Positions 1 through 64,000 of a stretch of DNA of 64,000 nt are shown piece after piece. The stretch covers positions 744,001 through 808,000 of the forward strand of contig NZ_JANTPT010000001.1 in NCBI RefSeq assembly GCF_024753565.1. Reading direction: 5' to 3'. The position numbers were made by a program, and so were the translations under genes. The notes under the pieces were generated by a model. That model made no database searches. It saw nothing but the letters and a program-made list of their open reading frames with translations, and had not been told where the DNA came from. Position 1 is the stretch's first letter. Each line of letters starts with the position of its first letter. Source of the stretch: Mechercharimyces sp. CAU 1602 (GTDB lineage Bacteria; Bacillota; Bacilli; Thermoactinomycetales; JANTPT01).

Positions 1-317
1 TCTTTTTCAGTGTAATCATGGACTTCCTGGTAGCAGAAAATCTCTTCACCGATGAGAAGAGGGCGCTCATAGTGAAATTGTTGTTCCCCATGAATCAACC
101 CTTTTTTGGGAAGATAGAGGGAAGAAATAGTACCATAGTCAAAGACGACTGGAAAAGTAGGGGGAGCAATATTCCTCCCGTAGCGGGAGGAAGCCCCTGT
201 CTTCTCATCCGTATAGAGGGGGTGAGGATCATCAATCGCCTCACAAAACTTTTTTACGGCTCCTCTTTCTACAACGTTTTTCACTTTTTCAGAGCAGTTA
301 CCAATCCAATCAAACAA
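1..317 (-). CDS. FAS1-like dehydratase (MaoC N-terminal type), 3' part beyond window edge
   Basis: A minus-strand reading frame of about 105 codons runs off the left edge. The start is TTG at 315-317. It has a GAGGGAG ribosome site six bases upstream and an in-frame TGA just before it, so no longer start exists. The visible protein begins FDWIGNCSEKVK and contains the DDPHPLY and PPTFPVVFDYG patterns typical of the N-terminal half of hot-dog fold MaoC/FAS1-type dehydratases, which hydrate or dehydrate enoyl/hydroxyacyl-CoA. It is the last visible gene of the minus-strand operon with an SDR, an acyl-CoA dehydrogenase and an acyl-CoA ligase. That setting fits a hydratase step in fatty-acyl-CoA turnover. 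The C-terminal half is not visible. Substrate unknown. Confidence 0.7.
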   Translation of the reverse strand, partial: MFDWIGNCSEKVKNVVERGAVKKFCEAIDDPHPLYTDEKTGASSRYGRNIAPPTFPVVFDYGTISSLYLPKKGLIHGEQQFHYERPLLIGEEIFCYQEVHDYTEK

Positions 318-370
318 TGAGATCTCCCTCTTTCATCTTGGATTTCACCACATTTGACTCCTGAAGAAGC

Positions 371-1135
371 TTAATCTTTAGGTCCTCCTGCTACATAGAG
401 CACTTGCCCGTTCACAAAAGAAGAGTGTTCATCAGCGAAGAAGAGTGCGGCATGTGCTATATCTGCTGGTTTTCCGCTTCGTCCAACAGGAATGGTTGTG
501 ATGCTGGCTGCGATCAGATCGGAAAAGGAGATCCCTAAACGGGCAGCGGTTGCTTTGGTCATGTCCGTTTCGATAAATCCAGGGGCAATTGCGTTGACGG
601 TAATACCGAAGCGTCCCAACTCAATGGCCAATGTCTTGGTCAACCCTTGTAATCCTGCCTTAGCTGTTGAGTAATTGGCCTGTCCTCGATTGCCGAGGGC
701 GGAAGTAGAGGAGAGATTAATAATTCGTCCGTATTTTTGTTCTACCATATATGTTTGGACTGCACGGCAGGTAAGAAAGGAGCCTTTAAGGTGTACGTTC
801 ATTACACTCTCCCAGTCCTGATCACTCATTTTAAATAATAGGTTATCTCGTGTGATCCCTGCGTTGTTGACCAGGATGTCGAGTGAGCCAAATGTAGTCA
901 CGATCTCTTTAGTCACTTGTGCAACTTGATCTCCGTCAGTAATATCAGCTACTTGAGCATAAACTTCGCACCCTTGCTCTCGTAATTGATGTGCACAAGT
1001 ACTAAGAGATTCTTCATCTATGTCAACGAGAGCAACTTTTGCTCCCGCGGCGGCAAATTGCTCTGCAATAGCTTTTCCGATCCCCCGGCTTCCTCCTGTG
1101 ACAAAAGCAACGCGTCCGTCAAATCTTGCAGTCAT
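371..1135 (-). CDS. SDR-family oxidoreductase, FabG-like 3-oxoacyl reductase
   Basis: The 254-residue length matches the classical short-chain dehydrogenase family. The NAD(P)-binding TGGSRGIG lies at residues 13-20, NNAG at 90-93, Asn113, Ser142/143 and the YSTAK catalytic motif at 155-159, so the active site is complete. The start is ATG behind GGGAGG. An acidic residue (Asp38) after the second beta strand hints at NAD(H) preference, though this is only inference. It sits 30 bases after the acyl-CoA dehydrogenase and 54 bases before the MaoC-type dehydratase on the same strand. A likely role is interconversion of 3-oxoacyl and 3-hydroxyacyl thioesters in that pathway. Whether it acts on CoA or ACP esters cannot be read from the sequence. 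Confidence 0.85.
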   Translation of the reverse strand: MTARFDGRVAFVTGGSRGIGKAIAEQFAAAGAKVALVDIDEESLSTCAHQLREQGCEVYAQVADITDGDQVAQVTKEIVTTFGSLDILVNNAGITRDNLLFKMSDQDWESVMNVHLKGSFLTCRAVQTYMVEQKYGRIINLSSTSALGNRGQANYSTAKAGLQGLTKTLAIELGRFGITVNAIAPGFIETDMTKATAARLGISFSDLIAASITTIPVGRSGKPADIAHAALFFADEHSSFVNGQVLYVAGGPKD

Positions 1136-1165
1136 TATTCATCCTCCCTCGTGTAGTGTACGTGA

Positions 1166-2335
1166 CTACTGCCCTACTTTTACATGTTCTTTCAACAGGT
1201 TGCGTGCGATGATAACACGCTGAATTTCATCGGTTCCGTCGTATATACGCCATAGTCTTGCTTCGCGATACCAGCGTTCGATAGGCAGTTCCTTCGTATA
1301 TCCCATCCCACCGTGGATTTGTAAAACTCGATCGACAACACGATTCCCCATATTGGATCCATATAGCTTGGCGATAGAGGCGAGGTGGCGATTATCTTCT
1401 CCTTGATCCAGGGTAAAGGCGGCGTTAAGTACAAGCCATTTGGCGGCTTCGATCTCGACAGCTGAATCAGCGATCATAAATTGGATTGCCTGTCGCTCGG
1501 CAATTGGCTTGCCAAAGGTATTTCGCTTTTTGGCATAATCTATAGCCATAGCCAGTAGACGCTCTGCCGCTCCAATCGCACGAGCGCCGACGATCCAGCG
1601 TGCAAATCCGATCCATTCTAAGCCGAGATCATATCCACGGTCTACCTCGCCTAGTACGTTTTCATGTGGCACTCGCACCTGGTCAAAGATAAGGGAGGCA
1701 GGTCCCCAATCACCCATTGTATCGATGTATTCGGAGCGCCAACCCATTGTACGATCTACGATAAAACAAGTGATTCCATCCCGAGGATTTGCTTCTTTTT
1801 TCTCTTTGTCCGTTACCGCGATCACCATGACAAAGTCGGCTTCATTGCCACCGGTGATAAAGGTTTTTTCACCGTGTAAGATCCATTCATCTCCATCTCT
1901 AACCGCACTCATCTTGATATTACGCGTATCTGAACCCGCATCGGGCTCGGTCATAGCAAAACATGATTTTTTCTCGCCGCGTATGGTCGGTAAGAGGTAT
2001 TTTTCTTTTTGGGCTTCGTTGGCATAGTAGAGGATATTATCGGCATATCCACCAAAGCGGAAGGGGACGAAGGTTTTGGATACTTCCATCAACACGATGG
2101 CGAGCATCATATTGCCAAGATTGGCTCCCCCGTACTCTTCAGGGGTACTAATCCCCCAAAAGCCCGCCTTTTTTGCTTTTAGTTGGAGGTCTTCTATAGT
2201 ACCTGCAGATAAGCTGGGCTTGCCTTCGCGTTCGTTTCGCAATACTTCTGCCTCAAGTGGCATCAATTCACGTTCTACGAACTTACGAATGGTTTTTTGC
2301 ACCATGCGCTGTTCATCAGTTAAGCGTAAATGCAT
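1166..2335 (-). CDS. acyl-CoA dehydrogenase
   Basis: A full-length 389-residue flavoprotein of the acyl-CoA dehydrogenase family, which introduces the alpha-beta double bond into acyl-CoA and passes electrons to ETF. The CFAMTEPDAGSD FAD-binding segment, the KTFITGG strand and the C-terminal IHGGMGYTKELPIERWYR and RIYDGTDEIQR segments are all present. The start is ATG after AAAAGGGGTG. At the position of the catalytic Glu of short/medium-chain enzymes (YEGT) this protein has Asp366 (IYDGT), as in ACAD10/11-type proteins, so its substrate may not be a simple straight-chain acyl-CoA. It lies between the acyl-CoA ligase and the SDR in one operon. Confidence 0.88.
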   Translation of the reverse strand: MHLRLTDEQRMVQKTIRKFVERELMPLEAEVLRNEREGKPSLSAGTIEDLQLKAKKAGFWGISTPEEYGGANLGNMMLAIVLMEVSKTFVPFRFGGYADNILYYANEAQKEKYLLPTIRGEKKSCFAMTEPDAGSDTRNIKMSAVRDGDEWILHGEKTFITGGNEADFVMVIAVTDKEKKEANPRDGITCFIVDRTMGWRSEYIDTMGDWGPASLIFDQVRVPHENVLGEVDRGYDLGLEWIGFARWIVGARAIGAAERLLAMAIDYAKKRNTFGKPIAERQAIQFMIADSAVEIEAAKWLVLNAAFTLDQGEDNRHLASIAKLYGSNMGNRVVDRVLQIHGGMGYTKELPIERWYREARLWRIYDGTDEIQRVIIARNLLKEHVKVGQ

Positions 2336-2379
2336 ACGGTGTGCACCCCTTTTAGCGTGGATGTGATTCTATAAAGAAC

Positions 2380-3972
2380 TTACTTAACAGCCAACAGCTC
2401 TTTTAGTTTACGTTTGAGGATTTTTCCCACATCGCTTTTTGGCATCTCTGTAAGAAACGTTACGCTGGTGGGTACTTTGTAGGTAGCAAGGTGCTCTCGG
2501 CAGTATGAGATGCACGGTTCCTCTGATAAGGATGCATCTTCTTTTAAGACGATTACAGCATGTACTGTTTCCCCACGATAGGAATCAGGGATACCAATTA
2601 CAGCAGCTTCAAAAATGGCGGGGTGGCGGTATAGTACATCTTCTACTTCAATTGGATATACATTGTAACCGCTGGCGATGATAAGTTCTTTTTTTCGGCC
2701 GACGATATAAAAGTATCCATCTTCATCCATCTTGGCTAAATCACCAGTGTATAGCCATCCGTTGCGCAAAGCTTTGGCTGTCTCCTCTGGTTGATTCCAG
2801 TATCCCTTCATTACTTGCGGTCCCTGAATGATTAGCTCTCCCACTTCCCCCTGTGGAAGCTCCCGTTCTCCTGTAGTAGCATCCACTATTTTGGCATCGG
2901 TGCTGGCGATGGGGAATCCAATGCTCCCTGCTTTTTGCAAGCCGATGACTGGGTTACGGTGGGTGACAGGGGAGGCTTCGGATAAACCATATCCTTCCGC
3001 AATATCCGCTTTGCTTAGCTGATTAAAGCGTTCTAACACCTCTAATGGCAAAGGAGCTGAACCGCTAGTACATAAGGTAAAGCAACTTAGGTCAAACGGT
3101 TTTTGGCTGTAGCGATGCAATAGTGCAATATACATCGTAGGAGCTCCGGGAAAAGCGGTGGGCTGTACTTTTTCGATTAATTCAATGACATGTTCAACGT
3201 CAAATTTGGGGACGAGGATCATATTCCCGCCATTATAGAAGGTGAGGATCATCGCTCCTGTCATGCCATAGATGTGAAAGAGAGGTGCGATTGTTAAAAC
3301 GCGTTCCTCTCCTTTCTTTATCTTGATTTCTGAAGTGGCGGCACTTTGGATGGCATTTGCAACAATATTATAATGTGTTAACATTGCCCCTTTGGGACGA
3401 CCTGTCGTGCCTCCTGTATATTGAATGACGGCCACATCTTCTTTAGGGAAGATAGGGACAGGTGTAAAGGAGTATTCCTCGTTAGACTGATGGAGGAGCT
3501 GATCAAACGTGCATGCTTGGCTAAAAGAGACATCGATGGTATGAGAAACAGAGGATTGATCAATGATGGAATCTGTCAGAGGAAGGAGCGTATCGAGTAC
3601 GATCAGAAAAGAGGTTTCGCTATCTTGTAGGACATGTAGTAACTCGTTAGGCTTGTACATGGGACTTAGTTGCACAATCGTGGCTCCACATTGAAGTGCG
3701 GCATAGTAACTAATTGGATACTGTGGGCAATTGGGTAACATGATACCGACACGATCGCCTTTTTTAATCCCCATCTGCTGGAGTGCGCGGGCAAATTGTG
3801 CGATCGCTTGTGATAATTGGCGATAGGTATACGTTTGATGGTAAAAAGTGATAGCGGTATGATCAGCATAAGTATGCAAGGACTGCTGCAAAAGTTCAGG
3901 TATTGTAAGGAGAGGGACATCGACAGAGGCGGGCACACCTGCGGGAATATGCTGGGACCAAGGTCGCTTCAT
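2380..3972 (-). CDS. long-chain-fatty-acid-type acyl-CoA ligase (AMP-forming)
   Basis: This is an ANL-superfamily adenylate-forming ligase of 530 residues that activates a carboxylic acid through an acyl-AMP to the CoA thioester. The P-loop YTGGTTGRPKGAML, the GYGLSEASP motif, YTGDLAKMDEDGYF and the GRKKELI hinge are all visible, and the C-terminal lysine region is intact. I start at the internal ATG (3970-3972), because AAAGGAGG lies nine bases upstream. A longer open frame of 14 codons has no such site. It is the first gene of the minus-strand acyl-CoA operon, reading away from the cre-containing divergent promoter region. It resembles LcfA/FadD proteins; chain-length preference is unknown. 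Confidence 0.88.
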   Translation of the reverse strand: MKRPWSQHIPAGVPASVDVPLLTIPELLQQSLHTYADHTAITFYHQTYTYRQLSQAIAQFARALQQMGIKKGDRVGIMLPNCPQYPISYYAALQCGATIVQLSPMYKPNELLHVLQDSETSFLIVLDTLLPLTDSIIDQSSVSHTIDVSFSQACTFDQLLHQSNEEYSFTPVPIFPKEDVAVIQYTGGTTGRPKGAMLTHYNIVANAIQSAATSEIKIKKGEERVLTIAPLFHIYGMTGAMILTFYNGGNMILVPKFDVEHVIELIEKVQPTAFPGAPTMYIALLHRYSQKPFDLSCFTLCTSGSAPLPLEVLERFNQLSKADIAEGYGLSEASPVTHRNPVIGLQKAGSIGFPIASTDAKIVDATTGERELPQGEVGELIIQGPQVMKGYWNQPEETAKALRNGWLYTGDLAKMDEDGYFYIVGRKKELIIASGYNVYPIEVEDVLYRHPAIFEAAVIGIPDSYRGETVHAVIVLKEDASLSEEPCISYCREHLATYKVPTSVTFLTEMPKSDVGKILKRKLKELLAVK

Positions 3973-4188
3973 TACTAGTTTCCTCCTTTGTGATTTGAGG
4001 TGAAGAGCTAGCATCAGCGGTAACCATTCTAGCTGTCTGTTACAACGAGAAAGTCTATCTTTGCCTAATATTCAAACTTTTAATCTGAGAGCAGTAAGCG
4101 ATACATACGGTAGTGATTATATTTCTTTTTTCTTGGTTGTTTGTCAGATTTCGCTCTGGAAAAATGAGCGAATATCGATTATGATAAT

Positions 4189-4202
4189 TGTAATCGCTTA
4201 CA
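4189..4202. promoter_or_regulatory. CcpA catabolite-responsive element (cre)
   Basis: The 14-mer TGTAATCGCTTACA fits the cre consensus TGWNANCGNTNWCA at every position. It is the core of a perfect 8-bp inverted repeat with a 4-bp spacer (4186-4205). It lies in the 317-bp divergent region between the acyl-CoA ligase operon and the R2-like oxidase gene. Carbon catabolite repression of one or both units is inferred. About 15 bp downstream, 4218-4235 partly resembles a FadR box (TGAAT..TA.TCAT) but diverges in the outer half-site. Confidence 0.6.
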
Positions 4203-4289
4203 ATTGTTGCAATCAAATGAATACTTACTCATGATATCAGTATACGATATTTTTTTCTTTTGTTCAATATGAGGGAGGGAGAGGGTAAC

Positions 4290-5183
4290 ATGAGAGAACA
4301 GTTTGTAACGATGAGTGGAGAAGGATGGAAGCAGAATTCGTTTCCTTATCGCTTATACCGTAAAGCGAAAAAGTTGGGGGTGTGGGATCCGGAAGATATT
4401 GATTTTACCCAAGACCGCCGCGATTGGGATCAACTAGATGAACGGAAAAGATGGGAGATCATGCAACTAATTTCTCAATTTCAAGCTGGAGAGGAAGCGG
4501 TTACTCTTGATTTGCTACCTCTTATCATGGTAATTGCCAAAGAAGGTCGTTTGGATGAAGAGATGTATTTAACCACATTTCTTTTCGAAGAGGCAAAGCA
4601 TACAGAGTTTTTCCGCCACTTTCTTAATCAGATGGGAGAAAACGGGGATCTTACCGTCTATCATACAGATACGTATAAGCAGATATTCCAAGAAATCTTA
4701 CCTACGGCGATGACTCGTTTGGAACATGATCATTCCCGGGTAGCGCTGGTTGAAGCGGCTACCGTTTACAATCTCTTTGTCGAGGGTGTTTTGGCTGAAA
4801 CAGGATACTATTCTTTTCACACGACACTGGAGAAAGAGGGAATTATGCCTGGATTATTGCAAGGGATTGCCCTCTTAAAGAAAGACGAAGCACGTCATAT
4901 TAGTTATGGTACTTATCTGCTCCAGCGGTGTATTGCCGAAGATGACAGTTTATACGATGTAGTGATGCAGAAGATGGAAGAACTTATTCCGTATGCGATA
5001 AAGATGCAGCATGAAAGCATCAAAGAAAAGCCTGTCAGTGCTTTTGGTACGACCAATGACTTGTATAACCAATTTATGATGAAGCAAGCTCACGTGCGAA
5101 TGGAAGTGTTGAAACGTGCCCGGGGCAAATCTTTAGATGAAGTTTATCGATATGATGAAGAAGAAGCAGGAACGGTTTTGTAG
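4290..5183 (+). CDS. R2-like ligand-binding oxidase (ferritin-like Mn/Fe protein)
   Basis: A 297-residue ferritin-superfamily protein resembling the ribonucleotide reductase R2 subunit but of the R2lox type. Carboxylate/His ligands appear as GEEAVTLDL, EEAKHTEFF and KDEARHISYG, which give the Glu and the two ExxH motifs of a dinuclear metal site. R2lox proteins bind a Mn/Fe centre and a long-chain fatty-acid-like ligand, and are thought to be oxidases; they are not RNR subunits. I start at ATG 4290, preceded by GGGAGGGAGAGGG, instead of the upstream TTG at 4260. The gene is divergent from an acyl-CoA operon and upstream of an alcohol dehydrogenase, consistent with a lipid or hydroxylated substrate. 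The true reaction is unknown. Confidence 0.8.
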   Translation: MREQFVTMSGEGWKQNSFPYRLYRKAKKLGVWDPEDIDFTQDRRDWDQLDERKRWEIMQLISQFQAGEEAVTLDLLPLIMVIAKEGRLDEEMYLTTFLFEEAKHTEFFRHFLNQMGENGDLTVYHTDTYKQIFQEILPTAMTRLEHDHSRVALVEAATVYNLFVEGVLAETGYYSFHTTLEKEGIMPGLLQGIALLKKDEARHISYGTYLLQRCIAEDDSLYDVVMQKMEELIPYAIKMQHESIKEKPVSAFGTTNDLYNQFMMKQAHVRMEVLKRARGKSLDEVYRYDEEEAGTVL

Positions 5184-5214
5184 CTTTCACTGAACGTGAA
5201 TGGAGGTTTTTTAA

Positions 5215-6447
5215 ATGGGAGTAGATTACCATGCTTTTCACGTACGTACTTCTCTTCACAATGGGGCAGGAGTGCGTGCAATGATTCCAGACCTCTTTCG
5301 GGGACTAAGGGGAAAGCGGATTGCATTGTTTAGCGATCAGGGGTTGAAAAAGGCAGGGGTTGTAGAACGAGTCGAAGAGGTTTTCTCTGCGCAGGATACT
5401 GAGGCACCAGAGATTGTAGGTACTTTTTTCGAGCTGACTCAGGATGCAACGAGTTCATCAGTTAATGAAGCAACCAGATTTGCACGTGATGTGAGAGCAG
5501 ATGCGCTCCTCGCCGTGGGTGGTGGAAGTGTGATGGATGCGGTAAAAGGGGTGAAATATAGTCTTGCTTACGAATTAGAAGATATTAAAGATGTGTTAAC
5601 GAGAGGGTTACATGTAGAGCGATGGCCGGAGGCACGATCCCTAACCATTCCTCATCTGTCTGTACCCACCACAGCAGGTACAGGTTCGGAGGTTTCACCT
5701 ATCTCTGTTATCTTCAATGAAGAGAAGCGCTTAAAAACAAATCTTGTTCACCCAGATCTAGCTTCAGATATGGCAGTGTTAGATCCCGAACTATCAATGG
5801 GTCTACCCCCATTCATCACTGCGTTCACTGGCTTTGATGCGTTGACACACGCTATCGAAGCACTTGCTTCACCCCAACTCAACTCGTACAGTGATGCCCT
5901 CGCTTTGCAGGCGATTCGATTGATAGAATGTCATCTTCCCCGTGTGGTAGCAGACGGGGAAGACATGGAGTCCCGCATGGAAATGTTAGCTGCCAGTGCG
6001 ATGGCGATCACGGCATTTAGCCTCACACTGGCAGCCATTCCTGTTCATAATTTTGCTCATGCATGTGGAGCGTTGTACCGCACTCCGCACGGATTAGCAA
6101 ATGCTTTATTTTTGCCAGCAGTGATGAAGGCGTTACCTGAATTATATCTTCCTAAGATCGACGCACTCGCCACCGCATTGCAGGTTGATACGAAGAATAA
6201 AGAGAAAGAAGCATGTTTAGATGCTGTCATTGATAAAATCGAGCAAATGCGCACAGATATAGGTTTACCCTCTCATTTGAATACGAGTGAGGTGCGAGGA
6301 GAAGAGGTCACAGCAGAGGATGATATGGCCCAGTTGGTAACAGCGGTGCAACAGGATCCGCTAGGGCGAATGTTTCCTCTAGCAGAAGAAACGATTTGCA
6401 CAATTGCCGAGCAGGTTCAGGGAGTGAAAGTAGAGGAGAGAGCGTAA
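5215..6447 (+). CDS. iron-containing alcohol dehydrogenase
   Basis: A group III (Fe-ADH) NAD(P)-dependent alcohol dehydrogenase of 410 residues. The nucleotide-binding GGGSVMDAVK, the PTTAGTGSEVSP motif, FDALTHAIEA and the metal-ligand region HNFAHACGALYRTPHGLAN are present in order. The start has GGAGG eight bases upstream. It follows the R2-like oxidase by 31 bases and is probably cotranscribed, ending in a strong hairpin at 6472. The pairing suggests that it oxidises an alcohol produced by the oxidase, or reduces an aldehyde; this is inference from position only. Confidence 0.88.
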   Translation: MGVDYHAFHVRTSLHNGAGVRAMIPDLFRGLRGKRIALFSDQGLKKAGVVERVEEVFSAQDTEAPEIVGTFFELTQDATSSSVNEATRFARDVRADALLAVGGGSVMDAVKGVKYSLAYELEDIKDVLTRGLHVERWPEARSLTIPHLSVPTTAGTGSEVSPISVIFNEEKRLKTNLVHPDLASDMAVLDPELSMGLPPFITAFTGFDALTHAIEALASPQLNSYSDALALQAIRLIECHLPRVVADGEDMESRMEMLAASAMAITAFSLTLAAIPVHNFAHACGALYRTPHGLANALFLPAVMKALPELYLPKIDALATALQVDTKNKEKEACLDAVIDKIEQMRTDIGLPSHLNTSEVRGEEVTAEDDMAQLVTAVQQDPLGRMFPLAEETICTIAEQVQGVKVEERA

Positions 6448-6471
6448 ACAACTTATAGATTGGAATTAAAG

Positions 6472-6516
6472 TCCTCTTTCATCAGGAGATATACTGATGA
6501 AAGAGGATTATTTATT
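6472..6516 (+). terminator. Rho-independent terminator after Fe-ADH
   Basis: A perfect 13-bp stem (6472-6484 with 6495-6507) with a 10-base loop, followed by a T-rich stretch. Confidence 0.8.
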
Positions 6517-6624
6517 GGGAAGAGGGCAGCCGACACCTAATTGTAATAGATTGATACGTCTAGATGAAAGGAGCATGTGGTACACTAAAAAAAATAAAGA
6601 GATAAAGTGAGGTGCATATTACGT

Positions 6625-7170
6625 ATGGTAGAAAAACCTAAAGGACTACAAAATACATCGACGGCAACGAAAGTGATCATCGGACTCTCTCTTTTGATTA
6701 ATGCTATTATTGCCCTCTTTTTTGTGATGCCAAAGACGGACCAATTTAACCATCTGGACTTAACTTTCTTACCTATGATGAATGCAATCTTCAATAGCTT
6801 CACCTTCGTTTTTTTGGTAGTAGCGCTTATAATGATCAAACAGAAAAATATTATGTGGCATCGTCGCTTTATATTGGCGGCATTTACATCGACCTCTTTT
6901 TTCTTAGTCACGTACCTGATCTATCACGGTCTGGCTGAATCCACTTCTTTTGGTGGTGAGGGTCCCATTCGGTATGTATACTTTATCTTATTGATCACGC
7001 ATATTTTTTTAGCGGCCATCATCGTTCCGCTAGCCCTCTTCTCTATCTACTTCGGCTGGAAAATGGATGTTCCACGCCATCGTAAGATCGCACGCTGGAC
7101 TATGCCGATCTGGCTGTATGTAAGCATAAGCGGGCCGATTGTCTATTTGATGATTTCGCCCTACTATTAA
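6625..7170 (+). CDS. yozB: DUF420 membrane protein, YozB/CtaM-like
   Basis: A 181-residue integral membrane protein with about five hydrophobic segments (INAIIALFFVM, FTFVFLVVALIM, ILAAFTSTSFFLVTYLI, ILLITHIFLAAIIVPLALF, WLYVSISGPIVYL). Conserved histidines occur at the membrane edges (WHRRF, IYHG, ITHIF, PRHRKIARW). The pattern is that of the DUF420/YozB family. A member in Staphylococcus aureus (CtaM) is needed for maturation of the aa3 quinol oxidase, so a role in terminal oxidase assembly is plausible. I start at ATG 6625 (GAGGTG ten bases upstream); an in-frame GTG at 6607 lacks a ribosome site. It is monocistronic and ends in a terminator at 7188. Confidence 0.75.
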   Translation: MVEKPKGLQNTSTATKVIIGLSLLINAIIALFFVMPKTDQFNHLDLTFLPMMNAIFNSFTFVFLVVALIMIKQKNIMWHRRFILAAFTSTSFFLVTYLIYHGLAESTSFGGEGPIRYVYFILLITHIFLAAIIVPLALFSIYFGWKMDVPRHRKIARWTMPIWLYVSISGPIVYLMISPYY

Positions 7171-7187
7171 GCAGAGTGTTCAGTAGC

Positions 7188-7224
7188 AAAACCGTCTACG
7201 AAAGATTGTGTAGGCGGTTTTTAG
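7188..7224 (+). terminator. terminator after yozB-like gene
   Basis: A 12-bp stem with a few G-T pairs (7188-7199 with 7210-7221) around a 10-base loop, ending in T residues. Confidence 0.7.
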
Positions 7225-7363
7225 ATCAGACCAGCTAGTGTAGAGGTGTAGTTATCGGAATTATTAGTATATATAAACTCACTTTATTTGCATAAAAAAA
7301 TAAAAGTTAATTTGGCGACGGTATGATAGATACAAAGGATTCACTAATGAGTAGGGAGAATCA

Positions 7364-7996
7364 ATGAAGAAAGGGGAGGGTATGATGAGCGAACAACGAC
7401 CTGAGCATTGGGATTCTATGTATGATAGTGGAGAGTACTTACAGCGATGGGATTATACATATCCCTCGCAGGAGTTGGTCAGTTTTATTGCTACAGGACT
7501 TTTGCCAACCGATGCGATGGCGCTTGATGTGGGATGTGGAGCGGGAAGGGAGGCGATTTTTCTCGCACAGCAAGGGTTTAATGTGACTGGCATAGATATG
7601 AGTGAGAAAGCAATTGCGATCGCAAAATCTAGAGCAGTGGAACAGGGGGTAAACGTTGATTTTCATTGTGGCAACGTATTAAAGATGTCTGAGGATAACC
7701 ACTCATTTGATTTTGTGAACGATCGGGGTTGTTTTCACTTAATCGGTTCAGAGGATCGTCCTTATTATGTAAAAGAGATGGTACGTGTATTAAAGCCAGG
7801 GGGACGGATCTTATTGCGGGGATGCCGTGAAAAACCGACATGGGATAATTCGTTTGTTCCCGTAACTTTAAACGTCATACAAGAATTTTTTAACCCCTTT
7901 TTCTCATCTGGACCAGTTCTTCCCCTTCAGATGATTTCTAATGCAGCAGGGGTCGGCTTAGATGGTAACCTGGTCGTCCTGCAGAGAAGGGATTGA
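7364..7996 (+). CDS. class I SAM-dependent methyltransferase
   Basis: About 210 residues. Motif I of Rossmann-fold methyltransferases is clear (LDVGCGAGREAIFLAQQG), followed by the acidic end of beta-2 (GIDMSEKAI), the FDFVNDRGCFH post-motif and the VLKPGGRILLRG strand. The family transfers a methyl group from S-adenosylmethionine, but the substrate cannot be told. The N-terminal pattern EHWDSMYDSGEY is shared with thiopurine/small-molecule methyltransferases of Bacillales. Two starts are possible: ATG 7364 (AGGGAG five bases upstream) or ATG 7385 (GGAGG five bases upstream). It stands alone between terminator and promoter regions. Confidence 0.8.
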   Translation: MKKGEGMMSEQRPEHWDSMYDSGEYLQRWDYTYPSQELVSFIATGLLPTDAMALDVGCGAGREAIFLAQQGFNVTGIDMSEKAIAIAKSRAVEQGVNVDFHCGNVLKMSEDNHSFDFVNDRGCFHLIGSEDRPYYVKEMVRVLKPGGRILLRGCREKPTWDNSFVPVTLNVIQEFFNPFFSSGPVLPLQMISNAAGVGLDGNLVVLQRRD

Positions 7997-8087
7997 ATGA
8001 CGGGGATATCGCTTACACTAGATGATATATGGGATTTCTTTAGCTTGGATAAGTAGAGGGGAAATCATTTAGAATGGGGGTAGTAAA

Positions 8088-9254
8088 ATGGACTTTGAGC
8101 CAATAGATCCCAAGGCACAGTCACAGTACCGTTCATTACTAAAGCAATCGTTTAATTTTCCAGACGATTATATTGAACCATGGTTTGAATGGTTAAATAC
8201 CACCCAAATGCGTGGAGTATACCGTGACCATCAACTGGTGGGAGGGCTTAGTTGGATTAAGATAGGTCAATGGTACGGTGGAAGAGTGGTTCCAGCTAGT
8301 GGAATTTCAGCAGTAGCCGTTACCCCAGAGGGAAGAGGCGAAGGGGTAGCCACTGTTTTACTGCGGGAGTGTATTACTGAACTTTATGAAGAAGGCTTTC
8401 CGCTCGCAATACTATATCCTACGACAGTTCCTCTTTACCGGAAAGCTGGGTTTGAATTGGCAGGGATGCGACTGCAGTATCATTTATCTTTATTTGAACT
8501 CCAGTTGTTACAGTCAAGTGAGATGGAGGTTGTGAAGGTTCCGATTGGCTATGATGAAAAAATTGATGTTTTTTATCGCGCACAAGCGAGGTCACATGGG
8601 GGATTACTAGATCGTACGAAACAGATGTGGGAGAAGCTATATTTGTTGCCAGAAAACGATCTCCATCTATATCGAATTGAAAACAATGGGAATACAGAGG
8701 GATATGTATGTTTAATGCAAACTCCAGGAAATGAGAGCATCATGATTAGAGACTGGTTTGCGTCATCACCTGCAGCGACAGCTCGTATTTTACAGCTGAT
8801 TAAAGGTCACGCCCCTATGTTTACGGAGCTGACTTGGCGAGGAGGGCCACAGGATTCTTTCTTATCCTCTCTTTCCGATCCGGCAGGTGCGAAAATCTCC
8901 TCTTATCAGGAATGGATGGCGCGTATCGTAGACGTGGAAAAAGCATTTAGCATGCGTGGCTTTCCACATGGTCGGGCGACGACTCTTCACTTTGAGATTA
9001 AGGATCCTTGGGTCGAGGCTAATTGTGGCCGCTTTATTTTAACTGTTTCGAATGAAGGAGATGTGTCGGTGGAGCGCGGGGGAGAAGGTACATTGAGAAT
9101 CGATATTAAAGGAGTAGCATCTTTATATACAAGTCACCGCACGGCACATCAGCTTCAAAGAGAAGGATTGTTACATACAGAAGACGAGGATAGCTTATCA
9201 GAGGTAACTATGCTATTTGCTGGTCCTAATCCGTGGATGACAGATATTTTTTAG
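8088..9254 (+). CDS. GNAT-family N-acetyltransferase, Eis-like
   Basis: A 388-residue protein with the architecture of the Eis group: an N-terminal GNAT domain with the acetyl-CoA loop RGEGVATVLLRE near residues 84-95, a second degenerate GNAT half, and a C-terminal SCP2-like domain of about 100 residues. The segment AILYPTTVPLYRKAGFE is highly characteristic of Eis-like proteins. Mycobacterial Eis acetylates aminoglycosides and protein lysines; Bacillales homologues have broad amine substrates. The start is ATG with GGGGGT upstream. The next gene begins 11 bases after its stop. Confidence 0.82.
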   Translation: MDFEPIDPKAQSQYRSLLKQSFNFPDDYIEPWFEWLNTTQMRGVYRDHQLVGGLSWIKIGQWYGGRVVPASGISAVAVTPEGRGEGVATVLLRECITELYEEGFPLAILYPTTVPLYRKAGFELAGMRLQYHLSLFELQLLQSSEMEVVKVPIGYDEKIDVFYRAQARSHGGLLDRTKQMWEKLYLLPENDLHLYRIENNGNTEGYVCLMQTPGNESIMIRDWFASSPAATARILQLIKGHAPMFTELTWRGGPQDSFLSSLSDPAGAKISSYQEWMARIVDVEKAFSMRGFPHGRATTLHFEIKDPWVEANCGRFILTVSNEGDVSVERGGEGTLRIDIKGVASLYTSHRTAHQLQREGLLHTEDEDSLSEVTMLFAGPNPWMTDIF

Positions 9255-9265
9255 GAGGAGTATCG

Positions 9266-9751
9266 ATGGATGAACAAGCTTTTCAACAAGCGATCCACTT
9301 ACATGTAGTCGGAAGATATAAGGAAGCTCAACGGGAGTATGAAGCACTACTAGTTGATGATCCCCATGATGCACTCTTACATTATCGCATGGCATGGGTG
9401 TGCGATAATCTAGGTGAGGAAAGTAGGGCGGTTCCCCATTATGAACGCGCTTTGGAAGGTAGATTGAGTGGGGAGGATCGGGAAGGAGCATTTATAGGCT
9501 TGGGGAGCACGTACCGTTGTTTAGGTGACTACGAGCGAGCTGAACAGCTTTTGCGACAGGGAATAAGGGAGTTCCCCCACAATAATGCACTATATACCTT
9601 TCCTGGCCTCACATTACACAATCAAGGGAGAAGCAGCGAAGGAATAAAGATTTTATTGGAAATTCTGGCCGAAACCAGTCAGGATGAAAATATACTCACT
9701 TACAAAAAAGCGATTCTCTTTTACTCTGATAAACTAGAGCAGGTTTGGTAG
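9266..9751 (+). CDS. tetratricopeptide-repeat protein
   Basis: A 161-residue, all-helical protein made of roughly four TPR units. Typical spacing is seen in AIHLHVVGRYKEAQREYEAL, LHYRMAWVCDNLGEESRAV, AFIGLGSTYRCLGDYERAEQ and a last divergent unit. TPR proteins are scaffolds for protein contacts; the partner is unknown. The length fits the short TPR_5-type proteins of Bacillus. ATG 9266 is chosen because TAGGAGGAG is six bases upstream; the open frame further upstream overlaps the previous gene. It is probably translated from the same message as the Eis-like gene. Confidence 0.75.
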   Translation: MDEQAFQQAIHLHVVGRYKEAQREYEALLVDDPHDALLHYRMAWVCDNLGEESRAVPHYERALEGRLSGEDREGAFIGLGSTYRCLGDYERAEQLLRQGIREFPHNNALYTFPGLTLHNQGRSSEGIKILLEILAETSQDENILTYKKAILFYSDKLEQVW

Positions 9752-9887
9752 GGAGAGTTGCCTTTTCTTTCATTCATAAGAACGGTATAATAGGAATGAA
9801 AGCGGATGCAATTGATTTATTTTAATGAATGATGTCTCATTCATAATGGTTAAGAACTTTTTAATTATAGGAAGAGGAGTGGATCAA

Positions 9888-10655
9888 ATGAAAGGTAAAA
9901 CAGTCATTGTAACCGGTGGTAGTAATGGCATGGGGAAAGGCATGGCGGCCCGTTTTTGTCAAGAAGGCGCCAACGTGGTTATTATTGGCCGCGATGTTGA
10001 GAAACTAGAAAACACAAAAAAAGAAATCGAAACATTTGAAGGTCAAGTGCTTCCTATCTCTATGGATGTTCGGAATTTAGAGCAAGTTGAAGACATGGTG
10101 AAAAAGACGAAAGAGACTTTTGGTCAAATTGATCATCTCGTTAATAATGCTGCAGGCAACTTCCTTGTTAATGCGGAAGATTTATCCGTCAACGGTTGGA
10201 AATCGGTCATCGATATTGTACTTAATGGTACGTGGTACTGTACCCAAACTGTAGGGAAAGAATGGATTAAAGATGGACATAAGGGTTCCATCGTTAATAT
10301 TGTAACTACGTATACGCAAACCGGTGCAGCTGGCGTTATTCACTCGGCATCTGCCAAAGCAGGTGTAGTAGCGATGGCACGTACGCTGGCAGTCGAGTGG
10401 GGAGAGCGCTATGGCATCCGCGTCAACTGTATCGCTCCGGGTCCTATCGAGGATACGGGTGGAACCGATAAGTTGATCCTCTCGGAGAAAATGCATAAGA
10501 TGGCATTGCAAAGTGTACCGTTGAAGCGCTTTGGTCGCCTCGATGAGATTGCTAGTCTAGCTAAATTTTTGCTTTCCGAAGAATCGGGCTATATCAACGG
10601 CGATGTCATCACGATTGATGGAGGTCAATCGTTGAACGGTTCTCGCTTTATGTAA
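9888..10655 (+). CDS. fadH: 2,4-dienoyl-CoA reductase (FadH-type SDR)
   Basis: A 255-residue SDR whose sequence follows B. subtilis FadH (YkuF) closely. TGGSNGMGKGMA is the cofactor motif, NNAAGNF replaces the usual NNAG, and APGPIEDTGG and YINGDVITIDGGQSLN close the fold. The usual Tyr-x3-Lys is replaced by SASAKAG, as in other dienoyl-CoA reductases where Tyr is not at that position. It reduces 2,4-dienoyl-CoA formed during beta-oxidation of unsaturated fatty acids using NADPH. The start is ATG 9888 with GAAGAGGAG upstream. It is monocistronic and ends in the terminator at 10679. Confidence 0.85.
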   Translation: MKGKTVIVTGGSNGMGKGMAARFCQEGANVVIIGRDVEKLENTKKEIETFEGQVLPISMDVRNLEQVEDMVKKTKETFGQIDHLVNNAAGNFLVNAEDLSVNGWKSVIDIVLNGTWYCTQTVGKEWIKDGHKGSIVNIVTTYTQTGAAGVIHSASAKAGVVAMARTLAVEWGERYGIRVNCIAPGPIEDTGGTDKLILSEKMHKMALQSVPLKRFGRLDEIASLAKFLLSEESGYINGDVITIDGGQSLNGSRFM

Positions 10656-10678
10656 TCTAAGCTAAGATAACCTAACAG

Positions 10679-10710
10679 GGTGCTTTCCAATTTAGGAGAG
10701 CACCTTTTTT
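10679..10710 (+). terminator. terminator after fadH
   Basis: A 10-bp stem with one mismatch (10679-10688 with 10695-10704), a 6-base loop and six T residues. Confidence 0.85.
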
Positions 10711-10798
10711 GATGTCCTAGTGTATAAATTGTGATAAGAATGGGGTACCCTCCTCTGGGGAAGAGTAGTAGACAGTGAAAGAGAAAGGGGTGGATGAG

Positions 10799-10903
10799 AT
10801 GTCTGAGGGCGTGATGTGGATGATTGTTGGCGTTGTAATTTTGACTACGATCCCACTATTCGTATTAGGATGGGCGGCGCAAAGACGACGACAAAAACAA
10901 TAG
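10799..10903 (+). CDS. small single-span membrane protein (34 aa)
   Basis: A short frame with a good ribosome site (AAAGGGGTGG, about six bases before ATG). It encodes a hydrophobic helix (MWMIVGVVILTTIPLFVLGW) capped by a basic tail (QRRRQKQ), giving an N-out/C-in single-pass protein by the positive-inside rule. I do not recognise the family. It lies alone between the fadH terminator and lipM in the same orientation. The coding reality rests only on the ribosome site and the coherent membrane-anchor layout. Confidence 0.5.
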   Translation: MSEGVMWMIVGVVILTTIPLFVLGWAAQRRRQKQ

Positions 10904-10993
10904 TATAAGAGAAAATATCCGCACTTCTGATCATCATTTGTGTCAATCACGGGGGGAAGTTACAATATAGAGAAGATGAACGATGAGGTGGGG

Positions 10994-11818
10994 ATGAAGA
11001 TGAAGAGTGAATGGCGCTTTATCGTGAGTGGACCGCAATCAGGAGCGGAAAATATGGCAGTAGATGAAGCGATTCTAACAGCTAGTAGTGAAGGAATGGC
11101 TCCACCTACGATTCGGTTTTATGAGTGGGATCCAGCAGCAGTTTCGATCGGCTACTTCCAGCGAGTGCAAGAAGAACTCGATATCGAGAAGATTTATAAG
11201 AACAAGTTAGGGCTGGTGCGCAGAGCGACGGGGGGGCGTGCTATCCTCCACCAGCGGGAATTAACCTATAGTGTGATTTTATCGGAACAGTATCCTGGGA
11301 TGCCTACTTCTGTTACCGATTCGTATCGAGTGATTAGTAGAGGATTGATGGAGGGGTTTCGAAACCTTGGCTTATCTGCAGAGATGACAGCTCCGCTGGC
11401 AGGTAAATTGAGAACAGAGACAGCAGCCTGCTTTGATACCCCTTCTTCATATGAACTTGTAGTGGAGGGACGTAAAGTCGCAGGTAGTGCACAAACACGA
11501 CAGCGCGGTATTATTTTGCAACATGGTTCTATTCCATTAGATTTAGATGTAGAGATGTTATTTGAAGTATTGCGTTTTGCTTCCGTAGAAGAGAAGCAAA
11601 AAATGAAAGAAGCTTTTTTATCAAAAGCAGTTGCGATAGAACAGCTGAGTAAGCGGACGGTAACGATGGATGAGATGATTTTGGCATTTCAAAAAGGGTT
11701 TGCGAAAGGGTTAGATATAACGTTGGTTCCAGGGGCGTTAACTGCTTATGAACAAGAACTGGCAAAACAATTAAGTTATTCTCGGTATAATACAGATGAA
11801 TGGAATCTGCGCCGCTAA
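10994..11818 (+). CDS. lipM: octanoyl-[acyl carrier protein]:GcvH octanoyltransferase LipM
   Basis: A protein of about 275 residues closely matching B. subtilis LipM across its length. It transfers octanoyl from ACP to the glycine cleavage H protein, the first step of lipoate assembly. Visible signatures are VRRATGGRAILHQRELTYSV, the catalytic Cys in AACFDTPSSYELVV, and GRKVAGSAQTRQRGIILQHGS with the conserved lysine. The cofactor-transferase fold is complete. The start is either ATG 10994 (GAGG five bases upstream) or ATG 11000. It is not adjacent to mntR here as it is in B. subtilis. No terminator is obvious downstream. Confidence 0.88.
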   Translation: MKMKSEWRFIVSGPQSGAENMAVDEAILTASSEGMAPPTIRFYEWDPAAVSIGYFQRVQEELDIEKIYKNKLGLVRRATGGRAILHQRELTYSVILSEQYPGMPTSVTDSYRVISRGLMEGFRNLGLSAEMTAPLAGKLRTETAACFDTPSSYELVVEGRKVAGSAQTRQRGIILQHGSIPLDLDVEMLFEVLRFASVEEKQKMKEAFLSKAVAIEQLSKRTVTMDEMILAFQKGFAKGLDITLVPGALTAYEQELAKQLSYSRYNTDEWNLRR

Positions 11819-11926
11819 CAAACGAGATTTCTAGTAGGAACTACTTATATCCGAAATTACATAAACAAGGAATCAACTGCTGTTAATCGTACCTAGTTTC
11901 TATTGTGTGGGATATGTCGAAACTTC

Positions 11927-11955
11927 TTGATTTTTATCGATAAGAAGAGTACGAT
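11927..11955 (+). promoter_or_regulatory. possible sigma-A promoter for the pseudokinase gene
   Basis: TTGATT (11927-11932), a 17-bp spacer and TACGAT (11950-11955) lie about 88 bases before the start codon. The rest of the 224-bp gap 11819-12042 shows nothing else I can support. Confidence 0.4.
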
Positions 11956-12042
11956 AAAGACAAAATCCTAGTAATCAGAACGCTATTTTTATAGGAGTGC
12001 TGATCGATAGGGGAAGTTGTAGAGTTTGGTTGGGGAGGGAAT

Positions 12043-13884
12043 ATGTTGGAAGAAAAGCAATATCAGTCTGGTAGTCAGATAGGAAACTATACGGTAGAAG
12101 ACGAAATTATGTTTTTCTCTGGGCAGTTATTGCGGGCTTCGGATACCGATGGATCGCAGGTCTATTTGCAGGAAATTTCACTTCCCCGGTCTTTACCAAA
12201 AGACTTTAAAGAGATGCTCTTGCATATGAAACACCCCCATCTGGCTCCTGTTATTCAAGTGCTTGAAGAGTCGGATCGGATGATCTTGGTTCACCCTCCT
12301 TTAAAAGGGAATCCTCTTCCGCTGTTTATGAGAGAAGAAGGTCCGCTAGAGCCAGAAAAGGCATTGCGCTTTGCGCAAAGATTGACATACACTATGATGG
12401 ATTTAACACGGATTTCATTACCGTTTTATACCACTCTGGATCCGCGCAATATTATTATAGACAATGATTGCCCTTATATCATTTTTTATGGGGATGCGAC
12501 CTACGGCCATCGTGAACCAAATAATAAATGGAAGATGGAGCCGGATGAGAAGTGGCGTTCTTTGCTCTTTTATCTACTCACTGGGAAACAGCCTAGTAGT
12601 GTGAAGGATAAGAAACAAGAGTTGAGCAAGCATAAAATGCCACAATCGATACACGAGCTTGCCCTGGATTCGTTAATTGAAAAAAATTCGATCTATGCTA
12701 TCTTACGACGTATGGATGGATTGGTAAATAAAAAAGGGATTTCTCCTTCCTTACCGAAGATGGCGAAACTACCCATTCTAGCTGAAACAACGAGGAAAGA
12801 AAAAAGTTGGATTCTCATCGGTGCGACGATTATGACAGCTATCTTTGCACTGGGACTGATTCTATTTTTATTTTCTTCTAGCTCCTCTCCGTCTACAGGA
12901 GAAGTAACTTCTTCTGAGCTAATCCAAGCAGCAAGCCCTAAGCAGGGAGAGACCAGAAAGGGCACCTCTTCTGAAGAAGGAGCATTCTTGTATACAAAGA
13001 AAGAAGAGATTAAGGGCGCTACCAGTATTAATGTCCCACTTAAGCTAAATGATGTTACGCCAGTGACGATTCAACTAAAGGGAGCAAATGAATCTACTAC
13101 ATATGGATTGCGTGTGGATGAAATGGGCGGGGTAGAGTTGTTCCGTTCGGGGGAGAATGTCACGTATACGATGGCCAATTCCGGGGAGTCCTTTGTTATG
13201 CAACCAAATACAGAGTACCAAGTGGAGCTTCTCTTTATCCCTAATGGACGATTGCGTGCTTCTATCACAGAAACCGGTAAAAAAACACGATGGTTAGCAA
13301 CGGGTCCTGAGCTTCCTACAGGCAAATTTACGTTGGAAGCGATTGGGGAAAAGAAAGAGACGTCATTGGGTAAAGTGAGAACGGAGAAGATTGATCATAC
13401 TCAGACAAAACTACAAGAATGGCGTTTAAATCATACTTGGGATCTCGTATCAGGAGTAGGGCTTGCTTCTGCGTACAGTATGAATTTTTATGAGCACGTG
13501 ATGATTCAATCCAGTTACAAGAAGATTGATAATCAACCGATCATCTTTCGTCGCTCAGCGGGATATAGAGGCGACCCACTGCAACTATATATCGATACGG
13601 AAAAAGGGAAAGTGTATGAGCTGATCTGGTCGAGTGAAGGGGATTTGATCTTTAGCCAAATTGATGGCGATGAGAAAAAAGAGTTGGTACGACAAACAAT
13701 CATGTGGGAGTGGGAACCCGGTTTGGATACTGAGTTAAAAGTGTTGACAGAAGGGACAAAAATCGGTATCGAGTTAGCACAAGGTTCCAATCGAGGTCAT
13801 ATTCATCCCGCTTTTATGGAAAAAATTAATATTAAAAATGTAGCGATTCAAAGTGAGTCTGAGTTAGAAATTATAAAAAAGTAA
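12043..13884 (+). CDS. membrane-anchored pseudokinase-like protein with extracytoplasmic domain
   Basis: A 613-residue protein in three parts. Residues 1-240 read like a degenerate Ser/Thr kinase: an N-lobe with SQIGNYTVEDEIMFFSGQLL, a hinge ILVHPPLKGNPL, then TLDPRNIIID (131-140) where HRDLKPxNIL is expected, and YGD (149-151) in place of DFG. The VAIK lysine is not evident (VYLQEI) and HRD is missing, so phosphotransfer is unlikely. A single membrane helix spans about 256-277, followed by a Ser-rich linker. Residues 310-613 are rich in beta strands and probably lie outside the membrane. I do not recognise that domain. The gene is monocistronic, ending in a shared terminator. Sensor or scaffold function is inference. 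Confidence 0.6.
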   Translation: MLEEKQYQSGSQIGNYTVEDEIMFFSGQLLRASDTDGSQVYLQEISLPRSLPKDFKEMLLHMKHPHLAPVIQVLEESDRMILVHPPLKGNPLPLFMREEGPLEPEKALRFAQRLTYTMMDLTRISLPFYTTLDPRNIIIDNDCPYIIFYGDATYGHREPNNKWKMEPDEKWRSLLFYLLTGKQPSSVKDKKQELSKHKMPQSIHELALDSLIEKNSIYAILRRMDGLVNKKGISPSLPKMAKLPILAETTRKEKSWILIGATIMTAIFALGLILFLFSSSSSPSTGEVTSSELIQAASPKQGETRKGTSSEEGAFLYTKKEEIKGATSINVPLKLNDVTPVTIQLKGANESTTYGLRVDEMGGVELFRSGENVTYTMANSGESFVMQPNTEYQVELLFIPNGRLRASITETGKKTRWLATGPELPTGKFTLEAIGEKKETSLGKVRTEKIDHTQTKLQEWRLNHTWDLVSGVGLASAYSMNFYEHVMIQSSYKKIDNQPIIFRRSAGYRGDPLQLYIDTEKGKVYELIWSSEGDLIFSQIDGDEKKELVRQTIMWEWEPGLDTELKVLTEGTKIGIELAQGSNRGHIHPAFMEKINIKNVAIQSESELEIIKK

Positions 13885-13930
13885 TAAACAGAGGAGCACA
13901 CCTGATCAGGTGTGCTCCTCTGTTTATTAC
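13881..13930. terminator. bidirectional terminator, 50-bp perfect palindrome
   Basis: Every base from 13881 to 13930 pairs about the centre between 13905 and 13906 (GATC core). A/T-rich outer arms give a T-run on either strand. The palindrome contains the TAA stop of the pseudokinase gene and touches the last base of the opposing dat stop codon, so it terminates both convergent genes. Confidence 0.85.
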
Positions 13931-14763
13931 TAGGATTGTGCGATAAGTTGCTCAAATGCTTGTTGTAACTGTTTTGTAATTGGCCCGGGCTTTCCTGTAC
14001 CGATTTCATGACCGTTAACATGAGTGACAGGGGTAACTTCTACAGTGGTTCCCGTCAGGAAGATTTCGTCTGCGTCTCTAATCACATCGATGGCGACGGG
14101 GCGTTCGATACACTGTAATCCTTCTTGTGCGATCAGAGTAAGTGTGACAGCACGTGTGATGCCATGCAGAATAAGATTATTAGCGGGATGGGTGTAAAGA
14201 GTGCCATCTTTTACAATAAACACATTGGTCGCACTTCCCTCGGTGAGGATTCCATCACGGTGTAAGATTGCTTCTTGTGCATTGCGATCGACCGCTTCTT
14301 GTTTGGCGAGAACTGCGCCTAAAAGATTAAGACTCTTAATATCGCATCGTAACCAGCGAATATCTTCTGTCGTGATCGCATGAACGCCCTGCTTTAGAGC
14401 TTGAAGGGGACGGGGAGCTGGGATGACATAGGCGACGATGATGGGGGTAGCTTGGGCAGGAAATGGATGAGAACGGGGGGCTACTCCGCGTGACAATTGT
14501 AAGTAGATATTTCCGTCCACAAGGTTGTTTTGCTCGATTAACGCTTTGAGATGATCTTCGAGAATATCTAACCCGTATGGGAGCTCAAGACGAATTTCGT
14601 GTGCACTACGAGCAAAGCGATCAAGGTGGGCTTGCATATAAAAAGGCTTGCTGCCATACACGCGGATAACCTCATATACGCCATCACCAAATTGGTAGCC
14701 ACGATCTTCAATATCGACGGGAGCGTTTTTCCGTTCAATAAGTTGATTATCAAATAAAATCAT
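13930..14763 (-). CDS. dat: D-amino-acid transaminase
   Basis: A 277-residue fold-type IV PLP enzyme that interconverts D-alanine and D-glutamate with their 2-oxo acids, supplying D-Glu/D-Ala for peptidoglycan. Signatures: DIEDRGYQFGDGVYEVIRVY near the N-terminus, LSRGVAPRSHPFP, the Schiff-base lysine in RCDIKSLNLLGAVL, and EGSATNVFIVKDGTLYTHP. I choose ATG 14763, eight bases after GGAGG; a TTG codon immediately upstream is less likely. It is monocistronic, and its terminator is the palindrome shared with the opposing gene. Confidence 0.9.
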   Translation of the reverse strand: MILFDNQLIERKNAPVDIEDRGYQFGDGVYEVIRVYGSKPFYMQAHLDRFARSAHEIRLELPYGLDILEDHLKALIEQNNLVDGNIYLQLSRGVAPRSHPFPAQATPIIVAYVIPAPRPLQALKQGVHAITTEDIRWLRCDIKSLNLLGAVLAKQEAVDRNAQEAILHRDGILTEGSATNVFIVKDGTLYTHPANNLILHGITRAVTLTLIAQEGLQCIERPVAIDVIRDADEIFLTGTTVEVTPVTHVNGHEIGTGKPGPITKQLQQAFEQLIAQS

Positions 14764-15007
14764 CAATAAGACCTCCAGATATCAAAAAAGTATAATGATT
14801 TGCTGATTGCTTTATTTTACACTATTTTTCATTGAAGTGCTTGCTTGTGTGTCTATGTTAAGCAAATTTGGTTTCTTATCGCAGAGAACGTGACAAATAG
14901 GAGAGGAAGAAGCGTCACATGAGTAGGAACGCCGTTGACTGGGGTCAAGTTTCATCAATCTAGGCGAACACAGATACTGCTATCCCCTAGATTGCTAAAT
15001 CTTGTAA

Positions 15008-15016
15008 TGATATAAT
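15008..15016 (+). promoter_or_regulatory. extended -10 promoter element for nrdJ
   Basis: TGATATAAT fits the TGnTATAAT extended -10 element. The -35 region is weak. It lies in the 339-bp gap 14764-15102, which otherwise holds only the operator-like site at 15026 and the GGGAGGGG ribosome site before nrdJ. I see no cobalamin riboswitch core in this gap. Confidence 0.5.
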
Positions 15017-15025
15017 GGTGCATAG

Positions 15026-15037
15026 CTATATCTAGTG
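15026..15037 (+). promoter_or_regulatory. candidate NrdR-box half/degenerate operator
   Basis: CTATATCTAGTG matches 11 of the 12 core positions of the NrdR box (CTATATATAGTG) and sits immediately after the likely transcription start of the ribonucleotide reductase gene. Only one such site is seen, whereas NrdR normally binds two. Confidence 0.35.
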
Positions 15038-15102
15038 ATCAAACGATCCTGTTAAAAATTGAATGTCAGCTACGGTCTTATAAGATGTGGGAGGGGTAAA
15101 GG

Positions 15103-18100
15103 TTGAAAATAAAACGCTATTTCACACGAGTTGGAGAAGACGTCTTTCAATCTGTTCAGTATAGTAAGCGAGATTGTCGTATTACGAACCCCGATGGATC
15201 GGTCGTTTTTGAAATGAAGGGAGCAGAAATCCCGGAATCCTGGAGTCAAGTGGCTTCAGACATTATGGTTTCGAAATATTTTCGCAAGGCGGGGGTTCCT
15301 CAGCGAGATGAAGATGGAAATGTACGTGTAAATGAAGAAGGAGAACCACTGACAGGGCCTGAAACAAGTGTGCGACAAGTGATTCATCGCTTGGTGGGAT
15401 GTTGGCGTGAGTGGGGTATGCAATATGGATATTTTGATGATGAAGACGATGCGCAAGCATTTTATGATGAGCTTGTATATATGTTGTTGCACCAGATGGC
15501 AGCACCCAATTCTCCACAATGGTTTAATACAGGACTAGCATATGCCTATAACATTACTGGGAAAGCACAGGGCCATTACTACGTGGATCCAGAGACGGAG
15601 AAATTACGGCAGGGAAAAGATGCCTATACACGGCCACAACCACATGCTTGTTTTATTCAATCTTTGCAAGATGATTTGGTTAATGATGGCGGTATCATGG
15701 ATTTGTGGGTACGTGAAGCCCGACTCTTTAAGTACGGGAGCGGTACTGGGACCAACTTCTCTGCGATTCGTGGTAAGGGGGAGAAACTTTCAGGTGGAGG
15801 AACATCTTCCGGGCTACTTTCTTTTCTGAAGATCGGTGATCGTGCTGCTGGAGCTATCAAGTCAGGCGGGACTACACGTCGTGCTGCTAAGATGGTGACG
15901 TTGGATATTGATCACCCAGATATTGAAGACTTTATTCAATGGAAAGCGAAGGAAGAAAAGAAAGCGAGGATTTTAATTGAAGCAGGCTTCGATCCTTCGT
16001 TTAATGGTGAAGCGTATGAGACTGTTTCTGGACAAAACTCGAATAATTCGGTGCGGATTCCACACACATTTTTTACGAAGTTACAAAAGGGTGAGGAGTG
16101 GGAGTTGCGGAGGCGTACTGATGGGCAAATAGATAAAAGGATTCCAGCCGCACAATTATGGAATCAAATAGGGCAAGCCGCCTGGGAATGCGCAGATCCG
16201 GGGATACAATACGATGGAACCATTAATGAATGGCATACTACCCCAGCGGGGATGGACGGTCAATTGGGGGCACGTCACAATCGTATTAATGCATCCAACC
16301 CGTGCTCAGAGTATATGTTCCTTGATGATACAGCATGCAACCTGGCTTCGCTCAACCTGATGAAGTTTTTTAGTAGTGAGGCACGTACATTTCATGTGGA
16401 AGCATTTCAGCATGCGACACGCTTATGGACAATCGTGTTGGAGATCTCTGTTTTGATGGCGCAGTACCCTTCACAGGAAATAGCAATAAAATCATATCAA
16501 TATCGAACGCTTGGTCTAGGATACGCCAATATTGGTACGTTGCTCATGGTATCAGGCATCCCGTATGATTCTAAAGAGGCGTTGGCGCTGGCCGGTGGCA
16601 TTACTGCACTGATGACAGGTACATCGTATAAGACCTCGGCTGAGATGGCGGCTGAATTAGGGCCCTTTACAGCGTATAAGTCGAATCGCTCTTCTATGTT
16701 GCGCGTGATTCGAAACCATCGACGTGCGGCATATCATGCGCATGCGGAAGAATATGAGGGATTAACTGTCCAGCCTTTGGGAATCGACCCTCAGTATTGT
16801 CCAGCTGAATTGTTGGAAGCGGCTCGTACTAGCTGGGATGAAGCATTGGAATTGGGTGAAAGAGTTGGTTATCGCAATGCCCAAACCACTCTACTGGCAC
16901 CCACGGGGACGATTGGACTTTTGATGGACTGTGACACAACGGGTGTGGAGCCTGACTTTGCTCTTGTTAAATTTAAGAAATTGGCAGGAGGGGGTTACTT
17001 TAAAATTGCTAATCAGTCGATCAGACCAGCACTTAAAAATCTAGGGTATAAACCTGAAGAGATCGAAGAGATTTTACACTATGTCACGGGAACACTAACA
17101 TTAAAAGATGCCCCTCATATCAACCGTGATACCCTGCGATTAAAAGGGTTAACCGATGAAGAGATTAGTCGTGTTGAAGAGAAGTTGCCATCTGTTTTTG
17201 ATCTGTCTTTTGCTTTTAATGTATGGTCAATTGGGAAAGAAGGATGTGAACGTCTCGGATTTTCAGCGAGCGAGTACGAAGCTTCTGATTTTCAGTTATT
17301 ACGTGCACTAGGTTTTAGTAAACGAGAGATTGAAGAGGCAGGCGAAGTTATTTGTGGTCGTATGACTGTGGAAGGGGCACCACATCTGAAAAAAGATGAT
17401 TATGCCGTCTTTGATACAGCTAGTCCATGTGGTAAGCACGGCAAGCGTTTTATCCACTATATGGGTCATTTGCGTATGATGGCTGCCGCACAACCTTTTT
17501 TAAGCGGTGCGATATCTAAGACCATTAATATGCCGCACTCTTCCTCTGTAGAAGAGATCTCGTATGCGTATGAAGAGGGATGGAAGCTAGGCTTAAAAGC
17601 AGTCGCTTTATATCGCGATGGTTCCAAAAGTTCACAGCCACTTAATAGTCGTCACGATGAGGAAGAGGAAGAACAGCAGGAGGAAAAGACTGAACGGGGA
17701 CATGAAGCGTTGTCTATGGTTTCGCTGACGGCGGCCTCTATGTTAGAAGAAGAGATTGGCCAAGGTCATGTTGCTAGTGTGCGTCGTCGTCTCCCGCGTA
17801 AGCGCGAAGGATTTACGCAAGAGGCTCGAATTGCGGGTCAAAAAATCTTTGTCCGCACCGGGGAGTACGAAGATGGTAGCCTAGGTGAGATTTTTATCGA
17901 TATGCATAAGGCGGGTAGTACGATGAGAGGAATGTTGGATGCATTTGCAGTTGCGGTCTCCCTCGGATTGCAACATGGTGTCCCGCTGGAAAAATATGTA
18001 GACTCGATGACATTTACACGGTTTGAACCAGCAGGTACTGTGGATCATCCCAATGTGAAGATGGCCACCTCTGTTATTGATTATGTTTTTCGGATGTTAG

Positions 18101-18402
18101 GGATGGAGTATCTGGAGAAGACTGACTTCGTGCAAATACCTCCTCGTACAGAGGAACTACGTGCATATGCGACAAAGAAAAGAGCAGCGGGTGAAAGCAA
18201 TGAATGGAATTCTCCATCTGCACGAGCGGAGATGGAAAAAGCGTATCAAGAAGTGACAGGAACTGCAGCAGAGTCTGGTAATCGTGAGGCGATACGGGCT
18301 AGTAGTGGAGCTCCATTATGTATAGAGTGTGGAGGAATGACGAAGCGTAATGGATCTTGTTATGTATGTCTAGATTGTGGTGCGACAACAGGCTGTTCGT
18401 AA
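15103..18402 (+). CDS. nrdJ: adenosylcobalamin-dependent (class II) ribonucleotide reductase
   Basis: A 1099-residue single-chain RNR that makes deoxyribonucleotides using a radical generated from B12, independent of oxygen. The family signatures [44 protein letters not shown] (with an active-site Cys) and [18 protein letters not shown] are all present. An acidic linker (about 850-870) precedes a conserved C-terminal module of the long bacterial NrdJ type, which ends in a cysteine-rich zinc-type tail ([20 protein letters not shown]) thought to re-reduce the active site. The start is TTG with GGGAGGGG. The terminator at 18427 follows. It is the only RNR in the window; the R2-like protein at 4290 is not its partner. 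Confidence 0.93.
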   Translation: [1099 protein letters not shown]

Positions 18403-18426
18403 CAAAGGAGACATGCGACGACGACG

Positions 18427-18471
18427 AAGACCGTACCTCGGTTGGGGACGGTCTTGTCATTCTTTTTGTTT
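18427..18471 (+). terminator. terminator after nrdJ
   Basis: An 8-bp stem AAGACCGT/ACGGTCTT (18427-18434 with 18448-18455) followed by a T-rich tract. Confidence 0.75.
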
Positions 18472-18472
18472 T

Positions 18473-19129
18473 CTAGATAGCGGCCCGTTGCCACATTAGA
18501 TCGGCAATGGCGGCATGTCCGTACGTGTTGGGATGGACGGGATTTTCACCAATTATGCGAATGCGTGTCAGTCCCCCTCCTTGGTAGCCATGAATAAAAG
18601 TAGCTTCATGCTTATAGAAAAGAGTATACAAATCTAAAATATTAGTGTTCCAACGGATAGCGTACTCATTGATCACAGCATTATACTCACCGATTTGTTG
18701 ACGAGAGAGAAGAGAGTGGGGATATGGGTTATATAAATTCATGAAATAAATCGGGGCCTCGGTATAGTAGCGTAGCCAGGATAATATGCCATTTATATTA
18801 TAGGCGAACCGCTCTTTAGCTTGATAAAAGGCGTAGGGTTGCTGAAGCATCGTCGTCTTTACATAACTGCGCATCAAATCATTGCCGCCAATGGTGATCG
18901 TAATCAGACTTGATTTAGAGATGGAAGATTGGACTGCATATGAGCGTCTAATGTGAGCGAAGAGTTGACTGCTTGTAATCCCTCCTTTACTAAAGTTGTA
19001 GAGCTGAGATTCTGGATATACTCCCTGTAAACGTTCATAAAACATATCGACAAAGCCAAACTTCATCGGGGCAGAGTAGCCAGCTGTTATGGAATCACCC
19101 AGAGCAGTATAAATATAAGGATTGGACAT
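18473..19129 (-). CDS. SGNH/GDSL-family hydrolase
   Basis: A 218-residue serine esterase/lipase-like protein. Block I is ALGDSITAGYS with the nucleophile Ser, block II Gly lies near FSKGGITSSQL, block III is TIGGNDLM and block V is NPVHPNTYGHAAIADLM with the catalytic His. The acidic partner usually found three residues before that His (DxxH) is Asn here. I start at ATG 19129, seven bases after GGAGG; the longer frame has no ribosome site. There is no signal peptide, so it is probably cytoplasmic. It resembles the GDSL proteins of spore formers; the substrate is unknown. It converges with nrdJ. Confidence 0.78.
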   Translation of the reverse strand: MSNPYIYTALGDSITAGYSAPMKFGFVDMFYERLQGVYPESQLYNFSKGGITSSQLFAHIRRSYAVQSSISKSSLITITIGGNDLMRSYVKTTMLQQPYAFYQAKERFAYNINGILSWLRYYTEAPIYFMNLYNPYPHSLLSRQQIGEYNAVINEYAIRWNTNILDLYTLFYKHEATFIHGYQGGGLTRIRIIGENPVHPNTYGHAAIADLMWQRAAI

Positions 19130-19218
19130 ACCACTCCCTCCTATTGACAAGCTTCATTTGCTATATTGTATGAACGAAGAGAGGGAATCGAAACGGCGAA
19201 CAGCCTCCTTTGCGCATT

Positions 19219-19227
19219 TGTTATAAT
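19219..19227 (+). promoter_or_regulatory. extended -10 element for the metallophosphoesterase gene
   Basis: TGTTATAAT fits TGnTATAAT and lies about 48 bases before the chosen start codon. The -35 region is poor. Confidence 0.4.
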
Positions 19228-19274
19228 AGAGAACAACGGATTTTTTAGATCATTTTGTGAAGGGCGTGACACAT

Positions 19275-20006
19275 GTGGCTATATACGCCATCAGTGATTT
19301 GCATTTATCTTTTAATAAAGAAGTAGATCTATATCACATACAACCAGAAGCGGATATTTTGAAGCCCATGGATGTGTTCGGCTGGACGGAACACTACAAT
19401 ACTATTCGTGATCATTGGCTTCAGGAAGTAGATGAAGGGGATACCGTTTTGATACCAGGTGATATCAGCTGGGCGATGAAAATGGAGCAAGCCCGATATG
19501 ATTTTGGTTGGATTGATCAGCTTCCAGGCAGAAAAGTGTGTTCCCCTGGGAATCATTGTTATTATGTGCAGAGTAAAGCGAAGGTGCGTAAAGCACTGCC
19601 GCAAAGAATTGAATGGTTGGATGGAGATTATACGGTGGTGGAAGGGAAGGTATTAGTGGCGACCCGGGGTTGGAATCTGCCAGGGGATCGCTATTGGGAG
19701 GAAGAACGTGATCGACGTATCTATGATAGGCAGGTGGGTCGTTTACGGATGGCACTTGAAGTGGCTGCCAAAGAAGAGCCGGATCGGGAGCGGATCGCCA
19801 TGATTCATTATCCACCGGTGAGTAAGCATTCGTCTAACTCTGAGTTTATGGAAGTGATGCGTCAATTTGGTGTAACCACTTGTTTATATGGACATTTGCA
19901 TGGTGGGGCAACAAAAGAAGCAATTGAAGGAGAGATTGACGGCATTAAGTTGCACCTTGTTTCATGTGATCATCTTCACTTTCGTCCGCTTAAGTTAAGT
20001 GTATAA
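19275..20006 (+). CDS. metallophosphoesterase
   Basis: A calcineurin-like phosphoesterase of about 243 residues. Motifs in order: AISDLHLS (DxH), PGDISWAM (GDxxW), SPGNHCYY (GNH), then MIHYPP and YGHLHGG (GHxH) near the C-terminus, so the dinuclear metal site looks complete. The residue after GNH is Cys where most relatives have Asp or Glu. The closest pattern I know is the predicted phosphohydrolase group of Firmicutes; the substrate is unknown. The start is uncertain: GTG 19275 gives a clean MAIYAISDLH start with AAGGG ten bases upstream, while GTG 19257 lacks a ribosome site. Confidence 0.8.
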   Translation: MAIYAISDLHLSFNKEVDLYHIQPEADILKPMDVFGWTEHYNTIRDHWLQEVDEGDTVLIPGDISWAMKMEQARYDFGWIDQLPGRKVCSPGNHCYYVQSKAKVRKALPQRIEWLDGDYTVVEGKVLVATRGWNLPGDRYWEEERDRRIYDRQVGRLRMALEVAAKEEPDRERIAMIHYPPVSKHSSNSEFMEVMRQFGVTTCLYGHLHGGATKEAIEGEIDGIKLHLVSCDHLHFRPLKLSV

Positions 20007-20009
20007 TGT

Positions 20010-20045
20010 AAAGCCCGCTCCAAGAGATGACTGGACGGGCTTTTG
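20010..20045. terminator. bidirectional terminator between metallophosphoesterase and hutH
   Basis: AAAGCCC/GGGCTTT and TCCA/TGGA arms with a small bulge form an 11-12 bp stem (20010-20022 with 20032-20043). T-runs occur on both strands, serving two convergent genes. Confidence 0.75.
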
Positions 20046-20068
20046 TGATTGATGAGAGAGCGTAGTAA

Positions 20069-21595
20069 TTAAAGCTGTAACGGATGGTGAGGAAGAACTT
20101 TTTTGACAAGAGATCCTTGACGAAGTACATTTGCTGCAGCTTCTATGTCCTGGTGTCCCTCACGATCTGCAGTTAAGGGGCTAACCTGTTCACGTAAGAG
20201 GTCATATGCGGATTGACCCCCTGCGCCTAATTGAAGTGAAGGATGAAACTCTAATGCTTGAGCAGCACATACATACTCTACAGCTAATATGGAATAAAGG
20301 TTATCGACTACTTGTAGCAGCTTGCGTGAACCGATCGAACCCATACTCACGTGATCTTCTTGATTGGCAGAGGAGGGGATGGAGTCGACCGATGCTGGAT
20401 GACAAAGGGTCTTATTCTCTGATACAAGTGCTGCTGCTACGTATTGCAAAATCATGTAGCCAGAGTGAAGCCCTCCATTTTTCGTGAGGAAGGCGGGAAG
20501 ATCACTTAAGCTAGGATTAACTAAGCGTTCGGTACGTCGTTCTGAGATATTTCCTATCTCAGCTAGAGCGATGGAAAGGAAGTCAGCGGCTAGGGCAATG
20601 GGCTGTCCATGAAAGTTTCCTCCAGAGATGATCTCCCCTTCATCGCTAAAGATAAGTGGATTATCCGTGGCGGCATTAAGTTCACGGTTTAAGATCTGTT
20701 CTACGTATTGATAAGTGTCTTTGGATGCTCCGTGTACCTGAGGAATACATCGCAAACTATAGGCGTCTTGAACACGGCGTTCGCCGGGCTCGGTAGTATG
20801 ACCGCTATCTGTTAACAGAAGGAGCATATTCTTAGCGGTTGTGATTTGTCCGAGCTGGCCACGAGCATGATGTAAAAGCGGATGATAGGCATGCGGAATT
20901 CCAGATAGTGCTTCCACAGTCAAACTAGCTATAATATCGGCAGACAGCAGTAGATTTTGAGCATGGAGAAGGGCTAGTGCAGTAAGGCTTGTCATCATTT
21001 GTGTACCGTTGATAAGGGCCAACCCTTCTTTCGCCTCTAGGCGAAGTGGAGTTAATCCTGCCCGTTGTAATGCTTCACCTCCACTGATGCGCTCATTCTC
21101 ATAATATACTTCTCCTAATCCAAGCAGAGGCAATGTCATATGTGCTAAAGGAGCCAAATCCCCACTTGCTCCCAATGATCCTTGTTCTGGAATAACAGGA
21201 TGGATCTTAAGCGCAAGCAGAGAAAGCAAAAAGTGGACTACTTCAGGTCGAACACCAGAAAACCCTTTTGCCAGTGCATTTGCTCGTAGAAGCATGATGC
21301 CCCGCACAGCTGGGATAGACAAGGGTTTACCCACTCCACAAGCATGGCTACGGATTAAATTTAATTGCAGTTCGTTAGATTGGTGTTGATCGATAACAAC
21401 ATCACTAAATTTACCGAATCCCGTAGTAATGCCATAAACAGTTTTTCCTTCTTGAACGAGCTGTTCCACTTCATTACGAGATTGCTGCATCTTTTTGATT
21501 GCGGTAGGCGCTAATTGAACAGGAGCGTAACGATAAACTACTTGTTCAAATTGAGATAGTGTAAGTGAATGACCATCTAATATAATTGGTTTCAT
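20069..21595 (-). CDS. hutH: histidine ammonia-lyase
   Basis: A 508-residue lyase that removes ammonia from L-histidine to give urocanate, the first step of histidine use. The MIO prosthetic group forms from the ASG triplet at 143-145 (GSLGASGDLAPLAHM), and Tyr54 in VYGITTGFG is the catalytic tyrosine. The TDNPLIF and QEDHVSMGS segments complete the active site. Length equals the family norm. ATG is preceded by CGGAGG. No other hut gene is visible next to it, so hutU/hutI/hutG must be elsewhere. The 5' leader carries a terminator-like hairpin (21638-21663). Confidence 0.93.
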   Translation of the reverse strand: MKPIILDGHSLTLSQFEQVVYRYAPVQLAPTAIKKMQQSRNEVEQLVQEGKTVYGITTGFGKFSDVVIDQHQSNELQLNLIRSHACGVGKPLSIPAVRGIMLLRANALAKGFSGVRPEVVHFLLSLLALKIHPVIPEQGSLGASGDLAPLAHMTLPLLGLGEVYYENERISGGEALQRAGLTPLRLEAKEGLALINGTQMMTSLTALALLHAQNLLLSADIIASLTVEALSGIPHAYHPLLHHARGQLGQITTAKNMLLLLTDSGHTTEPGERRVQDAYSLRCIPQVHGASKDTYQYVEQILNRELNAATDNPLIFSDEGEIISGGNFHGQPIALAADFLSIALAEIGNISERRTERLVNPSLSDLPAFLTKNGGLHSGYMILQYVAAALVSENKTLCHPASVDSIPSSANQEDHVSMGSIGSRKLLQVVDNLYSILAVEYVCAAQALEFHPSLQLGAGGQSAYDLLREQVSPLTADREGHQDIEAAANVLRQGSLVKKVLPHHPLQL

Positions 21596-21633
21596 AGATG
21601 CTTTCCTCCGTTATCAGGATAAAGAGATAAGTG

Positions 21634-21663
21634 AAAAGGGGGATCAGTCTGCACTGATCCCCC
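21634..21663 (-). terminator. terminator-like hairpin in the hutH leader (possible attenuator)
   Basis: A perfect 11-bp G/C-rich stem with a 4-base loop (21638-21648 with 21653-21663). Read on the minus strand it is followed directly by TTTT and lies about 40 bases before the hutH start. It could be a regulated terminator in the leader, or the end of a transcript coming from upstream. Confidence 0.5.
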
Positions 21664-21800
21664 CTCCCGATGGTGTTGAAATAACATATAGATTCTTTAC
21701 GTCTATATTAACATATTTCGCATTTTACCGAACTGTCCAGTCCTCTATCTAAGAAAGTTCATATGATATGAAGAGAGGTTAGAAGGAGGATGAAGAAATT

Positions 21801-22268
21801 ATGGGATGTTCTAATAGAAATATAGTAAGAAATGGTTTTTTTCGTAATGGAAAGCGACACTGGAGAGGTAGAAATTTACAGATGGTGCAACATCCGCGCA
21901 GAGAGAACATCAGATCTTTGCAATTGGGCCCTAAACATCCGGGAGTGTTATCCCAAACAATTTCCGGTCCATTTGAACATGGTTGTGCATACTATCTATA
22001 CTTTCGTATCTTTAATATGAATCCAATGAAGGTGACCCCATTCATATATGCACAAATTGCCTATCTCGATGAGACGAATCGAATTTTAACAACAACAGAA
22101 GCGCAAATCGAGCCACGACATAAATTTCGCGATCGGTTTAATCGATTTTATGTTATTGTGCCACCCCCGCCCGCAACTACGCGCAATATAGCTTTGGTGT
22201 TTGCCTTGGTTCGAGGCAGTATTATCATTGAAAATGTTCGTCTCAAAGCACGCAGAGTCGGCTCATAG
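21801..22268 (+). CDS. conserved hypothetical protein, possibly a surface beta-domain
   Basis: A 155-residue protein that I do not assign to a family with confidence. It opens with CSNRNIVRNGFFRNGKRHWRG, which resembles the start of carbohydrate-binding-like jelly-roll modules (NGxF...W) found in spore-surface and exported Bacillus proteins, and continues as alternating beta strands (YYLYFRIFNM, FIYAQIAYLDETNRIL, NIALVFALVRGSIIIENVRL). No signal peptide is present, so if it is on the spore surface it would be assembled from inside the mother cell. The start has GGAGG eleven bases upstream. It is a single gene with a strong terminator. The function is unknown. Confidence 0.6.
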   Translation: MGCSNRNIVRNGFFRNGKRHWRGRNLQMVQHPRRENIRSLQLGPKHPGVLSQTISGPFEHGCAYYLYFRIFNMNPMKVTPFIYAQIAYLDETNRILTTTEAQIEPRHKFRDRFNRFYVIVPPPPATTRNIALVFALVRGSIIIENVRLKARRVGS

Positions 22269-22269
22269 T

Positions 22270-22311
22270 AAAAAAGACGCTCTCTTAAAATAGAGTGCGT
22301 CTTTTTTTTTT
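22270..22311 (+). terminator. terminator after the 21801 gene
   Basis: An 11-bp stem with one mismatch (22275-22285 with 22292-22302) ending in a run of T residues. Confidence 0.85.
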
Positions 22312-22378
22312 GATTAAGAATAAACAGACAGAAAAAAACCCACATGGGGTGGGAGGTGAACAAAGTATGAACTCGATT

Positions 22379-22522
22379 TTACCAATAACAGTTATCTAAT
22401 TGCTGTTTAATCCAATACTGTGAGCAACAGTCATTTAGCTTGGTTTCACTCTCTTTAGCAATTTGCTTACCACAGTGAGGACAAGTGGTTGTATATCCTT
22501 TTGCTTCCCTTTTCTGTTTCAT
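22379..22522 (-). CDS. small zinc-ribbon-like protein (47 aa)
   Basis: A short frame starting at ATG 22522, preceded by CGGGGG nine bases upstream. The product has CPHCGK, then CC and a final C (LNDCCSQYW, DNCYW), a plausible treble-clef or ribbon zinc site. A longer in-frame extension upstream has no ribosome site. I do not recognise the family; small proteins of this kind are often regulators or anti-factors in Bacillales, but that is not evidence of function here. It converges with the 21801 gene. Confidence 0.5.
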   Translation of the reverse strand: MKQKREAKGYTTTCPHCGKQIAKESETKLNDCCSQYWIKQQLDNCYW

Positions 22523-22675
22523 TCTTAATCCCCCGCTTTCGTTATCTACAGGTATTATACTATAACAGAGTCGCGTTTGTAAATACTGTTTTAATACAGA
22601 TAAGAGAAATGGGCACAACGTTTTCATGTGAAATATGTTAAAATGAAGAAACGCTAATGTTACGGGGTGATCTTC

Positions 22676-23146
22676 ATGTTGCGCAGAGGGTGTCTAATCT
22701 TTATGATGGCAATCTTAAGTGGTACAAGCTTGGTAGGATGCACAGATGAAAATGCAAATAATAAAGAGGAAGCGTATTCTTATCAAAGTAAACAACAGTT
22801 AACCTTTCCTGATTTTGTACACACATCGCGTATCCCTCATGCTTCTGATGCCTATGCCTATGCAGTGGATCATACGGAGGAGCTCTCTTTTATCCCGTGC
22901 TATTGCCAGTGTGGTTCGATCGATCACAAGAGTGTACGGGATTGCTTCATTAGGGAGCACGACGGTGACAAAGTTACTTTTAACGAGCACGGTTCCGGTT
23001 GTGGAATATGCGTTGATATTGTTCTTAATACGAAGGTAGGATTGGACGAAGGAAAATCTCTAGATAAGGTGCGGCAAGAGATCGATGATACGATCGGCGA
23101 GGGCAAAGAACCTACAATTACTCCTTACCCACCTAAAAATTTGTGA
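22676..23146 (+). CDS. PCYCGC-type lipoprotein
   Basis: A 156-residue exported lipoprotein. The signal peptide (LRRGCLIFMMAILSGTSLVGC) ends in a lipobox with Cys22 as the anchored residue. The mature part carries IPCYCQCGSIDHKSVRDCF and GSGCGICVDIVL, the cysteine pattern of the PCYCGC-motif lipoprotein family, with Gln in place of the central Gly. The biochemical role is not known; the dense cysteines suggest metal or redox chemistry at the outer membrane face. The start is ATG 22676, six bases after GGGGTG. It is followed after 51 bases by mntR. Confidence 0.78.
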   Translation: MLRRGCLIFMMAILSGTSLVGCTDENANNKEEAYSYQSKQQLTFPDFVHTSRIPHASDAYAYAVDHTEELSFIPCYCQCGSIDHKSVRDCFIREHDGDKVTFNEHGSGCGICVDIVLNTKVGLDEGKSLDKVRQEIDDTIGEGKEPTITPYPPKNL

Positions 23147-23197
23147 AGATCTTGTGGATTTGATTGCCTAAGTGAATGAAAGTGGAGGGGGCTAAGT

Positions 23198-23626
23198 ATG
23201 CCAACACCGAGCATGGAAGATTACATCGAAAATATATATAAATTGATTGAGCAAAAAGGATATGCACGTGTATCAGACATCGCAGAGGCGCTATCGGTTC
23301 ATCCCTCGTCAGTGACGAAAATGGTGCAAAAATTAGATGAGAAAGAGTACCTCATCTACGAGAAATATCGTGGCTTGATCTTAACTGCCAAGGGTGAGCA
23401 GTTTGGGAAACGCCTTTTAGAGCGGCATCAGTTATTAGAAGAATTTTTACGGGCGATTGGTGTAAAAGAAGAACTTATTTATGATGATGTAGAAGGAATT
23501 GAGCATCATCTCAGTTGGAATTCAATTATGTGTATTGAACAACTAGTACAGTTTCTGCAGGAAAAACCAGAACGTGTAGATGATTTTAAGGCATTTAAGA
23601 AAAAGCAAGATGGGATAGTAGAGTAA
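23198..23626 (+). CDS. mntR: manganese-responsive transcriptional regulator MntR
   Basis: A 142-residue DtxR-family repressor closely matching B. subtilis MntR. The N-terminal winged helix ([27 protein letters not shown]) binds DNA. All six metal ligands known from MntR are conserved: Asp8, Glu11, His77, Glu99, Glu102 and His103. With bound Mn(II) it represses manganese uptake genes. No such transporter is nearby. The position directly before yqhO is the same as in Bacillus, marking the left side of the conserved yqh region. Confidence 0.93.
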
Positions 23627-23651
23627 GATTGTTAAACGAATGAAGCAGCTT

Positions 23652-23689
23652 CCGGTTAGATCACAGGACTTCCGCTAAGATCTAACCGG
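23652..23689. repeat. inverted repeat between mntR and yqhO
   Basis: An 11-bp perfect inverted repeat (CCGGTTAGATC at 23652-23662, complement at 23679-23689) with a 16-base loop. No T-run follows on the plus strand, so it is a weak terminator at best. Confidence 0.5.
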
Positions 23690-23795
23690 GCACGAAATGT
23701 GATCGTTGCCACAAAAAGGTACACCCACTTACAATTCTGAATAAATAATATACATAAGCGTATGGCATGCTTTTTTATGTGAGGTGGGGACCGAT

Positions 23796-24752
23796 ATGGA
23801 AGCAGATGCTGTATTTGAAGGCGGTGGCATGAAAGGAATTGGGTTGGTGGGGGCTCTAAGTGTTGCAGAGAGGAAAGGCTTCCATTTTCAACGATTAGCA
23901 GGAACATCGGTGGGAGCGCTCGTGGCTGCCCTCTATGCAGCAGGATACAGTAGTGATGAGATTTATCAGATCTTGATGGAGAAAGATTTTCGTGAATTAA
24001 TACCTAAAAAATGGCACAACTTTATCCCTGGTTCACAAGCAATACGTCTTTGGTTCCGCCAAGGGCTTTATAGCGGTGATGCTTTGGAGGAATGGGTAGG
24101 AGGCCTATTAGCAAAACGTGGTATTTATACGTTTACTGATTTAAAAGAGTGTGAGCTCAGGGTGATTACATCAGATATTAGTCGTGGCTCACTCTTGGTT
24201 TTGCCACATGAACTGAATGAATATGGATGTTCCAGCGATTCCCTTACAGTGGCACGAGCAATACGCATGAGCACCAGCATTCCATATTTTTACGAACCGG
24301 TTACTATTACTCATTCCCCGTCACAAACCACAAGCTATCTTGTTGATGGAGGGGTGTTGAGTAACTTTCCTGTATGGTTGTTCGACGAAGAGCAACCGCG
24401 TTGGCCTACACTCGGTTTTCGTTTGATTACAGATGAATTTGGTGAACCTTACCCCATTGATGGCCCAATCTCACTTTTTCGTGCTCTGTTTTTCACGATG
24501 ATGGATGCGCATGATAATCGTGCTATTAAAGAGATAGATAAATTGCGCTCCATTCTTATTCCTACACTAGGGTATGGAACAGATGACTTTTCCATCGGAA
24601 AAAAGGAACGAGAGGAGCTTTATCAATCAGGAGTGGAGGCAGCAGAGGCATTTTTTGCAGAATTTTCTTTTTCTAGCTATTTGGCAGTACGAGGGAAGAA
24701 GTCTCGCCTTTCTTATCGTCTGCAAGCTGGGAAGCGTGATTTTGATGAATGA
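23796..24752 (+). CDS. yqhO: patatin-like phospholipase (YqhO)
   Basis: A 318-residue patatin-family serine acyl hydrolase. The oxyanion loop GGGMKG lies at 9-14, the nucleophile elbow GTSVG at 36-40 (Ser38) and the catalytic dyad Asp in DGG at 184-186. I start at ATG 23796, six bases after GAGGTGGGG. Its place after mntR equals yqhO of Bacillus. The last 56 codons (from 24582) fall inside a 186-bp direct repeat whose second copy is at 33400, so the 3' end was either supplied by, or copied during, insertion of the island. The native terminator is now found only at the right-hand copy. Confidence 0.88.
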   Translation: MEADAVFEGGGMKGIGLVGALSVAERKGFHFQRLAGTSVGALVAALYAAGYSSDEIYQILMEKDFRELIPKKWHNFIPGSQAIRLWFRQGLYSGDALEEWVGGLLAKRGIYTFTDLKECELRVITSDISRGSLLVLPHELNEYGCSSDSLTVARAIRMSTSIPYFYEPVTITHSPSQTTSYLVDGGVLSNFPVWLFDEEQPRWPTLGFRLITDEFGEPYPIDGPISLFRALFFTMMDAHDNRAIKEIDKLRSILIPTLGYGTDDFSIGKKEREELYQSGVEAAEAFFAEFSFSSYLAVRGKKSRLSYRLQAGKRDFDE

Positions 24753-24767
24753 TAGTAAAGAAGCTAG
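24582..24767 (+). repeat. left 186-bp direct repeat (attL-like)
   Basis: 184 of 186 bases match 33400-33585 without gaps. The repeat begins at a codon boundary in yqhO and ends in the left arm of the gene's terminator (AAGAAGCTAG). The two differences (24707 and 24731) are both synonymous. Confidence 0.92.
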
Positions 24768-25064
24768 GAATCGAAGGGGATATCGGGGGTTAGCGCTGGT
24801 TTAGTGGGTGGCGACTGGGATGAGTTTATCATAGTGATTGAAGAGGTGCTTGATAGAGCTGGGTGGTCGTTATTTGTATCGATCAAGGAAGAGATGACTG
24901 CTTGATGAAGCAACATCTGATGCGAAATATTTTTGTACACACCTCCTTTTAGTGGATGGAATATCGTGACTATGAGGTAACTCAGTTTGGATCGTAAATT
25001 GAGAGAGGGTGTGTGAAACAGATGAATATGGATGCGTTGACGAAGAGAAGCGAAAGAGTGGCGA

Positions 25065-25103
25065 TTCGCATACCCTATGAACCCCCCAGGCGGGGGTAGC
25101 GAA
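25065..25103. repeat. nested hairpin near the left end of the island
   Basis: An outer stem TTCGC/GCGAA (25065-25069 with 25099-25103) encloses ACCCCC/GGGGGT (25081-25086 with 25092-25097). No T-run follows. Confidence 0.35.
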
Positions 25104-25174
25104 GGTGTGACGTCTGGTGTAAGTAGAATCCGTGTAATCAAATAAATGTTCGGAGGGAAACGTTACCATACTTC

Positions 25175-25513
25175 TTAAAGCAAGAGTTCCGCTAATTCAT
25201 CTACGATGGTAACAAGCGCTGATGTTCCGGAAACAATCGTTGCTATCGACATCAATTTATCTAGTCGTTTACTGATAGTTTCATTATTTGGACTTTCTGA
25301 CTGGACTTCTGCTTTTATATCCTCTAGGCTATGTGAAAACGAATGTTTTTTATCTACGCTTAAGTCGGCAGACCGCAAAGTTTTTTTTAGTCTTTGGTAT
25401 ATATACTCAAAGTCAGTGTGGCTTGAATTTTCACTACTTTGTGTTATATTGCCAGTTGTGAGCGTTCCGTGATTTATAATCTGAATTTGATTTCCATTTG
25501 CAGGGGGATTCAT
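25175..25513 (-). CDS. hypothetical protein with beta-motif and helical tail
   Basis: A 112-residue protein of unknown family. It opens with NQIQIINHGTLTTGNITQ, a short beta-like motif seen in many uncharacterised bacterial proteins, followed by amphipathic helices and a hydrophobic C-terminus (MSIATIVSGTSALVTIVDELAELLL). ATG 25513 has GAGGAGG about ten bases upstream. The same frame stays open for another 61 codons upstream (to about 25696) with no start codon. That stretch overlaps the end of the preceding gene in the +1 frame, so a frameshift fusion or an old indel is possible. AT-rich composition differs from the chromosome around it. Confidence 0.55.
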   Translation of the reverse strand: MNPPANGNQIQIINHGTLTTGNITQSSENSSHTDFEYIYQRLKKTLRSADLSVDKKHSFSHSLEDIKAEVQSESPNNETISKRLDKLMSIATIVSGTSALVTIVDELAELLL

Positions 25514-25682
25514 TTGATCTATTTCCTCCTCAGGTTCGCTTTCTATTTCTACTTCGACGTAGAATTCTATGTTTTTGTCTGGTTCAATCCTTTCATATAG
25601 ATTATTGAATGCTTGTTTATATTCTCTTTCAATGATTGCAGTCAGCTCTTTATTGAAACGATCAACTTTTAATTCTAGTGAC

Positions 25683-26591
25683 TCAAGGTTTGATTTTTAA
25701 GTGTTTTAGAAAATGTTCAAATTCCGATTGGGATTCATCCATTGAATAAGAAACCGAAATATACTCTATTTCTTGATGGGTGGTATCTATTTTCACATAC
25801 GGCTTCCATTTCCAAGGATAAGGATTCACACCGAGATTAAGTAATTTTACTTCACCAGTATAAGGAATACACCAGCCTACTTTATCAATAGTTATGGGAT
25901 GTAATGGGAATAAAAACTGTATATTTCGGACTCTTTTATTCATAGGGATGAGATGATGTGGGAAATAATTCATCTTTCCTAGGGATCTCTTGTAGTTATC
26001 GAAATTTAGTGTAGGAATCTCTATGCTAAATTTATCTATTTTTTCTTGTACGCATTCAGCGAAAGGTTTTGAAGGATATGAAGATCTAATTTCTTCCTTG
26101 GCAGAGCTTTTTCTTCTATAGGCTTCCTCTGAGAAATCCTTATGAAAAAGCTGAAGTATGTTATCTGTGTCACCGAATAGACTAATTATTTTTCTGGAAT
26201 TTGCTTGATCGAAGTTTAATTGACCTATATGGTAAAAATATTGTTTAGGGTGTTTAAAAACAACACTCAAAATAATGGAAAATATTTTATACCCAACTAT
26301 TTCGTCTAGTGGTTGTTGGTAATTCCATGGTACTATTTTTTTTGTGAAATAGTAGCTGCTTAAAAACGGGGAAAGACAAATTAACAAGCCGGCATGATGA
26401 AAAACCACATTAAGCCATTTGAATGATGTATCATAGCTTATTAACCGTATCCCTGAATACCATATAAATATACAAATCACAATAAAAAGTATTTTAGACA
26501 AGAAAACAGTTGTAGGAGGAGGCTCAGTTGGATTACGATTACCATTTATATAGCTTCGGATTATTTTTTCGAGATCTCCCATGAATATCAT
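25683..26591 (-). CDS. hypothetical membrane protein with cytoplasmic domain
   Basis: A 302-residue protein not recognised by me. Two hydrophobic helices near the N-terminus (ILFIVICIFIWYSGIRLI and FHHAGLLICLSPFLSSYYF) form a hairpin in the membrane. The remaining 200 residues are soluble, with IVGYKIFSIILS and a Trp-rich strand (YPWKWKPYVKID) near the end. The start is not fixed: the frame opens MIFMGDLEKII and no ribosome site stands out. The gene is AT-rich and lies directly before the 112-aa gene on the same strand, overlapping its upstream open frame. The pair looks like a two-component cargo module, but no function can be assigned. Confidence 0.55.
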   Translation of the reverse strand: MIFMGDLEKIIRSYINGNRNPTEPPPTTVFLSKILFIVICIFIWYSGIRLISYDTSFKWLNVVFHHAGLLICLSPFLSSYYFTKKIVPWNYQQPLDEIVGYKIFSIILSVVFKHPKQYFYHIGQLNFDQANSRKIISLFGDTDNILQLFHKDFSEEAYRRKSSAKEEIRSSYPSKPFAECVQEKIDKFSIEIPTLNFDNYKRSLGKMNYFPHHLIPMNKRVRNIQFLFPLHPITIDKVGWCIPYTGEVKLLNLGVNPYPWKWKPYVKIDTTHQEIEYISVSYSMDESQSEFEHFLKHLKIKP

Positions 26592-26908
26592 CTACCTTTT
26601 AAATAATGGAAATTTATATTCTAATCATATATTAAACATGGAATGTGTGTCAAATAATAGGTTTACAGCTATTTTTATTAGTAGCATCCCCATCGCAATC
26701 AATCACTATTTTACGCTTCACCTACGAGCCTTGCGTTTCCACAAGAAAAACCGAATCCTATAATCGCCAATCCCATAACAATCGCAATCCCACCCGTAAA
26801 GCAGCATTAGTGCTTGGTCTATTGCGGTTTTTGGGGCACAACATCCCCTCAAGTAATTCATATTCATGGTATTATAACGGGTAGCTGATACCAGAAGGGG
26901 ATTTAATA
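26592..26908. other. 317-bp region without a supported gene
   Basis: Only short frames are present. A minus-strand stretch near 26700-26800 encodes a membrane-like peptide (AIVMGLAIIGFGFSCG), but it has no start codon or ribosome site and may be a remnant. Confidence 0.4.
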
Positions 26909-27199
26909 TTGGAGAAGCCCATAACGAAGAAAAAAAAGAGAGTAGACGTATTTTTCAAGATCACGAATCCTATCGTAATTATTACCTCTTTTATTATGGT
27001 GCTAAAGACAGATAATGATATTTGGATGAATGTTATGCTTGCGTATGTTACTGGGATGATAGCGATATTGAACGTCATGGAGTTCATTGAGAAGAGAAAG
27101 GAGATCGGAAAGCTCAAGAAAACGATACATTTATTTGCGATCGCTTTCGTCACAAGTGCTTTTGTTTATTGCATTGTGAATATGTTTAGTCGTTCGTGA
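26909..27199 (+). CDS. small membrane protein (96 aa)
   Basis: The frame starts at TTG 26909 behind AGAAGGGG. It encodes a basic N-terminus (KKKKRVDVFFK) and three hydrophobic segments (NPIVIITSFIMVL, VMLAYVTGMIAILNVM, HLFAIAFVTSAFVYCIVNM) separated by a charged loop (EFIEKRKEIGKLKK). The family is unknown. It lies inside the island between the minus-strand module and the YolD-family gene and may be cargo. No neighbour gives a clue to function. Confidence 0.5.
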   Translation: MEKPITKKKKRVDVFFKITNPIVIITSFIMVLKTDNDIWMNVMLAYVTGMIAILNVMEFIEKRKEIGKLKKTIHLFAIAFVTSAFVYCIVNMFSRS

Positions 27200-27352
27200 A
27201 TCAGGCGGCATCCCAAAGCGGATGCTTATTCTTTTGTCGTTCAAAACGAAAGGAGGCGTAGGAAACCGAAATGGTGTTTCATTTTGTTGCGATAATGAGT
27301 TATTTAGACGGGCGTCAGCGAGTTGGCTGGCATTACGCGTCTGAAGAAAAGA

Positions 27353-27565
27353 ATGAACAACACAACAGAACTAACGGCTCCGCATCTCTCCGAAATCGAA
27401 ACGAAACGCCTGCATTTGATAGGCGCTATGAGTAGGGAGTAGCGGAATCTATACCGTAAGGCAATCGAGAAGGTTAACAAAGAGACTTCGCTTAGGAATT
27501 TTAAGCGGATGGAGAAGGCGAAGAAGCAGTATGGGTGCCACATCACACAGAATGTAAGAAATTGA
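27353..27565 (+). pseudogene. possible decayed small island gene (in-frame TAG)
   Basis: A 70-codon frame from ATG 27353 to TGA 27565 is interrupted only by TAG at 27440-27442. The conceptual product is helical and basic (RNLYRKAIEKVNKETSLRNF). The ribosome site is weak. It could equally be chance. It occupies most of the 437-bp gap 27200-27636. Confidence 0.25.
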
Positions 27566-27596
27566 TATTCATAAATATGGGATCATCCGTTCTATG

Positions 27597-27610
27597 AGAA
27601 CTAATGTTTG
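27597..27610 (+). promoter_or_regulatory. candidate LexA (SOS) box before the YolD-family gene
   Basis: GAAC-N4-GTTT, within AGAACTAATGTTTG, departs by one inner base from the Bacillus LexA core GAAC-N4-GTTC. It lies just upstream of a TATAAT at 27613-27618, so LexA bound here would cover the promoter. Confidence 0.4.
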
Positions 27611-27636
27611 GGTATAATAGAGACGAGGTGATTCGA

Positions 27637-27975
27637 ATGGACCGAATACTTGACCGTGGCAATAAGATGTGGGAAGGGCACCGTATGGTGTTGCCGGAGC
27701 ACATCGCCAGCTTTCACGAACAGAATCGAAAAGCGAAAGAATGCGTTAAGCCAGAGCTGTCGGAGGACGCCATAACCGAAATCGGATACATTATTGAAAA
27801 GTCGATGATCAATCGTTGCCCAGTGGTGATCTCTTGCGCAGATAGATACGGAATAGAGCAAGATCGAGGTGTCATTACGAAGATTAACGCGAATGAGCGA
27901 TGGATCAAGCTCCAGAGCGAAGAGGATTACGAGTTGATTTCATTTCAACGAATTGTAAGCGTAGTGGAAGTGTGA
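27637..27975 (+). CDS. YolD-like family protein
   Basis: A 112-residue protein with the YolD signature: an N-terminal RILDRGNKMWEGHRMVLPEH, then a C-terminal beta domain ending in WIKLQSEEDYELISFQRIVSVVEV. YolD proteins usually precede a UV-damage Y-family polymerase (UvrX/DinB-type) on plasmids and phages and are often SOS-regulated. Here the polymerase gene is absent, leaving YolD as an orphan. ATG 27637 is six bases after GACGAGGTG. A possible LexA box and TATAAT precede it. Confidence 0.8.
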   Translation: MDRILDRGNKMWEGHRMVLPEHIASFHEQNRKAKECVKPELSEDAITEIGYIIEKSMINRCPVVISCADRYGIEQDRGVITKINANERWIKLQSEEDYELISFQRIVSVVEV

Positions 27976-28076
27976 TTGAGTGAATTATTACGTCCTAGAC
28001 GAAATCTACACCGTTTCTGACGAGCGAAAATTGCGAATAGGTGTAATCATATTAACCGAATTTTAACCGCCTTCAA

Positions 28077-29552
28077 GTGGGTGCCACTGTACTGTTAGCA
28101 ACGATTCTTTCTACTACGTTAAATAGTGAACTATTGAAAGAAAAAGTTGAACAGAAAATTGATTGTCAAATAGAAGCAATTGGGAATGTTTCCGTAAATC
28201 CTGAATGTAAAGGGGGGAAGATAGAAACAGCTACAGCTACCTCAGAAAAAAGTAGTTCTGCTGATGATAAAGGATTATGGGATTCCATCTGGGGAAAAGC
28301 AAAGGATGTTAAAAATAAGATTACAGATAAGGCGAAAGAAGTTTGGAGTAGTACAAAGGAGAAAGCGAAAGAGTCTTGGAAAGGTACAAAGGCCGGAGCC
28401 AAAATAGTTTGGGAATGGACGAAAGAAAACGTACCAAAAGCCGCGTCAGCCGTATGGGAATGGGCAAAAGAGAATAAGGAGTATATTGCTGCAGGTGTTA
28501 CGGTTGGCGTTGGGGTCGGACTATTATTTATTCCAGGGGGACAAGGGTTTGGAGCGGCTATTCTTTTTGGAGCAGCATTCGGAGGTGGAGTGACTTACTT
28601 TACTGATGGAGATGCCAAAACCATTGCTCGAGACATGTCTATTGGAGGAATAGCAGGATTAATTGGTGGTGGGATTGGAGCCGTGGTTGGACGCGGAGCG
28701 ATGGCACTTCTTCCCCGAGCAAGTCCAATCGTGAGAAAAATATTACCGGGATTTGTTGGAGGATTTGCCGGTGGAGGGTCAGAAAGTCTCACAGACGATG
28801 CATTGCGTGGCAAAGACTTTGATTTGAAAAAAGCAATCATTAACGGGGCCATGGCAGGCGGAATTTTATTTGGCTCAATTTTTGGGGGAGACGTACTTAA
28901 TAAAATTGGACCAATAGGACCCATGGCAGGTCAGAAAGCTGCAACGAAAGCGGATGAAGCTGCAGCTACACCTAAGTCCAAGCAAGCAGAGGAAGCGAAG
29001 GATGTCATTGCGAAAGCGGACGATGAAGATCAACTGGTCAATGAGTTGATTGAAAAAGAAATCGATGAGTCCAGTCTTTATCAATCCTTACGAGAAAAGT
29101 ATCCCGAAGAGAAAGCGCGTGCGATTGCACGTAATATTGAACAAGGCAATGCGTTTAATCGAAAGATGTCCACTGAATACCCTAATAATGAGGTGTACAT
29201 TGAAAACAGTAAAGCTCCGAGTGGCTACGTACGGCTAGGTTCGTATAATCCTACCACAGGAGAAATCGTATCAAGGAAGTATACGCAGTTGGCGGATATT
29301 CAGCCACAAACAGCGAAGAATTATATCAATGAGTTGAAGAACAAGTATCCACCGGGTGCGAAAATCGCGGATGTGAAAACGCAGAAGAAAGGGGCAGATC
29401 ATCAGAATGATGGGTTAGCGGGTGATACGTTAAAGGGCGAAATGATCTTGGAAGTACCTGTTCAAAAGAAAGAAGTACCGCAGGAAATCTTGGATTATGC
29501 GTCTGATAGAGACATCATCATCAGAGACGAGAAAGGAAACATACTTAACTAG
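28077..29552 (+). CDS. polymorphic toxin, apparently 5'-truncated (toxin tip 1)
   Basis: The 491-codon frame begins at GTG 28077 without any ribosome site, and the frame is open only back to 28056, so a larger N-terminal delivery region has probably been lost. Residues 70-135 are a Trp/Lys-rich helical repeat (AKEVWSSTKEKAKESWKG, then two copies of W-E-W motifs), and residues 140-285 are glycine-zipper hydrophobic segments typical of pre-toxin regions. The C-terminal 120 residues (SGYVRLGSYNPTTGEIVSRK, YTQLADIQ, KYPPGAKIADVKT, MILEVPVQ) form the toxin tip. The tip pattern recurs in many polymorphic toxins; its enzymatic class is unknown to me. The immunity gene follows 10 bases later. Confidence 0.7.
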   Translation: MGATVLLATILSTTLNSELLKEKVEQKIDCQIEAIGNVSVNPECKGGKIETATATSEKSSSADDKGLWDSIWGKAKDVKNKITDKAKEVWSSTKEKAKESWKGTKAGAKIVWEWTKENVPKAASAVWEWAKENKEYIAAGVTVGVGVGLLFIPGGQGFGAAILFGAAFGGGVTYFTDGDAKTIARDMSIGGIAGLIGGGIGAVVGRGAMALLPRASPIVRKILPGFVGGFAGGGSESLTDDALRGKDFDLKKAIINGAMAGGILFGSIFGGDVLNKIGPIGPMAGQKAATKADEAAATPKSKQAEEAKDVIAKADDEDQLVNELIEKEIDESSLYQSLREKYPEEKARAIARNIEQGNAFNRKMSTEYPNNEVYIENSKAPSGYVRLGSYNPTTGEIVSRKYTQLADIQPQTAKNYINELKNKYPPGAKIADVKTQKKGADHQNDGLAGDTLKGEMILEVPVQKKEVPQEILDYASDRDIIIRDEKGNILN

Positions 29553-29562
29553 TAGGGGATGA

Positions 29563-30054
29563 ATGTCGATGAAATTGGAATACTACGAGAGTTGGCGAAG
29601 TATCCGGAAAAATGCAAGAGGATATCTCATGCCAAAGGAAGCTGAGATTTTCCATGAAAAAGAGAAGCCGTATGTAGGGATTATTTCAGAAGGTGATAAG
29701 CCAAAGTATATTGTACAGATGAATTTTAACTATGAAGGGTACTTTTGCGATGTAGCACATTTGAATGAAAACTTGGACACTAAGTTATTGGATGCCTATG
29801 TGTGGATTGATCGAAACTTATTCTTAAAAAATGTGCATAAGAGGTATTTTGATGGACCAGAAATCAGCATGGATTCTTACCTATACGAAACAGACGGACG
29901 CTATAGAAAAAGTAGCTCCAACAAAGCGGGAGTGATGGAAGTAGCGGAAACCGGTCAATGTGATGTATCGAGTCATTTCCGCGATATGATTCAATTCGGA
30001 AACTACGATTCGATCCTACCCGAAGAAGCAAAGAGAGGCTTACAAGAGGGATGA
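29563..30054 (+). CDS. cognate immunity protein 1
   Basis: A 163-residue acidic cytoplasmic protein immediately downstream of toxin tip 1. A paralogue of equal length lies at 30658 after a second copy of the tip. The two share LEYYESWR, HEKEKPYVGIIS, NFNYEGYFC, HLNENLD and the C-terminus QFGNYDSILPEEAK. Strict pairing with the tip twice in a row is the main evidence for immunity. The family has no name I can give. The start is ATG 29569 or GTG 29563 following GGGGATG. A terminator hairpin at 30085 ends the unit. Confidence 0.7.
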   Translation: MSMKLEYYESWRSIRKNARGYLMPKEAEIFHEKEKPYVGIISEGDKPKYIVQMNFNYEGYFCDVAHLNENLDTKLLDAYVWIDRNLFLKNVHKRYFDGPEISMDSYLYETDGRYRKSSSNKAGVMEVAETGQCDVSSHFRDMIQFGNYDSILPEEAKRGLQEG

Positions 30055-30084
30055 GTTTTAACAAACCAATAGGGTAAATCATGC

Positions 30085-30111
30085 GCGACTCCACTCTCGG
30101 AGTCGCTTTTT
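30085..30111. terminator. terminator of cassette 1, shared with integrase fragment A
   Basis: GCGACTCC/GGAGTCGC stem (30085-30092 with 30099-30106) followed by TTTTT. The same hairpin recurs at 31179 and, with one change, at 33023. Confidence 0.8.
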
Positions 30112-30134
30112 CTACGCAAAAAGAAAAACGCCGT

Positions 30135-30297
30135 CTATAACTCGATTCCGGCGTAAATTTCGTCCATATCGCTTTGTTCAATACCGATATATCGCATTGT
30201 CTCGCGCTGACTCGAATGGTTCAGTACTTTTGTGATATACGTTAGCGTTAGTTCCACGCCGGATTTGAATCAGTGGTAAGCGAAAGTCTTTCGAGAG
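30135..30297 (-). pseudogene. tyrosine-recombinase 3' fragment A
   Basis: Minus-strand translation gives RKTFAYH, a TGA, then FKSGVELT, LNHSSQRETMRYIGIEQ and DMDEIYAGIEL before TAG. This is the C-terminus of a phage-type integrase, with the box II Arg region, the His and the nucleophile Tyr in MRY. It is broken by a stop and lacks everything upstream of the RKTF segment. It abuts toxin tip 2 at 30298. Confidence 0.75.
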
Positions 30298-30648
30298 CAG
30301 TAAATCCCCGAGTGGGTACGTACGACTGGTTTCATATAATCCTGATACAGGAGAAATCGTATCAAGGAAGTATACGCAGTTGGCGGATATTCAGCCACAA
30401 ACAGCGAAGAACTATATCAATGAGTTGAAGAACAAGTATCCACCGGGTTGGAAATTGCAGATGTGAAGACGCAAAGAAAAGGATCGGGTCATCAGAGCGA
30501 TGGGTTAGCCGGCGATAGATTAGATGAAAACGGACAAATGATCTTGGAGATACCTGTTCAGCAGAAAGAAGTACCGCAGGAAATATTGGATTATGCGGCT
30601 GATAGAGATATCACCATCCGAGATGAGAAAGGAAACATACTTAACTAG
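30298..30648 (+). pseudogene. toxin tip 2, truncated and frameshifted
   Basis: From 30298 the sequence repeats the last 110 or so codons of toxin tip 1 (YVRL, YTQLADIQPQTAKNYINELK, MILEIPVQ) but lacks any N-terminal part. One base is missing near 30448 (GGTTGGAAATTG against GGTGCGAAAATC in copy 1), so the tip is split between frames. The terminal part (30448-30648) remains open and ends IIRDEKGNILN-like, as copy 1 does. It cannot be expressed as a whole toxin. It may serve as a silent reservoir for recombination, or simply be decaying. Confidence 0.75.
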
Positions 30649-30657
30649 TAGAGGTGA

Positions 30658-31149
30658 ATGCAGGTGAAGTTGGAATACTACGAGAGTTGGCGAGGTATCT
30701 GGAAGAATGCGAGAGGGTATCTCACTCTAGAACAAGCGAAAGCCTTTCATGAAAAAGAAAAGCCGTATGTAGGAATTATTTCAGATGGAGAAACTCCTCG
30801 ATTCATCATTAAAGTGAACTTTAACTACGAAGGATATTTTTGTGGAGTGCTACATTTGAATGAAAACCTAGATGCACCGCTTTCCGAATCATATAAGTGG
30901 CGGAATAAACAACTGTTCTTGAGAAGTGTAAGTGAGAGGTATTTTGATGGGCGAGAAATCAGCTTAGTTACTTACCTCTATGAAACAGATGGAAGCTATC
31001 GAAAAAATTTTTTCATCAATGGAAAGGGGACTAACACCTCAGAGTATGGGGAATGCGATGTATCGAGTCACTCCCGCGAGATGATTCAATTCGGAAACTA
31101 CGATTCGATTTTGCCTGAAGAAGCAAAGAAAGGCATGCGAGAAGGATAA
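30658..31149 (+). CDS. immunity protein 2 (paralogue of immunity 1)
   Basis: A 163-residue protein, the same length as immunity 1 and alike throughout except in the middle (residues 75-135). It follows the stop of truncated toxin tip 2 by 9 bases, with AGAGGTG before its start. Because tip 2 cannot be made intact, this is an orphan immunity gene, useful only against related toxins from other cells. It ends with the hairpin at 31179. Confidence 0.7.
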   Translation: MQVKLEYYESWRGIWKNARGYLTLEQAKAFHEKEKPYVGIISDGETPRFIIKVNFNYEGYFCGVLHLNENLDAPLSESYKWRNKQLFLRSVSERYFDGREISLVTYLYETDGSYRKNFFINGKGTNTSEYGECDVSSHSREMIQFGNYDSILPEEAKKGMREG

Positions 31150-31178
31150 GATTGACGAATTAAAGATTAACACCGTTT

Positions 31179-31207
31179 GCGACTCCACTCGAGGAGTCGC
31201 TTTTTTT
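31179..31207. terminator. terminator of cassette 2, shared with integrase fragment B
   Basis: GCGACTCC/GGAGTCGC stem (31179-31186 with 31193-31200) followed by seven T residues. Confidence 0.85.
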
Positions 31208-31226
31208 ACGCAAAAGAAATCGACGA

Positions 31227-31283
31227 TTACAATTCGATTCCGACGGATTTCGTCCATATCGCTTTATTCAATCCCGTTAACCG
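31227..31283 (-). pseudogene. tyrosine-recombinase 3' fragment B
   Basis: The minus strand reads GIE, a stop, SDMDEI, then after a 2-base loss GIEL and TAA. It matches the last 18 or so codons of fragments A and C, with a Gln codon changed to TAA. Only about 57 bases of homology remain. Confidence 0.6.
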
Positions 31284-31428
31284 CTTTCAAAAATAATTTA
31301 ATTATCCGTTTTCTGAAAGGTATAAAGTGAATCGAACAGACTCAGTTTCTACCTTGAAACTCTCTTTTCTGTCTTACCAACAAACACTATAATACTAGTG
31401 TTTGAGGATAGAAAAGGAAAGGAGGGGG

Positions 31429-32266
31429 ATGTGCTTGCTCGAACTACTACGGTCATGGGGAATGATCGTTCCAAATTATAGTAAACTACGTCGTGAGAGA
31501 TGGGCAGAGAATCATCCAACATTGTGTAGAGGTATGAAAAAGGGATATATCGGTTTCAGCTGTCTTAGCATGGATGTTTATCCCTGCGGCTCGGGAAGCG
31601 CTCATCCAGTTTTTGTGGAGTTATTATCTCCTATGGCAGTTTTGGTTCTTGGCTCGAGGTAAGACTCTCACTTGGACAGGTACCGCTCGCTTTTTTGCGA
31701 TGGGAGCCTGGGTGATTGCCCCGCTTTCAACGATTGCGGTTTATTTGTTTCATGGAGTATTTGCAGAGGGTTCAGTCTCCGTCGGTGCGAGATGGAGTGT
31801 CGAAATCGTTGGTCCGATAATGGAAGAATCTTTTAAGCTAATACCTTTTCTATTACTATTTCTGTTTACGAACAGAACGAAGAGCTTTAGCCTTACCGAT
31901 TATATGTTGGGGGGTGCTTCAGTAGGGGTTGGATTTGATTTTTCGGAAGAAGTATTACGCCGTTGGGTAACAGCAGATCAAGAGGGAAGCTTATGGGGTC
32001 TTTTTGCAAGTTTATTCTCTGATAATGTACAAAATCGGGAGGTTTTTACTCTTATCCCTGGTTATTTTTCAGATGGAATAGCGATGTCCCCTGGTCATGG
32101 GGTATGGACTGGGTTTATCACATTAGGAATAGGAATGGCTCTACATGTTCGTAACCGATGGGGGAAAAAAGCGTATCTGATCCCACTCTTCTTTTTTGTG
32201 TGGGCGACTTTCGATCATGGGGCATGGAATGCTCATAGTTTTGGAATGCCCGCTATGGCTTCTTAA
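31429..32266 (+). pseudogene. PrsW-like membrane protease, single-base frameshift
   Basis: Two overlapping frames together encode a PrsW-type intramembrane protease of about 278 residues. The first (from ATG 31429, behind AAAGGAGGGGG) gives LLELLRSWGMIVPNYSKLRR. The second (open from about 31545; first ATG 31574) gives AWMFIPAAREALIQFLW and the family's EESFK motif within PIMEESFKLIPFLLLF, then SVGVGFDFSEEV and FDHGAWNAH. Removing one G from the AAAAAGGG run near 31540 restores one frame. PrsW relatives cut membrane anti-sigma factors. An error in the read or a true pseudogene are both possible. Translation from the internal ATG would lack the first membrane helix. Confidence 0.65.
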
Positions 32267-32286
32267 AAATTGATGAGTCACTTTAT

Positions 32287-32550
32287 TTGAAAAAGGATAG
32301 AGTTCAATTTAAAGAAGCTACGAAGCAACTAAAGCAGCAAATAATAGATAATCCTGAACTAGAGAAAAGGTTTACAACAAAAGACCAGCTTGTGGCAATT
32401 GATAAAGAAAGGAAAAAGATACCTGGATTTACTTGGCACCATCATCAAGAGAAAGGTATACTACAGTTGGTCCCGACAGAAGTTCACTCGGAAACAGGCA
32501 TACTGGAGGACGTGATATCTGGGGCGGGGGAAAAGAATATAGGTAGGTGA
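32287..32550 (+). pseudogene. HNH/WHH-type nuclease toxin tip 3, truncated and frameshifted
   Basis: The frame encodes KRFTTKDQLVAIDKERKKIPGFTWHHHQEKGILQLVPTEVHSETG-like sequence, the core of the HNH/ENDO VII WHH toxin family. The typical end TGHTGGRDIWGGGKEYR is present, but in another frame: one base is missing at about 32498-32500 (GGCATACTGG where GGCCATACTGG is expected), which removes the last conserved His. No N-terminal toxin region is present, and the TTG start has no good ribosome site. It is therefore a dead toxin tip. Its partner immunity gene starts 5 bases after its stop. Confidence 0.75.
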
Positions 32551-32555
32551 GATAA

Positions 32556-33014
32556 GTGAACTGGTTATTCGTAAAACCGATTGACGATGAAAAGATAAAA
32601 GAAGTTGAAAGAGAACTAGAGGTGGTATTTCCTCGATCTTTTGTAAATTGTGTCCGAGTTAACAATGGAGGGAGTCCGGAATCTCACACGACGTATGATC
32701 TTGATAATCGTAAGGAGCAGGAATTCGGAGAGTTGTTTGATTTCAATGCAAGTGGAGAAGGTCTTTCTATAACTGATGCACATAAAATATTGATGAATGA
32801 ACACGGTCTACCGAAAGAAATGATTCCTTTTGCTGACGATCCATCAGGGAATTTCCTCTGCTTTGATTATAGAAACGTAAAAAACGGTGAACCAATAATA
32901 GTTCTGTACGACCATGAGTACGAGTATAATCCAGGAGACGAACAAGTTAGTTTGGATAAGGTAGCAGATTCGTTTTCCGACTTTCTTTCAATGCTCTATG
33001 AATTAGAAGATTAA
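32556..33014 (+). CDS. SMI1/KNR4-family immunity protein
   Basis: A 152-residue protein of the SMI1/KNR4 (SUKH) superfamily, the commonest immunity fold in polymorphic toxin loci. The family pattern is clear: KIKEVERELEVVFPRSFVNCVRVNNGG at the start, MIPFADDPSGNFLCFDYR in the middle and VSLDKVADSFSDFLSML at the end. WHH nuclease toxins are often paired with SUKH immunity, which agrees with the broken toxin just upstream. GTG 32556 has AGGTAGGTGAG upstream. It ends with the hairpin at 33023. Confidence 0.85.
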   Translation: MNWLFVKPIDDEKIKEVERELEVVFPRSFVNCVRVNNGGSPESHTTYDLDNRKEQEFGELFDFNASGEGLSITDAHKILMNEHGLPKEMIPFADDPSGNFLCFDYRNVKNGEPIIVLYDHEYEYNPGDEQVSLDKVADSFSDFLSMLYELED

Positions 33015-33022
33015 CCCTTAGG

Positions 33023-33049
33023 GTGACTCCACTTTGGAGTCGCTCTTTC
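33023..33049. terminator. terminator of cassette 3, shared with integrase fragment C
   Basis: GTGACTCC/GGAGTCGC stem (33023-33030 with 33036-33043) followed by a T-rich run. It is the third member of the repeated hairpin. Confidence 0.7.
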
Positions 33050-33069
33050 TATGCAAAAGAAACACGCCT

Positions 33070-33330
33070 CTATAACTCGATTCCAGCGTAAATTTCATCC
33101 ATATCGCTTTGTTCGATACCGATATACCGCATCGTCTCGCGCTGACTTGAATGGTTCAGCGCTTTTGTTATGCAAATTAAATCAACTCCGGATTTAAATC
33201 TGATAGGCGAATGTCTTACGAAACTTGTGTGTTCAAACACTCTCTTTAACTCCCATGTGTTCAGCGGCCTGCTTCAAAATGCGAAGCGCTCACGTCTGAT
33301 TGCGCAGCATGGTGTTTTAGTGATGGAATG
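33070..33330 (-). pseudogene. tyrosine-recombinase 3' fragment C (longest)
   Basis: The minus strand carries about 85 codons of a phage-type integrase: a stop where Trp is expected, ALRILKQAAEHMGVKES, a stop, THKFRKTFAY, then a one-base shift into FKSGVDLICITKALNHSS, RETMRYIGIEQ and MDEIYAGIEL. It includes the catalytic Arg box and the nucleophile Tyr. It is broken by two stops and a frameshift. It lies 70 bases from the right direct repeat, where an integrase would be expected in an integrative element. Confidence 0.78.
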
Positions 33331-33399
33331 GTGAATACCAAATAACTTATGAAATCCTCGACTCTCCTGTTTTCGACGGGCAATCGTATAATTAAGAAT

Positions 33400-33585
33400 G
33401 ATGACTTTTCCATCGGAAAAAAGGAACGAGAGGAGCTTTATCAATCAGGAGTGGAGGCAGCAGAGGCATTTTTTGCAGAATTTTCTTTTTCTAGCTATTT
33501 GGCAGTACGAGGGAAGAAGTCTCGTCTTTCTTATCGTCTGCAAGCTGGAAAGCGTGATTTTGATGAATGATAGTAAAGAAGCTAG
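33400..33585 (+). repeat. right 186-bp direct repeat (attR-like, yqhO 3' end copy)
   Basis: A second copy of 24582-24767. It encodes the last 56 residues and stop of YqhO and has no start of its own. It continues into the complete terminator palindrome at 33576, which shows that this is the original right flank of yqhO. Confidence 0.92.
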
Positions 33586-33611
33586 CAAAACAATTGTTTT
33601 GCTAGCTTCTT
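33576..33611. terminator. original yqhO terminator, 36-bp perfect palindrome
   Basis: Centred on CAATTG (33591-33596), all 18 base pairs match. The direct repeat ends inside the left arm (GCTAG at 33581-33585), so the island boundary lies in this palindrome. It also terminates the opposing 33623 gene. Confidence 0.85.
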
Positions 33612-33622
33612 ATGGGCAACTC

Positions 33623-33949
33623 TTACTGAAACTTGCGGAAAGGATCTTTTTTATTTCCATCGATGACGCGGAAAGCACGTTTGCGCCGTTTGAGTCGTTT
33701 GGTAAAGGAAAGGTTCTTCTGACTGTTTTTTTTGCCAGCTACAGATTTTGATGGTTTTTTCACCTTACGTCTGGGTGGGGAGCCGCTGAAGCGGATTAGC
33801 CACTGGGGTGGGCGTTTGTAGAGATAGAAAGCAAAGGCGATTAAAGCGAGAACTAGGATGCCATAGAGAGGTTGATTAATGACAAGATTGACGAGCCCGA
33901 TCCCTACTAGAAGAAAGATGAGAAGGCGTAACCCATTTTGACTATTCAT
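33623..33949 (-). CDS. small membrane protein in the yqhP position
   Basis: A 108-residue protein with two hydrophobic helices at the N-terminus (LRLLIFLLVGIGLVNLVI and YGILVLALIAFAFYLY) and a very basic C-terminal half (RRKVKKPSKSVAGKK, KRLKRRKRAF). Its place between yqhO and yqhQ matches yqhP of Bacillus. The basic tail suggests contact with nucleic acid or phospholipid heads, which is only inference. The function is unknown. It is followed by yqhQ upstream on the same strand, 36 bases away. Confidence 0.65.
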   Translation of the reverse strand: MNSQNGLRLLIFLLVGIGLVNLVINQPLYGILVLALIAFAFYLYKRPPQWLIRFSGSPPRRKVKKPSKSVAGKKNSQKNLSFTKRLKRRKRAFRVIDGNKKDPFRKFQ

Positions 33950-33985
33950 GTTTTGCTTCCCCCTTTCATTATAGAAGTATGGGTA

Positions 33986-34936
33986 TTAACCCGCATGATT
34001 CATTGGCGATGATGAATCAGTTTGAGCGGTAAGCTCTAGTTGACGCATTCGTTGAAAGGCTGCGATCGCTACCTCTGCTTGCGCTTCATCTGGTTCACTC
34101 GTCGTTAACTTTTGCAACCATAGACCAGGATAACCGAGATAAGTGAGTACTGGGATATCGCGGACTGCGTTTGTCAGTTTAAGAGCTTCAAAGGAAATCC
34201 CAATTACTACTGGGAGCAAAAGTATACGGATGCCCATCCGCTCCCACACATTGTCATAACTGAAAAAAGAATAGACAACCACTCCAACAATAATAGATAA
34301 AATGATAAAGCTACTTCCGCAACGGTAATGGAGGCGTGATTGTGCTAATACATTCTTTACTGTCAATTCTTTCCCAGCTTCATAGGCATTAATCACTTTA
34401 TGTTCAGCTCCGTGATATTCAAAAAGGCGCTTGATGACCGGCGCACGTGAGATCACATATAAATATCCCAATAAGAGTAAGGCTTTGATGCCACCTTCAA
34501 TTAAATTTTGTAAGATGAGATCTGTTACATATGGTTGGAAGAGAACACTGGCTAAAAATGCTGGTAATGCAGTAAACAAGATTTTACCGAAGATAAGAGA
34601 CAAGACACCTACCAGGGCAACCCCCAATATTAATTCTAGTTTAGAAGGCACTTCTTCTTTTTCTTCTCCTGGCTCCACATCAAAACGTTCACTGGCAAAT
34701 TGTAAATGCTTGGCTCCGGAGGCACTAGCGGCGATAAGTGCGATGTTTCCCCGTATGAAGGGGATCTTATTTAGGAATCCCCAGCGCTTCTTGAGAGGAC
34801 TTTTTGCAGAAACCATTTCAAACATTTCGATGTCATCATTCTTACGACGAATGGCGGTAACTTGTGCATGCTTTCCACCCATCATCACGCCTTCAATTAC
34901 GGCTTGGCCACCATAGTGAGTAGGTTTATTTTTCAA
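33986..34936 (-). CDS. yqhQ: DUF1385 membrane protein YqhQ
   Basis: A 316-residue protein with the DUF1385 start signature YGGQAVIEGVMMGGKHAQVTAIRR and a later RLFEYHGAEHKVINAYEAG, which contains conserved His and Glu residues that could bind metal. Four to five membrane helices lie between residues about 105 and 245. The family is nearly universal in spore-forming Firmicutes and is found beside aroQ/efp; its biochemical role is not settled. It is transcribed divergently from aroQ. ATG is eleven to twelve bases after GGAG. Confidence 0.85.
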   Translation of the reverse strand: MKNKPTHYGGQAVIEGVMMGGKHAQVTAIRRKNDDIEMFEMVSAKSPLKKRWGFLNKIPFIRGNIALIAASASGAKHLQFASERFDVEPGEEKEEVPSKLELILGVALVGVLSLIFGKILFTALPAFLASVLFQPYVTDLILQNLIEGGIKALLLLGYLYVISRAPVIKRLFEYHGAEHKVINAYEAGKELTVKNVLAQSRLHYRCGSSFIILSIIVGVVVYSFFSYDNVWERMGIRILLLPVVIGISFEALKLTNAVRDIPVLTYLGYPGLWLQKLTTSEPDEAQAEVAIAAFQRMRQLELTAQTDSSSPMNHAG

Positions 34937-35093
34937 ATGAGGTGCACTCCTTCTTCAATCTCTTGATTTGCCCTTATTTTATCATAGTGGGGAGGGAGTG
35001 GGAGAAATCCTTTTCGATGCACGTTGTCATATTGTGATACAATAACGATGGGTAAGCGTCGGGCGTGATTATTGTTGATTTGGAGGATCCAGC

Positions 35094-35528
35094 ATGATAA
35101 ATGTATGGGTGATTCAAGGACCTAATTTAAATCTTTTGGGGCAACGGGAACGGCAGCATTATGGGGAACAAACATTGACGGAATTACACTCCCATTTGCA
35201 GGAAAAAGGATTGGAATGGGGATTAAAAGTTACTCCTTATCAATCGAATCATGAAGGTGAATTGATTGATCGTATCCACCTAGCAGGGACGAAGGCCGAT
35301 TATATTGTGATTAATCCAGGAGCTCTCACCCATTACAGTTATGCTTTGCGTGACGCCATCGCCTCGATTGTCATACCGACAATTGAGGTTCATCTTTCAG
35401 CGATTCATGCGCGTGAATCCTTTCGGTCTGTGTCCGTGATCGCCCCGGTATGCCGGGGACAAATTAGTGGCTTTGGTTTAATGAGCTACGAGATGGCGTT
35501 ATACACGATTGCACAGGAACGAAAGTGA
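35094..35528 (+). CDS. aroQ: type II 3-dehydroquinate dehydratase
   Basis: A 144-residue dodecamer-forming enzyme that removes water from 3-dehydroquinate in the shikimate pathway. QGPNLNLLGQRERQHYG carries the catalytic loop Arg and Tyr, QSNHEGELIDRIH the substrate-binding His/Glu, INPGALTHYSYALRDAI the core, and EVHLSAIHARESFR the catalytic His. ATG follows TGGAGGATC. It starts a plus-strand operon with the Xaa-Pro peptidase (start 23 bases after its stop) and efp, as in Bacillus. Confidence 0.93.
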   Translation: MINVWVIQGPNLNLLGQRERQHYGEQTLTELHSHLQEKGLEWGLKVTPYQSNHEGELIDRIHLAGTKADYIVINPGALTHYSYALRDAIASIVIPTIEVHLSAIHARESFRSVSVIAPVCRGQISGFGLMSYEMALYTIAQERK

Positions 35529-35550
35529 AATAAAGAAGGAGGAAGAAGCG

Positions 35551-36621
35551 ATGGAAAGACGAATAGCGCGGTTACGTCACTTGATGGATGAGCGTGGGAT
35601 CGAAGCAATGTTGATAAGTCATCCCATTCACCGCCAATACATATCAGGATTTACAGGTTCAGCTGGATTGGTGTTTATATCAAGTGAAGTACAGTTATTG
35701 CTGACCGATTTCCGCTATGTGTCTCAGGCGAAAGAAGAAGCGCCTCAGATGACATTGGTGGAGATGGAGCGCCAAGCTTATCATACTGTATCTGAGCAGT
35801 GCGATCAGTTTGGAATAAAAACCCTTCATTTTGAGCAGGATCATTTAACTTATCGCCAAGCGACAGAATTGAAAGCGGCGTTAAAGTCAACCACCCTGCA
35901 TCCAGCCAATCAGGTCGTGGAGAAATTGCGTGAGATTAAGGAAGAGACAGAGCTTAAAGTGATGCGTCAGGCGGCGAAAATTGCTGATGATGCGTATGCT
36001 CAGATTATAAAAGAGGTTCGTCCGGGTAAAACTGAGCGTGAAATTGCTCTGCGCCTCGAATTTATGATGCGTGAGATGGGGGCCACCAGTTCAAGCTTTG
36101 ATATGATCGTTGCTTCTGGAGTCCGCTCGGCCATGCCACACGGGGTGGCTACCGACAAGGTGATGGAGAATGGTGATATGGTGACGATTGATTTCGGTGC
36201 TCTCTATCAGGGATATTGCTCGGATATGACTCGTACTTTTATGTTAGGCGAGCCTAGTGAAAAACAGAATGAGATCTATCATATTGTATTGGAAGCACAG
36301 CAAAAAGCGCTAGAGGCAATTGCTCCTGGTGTGAAGGCTTGTGAAATTGATAAAGTAGCTCGTGATGTGATTACTGCGCGGGGTTATGGCGATGCGTTTG
36401 GTCACAGCACAGGTCATGGTTTAGGAATGGAAGTACATGAATCACCTGGGATTTCTGCACGAACGATAACGGAACTGCAGCCAGGAATGGTGATTACGGT
36501 GGAGCCGGGAATTTACCTTCCAGACGTTGCGGGTGTGCGGATTGAAGATGATGTGATTGTTACGGAGACAGGGTACGAATTACTTACCCATACACCGAAA
36601 GAGTTAGTGATTGTTAAATAA
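35551..36621 (+). CDS. yqhT: Xaa-Pro aminopeptidase (M24B)
   Basis: A 356-residue pita-bread metallopeptidase that removes N-terminal residues before proline. An N-terminal creatinase-like domain (1-130) precedes the catalytic domain. The five metal ligands are visible: Asp and Asp in TIDFGALYQGYCSDMTRTF, His in GHSTGHGLGMEVHESP, Glu in TVEPGIYLP and Glu in VRIEDDVIV. ATG 35551 lies after AAGGAGGAAG; upstream in-frame codons overlap aroQ. Its position directly before efp matches Bacillus yqhT (papA), and EF-P also concerns proline stretches. Confidence 0.9.
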   Translation: MERRIARLRHLMDERGIEAMLISHPIHRQYISGFTGSAGLVFISSEVQLLLTDFRYVSQAKEEAPQMTLVEMERQAYHTVSEQCDQFGIKTLHFEQDHLTYRQATELKAALKSTTLHPANQVVEKLREIKEETELKVMRQAAKIADDAYAQIIKEVRPGKTEREIALRLEFMMREMGATSSSFDMIVASGVRSAMPHGVATDKVMENGDMVTIDFGALYQGYCSDMTRTFMLGEPSEKQNEIYHIVLEAQQKALEAIAPGVKACEIDKVARDVITARGYGDAFGHSTGHGLGMEVHESPGISARTITELQPGMVITVEPGIYLPDVAGVRIEDDVIVTETGYELLTHTPKELVIVK

Positions 36622-36643
36622 ATGATAATTGGAGGAAGAGTAA

Positions 36644-37201
36644 ATGATCTCAAGTAACGATTTTCGGAGTGGTTCAACCATTGAATTAGATGGTGAAGTG
36701 TGGCAAGTGATTGAATTTCAACATGTGAAACCGGGTAAAGGATCGGCGTTTGTGCGTTCCAAATTGCGTAACTTGCAAAGAGGAACGATTCAAGAGCGTA
36801 CTTTTCGTGCGGGAGAAAAAGTTCCACGTGCACATGTAGAACGGAGACAAATGCAGTATCTGTATGAAAGCGGTGGCGAGTACACCTTTATGGATAATGA
36901 AACATACGATCAAATGACGATGACAAAAGAGCAGTTGGAGTACGAACTACAGTTTCTAAAAGAGAATATGGATGTAAGTATCGTCACTTATAAGGGGTTG
37001 ACGATTGGGGTAGAGCTTCCAAATACAGTAGAATTAGAAGTGGTGGAAGCGGAACCAGGTATTAAAGGTGATACCGCTACAGGCGCAACCAAGTCTGTTA
37101 AGTTAGAAACCGGTTATAACGTACAAGTGCCTCTCTTTATCAATGAAGGAGAACGCCTCTTAATTGATACCCGCAGTGGTGATTATATCTCGCGTGCGTA
37201 A
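36644..37201 (+). CDS. efp: elongation factor P
   Basis: A 185-residue three-domain protein that enters the ribosomal E site and rescues ribosomes stalled on polyproline. Lys32 lies in the loop [12 protein letters not shown] and is the residue modified in other bacteria (5-aminopentanol in B. subtilis). The domain III signature [29 protein letters not shown] is complete. ATG is eight to ten bases after GGAGG. It follows yqhT by 22 bases and ends in the terminator at 37210. Confidence 0.95.
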
Positions 37202-37209
37202 CGTTTATT

Positions 37210-37235
37210 AGTCCCATCCTCGATGGGGCTTTTTT
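37210..37235 (+). terminator. terminator after efp
   Basis: AGTCCCAT/ATGGGGCT stem with one G-T pair (37210-37217 with 37223-37230), a 5-base loop and T5. Confidence 0.8.
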
Positions 37236-37689
37236 ATGGCCAAAAATAGTAAAACAAGTGTAGGAGCAGTGCTGTGATCCCTGCGGCCATTAAAGGGCCA
37301 ACAGGGATTCCCCGTAAAAAAACGATACCGATGATAGAGCCGATTACTAGGCCAATAATAATTTGAGGGTCTAGACGGAGCAGATCTAATCCTTTGCCGT
37401 TCATATAGGTGGCCACTGCTCCCGAGATGAGGGCTAACATGCCTGGAGGGCTACTAAAGACGGCAAGGATATCTTTTAGCGTAATTTTACCACTGGCGAA
37501 TGGTACCAGTACGGATATGGTTAAGAGTAGTAGACCAAATTCTAGCCCTCGGCGCTCTACAGCAGGGAAAAGACGTTCCAACTGCGTGAGCTTGAGGACT
37601 AAGAGCAAGCTAGCCGCAGTGGCGATGATAGGTGATCGTCCCAGTAAACCGATAATAATCAAAACGACGAGGATGAGTTCAGGCTTCAT
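37234..37689 (-). CDS. DUF441 (UPF0756) membrane protein
   Basis: A 151-residue protein with four hydrophobic segments: [50 protein letters not shown], and the long end [34 protein letters not shown]. The GKGLDLL and [14 protein letters not shown] strings are typical of the UPF0756/DUF441 (YtwI) family. Its function is unknown. It converges with efp and its last bases touch that terminator. No operon partner is seen. Confidence 0.8.
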
Positions 37690-37831
37690 GTGCTTACCCC
37701 TTGTCCAAATCTTATTTAGTTTACTCTATGTGTGGAAGGAATCATTTATTTAGAAAGGGTGAAAAAAGAGCAAAAAAACCTCCACTCGCACATGCTAGCG
37801 CATATGATCGAATGAAGGAAAAGATAGTTTA

Positions 37832-38542
37832 TTATAATGTAATTTTGCCATTGCGAAATTGAGGAACGATGGGATAGCGATCGACCGCCAGACAATCAGC
37901 CAGATCTTTTTGAAGTCCTCGTTGTTTTAAGCGTTGCCCCGATTGACTCTGGGAGAGAATCGTGAACAGGTCTGATTCACACTGACGAAAGCTGTAGAGT
38001 AGTGCATAGCCGAGGTCATCCAATTGGAGTGCAGGTACGAGTACAGTGAGACGATCTAAAATACAGCCTGCTGCTAAACCATCCTCAAATGAGAAGGAAC
38101 CGCGTGTGCCAGCGCAGAGTATGGTTACGTCTTTGTGGATGCTTTTGGCACGTTCGGCACATGCTTTTGCATTGACGAACGTGCCGATCAGTATGGTTCC
38201 ACCACGCGTTGCTTTAATTAAGGCACGGGTGCCATTGGTAGTGGTTAATACGATTTCTTTGTTGCGAATCCGCTCTGTCGCATACTCTTCTGGAGAATTA
38301 CCAAAGTGAAAGCCATCGAGCCGATTGCCAAATCGCTCGCCTCCTAGAAGCGCATCACTGTTTTTTTGCCCGATGTTGCGTGCTTTGCCAACTGTATCGA
38401 CAGGAATAATTGCGGCTGCTTCATGATAAAAAGCTGTAACCATGGTCGTAGAGGCACGGAAGGCATCAATGACGATGACCGTTTTATTAACCAGATGATC
38501 ACTTTGAATATCATCAACATGTGCTTCGATGGTAATGTTCAT
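37832..38542 (-). CDS. comB: 2-phosphosulfolactate phosphatase
   Basis: A 236-residue ComB-family enzyme that dephosphorylates 2-phosphosulfolactate to 3-sulfolactate. Signatures include VIDAFRASTTMVTAF near the N-terminus, LLGGERFGNRLDGFHFGNSP, LTTTNGTRA and CAGTRGSFSFEDGLAAG with the acidic Mg-binding residues. ATG 38542 follows GGGGAGC by six bases and overlaps the comA stop by ATGA, so the two are translated together. In methanogens this pathway makes coenzyme M. In Bacillus spore formers the product 3-sulfolactate is stored in the spore. Confidence 0.9.
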   Translation of the reverse strand: MNITIEAHVDDIQSDHLVNKTVIVIDAFRASTTMVTAFYHEAAAIIPVDTVGKARNIGQKNSDALLGGERFGNRLDGFHFGNSPEEYATERIRNKEIVLTTTNGTRALIKATRGGTILIGTFVNAKACAERAKSIHKDVTILCAGTRGSFSFEDGLAAGCILDRLTVLVPALQLDDLGYALLYSFRQCESDLFTILSQSQSGQRLKQRGLQKDLADCLAVDRYPIVPQFRNGKITL

Positions 38543-39339
38543 GATGATGCTCCCCATAAAGAGAAAGTATCAGCCCGTAGACCCCTTCGTAAGGCTTCTA
38601 AAGCGAGCAAATCAGTGGAAGCGATATTTCCTAAATTGACGTGGGGACCTACGCAATGAATCAAAGCGACTTGCTGTTCTTTATGAGGTGTTTCCCAAAT
38701 CAGATGGTCGCCTCCCGTGGATCGTTCTACATCTTTTACATATTGAGTATCTGTATGCCCACTTTCATCAAAAATACCGATTCCTTTGCCTGATTCGCGC
38801 CCCTCAACGATAATCCACTTTGCGCCATCATGCCGATCTTGCTTGTAGACAGTAGTTAAGTTAGTCACATCGGTGATGGAACCACTCTCTTTTTTACCGA
38901 TTTCTGTGATCACTTGAAAGCCGTGGTGAACAGCTGCTTTAATTGCTTGAGACCGTTCTGCTGCAGAAAGTGTAATACTGCCATCGGAAATTTCTATCCA
39001 TTCAAATCCAAGGGAAGATAAGGTTTGGAAGTAAGTAGGGAGAAGCTTCTTACGAAATGCTACTTCAAAAAATGTTCCGCCGGGATAAAGTCCGACTTGA
39101 TAATGGCTCGCCAGCTCCACTTTTTTTTGCAGAAGCGGGCGGGGTGTTAGAGCTGAGGTGCCGAAGCCAAGTTTGATAAAATCAATATGATTAGCACCCA
39201 GCTCCAACAGATCTTGAAAAGCAGAGATCCCCAGTCCTTTATCAATTAACATGGTTATTCCGGTCTGTCTCGGCTTTGTAGGACGAGCGGAAGTGGGATC
39301 TTGCAACTCAGGTTCCCACTTTGGAAAAGACTTCTTCAT
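38539..39339 (-). CDS. comA: phosphosulfolactate synthase
   Basis: A 266-residue ComA-family TIM barrel that adds sulfite to phosphoenolpyruvate. The pattern KPRQTGITMLIDKGLG, HIDFIKLGFGTSAL, GLYPGGTFFEVA, EWIEISDGSI and VEGRESGKGIGIFDE is typical. I start at ATG 39339, with GGAGG ten bases upstream; an upstream ATG pair is possible but has no ribosome site. It is coupled to comB downstream. The neighbouring spore-coat genes agree with a spore-specific role, as for sulfolactate in B. subtilis. Confidence 0.88.
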   Translation of the reverse strand: MKKSFPKWEPELQDPTSARPTKPRQTGITMLIDKGLGISAFQDLLELGANHIDFIKLGFGTSALTPRPLLQKKVELASHYQVGLYPGGTFFEVAFRKKLLPTYFQTLSSLGFEWIEISDGSITLSAAERSQAIKAAVHHGFQVITEIGKKESGSITDVTNLTTVYKQDRHDGAKWIIVEGRESGKGIGIFDESGHTDTQYVKDVERSTGGDHLIWETPHKEQQVALIHCVGPHVNLGNIASTDLLALEALRRGLRADTFSLWGASS

Positions 39340-39601
39340 GTCATCATCGCCTCCATAATCCACATACATCATAGGTATACCTATGCATCAAGTCACAGTC
39401 ATGTGCCTAAATGACGGTGTGGAAGAAAAAGAGGCAAGCAGGCTGTAATACAGGGCAATATTACAGTGCTCATCAGGCATAATCGGAATCCCCCTTGCTC
39501 AATGGAAAAGGCAAGGGTACTACTATCTATATTGAGCGCAAAGGGATAAAAGAATAAAAAGATTGGGGTGAATAGGGCTTGTCGCCCGCATGAGGAGGAA
39601 G

Positions 39602-39642
39602 CAGAAAAAAGAGGAGTTCCCCGCAATAAAAGGGGGAACTCC
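39602..39642 (-). terminator. terminator after the CotF-like gene
   Basis: A 10-bp perfect stem (39613-39622 with 39633-39642), with a T-rich run on the minus strand. The rest of the 309-bp gap 39340-39648 shows no gene I can support. Confidence 0.8.
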
Positions 39643-39648
39643 AGTTGA

Positions 39649-39939
39649 TTATGGCTGACTAAGTTGGGATTTGACTTGTTGAATTTCGGTGGGATTAGCA
39701 GGTCCGGCCGGCTGGTAATACCCTTTTTGCTTCGCTGCTTGATAGAGAGCGTATTGACGTGCTTCGTCTCCATTTCGTATCTGTTGTAATGTTTGTCGCA
39801 GTTGTGGGTTTTCTGTTTGTGCGATGATGCTGGCATATCCACTTAGATTTCCGTTGATAGCAGAAAGGTAGTCGTTTATCATATCCTTTTCGGTAAATGA
39901 CACGCCCATACCCGCTGTCGGATTTATGCTATTGTTCAT
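39649..39939 (-). CDS. CotF-family spore coat protein
   Basis: A 96-residue protein following the CotF/YraF pattern: FTEKDMINDYLSAINGNLSGY, then IIAQTENPQLRQTLQQIRNGDEARQ, and a C-terminal AKQKGYYQPAGPANPTEIQQVK. The fold is a small ferritin-like helical bundle without metal ligands. CotF-type proteins are minor components of the spore coat. ATG follows GAAAGGGG. It is the second gene of a pair with the 60-aa coat-like protein upstream. Confidence 0.85.
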   Translation of the reverse strand: MNNSINPTAGMGVSFTEKDMINDYLSAINGNLSGYASIIAQTENPQLRQTLQQIRNGDEARQYALYQAAKQKGYYQPAGPANPTEIQQVKSQLSQP

Positions 39940-39958
39940 GTGATCTTTCCCCTTTCAG

Positions 39959-40144
39959 TTATGATAGAAACGACATCAGTTGCTGTTTGGTAGTGCGTGC
40001 ATCTTGTGCATCCTTTTGCAACAGTTGCTTTAGTTGTGGATCCTGACACTGTTGCGCATAAAAATCAAGTTTGTGCGCTACTGTTTCGTGACCACCGATA
40101 AGGTGGCGCAGGTTTTGCAGTTCCAATTCCGTTAGTTGATTCAT
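39959..40144 (-). CDS. small spore-coat-like protein (61 aa)
   Basis: A short helical protein with the pattern MNQLTELELQNLRHLIGGHE, then KLDFYAQQCQDPQLKQLLQ and a KQQLMSFLS end. This is the small partner that commonly precedes CotF-like genes in Bacillales (YraG-like). ATG 40144 lies eight bases after AAAGGAGT, so I do not use the seven-codon extension. It ends 20 bases before the CotF-like gene. A spore location is inferred from the family and neighbours. Confidence 0.78.
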   Translation of the reverse strand: MNQLTELELQNLRHLIGGHETVAHKLDFYAQQCQDPQLKQLLQKDAQDARTTKQQLMSFLS

Positions 40145-40233
40145 GCCATGCGACTCCTTTAGCAAGTAAGGTGTAATGTATTTACGTTGTTAGGATTCGT
40201 ATTTTTGAAAAGAATATGATGTTAATTTTAGGG

Positions 40234-40611
40234 TTATGTGGTTTGAATAAATTCGATCCATGGATGATACCCGTCTTTTGCAAATAATACATCCCAGCCA
40301 TTATCCAATTCATAGGGCCCATCTTCGTATTTATACAATCCTCTTACCGCTGACAGCGAAGGTACCTCAAACGCAAAATGAATGAGTTCTGTTTGTACTG
40401 TGGTTTGCGACAACTCGATACGGAGAGTTTTTTTTGTAAGAAAGAGGTTTCGCTCCTGTTCCCAGATCATACATGCTTCATGTTGAAACCCATTCTTCAT
40501 AAAGTGATATTCCGCCAATTCTAGATTGGGCACTGTAAGACCGATATGATGCAGACGTAAGATGGACGACTTTAAGGGAGAATTAGATTGAGATCGCCAA
40601 ATTCGTGCCAT
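40234..40611 (-). CDS. VOC-family (glyoxalase-fold) protein
   Basis: A 125-residue protein with one vicinal-oxygen-chelate module: LRLHHIGLTVPNLELAEYHF begins the first beta-alpha-beta unit with a metal-type His, ELIHFAFEVPSL gives the second His, and GYHPWIEFIQTT ends with a Glu that could be the third ligand. The enzyme or binding role is unknown. Its start overlaps the QueA-like gene by 40 bases, with GAAGGAGGGG before the ATG, so it is translated from the same mRNA as that gene and the SDR. Confidence 0.72.
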   Translation of the reverse strand: MARIWRSQSNSPLKSSILRLHHIGLTVPNLELAEYHFMKNGFQHEACMIWEQERNLFLTKKTLRIELSQTTVQTELIHFAFEVPSLSAVRGLYKYEDGPYELDNGWDVLFAKDGYHPWIEFIQTT

Positions 40612-41585
40612 AAATACCCCTCCTTCAGAGCATGCTCATAGGCACGAAATAACGAACGTTGAGGGATGAATGCGGATAACATTTCCAAATGGCTCGCTTC
40701 AGGTTCGTGAAAGCCTGTTAGCAGACCATCAACCACATGAAGTGAATGGTTTTCTTTGATATATAAATCTGTAAAATGGTGATAAGGGATGACCTCCCCC
40801 TCTTTGTTTATGGCTGATTCAATTGCACGGACGACGGTTGTTCCAACCGCTATGACGCGCCCACCCTTTGCTTTTGTTTGATTAATAAGTGCTGCGGTTG
40901 CTGGTGTCAACTGTACAAATTCAGGGTGTGCACTCGGTTGTGGCCAGTGATCACCTTCGTAATAACTAAGTCCAGCATGAAGTGTTAGAAAAGCAAGCCC
41001 AATGTTTCGCTTCTGTAGGGTGTGCATCATTTTCCAGGTGAAGGCTCTACCGGCAGAAGGCATCTCCACAGATCCAGGTTTAGTGGCGTATACGGTTTGG
41101 TAGGAGGGTAGCTCCCACAACCGCTTCACATATTCATAGCGGATAGGTTGACCGTAGCGGTAGATTGAGTCTATTAATGCTGCTCCCCGTAGTGAAAATG
41201 AAAGGCGTTTAAGAGGAGGTTCGCTACCTGTACCGGTAATGGTAGCAGAAAATGTAGGACTCCATTGAAAACGGGTTCCAATTTGGGCAGGATGGTTTTG
41301 AATTAATACATCCCATTCATGATCGGATACTTGTTGTGATAATCGAAGATATCCTTCTGGTAGAGGGAGATGGGCGGGTAGAGTACGACTATTGTTAAAT
41401 ACGATCAGGTCCCCAGAGCGTAAGAAGGAGGATAGTTTTTTGAAATGTGTGTCTGTAATCTTACCGGAAGCCTCTTCTATAACCATCATTCGAACATGGT
41501 CACGTCCATCCCCCCTGATCTCAGGGGGGATAGCGGCATGTAAGTGGGCAGGTACTGTAAAATTAGAATGGGTCGCATTATTCAT
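40572..41585 (-). CDS. QueA-like S-adenosylmethionine ribosyltransferase-isomerase paralogue
   Basis: A 337-residue member of the QueA superfamily. Family landmarks are present but altered: DLIVFNNSRTLPAHL near residue 60, YATKPGSVEMPSAGRAFT where true QueA has SVAAPTAGLHFT, VGTTVVRAIES, and LLTGFHEPEASHLEMLSAF in place of LLTNFHxPxSTL. Canonical QueA transfers ribosyl from SAM to preQ1 in tRNA and lies next to tgt/ruvB, neither of which is here. This is probably a divergent paralogue with a different acceptor. It overlaps the SDR gene by 8 bases and has AGGAGG upstream. Confidence 0.75.
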   Translation of the reverse strand: MNNATHSNFTVPAHLHAAIPPEIRGDGRDHVRMMVIEEASGKITDTHFKKLSSFLRSGDLIVFNNSRTLPAHLPLPEGYLRLSQQVSDHEWDVLIQNHPAQIGTRFQWSPTFSATITGTGSEPPLKRLSFSLRGAALIDSIYRYGQPIRYEYVKRLWELPSYQTVYATKPGSVEMPSAGRAFTWKMMHTLQKRNIGLAFLTLHAGLSYYEGDHWPQPSAHPEFVQLTPATAALINQTKAKGGRVIAVGTTVVRAIESAINKEGEVIPYHHFTDLYIKENHSLHVVDGLLTGFHEPEASHLEMLSAFIPQRSLFRAYEHALKEGYLWHEFGDLNLILP

Positions 41586-42306
41586 GATTTTGGTCCTCCT
41601 CTATCATTTTTTGCGCTTGGAGTCGCTTACCATGTAGATGAGCAGACTGTGGACCAGCTAGATAAAGGAAGACGGGGACGATCGCAGCAGGTTGTGTTAA
41701 GGGATACTCACAGTCTGGTACCGCGATAGCATGCATCTGAGTATCTAACTCACCTGGATCGACCATGTACATATTTACTCCGGTCTCTTGCAACTCATCC
41801 GCCCATGTTTGTGTCAATCCTTCCACAGCAAACTTACTAATTCCATATGCGCCCCATTCAGCAAATCCGGTTTGACCAGCCTCCGAGGTAATATTGATGA
41901 TACGTCCATGAGCGTGCGTCAACATTCCAGGAAGTACACGCTGTGTGAGGAGAAAGGGACCAATAGTGTTTACGGCGAGCACTTCTTGAAAAGAGGCGAG
42001 TGAGTAGTCCAGCAAGGGGGTAGGTCCTGGGCCGAAGAGTGAGGCATTGTTGATGAGGACATCTATTTGTCCATAAGTAGCCTCGGTTACAGAGACAAAA
42101 CGATCGATTTCAGCAGGTTGAGAGACATCGATGCTCATAGCGATCACTTCCACTCCTCGCTGCGAAAGTTCTTCTTTAACGTTGTTTAATTGCTTCTTTC
42201 CCCGTGCGCAAATGGCAAGTTTAGCTCCTGCTTTTCCAAAGGCGATGGCCAATTCCCTACCTAATCCCCTACTTGCTCCACTAATCATGACAACCTTGTT
42301 TTCCAT
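41578..42306 (-). CDS. SDR-family oxidoreductase
   Basis: A 242-residue classical SDR with SGASRGLGRELA (cofactor), NNAS for the NNAG site, NITSEAGQTGFAEWGAYGISK containing Ser, Tyr and Lys of the active site, and a PGELDTQM loop. An Arg after beta-2 (CARGKKQ) suggests NADP(H). The start has GAAGGAATAC upstream. It is first of a three-gene overlapping operon with the QueA-like and VOC genes, so the three may act on one small molecule or modified base. The substrate is unknown. Confidence 0.82.
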   Translation of the reverse strand: MENKVVMISGASRGLGRELAIAFGKAGAKLAICARGKKQLNNVKEELSQRGVEVIAMSIDVSQPAEIDRFVSVTEATYGQIDVLINNASLFGPGPTPLLDYSLASFQEVLAVNTIGPFLLTQRVLPGMLTHAHGRIINITSEAGQTGFAEWGAYGISKFAVEGLTQTWADELQETGVNMYMVDPGELDTQMHAIAVPDCEYPLTQPAAIVPVFLYLAGPQSAHLHGKRLQAQKMIEEDQNHE

Positions 42307-42450
42307 TTTGTATTCCTTCTTTCATTGTGTGTTGCTTTTATTATAGAAGCGATTAAATACGGTGAAATCGGATAGAGGAAGGGGAATAGTCTCAGGAATT
42401 AGTGGTAGTTCTCTTCTGCAACTTTGGTCGGAGGAAGATAGAGCAAAAGG

Positions 42451-42482
42451 AAAAGACCCAGCACGCTTAAGCTGGATCTTTT
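42451..42482. terminator. terminator after the Ser/Lys-repeat gene
   Basis: A 12-bp stem with one mismatch (42451-42462 with 42471-42482), with T-runs on both strands. Confidence 0.75.
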
Positions 42483-42498
42483 CACGGGTAGATCGATA

Positions 42499-42897
42499 TT
42501 ATTCTCCAAACCCCACGTCTACTAAATCTCTATCTTGAACCTCTTGCAACAATCTTCTAAGGAGGCGTCCTCTGGAAGAAGAGGATTCACGAAGTCCGAG
42601 TCCATTAGAAGAGGAGGATTCCAGTAGCTTTTTAGAGGAAGAGGAGGATTCAAAGACTTTCTTAGAAGAAGAGGAATCAGAGATTTTCTTAGATGAAGAG
42701 GATTCATATACCTTTTTAGATGACGAAGATGACGAAGATTCATGAATATCAGGCAATCTTACTCGCCTAACAGGAATACTAAAACGACGGTTAAGAATAC
42801 CTGCATACAATAAGCTGATACCAATGATGGAACGTCTACCACGGGGATCATCGAGAACGAGAAAGGCATTGCCATCAACAACGACGATGCTAGTCAA
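42499..42897 (-). CDS. Ser/Lys-repeat protein, candidate spore-surface protein
   Basis: A 132-residue protein with a folded N-terminal part (SIVVVDGNAFLVLDDPRGRRSIIG) and, from about residue 55 to 105, repeats of the type ESSSSKK with small variations (VYESSSSKK, ISDSSSSKK, VFESSSSSKK, LLESSSS). The DNA repeats are visible as AAGAGGAGGATTC-like units. Serine/basic repeats in CotB and CotG are phosphorylated by the CotH kinase in Bacillus spore coats, so a coat role is possible. I start at TTG 42897, eight bases after AAGGAG. It is flanked by spore-related and metabolic genes and has its own terminator. Confidence 0.55.
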   Translation of the reverse strand: MTSIVVVDGNAFLVLDDPRGRRSIIGISLLYAGILNRRFSIPVRRVRLPDIHESSSSSSSKKVYESSSSKKISDSSSSKKVFESSSSSKKLLESSSSNGLGLRESSSSRGRLLRRLLQEVQDRDLVDVGFGE

Positions 42898-43004
42898 AGT
42901 AATCACTCCTTAAAATAGTTACATCATAGAATATGAGTCATCCTATTATCTTGCTTGGATATTCATTGAGATTAAGTGCCTATTTATCATGCAAGATGCT
43001 GGGC

Positions 43005-44270
43005 TTAGTGAGATTGAAAGCCGGGTTTACGAATAAGGATACGTTTGTGTCCATGAGGGCTAATGAGGCGATGAGGAGGGTGGACGAATAGGAGGGTTAG
43101 TATAGCAGTTAGGAGTGAGATCGCGCCGCTTCCGAGAAAGAGAATCATAGGTGACCCTGATAAAGCGCTAAAAACAGGTGGTCCTGAGGCAACGCCGAGA
43201 AAGCGGACACTGTTGTATAAAGAGGTAACGATTCCGCGCTCAGCAGAGTGAACAGAAGATGTGATCATGGTATTTAGACAAGGTAGGACAACCCCTCCCC
43301 CAACGCCATTTAAAAGAAGCAAAGCGATAAGAAGATATGTAGATTGTACGAAAGGGACAGCGATCATCACAAATGCAGATAAGGTTAAGCCAGTAACGAT
43401 GAAGCCTTTCATGTGGTGAGCATGCTTTTGAATATGTACGCCGGTCCAATAGGAGGAACCACTAAGGGCAAGCAGGGGAATGGCCAATATAAGTCCCTTT
43501 ACAATTCCTTCGACTCCATATCGTTTCTCTAGCAAATTTGAGAGATAAAAAAGTACTCCGAACAGGATGAACAATGTAATTGCCCCTGCTAAGAAAGCGA
43601 CAGACATCCACTTGCCTTGTCTGACCCACGTCTTCTTTAGGTGAGCACGATATTGCGAGAGAGGAGGGGCAGGCTCTTGCGAACGGGGTTCTTTTACGAT
43701 GAACCACATGGCGAGTAATGCAGGAAAGATGAGGAGCGGAAAAGCAAAGAAGAGAGCATACCAAGAGATAAGCCCTATAAGAGATCCTAAGATGGGACTT
43801 AATACTTTGCCCATGCCATTGGCAGCTTCGATCGCTCCCAGTGCCTTGCTCCGCTGGTTAGCTGCGTAAAGGTCACTAACCAAGGCCATGGCAATCGGGG
43901 CAGTTCCTGCTGCACCAATTCCTTGTACAATTCTTCCGATGAGGAGAAATGGATAGGAGCCACCACCGATTAGAGCAGACCCACCAGCAATGATCCCCCC
44001 TATGGCATAAACAATGAGCCCACTCATAATCACTTTCTTTCGTCCGATTCGATCTGAGAATATACCACAAAAGGGGATGATTAGACCTGCGGCAAGAGAA
44101 AAGAGTGTAATGATGAGGCTAACTTGAAACGAACTTAGATGAAGATTCTCTTCAATTTGTGGTAAAACAGGAATAATCATTGAATTACCAAGCACCATCA
44201 AAAGTGGGATCCAACTTAAAACGATGAGAACGCTAACTTGAGGGGATGCTTGTCTATCTTTCTTCTTCAT
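43005..44270 (-). CDS. MFS transporter, drug-efflux type
   Basis: A 421-residue transporter with 12 hydrophobic helices in two bundles. The GIFSDRIGRKKVIMSG loop between helices 2 and 3 is the major facilitator signature, and GRIVQGIGAAGTAPIAMALVSD matches motif C of drug/H+ antiporters. The middle loop is charged (VKEPRSQEPAPP). ATG 44270 follows GGAGG; the longer open frame upstream has no ribosome site and overlaps the divergent gene's promoter. The substrate cannot be told. It is alone on its strand. Confidence 0.85.
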   Translation of the reverse strand: MKKKDRQASPQVSVLIVLSWIPLLMVLGNSMIIPVLPQIEENLHLSSFQVSLIITLFSLAAGLIIPFCGIFSDRIGRKKVIMSGLIVYAIGGIIAGGSALIGGGSYPFLLIGRIVQGIGAAGTAPIAMALVSDLYAANQRSKALGAIEAANGMGKVLSPILGSLIGLISWYALFFAFPLLIFPALLAMWFIVKEPRSQEPAPPLSQYRAHLKKTWVRQGKWMSVAFLAGAITLFILFGVLFYLSNLLEKRYGVEGIVKGLILAIPLLALSGSSYWTGVHIQKHAHHMKGFIVTGLTLSAFVMIAVPFVQSTYLLIALLLLNGVGGGVVLPCLNTMITSSVHSAERGIVTSLYNSVRFLGVASGPPVFSALSGSPMILFLGSGAISLLTAILTLLFVHPPHRLISPHGHKRILIRKPGFQSH

Positions 44271-44400
44271 TTGACAACCTCCGCATAATTTCGATGGATA
44301 TAGCATGCCCAAGCCAACTCTATATATAAAAGAAAAGGGTATGAGTATGTCTATCCATGGTGAGAATAAAGACGCATACATCGCTCAGGAGGGATTAAGT

Positions 44401-44841
44401 ATGGAATCGTTTGAACATATGCGTCGTGAACTGTCTTACTTACATGGCATGATGGACTCTGCAGATTCGAATCGACTGGAATATAAGGTGCTCACCCGTC
44501 TCATTGGAATATTAGATGATCATATTGATGAAGTTGAGCATATGAAAATGAGGCAAACGGAGTTGGAGGAGTACGTAGAGGCGGTTGATGAAGATTTGAA
44601 TGACGTTGAAGTCCTTCTCTACGATGAGAATGAAGAGGACTTTTTGGAGATGGAGTGTCCAGAGTGCCATCAACCCGTCATTATTGATGAGATGATGTTA
44701 GCGGGTGAGGAATCTGTTCATATCGAGTGTCCGCAATGCGGGGAAGTGTTGCTGGTGACAGATGAAGATGAGGGGGAGTTCCTGAGGGAAAGTGAGTCAG
44801 AAGAGCCTTACCGCAGTGATGAATCGGTACCTCCAGCTTAA
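44401..44841 (+). CDS. CD1247-type N-terminal domain protein with zinc ribbon
   Basis: A 146-residue acidic protein with an N-terminal coiled-coil-like helix pair (MRRELSYLHGMMDSAD, LIGILDDHIDEVEHMK) and a C-terminal CPECHQPVII...CPQCGEVLLV zinc ribbon, then an acidic tail. This layout is the conserved CD1247-domain protein found ahead of spoIIIAA in several spore formers. ATG 44401 has GGAGGG seven bases upstream, better than any of the earlier in-frame ATGs. A terminator separates it from spoIIIAA. Its role is unknown. Confidence 0.72.
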   Translation: MESFEHMRRELSYLHGMMDSADSNRLEYKVLTRLIGILDDHIDEVEHMKMRQTELEEYVEAVDEDLNDVEVLLYDENEEDFLEMECPECHQPVIIDEMMLAGEESVHIECPQCGEVLLVTDEDEGEFLRESESEEPYRSDESVPPA

Positions 44842-44851
44842 AAGAGGAGTA

Positions 44852-44886
44852 AAAAAGTTGGCATCCATGAAAGGTGCCAACTTTTT
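44852..44886 (+). terminator. terminator between the zinc-ribbon gene and spoIIIAA
   Basis: A 12-bp perfect stem (44852-44863 with 44875-44886) that ends in T residues. Confidence 0.85.
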
Positions 44887-44920
44887 ATTTTGCTTCGCAC
44901 GAGGTTTCTCTCACAGCTTG

Positions 44921-44951
44921 GTTATATTGTGAACAAGCTGTTCATATGGAT
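44921..44951 (+). promoter_or_regulatory. probable sigma-E promoter of the spoIIIA operon
   Basis: GTTATATT (44921-44928), a 14-bp spacer and CATATGGAT (44943-44951) approximate the sigma-E -35 (ATATT) and -10 (CATACANT) elements at the expected distance. It lies 27 bases before the spoIIIAA start. The B. subtilis operon is sigma-E controlled. Confidence 0.5.
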
Positions 44952-44977
44952 GAGTTAAACGATGGGACAGGAGGTGT

Positions 44978-45958
44978 ATGTACCTGAAACCTGTGCTTGA
45001 AATTCTACCATTGACAGTTCGTAATATGGTGCAATCACTACCCAATTCCTTTATTCAACAACTAGAGGAGATTCGTATTCGGCAACAGCGTCCTTTGGAG
45101 ATGATTTTTACCCATCGTGCCTGCTTTATTGATGATAAGGGCCGGTTGACTCAACAGGCAAAGGAAGCGTATCTGCCCTCTCAAACAGATTGTCACAAGA
45201 TGCTTAATCTTGTAAGCAACCATTCCTTATATGCGATGGAAGAAGAGTTAAAACGAGGATATGTAACTATTCCTGGGGGTCATCGGATTGGGTTGGCGGG
45301 GAAAGTGGTGATGGAACATGGGGTGGTGCGCCACCTGCGGGATGTGACTGGCTTTAATGTTCGCATTGCACGCCAGGTTAAAGGAGTGGGTCAGTCTCTG
45401 ATCTCCTCAGTCATTCATAAAGAACAGGTGGAAAACTTATTGATTATTTCTCCGCCCCAATGTGGTAAGACAACCTTATTACGTGATTTGGCACGTTTGA
45501 CCAGCAATGGCCACCTGCATCGTCCTGCTTACAAGGTGGGGATTGTCGATGAGCGTTCAGAAATCGCTGGGTGTGTTTATGGTGTGCCTCAACACGATGT
45601 AGGTGTGCGCACGGATGTGTTGGACGGATGTTCTAAGGCAGAAGGCATGATGATGATGATTCGCTCCATGTCCCCTGATGTTTTAGTGGTAGATGAGATT
45701 GGCCGTACTGAGGATGGTGAAGCGATTCATGAAGCTATTTACGCTGGGGTGCGCTGCTTTACCACTGCTCATGGCTTTGATCTAAAAGACGCGTGTCGCC
45801 GACCCGTCCTCTCTTCCCTCATCCGCGAAGGGGTGTTTACCCGCTATGTAGTATTGAGCAGGAGGCAAGGTCCTGGAACAGTGGAAGGGGTATATGATCA
45901 AGAACGACGTCGCTTGATCTTGCCAGGTCAGCCAAACCAAGTAGCTGAAAGCTCATGA
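44978..45958 (+). CDS. spoIIIAA: stage III sporulation protein AA (ATPase)
   Basis: A 326-residue secretion-type ATPase on the mother-cell side of the SpoIIIA-SpoIIQ channel joining mother cell and forespore. The Walker A motif PPQCGKTTLLRD lies near residues 159-170, and Walker B VLVVDEIG and the HG loop (TTAHGFDLKD) follow. It is related to type II/IV secretion ATPases. ATG follows GGAGGTG. The stop overlaps the next start (ATGATGA). It is first gene of an unbroken eight-gene operon. Confidence 0.95.
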   Translation: MYLKPVLEILPLTVRNMVQSLPNSFIQQLEEIRIRQQRPLEMIFTHRACFIDDKGRLTQQAKEAYLPSQTDCHKMLNLVSNHSLYAMEEELKRGYVTIPGGHRIGLAGKVVMEHGVVRHLRDVTGFNVRIARQVKGVGQSLISSVIHKEQVENLLIISPPQCGKTTLLRDLARLTSNGHLHRPAYKVGIVDERSEIAGCVYGVPQHDVGVRTDVLDGCSKAEGMMMMIRSMSPDVLVVDEIGRTEDGEAIHEAIYAGVRCFTTAHGFDLKDACRRPVLSSLIREGVFTRYVVLSRRQGPGTVEGVYDQERRRLILPGQPNQVAESS

Positions 45959-46473
45959 TGAAATTATTTGGTGCTATCTTGATTCTAATATCCACTTCTA
46001 TTTCAGGATGGATGTTTGCAAAACGGTTTGCAGAGCGACCAAAACAGATTCGTCAACTTTGTCAAGCGTTAGCCTTACTGGAAACGGACATCGTATATGG
46101 GTCCCGACCATTGAGCGAGGCATTTGCTCATATTGCACACCGGGAGCCAGCCGCGATCGGCTCTATCTTCCATCGCTGCGCTGTTCATTTACAAGAGTTA
46201 GATGGAGCCTCTACCTTTGAATGTTGGGAAAAAGCATTGAGTGAAGTATGGCCACGCTTAGATTTACAAGCGGCAGAGAAAGAGATCTTACTTGACTTCG
46301 GTAAAACATTGGGGATGTCAGACCGGGACGATCAATTGCAACATCTGCAGCTAACAGTAAGTAATCTACAAGTAGAAGAGAACCACGCACGCGAGGAACA
46401 GGGACAGTATGAGAAGATGTGGAAAAGCGTTGGGGTTCTAGGCGGAGCCCTCCTTATCATCTTGCTGTACTAA
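45955..46473 (+). CDS. spoIIIAB: stage III sporulation protein AB
   Basis: A 172-residue protein with membrane helices at both ends (LFGAILILISTSISGWMFA; VGVLGGALLIILLY) and a helical soluble domain with AERPKQIRQLCQALALLETDIVYGSRPLSEAF, the typical SpoIIIAB pattern similar to GspF-like secretion proteins. It is part of the channel complex in the mother-cell membrane around the forespore. It overlaps spoIIIAA by four bases. Confidence 0.93.
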   Translation: MMKLFGAILILISTSISGWMFAKRFAERPKQIRQLCQALALLETDIVYGSRPLSEAFAHIAHREPAAIGSIFHRCAVHLQELDGASTFECWEKALSEVWPRLDLQAAEKEILLDFGKTLGMSDRDDQLQHLQLTVSNLQVEENHAREEQGQYEKMWKSVGVLGGALLIILLY

Positions 46474-46496
46474 TGTTTTGGGGGTGAGGCCAAGCC

Positions 46497-46703
46497 ATGC
46501 CATATGATATAGACGCTATTTTTCAAATTGCGGGAATCGGAATCATCGTGGCGATGATTCATACAGTGCTAAAGCAGATGGGAAAAGAAGATTATGCACA
46601 CTGGGTCACTCTAATCGGGTTTATTGTTGTACTGTTCATGGTTGCCTCCTATATCGAAGATTTGTTTCAAACCATTAAAAGTGTCTTTTTGTTTCGGTCA
46701 TAA
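46497..46703 (+). CDS. spoIIIAC: stage III sporulation protein AC
   Basis: A 68-residue two-helix membrane protein (IFQIAGIGIIVAMIHTVLKQMGKEDYA, then WVTLIGFIVVLFMVASYIEDLF). The KQMGKEDYA linker is diagnostic for SpoIIIAC. It forms part of the channel basal complex with SpoIIIAD. ATG follows GGGTGAGG. Position in the operon is as in Bacillus. Confidence 0.94.
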   Translation: MPYDIDAIFQIAGIGIIVAMIHTVLKQMGKEDYAHWVTLIGFIVVLFMVASYIEDLFQTIKSVFLFRS

Positions 46704-46718
46704 GAGGAGGCGATCTTC

Positions 46719-47108
46719 TTGGAAATTATCCAGGTTGTAGGGTTGGGATTGATCGCCACCTTTCTCATTTTGATTTTAAAAGAACAAAAGCCGGTGTTTG
46801 CTTTTTTGTTAGCTACGATTACTGGGGTTATGATCTTTATCAGTATAGCGGGGAAAATAACGGAGATTATTCATATTCTGAGTAATCTGGCGACACAAGC
46901 ACGAGTAAATACGATGTTTCTTGAAACCATCCTCAAGATTATCGGCATTGCCTATATCGCCGAATTTGGTGCACAAGTGACACGTGATGCCGGACAAGGC
47001 TCGATTGCATCCAAAATAGAATTGGCAGGAAAGATTCTTATTATGGTGTTGGCGATCCCCATTATTACCACAATTATAGAAACGGTAGTGGAAATACTTC
47101 CCGCTTAG
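46719..47108 (+). CDS. spoIIIAD: stage III sporulation protein AD
   Basis: A 129-residue membrane protein with four helices, starting at TTG behind GAGGAGG. The segments LKEQKPVFAFLLATITGVMI and LKIIGIAYIAEFGAQVTRDAGQGSIASKIELAGKI match the SpoIIIAD family. It sits directly after spoIIIAC and belongs to the same channel complex. Confidence 0.94.
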   Translation: MEIIQVVGLGLIATFLILILKEQKPVFAFLLATITGVMIFISIAGKITEIIHILSNLATQARVNTMFLETILKIIGIAYIAEFGAQVTRDAGQGSIASKIELAGKILIMVLAIPIITTIIETVVEILPA

Positions 47109-47121
47109 AGGATGATGCCGT

Positions 47122-48336
47122 ATGAGCAGCAGAAAAACAATCACCTCTCTTTTTGGGGGATTGATCTTACTATTTATGTTGTGGCCAAGCATCAGCTGGG
47201 CCACAACAGAAGATCCTCCACCACCGGGAGGGCCTTCCATAGCAGATGAAGTGGTTCGTGAGCAGTTTCAACAGTTGCAGACAGAAGAGATAGAGGATTT
47301 TTGGAAGGAAATTCAATCAACGTATGATCGCTATTTGCCTGAGGAGAGTGCGCCAACGTTGTATGATCTGGTCGTTGCGCGTGGTGAGGGCGAATTTTCA
47401 TGGAAAGAAGTGGGGAGGGGCTTTATTCGCTTCTTCTTTCATGAACTTCTCTACAATGGCAAATTAATTGGGACAATCGTGGTACTTACGGTGTTTAGCA
47501 TGATATTGCAAACGTTACAAACAGCTTTTGAACGTAATCAGGTAAGTAATGTAGCTTATGCGATCGCATACATGGTGATTATTATCCTAGCTATTCAAAG
47601 TTTTTCAGTGGCAGTAGACTCTGCGAAGTCTGCCATCAGTCAGATGATTGACTTTATGGTGGCACTGGTTCCGTTAATTCTTACTCTCCTAGCTACAATG
47701 GGTAACGTAGGGACGGTAGCGCTGTTTCATCCGCTCATTGTGTTTATGATTCATGCTGTCGGAACGGTGATTTACACGGTCGTATTTCCGCTATTCTTCT
47801 TCGCTGCTATTCTGCATATTGTGAGCGGCTTATCTCAGAAGTATCAGGTGAACCAACTAGCTGGTTTTATGCAAAAGATTGGGATGAGCTTGCTCGGGGG
47901 CATGCTGACCATCTTTCTAGGGATTATCTCTGTACAGGGAGCAACAGCTGCCGTCGCTGATGGGGTTACGCTACGTACGGCTAAATATGTAACAGGGAAC
48001 TTTGTTCCGGTGGTGGGAAGGGTGTTTTCTGATGCGGCAGATACAGTGTTGGGAGCTTCTTTGTTAGTGAAGAACGCCGTTGGCATTACGGGGGTGTTAT
48101 TGCTCCTCTTCATCTGTGCTTTTCCGGCTATCAAAATCCTTTCGCTCGCTTTCATTTACAACTTCTCAGCTGCATTACTGCAGCCACTGGGTAACAGTCC
48201 GATCATAGGTGTACTCAATGTTATTGGGAAGACGCTCATATATATTTTTGCGGCTTTGGCTACGGTGGGATTGATGTTCTTTTTAGCGATCACCATCATG
48301 ATCACAGCTGGCAATATCACCGTCATGATGCGGTAG
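47122..48336 (+). CDS. spoIIIAE: stage III sporulation protein AE
   Basis: A 404-residue polytopic membrane protein with an N-terminal signal-like helix (SLFGGLILLFMLWPSISWA), a periplasmic-type acidic stretch and about seven further helices. FHELLYNGKLIGTIVVLTVFSMILQ and SAISQMIDFMVALVPLILTLLATMG are characteristic. It is the largest membrane subunit of the feeding-tube channel. ATG follows AGAGGATG. Confidence 0.94.
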   Translation: MSSRKTITSLFGGLILLFMLWPSISWATTEDPPPPGGPSIADEVVREQFQQLQTEEIEDFWKEIQSTYDRYLPEESAPTLYDLVVARGEGEFSWKEVGRGFIRFFFHELLYNGKLIGTIVVLTVFSMILQTLQTAFERNQVSNVAYAIAYMVIIILAIQSFSVAVDSAKSAISQMIDFMVALVPLILTLLATMGNVGTVALFHPLIVFMIHAVGTVIYTVVFPLFFFAAILHIVSGLSQKYQVNQLAGFMQKIGMSLLGGMLTIFLGIISVQGATAAVADGVTLRTAKYVTGNFVPVVGRVFSDAADTVLGASLLVKNAVGITGVLLLLFICAFPAIKILSLAFIYNFSAALLQPLGNSPIIGVLNVIGKTLIYIFAALATVGLMFFLAITIMITAGNITVMMR

Positions 48337-48346
48337 GTGGTAACTT

Positions 48347-49054
48347 ATGGTTGAATGGATTAGCGATTGGCTCAAACCGATCATACTACTCGTCCTGATG
48401 GCTAGCTTCATCGACTTGATTTTACCCAATCAATCCCTAGATCGTTATGTCAAGTTGGTTATGGGCTTGCTCATCATTCTCGCGATTCTTTCTCCTATCT
48501 TTCGTTTTCTCAGCGATGACCTTGATGTTTCGCGTTGGACTTGGAAAAGCGATGCTAGTGTTGAAATGGCGACAGATTCGATGGCATCACTACAAGAGAT
48601 AAATACAAAATCGCAGACAGCTTCCCGCGAGCAGCAGACGTTGTTGCGCACGCAAGTGGATAAAACATTACAACAAGAGATTGCGCGCGATGTGGCGAAA
48701 CGTTTCCCGGTCAAAGTGATGGAAGCGGAGTTAGAGATTGCATGGGGTGAAGAAGGGCAACCAGCGGAATTGGAAAGTGTCACTCTTTACCTGCTTCCGC
48801 TAACAGAGACAACACTGACCGACGAATCGGGTGCGGAAGAGAATAAAATTGAACCGATTCAGCCGGTAGAGGAGATCGCACCGATCGCTCCGATCACGGG
48901 AGAAAAACGATCGGAGACAGCAGCTGAACCGGTACTACAACAAGAATTATCAACGGACCAAAAAGCATTGATCAAGCAAATCGAAAATCACCTTGACCAA
49001 GAGTGGGGAATAAAACCAAAAGGGACGAATGTGGTTTTCGCTAGCAAGTGGTAG
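48347..49054 (+). CDS. spoIIIAF: stage III sporulation protein AF
   Basis: A 235-residue protein with two N-terminal membrane helices (LKPIILLVLMASFIDLILPN; VKLVMGLLIILAILSPIF) and a soluble part that ends in a ring-building-motif-like domain (ALIKQIENHLDQEWGIKPKG). It is longer than some homologues because of an acidic linker around residues 165-205. It faces the space between the membranes. Confidence 0.92.
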   Translation: MVEWISDWLKPIILLVLMASFIDLILPNQSLDRYVKLVMGLLIILAILSPIFRFLSDDLDVSRWTWKSDASVEMATDSMASLQEINTKSQTASREQQTLLRTQVDKTLQQEIARDVAKRFPVKVMEAELEIAWGEEGQPAELESVTLYLLPLTETTLTDESGAEENKIEPIQPVEEIAPIAPITGEKRSETAAEPVLQQELSTDQKALIKQIENHLDQEWGIKPKGTNVVFASKW

Positions 49055-49069
49055 GGAGGAGGGAACAGG

Positions 49070-49696
49070 GTGCTCAAACGGCTGCTGGATCGAGTGGAAG
49101 ATAAATGGGGGACGGGTCGAATTCAAGCGATTCGTTGGATCCTACTTGTTGGTTGTGTGGGGTTAGCTGTTATGATCGTAGCCGACTTCTTTCAAATGGA
49201 GACAGATGGATTGCCACCTCCTGCAGCGGAGGAGCCATCAGAAAAGAATGAATACGCAGCAATGGGCGGTAAGAGAAGTGCTAGCGACGATATGTCTATT
49301 CAAGAATATGAGGAAATGTATGAGGATGAAATGACAAAGTTGTTGGAGGGGATTGTTGGTGTAGAAGAAGTGTCGGTCATGATTAATCTGGATGCTTCGA
49401 TGGAGACAGTGATTGAAAAAGATCGGCGCAAACAAGAACGAATTACGGATGAAACGGATCAGCGTGGCGGTTCACGAAAGATCCATGAGGAGACAGAGGA
49501 TGAAAAGGTGGTGATTTACAAGAATGGGGAAACAGAGGCACCGCTGGTGATAAAGAAGGTGAAACCAAATGTTCGTGGGGTGTTGGTGGTAGCGCGTGGA
49601 GCGGAAAATCTGAAGGTAAAAGCAGCCATTATCGAAGCGATTGAACGATCGCTCGATGTACCGGCTCATCGAATTTCTGTAATGCCAAAAGGCTAG
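49070..49696 (+). CDS. spoIIIAG: stage III sporulation protein AG
   Basis: A 208-residue protein with one N-terminal helix (WILLVGCVGLAVMIVADFF) and a ring-building domain split by the insertion seen in SpoIIIAG (EEVSVMINLDASMETVIEKD; VRGVLVVARGAENLKVKAAI). In B. subtilis SpoIIIAG forms a 30-fold ring in the intermembrane space. The start is GTG behind GGGAGGAGGG. Confidence 0.93.
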   Translation: MLKRLLDRVEDKWGTGRIQAIRWILLVGCVGLAVMIVADFFQMETDGLPPPAAEEPSEKNEYAAMGGKRSASDDMSIQEYEEMYEDEMTKLLEGIVGVEEVSVMINLDASMETVIEKDRRKQERITDETDQRGGSRKIHEETEDEKVVIYKNGETEAPLVIKKVKPNVRGVLVVARGAENLKVKAAIIEAIERSLDVPAHRISVMPKG

Positions 49697-49708
49697 GAGG
49701 GAAAGATT

Positions 49709-50251
49709 ATGTCTATGAATAAGCAAACGGTATGGTTGGTTACGATGCTCACGTTGATGGTGGTACTATCAGCTTATTATATTGTGACAGGACCTGTAGA
49801 ACCTGCGGAACAAGGAAATAAAGAAGCGGCTGAAAAAGTGGATGCGGATGTGAAGACAAAGTCGGGTGTAGGAGAGCCGAGTGAGGAGGCTGTTAAGGAA
49901 GCAGGGGATTATTTTGTGGGCTATCAGATGGAAAGACAGGCGCTTCGCTCTAAACTCTCATCTGAATATATGGAAAAAATAACAGACCCTGCTGCCTCGG
50001 AAGAGCAAATTGATGAAGCGCAAGCGAAGCTAAATGAGTTGATGGAAGTAGATAATACCGAAACAGTGTTAGAAGAATTGATCCGGGAAGAGGGATATCA
50101 AGATGCAGTAGTGATCAATAATGATGCGCATGTAAATGTGATTGTGCAAAGTGATCAACTTAAATCAGCACAAGTTGTAAAACTCGTAACATTGACAAAA
50201 AAACAAATGGGTGTGGCTGCTAATCAGGTTTCTGTAACATACCGCCCTTAG
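49709..50251 (+). CDS. spoIIIAH: stage III sporulation protein AH
   Basis: A 180-residue protein with an N-terminal membrane helix (TVWLVTMLTLMVVLSAYYIV), an acidic linker and the EscJ/YscJ-like domain (YFVGYQMERQALRSKLSSEY...VVKLVTLTKKQMGVAANQVSVTY) that binds forespore SpoIIQ across the septum. ATG follows GGAGGG. It ends the operon, followed by a terminator at 50297. Confidence 0.93.
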   Translation: MSMNKQTVWLVTMLTLMVVLSAYYIVTGPVEPAEQGNKEAAEKVDADVKTKSGVGEPSEEAVKEAGDYFVGYQMERQALRSKLSSEYMEKITDPAASEEQIDEAQAKLNELMEVDNTETVLEELIREEGYQDAVVINNDAHVNVIVQSDQLKSAQVVKLVTLTKKQMGVAANQVSVTYRP

Positions 50252-50296
50252 TCTCTTATTTTTCGTATGAGACTGCTTAAATGAATACCATCAGCG

Positions 50297-50324
50297 AAAC
50301 CCTCTGTTCTAATGAGGGTTTTTT
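50297..50324 (+). terminator. terminator after the spoIIIA operon
   Basis: AAACCCTC/GAGGGTTT stem (50297-50304 with 50314-50321), a 9-base loop and T residues. Confidence 0.85.
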
Positions 50325-50470
50325 CTGTGTGATTCGGTTAAGAATAGAAAGCAAAAGACGTGTGCGGGGTAGTCAATCAGAAGAAAAAAGATTATCATTA
50401 AATTGATTACAAAACTTTATTGATACCCTGAGAAACGTAAAAGCTCTCCCGTTGGAAAGGAGTGATTCTC

Positions 50471-51013
50471 ATGCCACTTAGAATGCATGAGTTGCGCGAA
50501 CTGATTAAACTAGTCGATGAATCACAGATTGAGGAATTTAAACTTGAAAATGAAGGTACTAAGATCAAGATTAAGAAGCCATCGTCACGATCAGAAATTC
50601 CTAAGTCCGTAGAGACAGCAACCCAGACGCAGGTACAAGAGGAACGTTCACTACCTCCAACTCAACAGGAGAATGCGGTACCTGTAATAGAGACTGAAAA
50701 GTCAACCACCGCCTCCTCTTCTCCTTCTGGGGAGGAAAAAGCACCGGCTAAGGTGGAAAGCGATGTTAATTTACATGAGATCACCTCTCCGATGGTGGGC
50801 ACATTTTATCGTGCCCCTGCACCAGATCAAGCCCCTTATACCGAACAAGGGAGCAAGGTAGAGGAAACGTCAGTGGTCTGTATTATTGAAGCGATGAAGC
50901 TGATGAATGAAATTGAGGCTGAAGTACGGGGTGAAGTGGTTAACATCCTAGTTGAAAATGGACAACTTGTCGAATACGGACAACCACTATTTCAAGTAAA
51001 AACCACCTCGTAG
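50471..51013 (+). CDS. accB: biotin carboxyl carrier protein of acetyl-CoA carboxylase
   Basis: A 180-residue AccB. An N-terminal dimerisation segment ([22 protein letters not shown]) is followed by a Pro/Ala/Ser/Thr-rich linker and the biotinyl domain. Biotin is attached to Lys143 in [18 protein letters not shown] 50471 has AAGGAG eight bases before it, better than the GTG nine bases upstream. It forms one operon with accC and provides malonyl-CoA for fatty-acid synthesis. The 146-bp gap after the previous terminator holds no other feature. Confidence 0.95.
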
Positions 51014-51030
51014 GTGGGGGGGATATGAGG

Positions 51031-52389
51031 ATGTTTCAAAAAATATTGATCGCCAATCGTGGTGAGATCGCTATTCGTGTCATTCGGGCTTGTCAGGAGT
51101 TAGGGATACAAACAGTGGCCGTTTACTCCCAGGCAGACGAAGATGCTCTTCATGTTCGTCTAGCCGATGAGGCGTACTGTATTGGTCCAGCACCTTCTAG
51201 AGAAAGTTACTTAAATATGACCAATTTGATGAGCATCGCTACGCTAACTGGGGTCGATGCTATTCACCCCGGATATGGATTTTTATCTGAAAACGCCGAT
51301 TTTGCTGAGCTGTGCGCGGCATGTAATATCACTTTTATTGGTCCCGATCCGAAGGCAATGACCCAAATGGGGGATAAAACAACCGCACGCAAAACGATGG
51401 AATCCGCCGGCGTACCAGTCGTTCCTGGGACGGAGGGCATTATTTCGTCTACGGAGGAAGCGGCCCAACGTGCACGTACAATCGGATTTCCTGTTATCGT
51501 TAAGGCAACTGCTGGAGGTGGCGGGAAAGGGATGCGTGTTGTTCACAGTGAAGCGGAATTGATCCGTGCTGTACAGACAGCGCAACAAGAGGCGGAAGCC
51601 AACTTCGGCAATCCAGGGGTATATTTAGAAAAGTACTTAGTAGAACCACGGCATGTGGAAGTTCAGGTGATGGCTGATAAGCACGGTAACGTGATTCATC
51701 TAGGTGAAAGGGATTGTTCAATCCAACGGCGCTATCAAAAGTTAATTGAAGAAGCGCCCTCACCAGCCCTCCAACCTGAATTGCGGGAAAAGATGGGGCA
51801 AGCAGCAGTAGCTGCTGCCAAAGCAGTACAATACACAGGTGCGGGTACGATCGAATTCTTATTGGATCGTGATCATCATTTCTATTTTATGGAAATGAAT
51901 ACACGCATTCAAGTTGAGCATCCCGTGACGGAAATGGTTACAGGGGTGGATCTCGTACGAGAGCAAATTTGTGTTGCCGCAGGACTTCCGTTATCTGTAA
52001 AACAAGAAGAGATTAAACTGAATGGCTGGTCGATCGAGTGCCGTATCAATGCAGAAGATCCAGAACGTAAATTTATGCCTTCACCGGGGACGATTACCTT
52101 TTATCTTCCTCCAGGTGGTTTAGGCGTTCGTGTGGATAGTGCAGCATATCCTGGCTATCACATCCCGCCCTTTTACGACTCTATGATTGCTAAACTTATC
52201 GTTTGGGGGAAAGATCGTGATGAGGCGCTCGTCCGTATGAAGCGAGCTCTCGGGGAGTTTTCGATTGAGGGAGTAAAGACAACGATCCCATACCATTTAA
52301 AACTTTTGCGTCACCCTCGTTTTATTTCCGGTGATGTTCATATACAATTCTTAGAGAGCACCGTATTGTCAGAGGAGGAAGACGAATGA
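51031..52389 (+). CDS. accC: biotin carboxylase of acetyl-CoA carboxylase
   Basis: A 452-residue ATP-grasp enzyme that carboxylates biotin on Acc[21 protein letters not shown] begins the biotin-carboxylase N domain, [14 protein letters not shown] is the ATP-grasp glycine loop, [20 protein letters not shown] and [20 protein letters not shown] form the active site. ATG 51031 is eight bases after AGGTGGGGGG; ATG 51025 is also possible. It overlaps the next gene by ATGA. Confidence 0.95.
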
Positions 52390-52790
52390 CGGAAATGAAG
52401 GACTATCATAAAAGCACAAAATTAGGGAAGATCGAAATTGCACCCGAAGTGATTCAGACCATTGCAGCATTGGCGGCGATCGAAGTAAAAGGTGTCCTTG
52501 GATTAAGCGGTGGAGGAGTCGTCAAGGATATTACACAATGGTTGGGTCGTAAAAATGCTAAACAAGGTGTGCGCGTTCATATAGATGAGGGCCTTTCTTT
52601 AGAAGTTTCCCTAGTTATTGAATATGGCCACTTTATTCCTGATATTGGAAAATCGGTGCAAGAAAAAATTAAAAATGCGATTGAAATGATGACAGGTCTC
52701 CACGTGGAGACGGTACGAGTGAAGATTAACCATGTGCAATTTCCTAAACCGGAGAAAGAAGAAAGTAGCGAAACCAAAAAACCGAAATAA
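52386..52790 (+). CDS. yqhY: Asp23/Gls24 envelope stress protein (YqhY)
   Basis: A 134-residue Asp23-family protein ([30 protein letters not shown] ... [43 protein letters not shown] pattern). Its place after accBC is conserved in Bacillus, where yqhY affects acetyl-CoA carboxylase activity. The next gene is a membrane anchor of the AmaP type, which is known to bind Asp23 proteins to the membrane. It starts within the accC stop (ATGA). Confidence 0.92.
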
Positions 52791-52827
52791 GATATAGGAT
52801 CACCTATCATTCAGAAAGGGATGCGCC

Positions 52828-53370
52828 ATGCGGATCGTTGATCGACTGCTCACCCTGTTACTTGGTCTGTTGATAGTAGGTGTATCTTTATTCGGAATCT
52901 GGATCAGCATGTTTGCTTCATTTGCCCATATAGATTTAGAGCTCTATGGAGATACGGGAAAGTGGTTGGTGCTGATTATCAGTGGAATGCTACTAGCTTT
53001 AAGCGTTCGTCTTTGTTTTGTTACTCTGCGTCGTCAGAAGCGACTCACAGGTGTGGAGATGTCCCTTTCCTCAGGGCATCTTCATATCTCATCTGCGACA
53101 TTGGAAAGCCTGGCACTAAGTGCGGTAGAGCAGGTTGGAGGAGCTCGCGATTTGACAGCTAAAGTGTATGTTGAGGAGCACCAACCTACAATTGGTATTC
53201 TGTTGCGACTATCGGTTGATGGAAAGTCGTCTATTCCACATCTGGCAGAACAAATGCAACACCAAGTAAAAAGTCACGTGGAAGGGACCGCGGGTGTTGT
53301 GGTCGAGAGCATTGCAGTCTATGTCGAGAACACTGTTGAGAAAACCAAAAGCCGCATGCGAATAGGGTAA
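52828..53370 (+). CDS. amaP: alkaline shock response membrane anchor protein AmaP
   Basis: A 180-residue protein with two N-terminal membrane helices (LLTLLLGLLIVGVSLFGIWI; WLVLIISGMLLALSVRLCFV) and a soluble Asp23-like domain at 85-175 (ISSATLESLALSAVEQVGGARDLTAKV). The layout is that of AmaP, which tethers Asp23 to the membrane. It follows the Asp23 gene by 37 bases and precedes a DUF2273 protein, as in Staphylococcus and other Bacillales. Confidence 0.88.
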   Translation: MRIVDRLLTLLLGLLIVGVSLFGIWISMFASFAHIDLELYGDTGKWLVLIISGMLLALSVRLCFVTLRRQKRLTGVEMSLSSGHLHISSATLESLALSAVEQVGGARDLTAKVYVEEHQPTIGILLRLSVDGKSSIPHLAEQMQHQVKSHVEGTAGVVVESIAVYVENTVEKTKSRMRIG

Positions 53371-53383
53371 GGCGGTGGAAGAT

Positions 53384-53611
53384 ATGGGTAAGTGGTGGCA
53401 AGAGCTCTGGCAGGCATACCGCGGTCGCCTCATAGGTACAACCATGGGTTTGATCTGTGGATTTATCTACTTAGCTGTGGGTATATGGAAGACGCTTCTG
53501 TTTCTCTTGTTTGTCGGGATTGGGTATAGTTTGGGTAGACGCAAAGATCGTCATGAAGAATTAAGCGATGTTATTCATCGTATTATGCCGACAAAATGGG
53601 TGCGTAAGTGA
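53384..53611 (+). CDS. DUF2273 small membrane protein
   Basis: A 75-residue protein with two hydrophobic helices (RLIGTTMGLICGFIYLAVGIW; LLFLLFVGIGYSLGRRKD), the typical DUF2273 protein found with AmaP and Asp23. ATG 53384 follows GGTGG; the GTG three codons upstream is an alternative. It probably assists membrane attachment of the Asp23 complex, which is inferred only from the conserved neighbourhood. Confidence 0.85.
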   Translation: MGKWWQELWQAYRGRLIGTTMGLICGFIYLAVGIWKTLLFLLFVGIGYSLGRRKDRHEELSDVIHRIMPTKWVRK

Positions 53612-53640
53612 TATGATTGTTCGACGGGGGTGTATCGCTA

Positions 53641-53695
53641 GGACGAGTGATTTTACCCAAGGCGTAGCGATAGTAGCCCTCGTCCTGTTTTTTAT
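53641..53695 (+). terminator. terminator before nusB
   Basis: AGGACGAG/CTCGTCCT ends (53641-53648 with 53680-53687) with a long loop and a following T6 run. Confidence 0.65.
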
Positions 53696-53728
53696 TACAA
53701 TCGGGTAAGGAAGTCCGGGAGGTTTATA

Positions 53729-54160
53729 ATGAGTAAGAAGTCAAAACGAAGAGTGATGAGGGAGAAGGTAGTGCAAACGTTGTATCAACTATCATTTTCT
53801 CCGGAAAAAGAGGAAGCGGAAGAGGTGATCGCTGCGCAGATGAATCGCTTAAAAGAAGAGGATGAAGAGCATCGTTCCTTTTTTTTACGCTTGGTGCGGG
53901 GAGTAAAAGCGGAAGAGGTTCAGCTAGATGAAACGTTGGCTCGTTACTTGAAGAAGGGGTGGTCTCCAAACCGTCTAGCAAAAGTGGATCATCGGATTTT
54001 GCAATTAGCCATATATGAAATACAGTTTGAAGAGGAAATTCCACCCAAAGTAACAGTGGATGAAGCAGTGGAGTTGGCAAAAACATTTAGTACGGAAGAG
54101 TCGAGCCGCTTTATCAATGGTGTTTTAGGCAACCTTGTGCGCGAAGCGGTGCAGGAGTAG
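53729..54160 (+). CDS. nusB: transcription antitermination factor NusB
   Basis: A 143-residue all-helical protein that binds boxA RNA with S10 and prevents early termination of rRNA transcripts. RVMREKVVQTLYQLSF at the N-terminus and DHRILQLAIYEIQFEEEIPPKVTVDEAVELAKTFS with SSRFINGVLGNLV at the end are diagnostic. ATG follows GGGAGGTTTATA. The gap 54161-54377 to folD holds a hairpin at 54262 and nothing else supported. Confidence 0.93.
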   Translation: MSKKSKRRVMREKVVQTLYQLSFSPEKEEAEEVIAAQMNRLKEEDEEHRSFFLRLVRGVKAEEVQLDETLARYLKKGWSPNRLAKVDHRILQLAIYEIQFEEEIPPKVTVDEAVELAKTFSTEESSRFINGVLGNLVREAVQE

Positions 54161-54261
54161 TTTTGTGCGTATCCACGATTGATAGCACCCTTTATACGGG
54201 TACATACGGGAGATGATGTTTGTGCGATGGACATGTCTCAGGGTTAGGTACAGCTTTCTAT

Positions 54262-54308
54262 AAAAAGGCGAACGATTATCTTGCAAAGATAAAAAACGTT
54301 CGCTTTTT
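54262..54308 (+). terminator. terminator between nusB and folD
   Basis: A stem of about 11 bp with a bulge (AAAAAGGCGAACG with CGTTCGCTTTTT) and an inner TTATC/GATAA pair, followed by T residues. Confidence 0.65.
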
Positions 54309-54377
54309 ATCTTTACATCTGAGTGCTGAAAAGTTACACTTAATAGCAGTTAGATGAAGAGAGGAGCCTCTTATCAT

Positions 54378-55238
54378 ATGCCACAGACAGGGAATATCAT
54401 CGATGGAAAAGGAATGGCGGCACAAATTCGAAGCGAACTGAAGGCTACTGTACAAACTCTTTCCCACCAGGGAACTATGCCCGGCCTAGCCGTGGTGTTA
54501 GTAGGAGAGGATCCAGCCTCCCAATTATACGTACGAGGAAAAATCCGTGCTTGTGAGGAGGTAGGTATCTACTCTGAGCAGATTTATCTCACAAGTGATG
54601 TTTTAGAAGAAGAGGTGCTAGCGGTCATAGATCGTCTTAATGATGATCAGAAGATTCATGGGATATTGGTACAATTGCCTCTGCCTGTCCAAATAGATCC
54701 AGATCGTATTATTGAACGGATTGATCCCGCTAAAGATGTAGACGGCTTCCATCCACAAAATATGGGACGGCTCGTGATTGGGCAACATGGTTTCCTACCT
54801 TGTACGCCTCATGGCATTATGGAAATGTTGAAACGAAGTGATATCTCCATTACTGGAAAACATGTGGTCGTTGTGGGAAGAAGTAATATCGTTGGAAAAC
54901 CGATTTCCTTCTTGTTGCAACGAGAACATGCAACTGTGACGATGTGTCATTCGCGCACGCGGGAATTAGCGCACTATACAAAGCAGGCAGATATACTTAT
55001 AGCCGCAGCTGGAAAGGCACATCTATTGGGTAGAGATCACATTTCGCCGAATACCGTTGTGATAGATGTCGGTATGAACCGTTTACAGGGAAGAAAAGTG
55101 GTTGGGGATGTTGATTTTGAAGCCGTTCGAGAGCTTGCTTCTCACATTACTCCTGTACCAGGAGGAGTGGGCCCCATGACGATCGCCATGTTGTTATATA
55201 ATACTGTAGAAGCGGCAAAACAGAGATGTAAAGAGTAA
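54378..55238 (+). CDS. folD: methylenetetrahydrofolate dehydrogenase/cyclohydrolase
   Basis: A 286-residue bifunctional enzyme interconverting 5,10-methylene-THF and 10-formyl-THF with NADP. Signatures: VLVGEDPASQLYVRGKIRACEEVGI with the catalytic Lys, LVQLPLPVQID, KDVDGFHPQNMGRL, and GRSNIVGKPISFLLQ for the dinucleotide. ATG 54378 is chosen; GAGAGGAG is about eleven bases upstream and an earlier ATG has no ribosome site. It begins the folD-xseA-xseB-ispA cluster. Confidence 0.94.
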   Translation: MPQTGNIIDGKGMAAQIRSELKATVQTLSHQGTMPGLAVVLVGEDPASQLYVRGKIRACEEVGIYSEQIYLTSDVLEEEVLAVIDRLNDDQKIHGILVQLPLPVQIDPDRIIERIDPAKDVDGFHPQNMGRLVIGQHGFLPCTPHGIMEMLKRSDISITGKHVVVVGRSNIVGKPISFLLQREHATVTMCHSRTRELAHYTKQADILIAAAGKAHLLGRDHISPNTVVIDVGMNRLQGRKVVGDVDFEAVRELASHITPVPGGVGPMTIAMLLYNTVEAAKQRCKE

Positions 55239-55258
55239 AACATACGTATGTTAGTTTG

Positions 55259-56653
55259 ATGAGTGACGATGAGAGGAGGGAACCAAAGATCGATATGCTA
55301 ACGGAGGAACGTCAAACTTTTTCGGTTTCTGAGCTGATGCAATATATGCGTGATCATTTGGAGAAAGATGGCGTGCTCAGTCGGATATGGGTACAAGCTG
55401 AAATCTCTAATTTTCGGCACCATGAGCGCGGCCACATGTATTTTACACTTAAAGATCACACGACACAAATAAAGGCAGTCATGTTTCATGGCAATAATCG
55501 CCGTCTTCGTTTTCGTCCGAAAGATGGTGATCAGGTACTGGTGCGTGGGTATATATCGGTGTATGAACGAGGAGGTACGGTTCAGCTATATGTACAATAT
55601 ATGCAACCAGATGGAATTGGAGATTTATATTTAGCATTTCAACGTTTAAAAGAACAATTGCAAGCTGAAGGATTATTTGCTGATGAGCTAAAAAAACCCC
55701 TCCCCCATTTGCCGCGGCGGGTAGGGGTGGTTACAGCCGCAGGGGGGGCAGCTATCCGTGATATCGTGTCAACTATGCAGCGGCGTGCGCCCATGGTGCC
55801 TCTGTTGATCCGCTCGGTTCCTGTACAGGGTGAAGGGGCAGCTGAAGAGATTGCGACCGCGATCGATGAGTTGGGAACTCGTTCGGATCTGGATGTGTTA
55901 ATCGTTGGTCGGGGGGGCGGATCTTTAGAAGAGTTATGGGCGTTTAATCGGGAGGAAGTGGCGCGTAGTATCGTCCGCTCTCCCCTGCCTATCGTTTCTG
56001 CTGTTGGGCATGAGTCAGATGTTACGATTGCTGACTTTGTAGCCGATGTGCGAGCGGCTACTCCCACGGCGGCAGCAGAACTGGTTGTTCCTTCGTTAAC
56101 TGAAGTGCAAGAACAGCTGATCAGTCAGCAAAAACGCCTCTGGTATGCATTACAGCAGAGGATAAAGCAAGAAGGGAAACGGCAGGAATGGCTATCTAAT
56201 CGCCTTTGGCAAACCAGTCCCACTGTGCGTTTAAAGCAGTGGGAGCAGAGGTTAGATATAGCGATGAGTTCATTGCACCGATCTATGGGTACGTATCTAG
56301 AACAAAAACAACGGGTGATGGATAGGCTTCACCTTCGTTTATATGCCCAACGAGCAGGAATAGATGGCACTGCGGCACGTGATGAACTTTCTCGTCTTCA
56401 ACAGCGCCTTTCGCAAGCGATGATAGAAAATGTGAAAGTGCGTAGGGTAAACAGAAATCACCTTTTAAAGCGTTTAGATGATTTAAGCCCTCTTAAGGTG
56501 ATGCAAAGAGGATATGCTCTTATAAGTGATGAAGAAGGAACTCCGCTACGTTCGGTAAATCAGGTGAAGCTGCAGGAGAAAGTGATTGTTCGGATGATAG
56601 ATGGGACCATTATGGCATCGGTGATAGCGAAAGGGGAAGATAGCAGTGAGTAA
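55259..56653 (+). CDS. xseA: exodeoxyribonuclease VII large subunit
   Basis: A 464-residue XseA. An OB-fold (SRIWVQAEISNFRHHERGHMYFTLKD) is followed by the catalytic domain (RRVGVVTAAGGAAIRDIVSTMQRRAP; DVLIVGRGGGSLEELWAFN; VSAVGHESDVTIADFVADVRAATPTAAAE) and a long coiled coil (290-400). It degrades single-stranded DNA with XseB. The start is not certain: ATG 55259 is near the folD stop but has no ribosome site, while ATG 55295 has AGGAGGG fourteen bases upstream. It overlaps xseB by 8 bases. Confidence 0.93.
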   Translation: MSDDERREPKIDMLTEERQTFSVSELMQYMRDHLEKDGVLSRIWVQAEISNFRHHERGHMYFTLKDHTTQIKAVMFHGNNRRLRFRPKDGDQVLVRGYISVYERGGTVQLYVQYMQPDGIGDLYLAFQRLKEQLQAEGLFADELKKPLPHLPRRVGVVTAAGGAAIRDIVSTMQRRAPMVPLLIRSVPVQGEGAAEEIATAIDELGTRSDLDVLIVGRGGGSLEELWAFNREEVARSIVRSPLPIVSAVGHESDVTIADFVADVRAATPTAAAELVVPSLTEVQEQLISQQKRLWYALQQRIKQEGKRQEWLSNRLWQTSPTVRLKQWEQRLDIAMSSLHRSMGTYLEQKQRVMDRLHLRLYAQRAGIDGTAARDELSRLQQRLSQAMIENVKVRRVNRNHLLKRLDDLSPLKVMQRGYALISDEEGTPLRSVNQVKLQEKVIVRMIDGTIMASVIAKGEDSSE

Positions 56654-56891
56654 ACCAACGACTGATTTTGAAAGTTTGATGACGCGTCTGGAGCAAGTGG
56701 TGGAAGAGATGGAACGCGGAGAAATCTCATTAGAAGAGGCAGTCGAGCTGTTCGAAGAAGGGACAAGATTAGCAAAGAAGTGTGAAGAGAAATTGGTGCG
56801 AGTAGAGGAGAAAGTGGCAATTTTGATGAAGAAAGATCATGAATGGACCGAAACGCCATTCCAATTGGAGGGGGACGCAGAGTCATTGTGA
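56646..56891 (+). CDS. xseB: exodeoxyribonuclease VII small subunit
   Basis: An 81-residue helical protein with the XseB pattern FESLMTRLEQVVEEMERGEISLEEAVELFEEG and KKCEEKLVRVEEKVAIL. It forms a coiled-coil complex with XseA. GTG start, with GGGGAAG seven bases upstream, inside the xseA end. The stop overlaps the ispA start (GTGA). Confidence 0.93.
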   Translation: MSKPTTDFESLMTRLEQVVEEMERGEISLEEAVELFEEGTRLAKKCEEKLVRVEEKVAILMKKDHEWTETPFQLEGDAESL

Positions 56892-57784
56892 ACGATTTTA
56901 AATTATATTTAAAAGAAAAAGAAGAGGTTGTTCATCGCGCTTTAGAAGAGAGTGTGGCGCAGTGGTGTGATATTCCCGACTCTCTTAAAGAAGCGATGGC
57001 ATATTCGCTGTTAGGTGGAGGGAAACGCCTTCGTCCGATACTCGTGTTGCTAGCATGCGAAGCTCTAGGGGGAGAAGAGAAAGAGGCATTGCCATTTGCG
57101 TGTGTGGTCGAGATGATACATACCTACTCCCTCATTCACGACGATTTACCTGCGATGGATGACGATGATGTGCGTCGTGGACGCCCTACCAATCACAAGG
57201 TATATGGAGAGTGGATGGCGATTTTGGCAGGGGATGCACTGTTGACAAAGGCATTTGGCCAGTTTGCATCGGCTAGTAGAGCATCGTCACTCGCTCCTGA
57301 GGTGGCGTTAGAGTTAATTGAAAAGATGTCCGTATCTGTGGGAGCAGAAGGGATGGTTGCAGGTCAAGTAAGAGACATACAGAGTGAAAATAAAGAGATT
57401 ACGCTATCTGAATTGGAGACGATCCATCATCGTAAAACAGGTGATCTTATCTCCTTTTCTGTTTGTTTAGGAGCACAGTTAGCAGGAGCGAATAAATCCC
57501 AGCTGTACGCATTGAAAGAGTATGCTGTTCGCATCGGACTTGCATTTCAAATCCAAGACGATATACTTGATGTCATTGGAGATCAAGAGAAAATCGGCAA
57601 GCCGGTAGGTAGCGATGAAGCGAAACATAAGTCGACTGTTACTGGTTTGATGGGTCTGGAACAGGCACGCATCTGGATGGAACGATTAGCGCGGGAAGCG
57701 AAAACAGCACTACAAAATGAACCTTCTATTAAAGCGACGCCGCTGTTGCAATTGGTTGATTACCTGATGCAACGGGATCGTTAG
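56888..57784 (+). CDS. ispA: farnesyl/geranyl diphosphate synthase
   Basis: A 298-residue trans-isoprenyl diphosphate synthase making farnesyl-PP from IPP and DMAPP/GPP. Both aspartate-rich motifs are present: HDDLPAMDDDDVRRGR (first) and FQIQDDILDVIGD (second), along with GGGKRLRPILV. I start at GTG 56888, which overlaps the xseB stop, since the longer frame enters xseB. It is followed by the OLE RNA gene, the usual place for OLE within isoprenoid operons. Confidence 0.93.
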   Translation: MNDFKLYLKEKEEVVHRALEESVAQWCDIPDSLKEAMAYSLLGGGKRLRPILVLLACEALGGEEKEALPFACVVEMIHTYSLIHDDLPAMDDDDVRRGRPTNHKVYGEWMAILAGDALLTKAFGQFASASRASSLAPEVALELIEKMSVSVGAEGMVAGQVRDIQSENKEITLSELETIHHRKTGDLISFSVCLGAQLAGANKSQLYALKEYAVRIGLAFQIQDDILDVIGDQEKIGKPVGSDEAKHKSTVTGLMGLEQARIWMERLAREAKTALQNEPSIKATPLLQLVDYLMQRDR

Positions 57785-57821
57785 AAAAAGACGAATGGTT
57801 GAGGTCTCGTAAGGACTTTCA

Positions 57822-57850
57822 TTGTGATGCTATACGCCCTGTGATATAAT
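57822..57850 (+). promoter_or_regulatory. promoter of OLE RNA
   Basis: TTGTGA (57822-57827), a 17-bp spacer and an extended -10 TGATATAAT (TATAAT at 57845-57850). The predicted start, about seven bases downstream, coincides with the first base of the closing stem at 57857. Confidence 0.7.
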
Positions 57851-57856
57851 CGAACC

Positions 57857-58443
57857 AATATGGGGTGGCGCAGTATTCTAGTCGGTCCCTATCTTCTGAA
57901 GGCGGGCCTAAAAATCCGCTAAAGGGCACATCGATGAAGTTCTTGGTGTTGGCTTTCGACGCCCAGTCGGGGGTTGATGCTGGGAGTTAAGGAAAAAGGG
58001 CGATCCACAAGGGCATGTGGGCGTTTGACCCGTTTTCCGTGGAGGCCCAAGTGCGTTAATACTCGTCACCGTACGGGGTTAATGGCTTGGGGGAAGAACC
58101 TGCTAATCAGGGCAAGAATTGCTCTTGTTGCAGCGTAGCCTGCCTTGCGTGGTGCAATGGGGAAGGGTGGCAAGTTGGCACCCAGAAAGTTGTACTGCAA
58201 AAGAGGCTAGGAAGATGTGAGGGCTGCCCGAGGAAAACTCCTAGACTGTTTGCTTCTATGATGGGCAAGGCTACTGAGGGATTGAAGTGCGGACTAAGTG
58301 GTAATCCAGTCTGGTGTGTGGTGACTGCACCAAGAAGAGTTATAAAGGGAAACCGCCTGATTGGCAACGATCGGGATACTTTTTTGGGAAATCCTACTGG
58401 ACCTAAGCCGCAGGATTTACCTACGTAGTCGCCACCCCGTATT
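57857..58443 (+). ncRNA. ole: OLE RNA (ornate large extremophilic RNA)
   Basis: A 587-base region with no credible protein gene, between ispA and the OapA-like membrane protein and before dxs. This is exactly the locus where OLE RNA is found in extremophilic Firmicutes. The ends pair in a 14-bp stem with one G-U pair (57857-57870 with 58430-58443; cores GGGGTGGCG and CGCCACCCC). The length is close to the roughly 600 bases known for OLE. OLE forms a membrane-bound ribonucleoprotein with OapA and has been linked to growth under alcohol, cold and magnesium stress in Alkalihalobacillus (Bacillus) halodurans. The identification rests on position, length and terminal stem; I did not align the whole consensus. 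Confidence 0.85.
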
Positions 58444-58521
58444 CGGCGTGCGAATATTCTGTAAAAATATTGTAGCACATTCATCTTCCCACAATAGGGA
58501 GAGGGAGAATGAGATAAATCC

Positions 58522-59145
58522 ATGGGAGAAACGTTTCGACGGTCGATTGGTTGGGCTGTGGGGATTGCACTGGTCACTGCTTTGATTGCCATGGTGTTAT
58601 CTATATTATCGACAAACATCCTGCAAAGCTTACCGTGGAACGGTGGCCTGTTGGTTGTTTTTGTGATTGTGATTATTGGTGTCGCTTTTGATATGCTGGG
58701 CTTAGCTGCAGCGGCGGCTAGAGAAATTCCTTTTCATTCGATGGCGTCGCGGAAAATTGCGGGTGCTAGACATGCGATCGGGGTAATTCGCAAAGCAGAT
58801 AAGTTCGCTACGTTTTGTAATGACGTTGTAGGCGATATTAGTGGGATCATCAGTGGTGCTGCTGGTGCTGCAGTTGTAGTTGCGTTAGTAAATGATTATG
58901 ATGGATTAAGTAGTCGCTGGTTTTTAGAAGTAGGGATGGTATCAGTCTTATCCGCCTTTACAGTAGGTGGAAAGGCATTGGGTAAAGCTTATTCCATTCG
59001 ATATGCCAATGAAATTATCTTTCGAGTCGGCAAGTTTTTATATATACTAGAGAAGAAATTTCATATTCGCCTGTTTGATGTACAACCTAAAAAGAAGAAA
59101 AGAAAGCGAAAGCGAGGCGTTCTTCGTGAACCTCGAACAGATTGA
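58522..59145 (+). CDS. oapA: OLE-associated membrane protein OapA
   Basis: A 207-residue protein with four hydrophobic segments (about 11-34, 42-66, 104-123 and 136-150), a conserved-looking [15 protein letters not shown] stretch at 101-115 with two Asp residues, and a strongly basic end ([17 protein letters not shown]) that suits RNA contact. Length, topology and the place between OLE RNA and dxs match OapA, which anchors OLE RNA to the membrane. ATG 58522 is preceded by GAGAGGGAGAATGAG. The last 20 bases overlap dxs. Confidence 0.85.
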
Positions 59146-61018
59146 TTCACCCGAGAAATTAAAACAAATACCGGTGGAAGAACTTCCTCGGATAGCAGAA
59201 GAGATAAGGCAGTTTTTAATTGAGAGCTTGTCAGGTACTGGAGGGCATCTCGCCTCTAATTTAGGTGTAGTAGAACTTACGCTCGTACTACACTATTTAT
59301 TTGATAGTCCCAAAGATAAATTTTTGTGGGATGTCGGTCACCAAGCTTATGTTCATAAGATCTTGACAGGACGTAAATCCATGTTTCCCACCCTGCGCAA
59401 GTATGAGGGGTTATGTGGCTTTCCTAAAATGAGGGAGAGTGAACATGATTGTTGGGAGACTGGTCATAGTTCTACCTCCCTGTCTGGTGCGATGGGGATG
59501 GCTGTGGCACGTGATATTAAAGGTGAGAATAATAAAGTTGTTGCAGTGATCGGAGACGGTGCCCTAACCGGTGGAATGGCATTGGAAGCATTAAACCATA
59601 TCGGTACGGAACAGCGAGATCTGATGGTTATTCTTAATGACAATGAGATGTCTATTACGGATAACGTAGGTGCACTGCATAACTATTTAGGACGTTTACG
59701 TACGCATAAGCATTATCACAAGGTAAAAGAAGATATTGAGAACATGCTCTTGAAAATCCCTTCCGTGGGAGAGCCGTTAGCTAAAACCCTGGAGCGCATA
59801 AAAGATAGTCTGAAATATTTAGTTGTTTCTGGTGTTCTCTTTGAAAAGTTTGGTTTTACCTACTTGGGGCCTGTCGATGGACACAAAATTGGGGAATTGA
59901 TGGAGTGTGTCCGTCAAGGAGCCAAAACAAAAGGGCCTGTCTTAATTCATGTGATCACCAAGAAAGGAAAAGGGTACGAGCCTGCTGAAAATGATGCGAT
60001 CGCCTATCATGGTGTGGGTGCAGGTAAGTGGGAGACCGTAGCTGAAAAACAAATTGTGAAGAAGAGCCCGCCCAAATACGCAAAGGTATATGGGAATACT
60101 TTGATTCGTTTGGCGGAGCAAGATCCTAAGGTTGTTTCGATTACACCTGCTATGTTACAAGGATCAGGGCTCATCGAATTTGATCAGCGTTTTCCAGAGC
60201 GTTCTTTTGATGTGGGGATTGCAGAACAGCATGCAACCACCTATGCAGCCGGATTAGCAACACAGGGGTTGACTCCTTTTCTAGCGATATATTCGACTTT
60301 TTTGCAGCGCTCTTACGACCAGCTTATCCATGATATTGCACGGCAAAATTTAAATGTGGTTATTGCAGTAGACCGTGCAGGCTTTGTAGGTGAAGATGGC
60401 GAGACGCATCAAGGGGTATATGATATAGCCTTCATGCGTTGTATTCCTAACATGACCATCATGATGCCAAAAGACGAAAATGAATTTCAACACATGCTAT
60501 ACTCCGCCTCACGTTATAATGTGGGTCCGATAGCAGTTCGCTTTCCACGTGGTGCAGGTTTGGGTGTCCCGATGGATGAGCAGTTGCAAGATATTCCATT
60601 GGGTAAAGCAGAAGTCGTGCGTACAGGTACAGATGTTGCTCTATTAGCACTAGGTCCGATGGTTGACCGTGCCAATGCGGCAGCGGACTACTTGGCTCAG
60701 GAAGGGATATCTGCACAGGTCGTAAATGTCCGGTTTGTAAAACCACTGGACGAGGAGCTTCTTCAAGATCTTTACCAACGCCAGCTCCCGATCGTAACCA
60801 TTGAAGAAGGATCGAGGATGGGTGGTTTGGGAAGTGCTGTGATGGAGCATTACGAGACAGAAGGGCAACATAATATGATGGTTAAAGTAATGGGTGTTCC
60901 AGATTATTATGTGGAACATGGTAGTGTAGAGGAACAACTGCAAGAAGTGGGATTGACCGCGGAAAAGATCGCTGATGCGGTGCGCGCTATTATGCCGAGC
61001 AAACGGCAGCGGGCGTAA
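59126..61018 (+). CDS. dxs: 1-deoxy-D-xylulose-5-phosphate synthase
   Basis: A 630-residue thiamine-diphosphate enzyme joining pyruvate and glyceraldehyde 3-phosphate at the start of the MEP isoprenoid pathway. [14 protein letters not shown] (catalytic His), [15 protein letters not shown] with the NDN partner (TPP/Mg), [26 protein letters not shown] (catalytic Glu) and the transketolase C domain are all present. GTG 59126 has GAGG eight bases upstream; the open frame before it lies in oapA. Translation is thus coupled to the OLE protein. Confidence 0.93.
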
Positions 61019-61061
61019 TATCCTCAGTTCATGTTTGTCGTACCAGTAAAGAGGGATCAAT

Positions 61062-61877
61062 GTGGCCAAAGAAAGATTAGATGTTATTTTAGTCAATCAG
61101 GGATTGTTTGAAAGTCGCGAACAAGCTAAGCGGGCCATTATGGCAGGCATTGTTTTTGTGGAGCAAGAACGAGTAGATAAACCTGGAACGAAAATCTCTA
61201 CAGATGCGACTGTAACCGTTACAGAGCGCTTACACCCTTATGTCAGCCGCGGTGGCTTAAAGTTAGAGGGGTCGATTAAGCGTTTCCAGTTGGATTTACA
61301 AGGGCGCATTGTTATTGATATCGGTGCATCGACAGGTGGATTTACCGATTGTGCGCTGCAAAATGGAGCCTTATCGGTTTATGCGATTGATGTAGGCTAC
61401 GGTCAGTTGGCATGGAAACTGCGTCAACATCCACAGGTGATTGTGATGGAGCGAACGAACTTTCGTCATATGAAGCCAGAGGATCTACAAGGACCTACTC
61501 CGAACTTTGCTACGATTGACGTATCGTTCATCTCTTTATCACATATTCTTCCCCCGTTATACCGTATGTTGCAGGCGGATGGGGAAGTGGTGGCGTTAAT
61601 CAAACCCCAGTTTGAGGCGGGAAGAGATGCTGTAGGCAAAAAAGGGATTGTTAGGGATCCGGCAACCCACCGGGATGTGCTGACCAAAGTTACACGGATG
61701 GCAATGGAGATTGGATATGACGTTTTGGGACTAGCTCCCTCCCCCATTCGAGGTGGGGAAGGAAATGTTGAATTTCTGGCATACTTAAAAAAGGGGTTAG
61801 CACCTACAGGTGAGGCCCCACTGTTGTCCCATTGGATTGAGCAGGTAATCTTAGAGGCCCACGAGGGAAAAGAGTAA
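61062..61877 (+). CDS. tlyA: TlyA-family rRNA methyltransferase
   Basis: A 271-residue protein with an N-terminal S4 RNA-binding domain (ERLDVILVNQGLFESREQAKRAIMAG) and a FtsJ-like methyltransferase domain with SAM motif VIDIGASTGGFTDCALQNGA and the catalytic K-D-K-E pattern (KPQFEAG). It likely 2'-O-methylates ribosomal RNA, as TlyA does in Mycobacterium. GTG start, with GAGGG upstream. Position between dxs and argR is as in Bacillus (yqxC). Confidence 0.92.
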   Translation: MAKERLDVILVNQGLFESREQAKRAIMAGIVFVEQERVDKPGTKISTDATVTVTERLHPYVSRGGLKLEGSIKRFQLDLQGRIVIDIGASTGGFTDCALQNGALSVYAIDVGYGQLAWKLRQHPQVIVMERTNFRHMKPEDLQGPTPNFATIDVSFISLSHILPPLYRMLQADGEVVALIKPQFEAGRDAVGKKGIVRDPATHRDVLTKVTRMAMEIGYDVLGLAPSPIRGGEGNVEFLAYLKKGLAPTGEAPLLSHWIEQVILEAHEGKE

Positions 61878-61934
61878 GGACAGAGGATTTTTTCGTACGA
61901 TCTGCGAATCAATAGGAAAAGGAGGGTTTCCATC

Positions 61935-62450
61935 ATGTTACATTCAGGAGACTTGGTATTCCTTTTCCTGTTGATGATCGGTGTGATCTACTTTATGATT
62001 ACGTATGTTTTCCGTTCCCCTTCCCCATACGGTACAGTGAAGGATGAGGAGATCACTGGTCCTGTTCCTAAGTGGCTAAATGAAGAAGGATACACCGTGA
62101 TTGCGGAAAAGGAGCGTACGCCAGTTTGGATACAGATCGGCGATGACACCTTTGAAAGTCGATTGTATACTGATTATTTGGCTACACGCTCAAACCAACT
62201 TTATGTTGTAGTAGTTGCCAAGAGACGGAAGCCTCTTCGTTATACGGGGGCCGCCTTGCGGGATTATTTTTTACCTCATTATCTGGCATACAAACCAGCA
62301 GGAATTTTATATCTGGATATGGAAAAACAGCAGATCGAGGAAATTCGTTTCACTGTGGAGGTTGGTTATACTCCATCCCCACGGCGCACATGGGTCAAAT
62401 ACTTAGTTGCGATGGGAGTGGGGGCGTGTTTAGTCATCCTTTTGCAATAA
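61935..62450 (+). CDS. hypothetical membrane protein between tlyA and nadK
   Basis: A 171-residue protein with one hydrophobic helix at each end (LVFLFLLMIGVIYFMITYVF; YLVAMGVGACLVILLQ) and a soluble middle (GDDTFESRLYTDYLATRSNQLYVVVVAKRRKPL) of mixed alpha/beta type, perhaps a nuclease-like or beta-rich fold. I do not recognise a family. ATG follows AAAAGGAGGG. It lies in line with the essential genes around it, so it is probably cotranscribed with them. Confidence 0.65.
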   Translation: MLHSGDLVFLFLLMIGVIYFMITYVFRSPSPYGTVKDEEITGPVPKWLNEEGYTVIAEKERTPVWIQIGDDTFESRLYTDYLATRSNQLYVVVVAKRRKPLRYTGAALRDYFLPHYLAYKPAGILYLDMEKQQIEEIRFTVEVGYTPSPRRTWVKYLVAMGVGACLVILLQ

Positions 62451-62461
62451 TTGAGGTGTAG

Positions 62462-63334
62462 ATGGTGACAAAAAGGATCGGAATTATAGCGAACAAAGAG
62501 AAACCAAAAGCAGAGAGTGTAACCAAAGAACTGGTCTTATTGCTAGAAGAACGCGGAAGCGATGTGCTAGTTGATCCCATCATGGCTGAAAGAATTGATC
62601 GCCCTGAGCTTGGAATTGAACTGGAGCACTTCCCAAGCAGAGTGGATATGTTATTTGTATTAGGTGGGGATGGGACTTTACTGGGAATTGCTCGTCAATT
62701 TGCGGCGCATGACCTCCCATTGTTAGGATTTAACTTGGGACATTTGGGTTTTTTATCGGAAGCAGAACCTGAAGATCTCGCATGTGCGATTGATCGTGTG
62801 TTAGCGAAGGATTATATATTGGAAGAGCGGATGATGTTAGATGCTGAAGTGATCCGTGGCGGCATTCCTTTGGAAAAGAGCATCTCGCTTAATGAAGTGG
62901 GAATTGCGAACTCATTTAGTCGCATGATTACAACCAAAGTTTATATGGACAATGCTTATCTGGGAACGTATTCTGGCGATGGAATAATTGTATCCTCCCC
63001 GACAGGATCGACAGCCTACTCGCTGTCTTGTGGTGGGCCGATCGTGTGGCCTAGTGTACAAACGTTGCTGTTAACTCCAATCTGTCCTCATACATTGACG
63101 GCACGCCCAATGGTCTTACCTGCTGATGCCACCATTGAGATAGTAGTGAGTGCATCTCACGAGGACATCGGCTTAACTATCGACGGACAGTTGGGAATCC
63201 GTTTGCAGATCGATGATGTTATCCGTATTCGCCAATCATCTTACCGTACAACACTGGTGAAATGGAGAGAACGTTCATTCTTTGAAGTAGTGAGGAAAAA
63301 ACTGCATGGAGAACTGCTGGAGGATATAAGATGA
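62462..63334 (+). CDS. nadK: NAD kinase
   Basis: A 290-residue enzyme phosphorylating NAD to NADP. The GGDGT motif ([15 protein letters not shown]) and the [18 protein letters not shown] segment are complete, and [15 protein letters not shown] is typical. The start is ATG 62462, or GTG 62465 one codon later. It overlaps argR by ATGA, giving a tight nadK-argR-recN set as in Bacillus. Confidence 0.93.
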
Positions 63335-63783
63335 AAACGAAAACACAGAGACATATTCGCATCAGGGAGATTATTACATCTAAAAACATAGAAACACAGG
63401 AAGAGTTAGTAGAAGAACTACAGCAATCAGGCTACAATGTGACACAAGCGACTGTCTCTCGTGATATCAAGGAGTTACGCTTGGTTAAAGTAGCGACTGA
63501 TTTTGGACGATATATGTATTCGTTACCAGCAGATAAACGCTTTAACCCAATGCAAAAGCTGAAACGCATGTTAAAGGAGTCGTTTGTTGGAGTGGAAACA
63601 AGCGAAAACTTGTTGGTGATGAAGACATTACCGGGTAATGCTAATGCGATCGGTGCGCTCATCGACAGCTTGGATTGGACGGAAATCATCGGCACTATCG
63701 CGGGTGATGATACCATTTTGATCATTTGTCGTGAGCGCGAACAGGTTCCTCATCTGGTTAGTCGCTTTATCGATATGTTGTAG
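63331..63783 (+). CDS. argR: arginine repressor
   Basis: A 150-residue ArgR/AhrC. The N-terminal winged helix ([35 protein letters not shown]) binds ARG boxes, and the C-terminal domain ([45 protein letters not shown]) binds arginine and makes the hexamer. The GTIAGDDT motif carries the arginine-binding Asp pair. It starts within the nadK stop. Confidence 0.95.
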
Positions 63784-63795
63784 GGGTGGTGTACA

Positions 63796-64000
63796 GTGTT
63801 AGTTGAACTGTCCATTCGTGACTTTGCTATTATCGAACAATTACATATGACATTTGACCAAGGCTTTCACGCTTTGACAGGGGAGACAGGAGCAGGAAAA
63901 TCAATTTTGATCGATGCTCTCTCCCTTGTTGCAGGGGGACGTGGATCACAGGAGTTTATTCGGCATGGCTCCAAAAAGCTAGAAATTGAAGCTTTGTTCT
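63796..64000 (+). CDS. recN: DNA repair protein RecN, 5' part
   Basis: The first 68 codons of RecN, an SMC-like ATPase in double-strand-break repair. ELSIRDFAIIEQLHMTFDQG is followed by Walker A GETGAGKSILIDALSL. GTG start 12 bases after the argR stop, with TAGGGGTGG upstream. The rest lies beyond the right edge. Confidence 0.92.
   Translation, partial: MLVELSIRDFAIIEQLHMTFDQGFHALTGETGAGKSILIDALSLVAGGRGSQEFIRHGSKKLEIEALF

Follow-up and report, generated by a model that had tools for sequence, protein, structure and literature searches.

An intact OLE RNA gene with a predicted promoter of its own between ispA and dxs in Mechercharimyces sp. CAU 1602, and a lineage-specific overlap of oapA with dxs

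We describe a gene for OLE RNA followed by oapA, the gene of OLE-associated protein A, in a 64,000-nucleotide stretch of DNA from Mechercharimyces sp. CAU 1602 (hereafter the window). We are highly confident in the overall explanation, in which an intact OLE gene and oapA lie between ispA and dxs, with a private promoter, read-through from upstream, an RNA sealed at its ends, a membrane particle containing that RNA, and probable coupling of dxs to oapA. The window copy is an intact further case of a known RNA class, in a known place and with a known kind of promoter. What the comparison with other loci adds is the generality of the promoter and of the stem that closes the RNA, together with an overlap between oapA and dxs that is specific to one lineage. 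To our knowledge, OLE ranks among the largest structured RNAs of bacteria that still lack an established biochemical role.

The original prediction had read OLE RNA from the nucleotide sequence, and a covariance-model search agrees with it. An Rfam scan of positions 55000-62000 aligned RF01071 to 57849-58451 on the forward strand over the whole model (1-616 of 616), with 451.6 bits and an E-value of 2.6e-130, where the gathering score of the family is 50 bits. This was the sole match above threshold in the scanned region and the sole RF01071 match in the genome. The RNA itself likely extends from 57857 to 58443, which amounts to 587 bases, the length given at the outset. Its predicted fold is more stable than that of all 100 shuffled sequences (z -3.98). 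Two open reading frames, of 113 amino acids on the forward strand and 170 amino acids on the reverse strand, overlap OLE and are probably fortuitous, lying as they do within a conserved RNA.

The surrounding genes, all on the forward strand, are arranged as first described, with ispA upstream, then ole, oapA and dxs, which is a known neighbourhood of OLE. The farnesyl diphosphate synthase gene ispA occupies 56843-57784 (NF045485, E 1e-116 from residue 24; PF00348, E 1.9e-60), with some uncertainty about its start codon. It is separated from oapA by 737 bases (57785-58521), which hold the OLE gene. The oapA frame (58522-59145) begins 71 bases past the end of the OLE match and encodes 207 amino acids with a tail of lysines and arginines, and dxs, encoding DXP synthase, follows at 59126-61018 (TIGR00204, E 9e-268; start placed by alignment projection). 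Further downstream lies argR (63331-63783; PF01316 and PF02863). In the available part of the literature, oapA is given as the commonest immediate downstream neighbour of ole (PMC12265935), and dxs is said often to adjoin ole and oapA, with argR often nearby (PMC10898510). The OLE locus of Halalkalibacterium halodurans, as the accessible text of two reports describes it, shares with the window an oapA directly downstream, an adjoining dxs, a nearby argR and a promoter of its own (PMC9723947, PMC10898510).

For comparison we assembled 92 OLE loci. The set is not random: it contains all 30 over-cut-off matches of an order sample, 25 further loci that are the best-scoring of 85 over the cut-off in a class sample, the best 30 of 284 over the cut-off in a phylum sample, and seven named loci. 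The score of the window copy is the lowest among the 30 over-cut-off relatives of its order, and also among the 85 genomes above the cut-off in the class sample, as might be expected of a gene in decay. We considered this explanation and rejected it as scarcely credible. Among 215 near-invariant columns, defined as those at least 97% conserved among the 88 other loci in an alignment of 89 OLE sequences, the window OLE keeps 213 and deviates at only two, 58184 and 58227, whereas six other OLE loci break three or four such columns. The phylum sample also contains OLE matches weaker than that of the window, and a full-length model match, an open oapA frame and the presence of the partner genes all speak against decay. 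Since those six other loci break more of the conserved columns, we read the window OLE as divergent rather than decayed. It matches RF01071, the RNA family studied in H. halodurans, along the full model in both sequence and structure, and the changes behind its low rank among the sampled order and class would fall in variable helices.

Direct reading of the two ends of the RNA gives the 14-bp closing stem that had been proposed, in which 57857-57870 (AATATGGGGTGGCG) pairs with 58430-58443 (CGCCACCCCGTATT) with a single T-G wobble (57861 with 58439). Because the Rfam structure line leaves both ends of OLE unpaired, the terminal stem was tested separately. This was done in 89 of the 92 loci, the same set that served for the conserved columns (L062, L066 and L069 were dropped). 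The stem was found in the same register in 86 of the 89 loci, and all of positions 2-8 are paired in 83 of the 89; the register was picked to maximise pairing, which somewhat favours the real pairing, but 86 of 89 still fall at the same offset. Over 66 distinct rows, the mean was 9.23 pairs out of 10, compared to 7.71 when the 3' strands were swapped between loci, with a maximum of 8.06 in 500 swaps. Both sides of the stem change. At position 9, for instance, we counted 19 G-C, 16 C-G, 11 A-T and 7 T-A pairs, while at the innermost position G-T or a lack of pairing is frequent. In the aligned sequences, therefore, the OLE end stem covaries across the 89 loci, although the RF01071 structure line has no pairs there. 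Published drawings of OLE probably already include this end stem. Relative to the OLE RNA studied in H. halodurans, a difference in the window is a 14-bp end stem that begins at the expected start site of transcription. Such a stem would seal an RNA of approximately 590 nucleotides, which would be either cut from the downstream message or ended before it; a processing step for OLE, itself presumed, is on record for H. halodurans only.

The putative ole promoter (57822-57850) consists of TTGTGA at 57822-57827, a 17-bp spacer, and an extended -10 element with TG at 57842-57843 and TATAAT at 57845-57850, for a total of 10 out of 12 consensus bases plus the TG. Transcription would be expected to start 7 bases past the -10 box, at 57857, where the closing stem begins. 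We picture initiation at a sigma-A-type extended -10 promoter, recognised by comparison between loci. RF01071 model position 1 falls within the -10 box (57849, with an overlap of 57849-57850), so that the first columns of the model partly describe promoter DNA and not RNA.

Taken by itself, this site is at chance level. The region 56800-59400 contains four promoter-like sites, compared to 3.9 in shuffled sequences, although the ole site is the best of the four; the exact motif TGNTATAAT occurs four times in the window, where 2.9 are expected and 31 of 100 shuffles reach four. What makes the promoter significant is that other OLE loci have it in a conserved position. An exact TGNTATAAT was found within 150 bases in 74 of the 82 loci that could be scanned (out of 85; L021, L066 and L069 had no anchor), compared to 0.77 on average, and never more than 4, over 200 shuffling rounds. 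In a second scan, restricted to the 75 bases ahead of the RNA core and covering 90 of the 92 loci (L066 and L069 were dropped at contig ends), the exact extended -10 was again present in 74 loci, compared to 0.87 in shuffles. Allowing up to one mismatch raised the count to 85 of 90, compared to 6.3, but many OLE loci are close kin and these promoter counts do not represent independent events. The place of the site is also constrained, as 62 of the 85 lie 20-27 bases ahead of the conserved core. The six Alkalibacillus loci carry TGnTAAAAT, with one mismatch, while Ornithinibacillus halophilus has the exact site. Five of the 90 loci (L011, L070, L071, L081 and L092) have no extended -10 within 75 bases, even with one mismatch.

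In its available part, one source reports that ole of Bacillus halodurans lies inside a large operon and yet has its own promoter too (PMC9723947, citing Ko and Altman 2007). The conservation described above suggests that the sampled OLE loci carry, as a rule, a promoter at the very start of the RNA, and that this is not peculiar to one species. The OLE literature that we searched, in the portions available and outside the primary papers of 2006, 2007, 2011 and 2012, carries no statement on promoter conservation across loci. The claim that the window OLE has its own promoter, starting transcription at the first stem base, thus holds for the site and for its conservation in 85 of 90 loci; the significance of the single site derives from that comparison, and the start base is the one predicted by spacing.

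Two groups of loci stand apart in these scans. In L068, L073 and L076-L080 the extended -10 is found 50-51 bases before the conserved core, compared to the usual 20-27, which would leave these RNAs with an extended 5' leader not included in the end stem. In L011 and L081, the 150-base scan returned exact sites 94 and 115 bases away, which are probably not the promoter.

A private promoter does not imply isolation from the upstream gene. We detected no terminator-like site in the window between ispA and ole, nor between ole and oapA. In a stricter scan of 82 loci, no terminator was found in the fixed 110-base stretch before the RNA, which covers the wider gaps only in part; after the RNA, terminators were found in 8 out of 80 loci, seven of which belong to one related family. 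According to the text available from PMC12265935, the H. halodurans cluster is transcribed as one polycistronic RNA, and this, together with the lack of a terminator, leads us to expect read-through. The original prediction that OLE dosage is set apart from ispA is thus supported only in part: the private promoter argues for independent initiation, but with no terminator between the two genes, transcription from the ispA side would probably be added to that of the private promoter and not replaced by it. The ole promoter of the window may also serve oapA and dxs.

The same observations could be taken to mean that OLE arises solely when a long message spanning ispA, ole, oapA and dxs is processed, with RNase P or another nuclease as a candidate enzyme, and that the extended -10 is a chance match in AT-rich DNA. 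This would fit with the polycistronic transcript of H. halodurans (PMC12265935), with the listing of OLE RNA among RNase P substrates in the accessible part of PMC4919922, with the absence of a terminator between ispA and ole, and with the chance level of a single extended -10 site. It would leave unexplained the recurrence of the extended -10 at a fixed place across the sampled loci, far above its frequency in shuffles, as well as the private promoter that the available text of PMC9723947 reports for H. halodurans. We therefore consider processing as the only source of OLE very unlikely, and retain a private promoter supplemented by read-through.

As a side observation, OLE and oapA are separated in seven loci (L024, L028, L029, L031, L032, L033 and L036) by a conserved hairpin, CCGGTC...GACCGG, with a T run after it. 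This terminator-like element is found in seven of the nine over-cut-off loci of one related family, and the window is without it.

The protein encoded downstream of ole was identified as OapA, in accordance with the original prediction, through its relatives. In tblastn searches, these adjoin OLE in 83 of the 85 loci of the order, class and phylum samples (the window's own included) and in all seven further named loci; the H. halodurans protein was outside this comparison. The window OapA has no Pfam or NCBIfam match at 0.001. Against Pfam CNNM it reaches 16.6 bits (E 0.0067), below the Pfam cut-off of 28.4. An alignment of 31 of the 82 usable oapA frames contains 12 invariant columns, and 23 of these 31 members match CNNM at E-values up to 1, with a best value of 3.1e-6. 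The protein has in common with the OapA of known OLE loci its place beside ole, the invariant columns and the weak relation to CNNM, the last of which is also described in the available part of PMC11332333; it differs in that, in the window's order, its basic tail shares DNA with the start of dxs. The matches of those 23 members to CNNM are also the feature shared with the MpfA/CNNM magnesium exporters, but the window OapA, with its 207 residues, is too short to hold the CBS and CorC domains that MpfA is described as having. Among solved structures, a profile of the 31 OapA sequences retrieved nothing relevant, with one match at E 0.49. The structure model, predicted from the window protein together with five of the seven named relatives, has four helices but a pLDDT of 40.6, and is too poor to use. 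In the earlier description of a four-helix protein with a basic tail, the tail is plain in the sequence (KKKKRKRKR), while the four helices, at this pLDDT, are no more than tentatively predicted.

In two loci, L009 and L027, dxs comes directly after OLE, with no oapA match in the flank (OLE from 1501, dxs near 2315 and 2258, respectively). A homologue of OapA is nevertheless encoded at another site in each of the two genomes (E 2.1e-54 and 8.6e-54), which indicates that ole and oapA can be unlinked.

The start of dxs is most likely a GTG at 59126, in which case the gene overlaps the end of oapA by 20 bases (59126-59145), consistent with the overlap first noticed. A probable Shine-Dalgarno sequence for dxs, AAGCGAGG, can be read directly at 59110-59117, inside the codons of the basic tail of oapA. 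We could measure the spacing between oapA and dxs in 74 of the 85 loci (two had no adjacent oapA and nine no dxs in the flank). Within the order, 22 of the 23 loci, including the window's own, show an overlap: it is exactly 20 bases in 18 of them, 37 in two and 29 in two, and the remaining locus has a 3-base gap. Among the 51 loci from outside the order, an overlap is present in just 17 and missing in 34; in the six Alkalibacillus loci, for example, oapA and dxs are roughly 30-55 bases apart by eye. The embedded Shine-Dalgarno is conserved, with variants, in the 21 loci that have the 20-base overlap. In these loci, the arginine codon at the embedded site is CGA in 16 of 21 cases, compared to 79 of 243 elsewhere in oapA (P-value 1.6e-4, Fisher test, uncorrected for kinship). 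This preference suggests selection on the embedded Shine-Dalgarno.

These features resemble those of overlapping, translationally coupled gene pairs in bacterial operons, which share the stop/start overlap with an embedded Shine-Dalgarno. The proposal that dxs output is tied to OapA translation fits with the overlap and with the conservation of the embedded site within the order, and ribosomes finishing oapA would probably help the translation of dxs. Given the scarcity of overlaps elsewhere (17 of 51), coupling is plausible as a lineage-specific trait and not as a general feature of OLE loci. Mere genome compaction, with dxs translated from its own ribosome site independently of oapA, is quite possible as well, if somewhat short of probable: the Shine-Dalgarno is good and mostly unpaired, and two thirds of the loci outside the order (34 of 51) manage without overlap. 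It accounts less readily for the constancy of the overlap, at 20 bases in 18 of the 23 loci of the order, which a shared ancestor could also explain. In the local fold at the dxs start, the start codon is mostly paired (0.13-0.20 open), with bases 59114-59116 of the Shine-Dalgarno mostly open (0.86), which is compatible with coupling but does not require it. An exact-site scan of the 23 same-order loci returned no extended -10 between oapA and the dxs start. In the available portions of the OLE literature searched, outside the primary papers of 2006, 2007, 2011 and 2012, the oapA-dxs overlap is not mentioned.

A further and rather unlikely scenario can be drawn for the window's order, in which the ole promoter would act as a stress-responsive entry for a transcript of ole, oapA and dxs together, and translation of OapA would be relayed to dxs through the fixed overlap. 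Whenever OLE is induced, the enzyme that opens isoprenoid precursor synthesis would then rise in step with the OLE particle, and there would be a direct genetic link from OLE to the supply of membrane lipids. The lineage with the oapA-dxs overlap is a natural place for asking whether OLE is wired to isoprenoid synthesis.

Finally, we searched the genome for the other OLE-associated proteins, as had been proposed, and found homologues of OapB, OapC and bS21. OapB is encoded by a frame of 96 amino acids (L102:4761-5051), whose best PDB match is 7k9b, 'OLE-associated protein B' (E 4.8e-24). Pfam KOW failed to pick it out in the genome, and the protein has no Pfam match at 0.001; it was located through the interval between map and infA, which we take to be the place of OapB, and the frames that flank it resemble, by eye, map and infA. 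The OapC/YbxF homologue has its best match in 4lck (E 1.2e-27), and the bS21 homologue was detected with an E-value of 2.7e-22. By homology, OLE RNA would form a membrane-bound particle with OapA, OapB, OapC and probably bS21, and this particle would aid adaptation to stress. The frame that follows the bS21 gene (L100) resembles YqeY by eye; in the accessible text of PMC12054373, YqeY is named as a candidate partner of OLE that often shares an operon with bS21. The genome contains one CNNM-family match, which belongs to a separate, MpfA-like frame of 453 amino acids (L101; match at G000:C1:197589-198176, reverse strand). A single match agrees with the statement, in the part of PMC11332333 available to us, that species with OLE tend to carry at most one MpfA. 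This frame adjoins another that resembles, by eye, the magnesium transporter MgtE.
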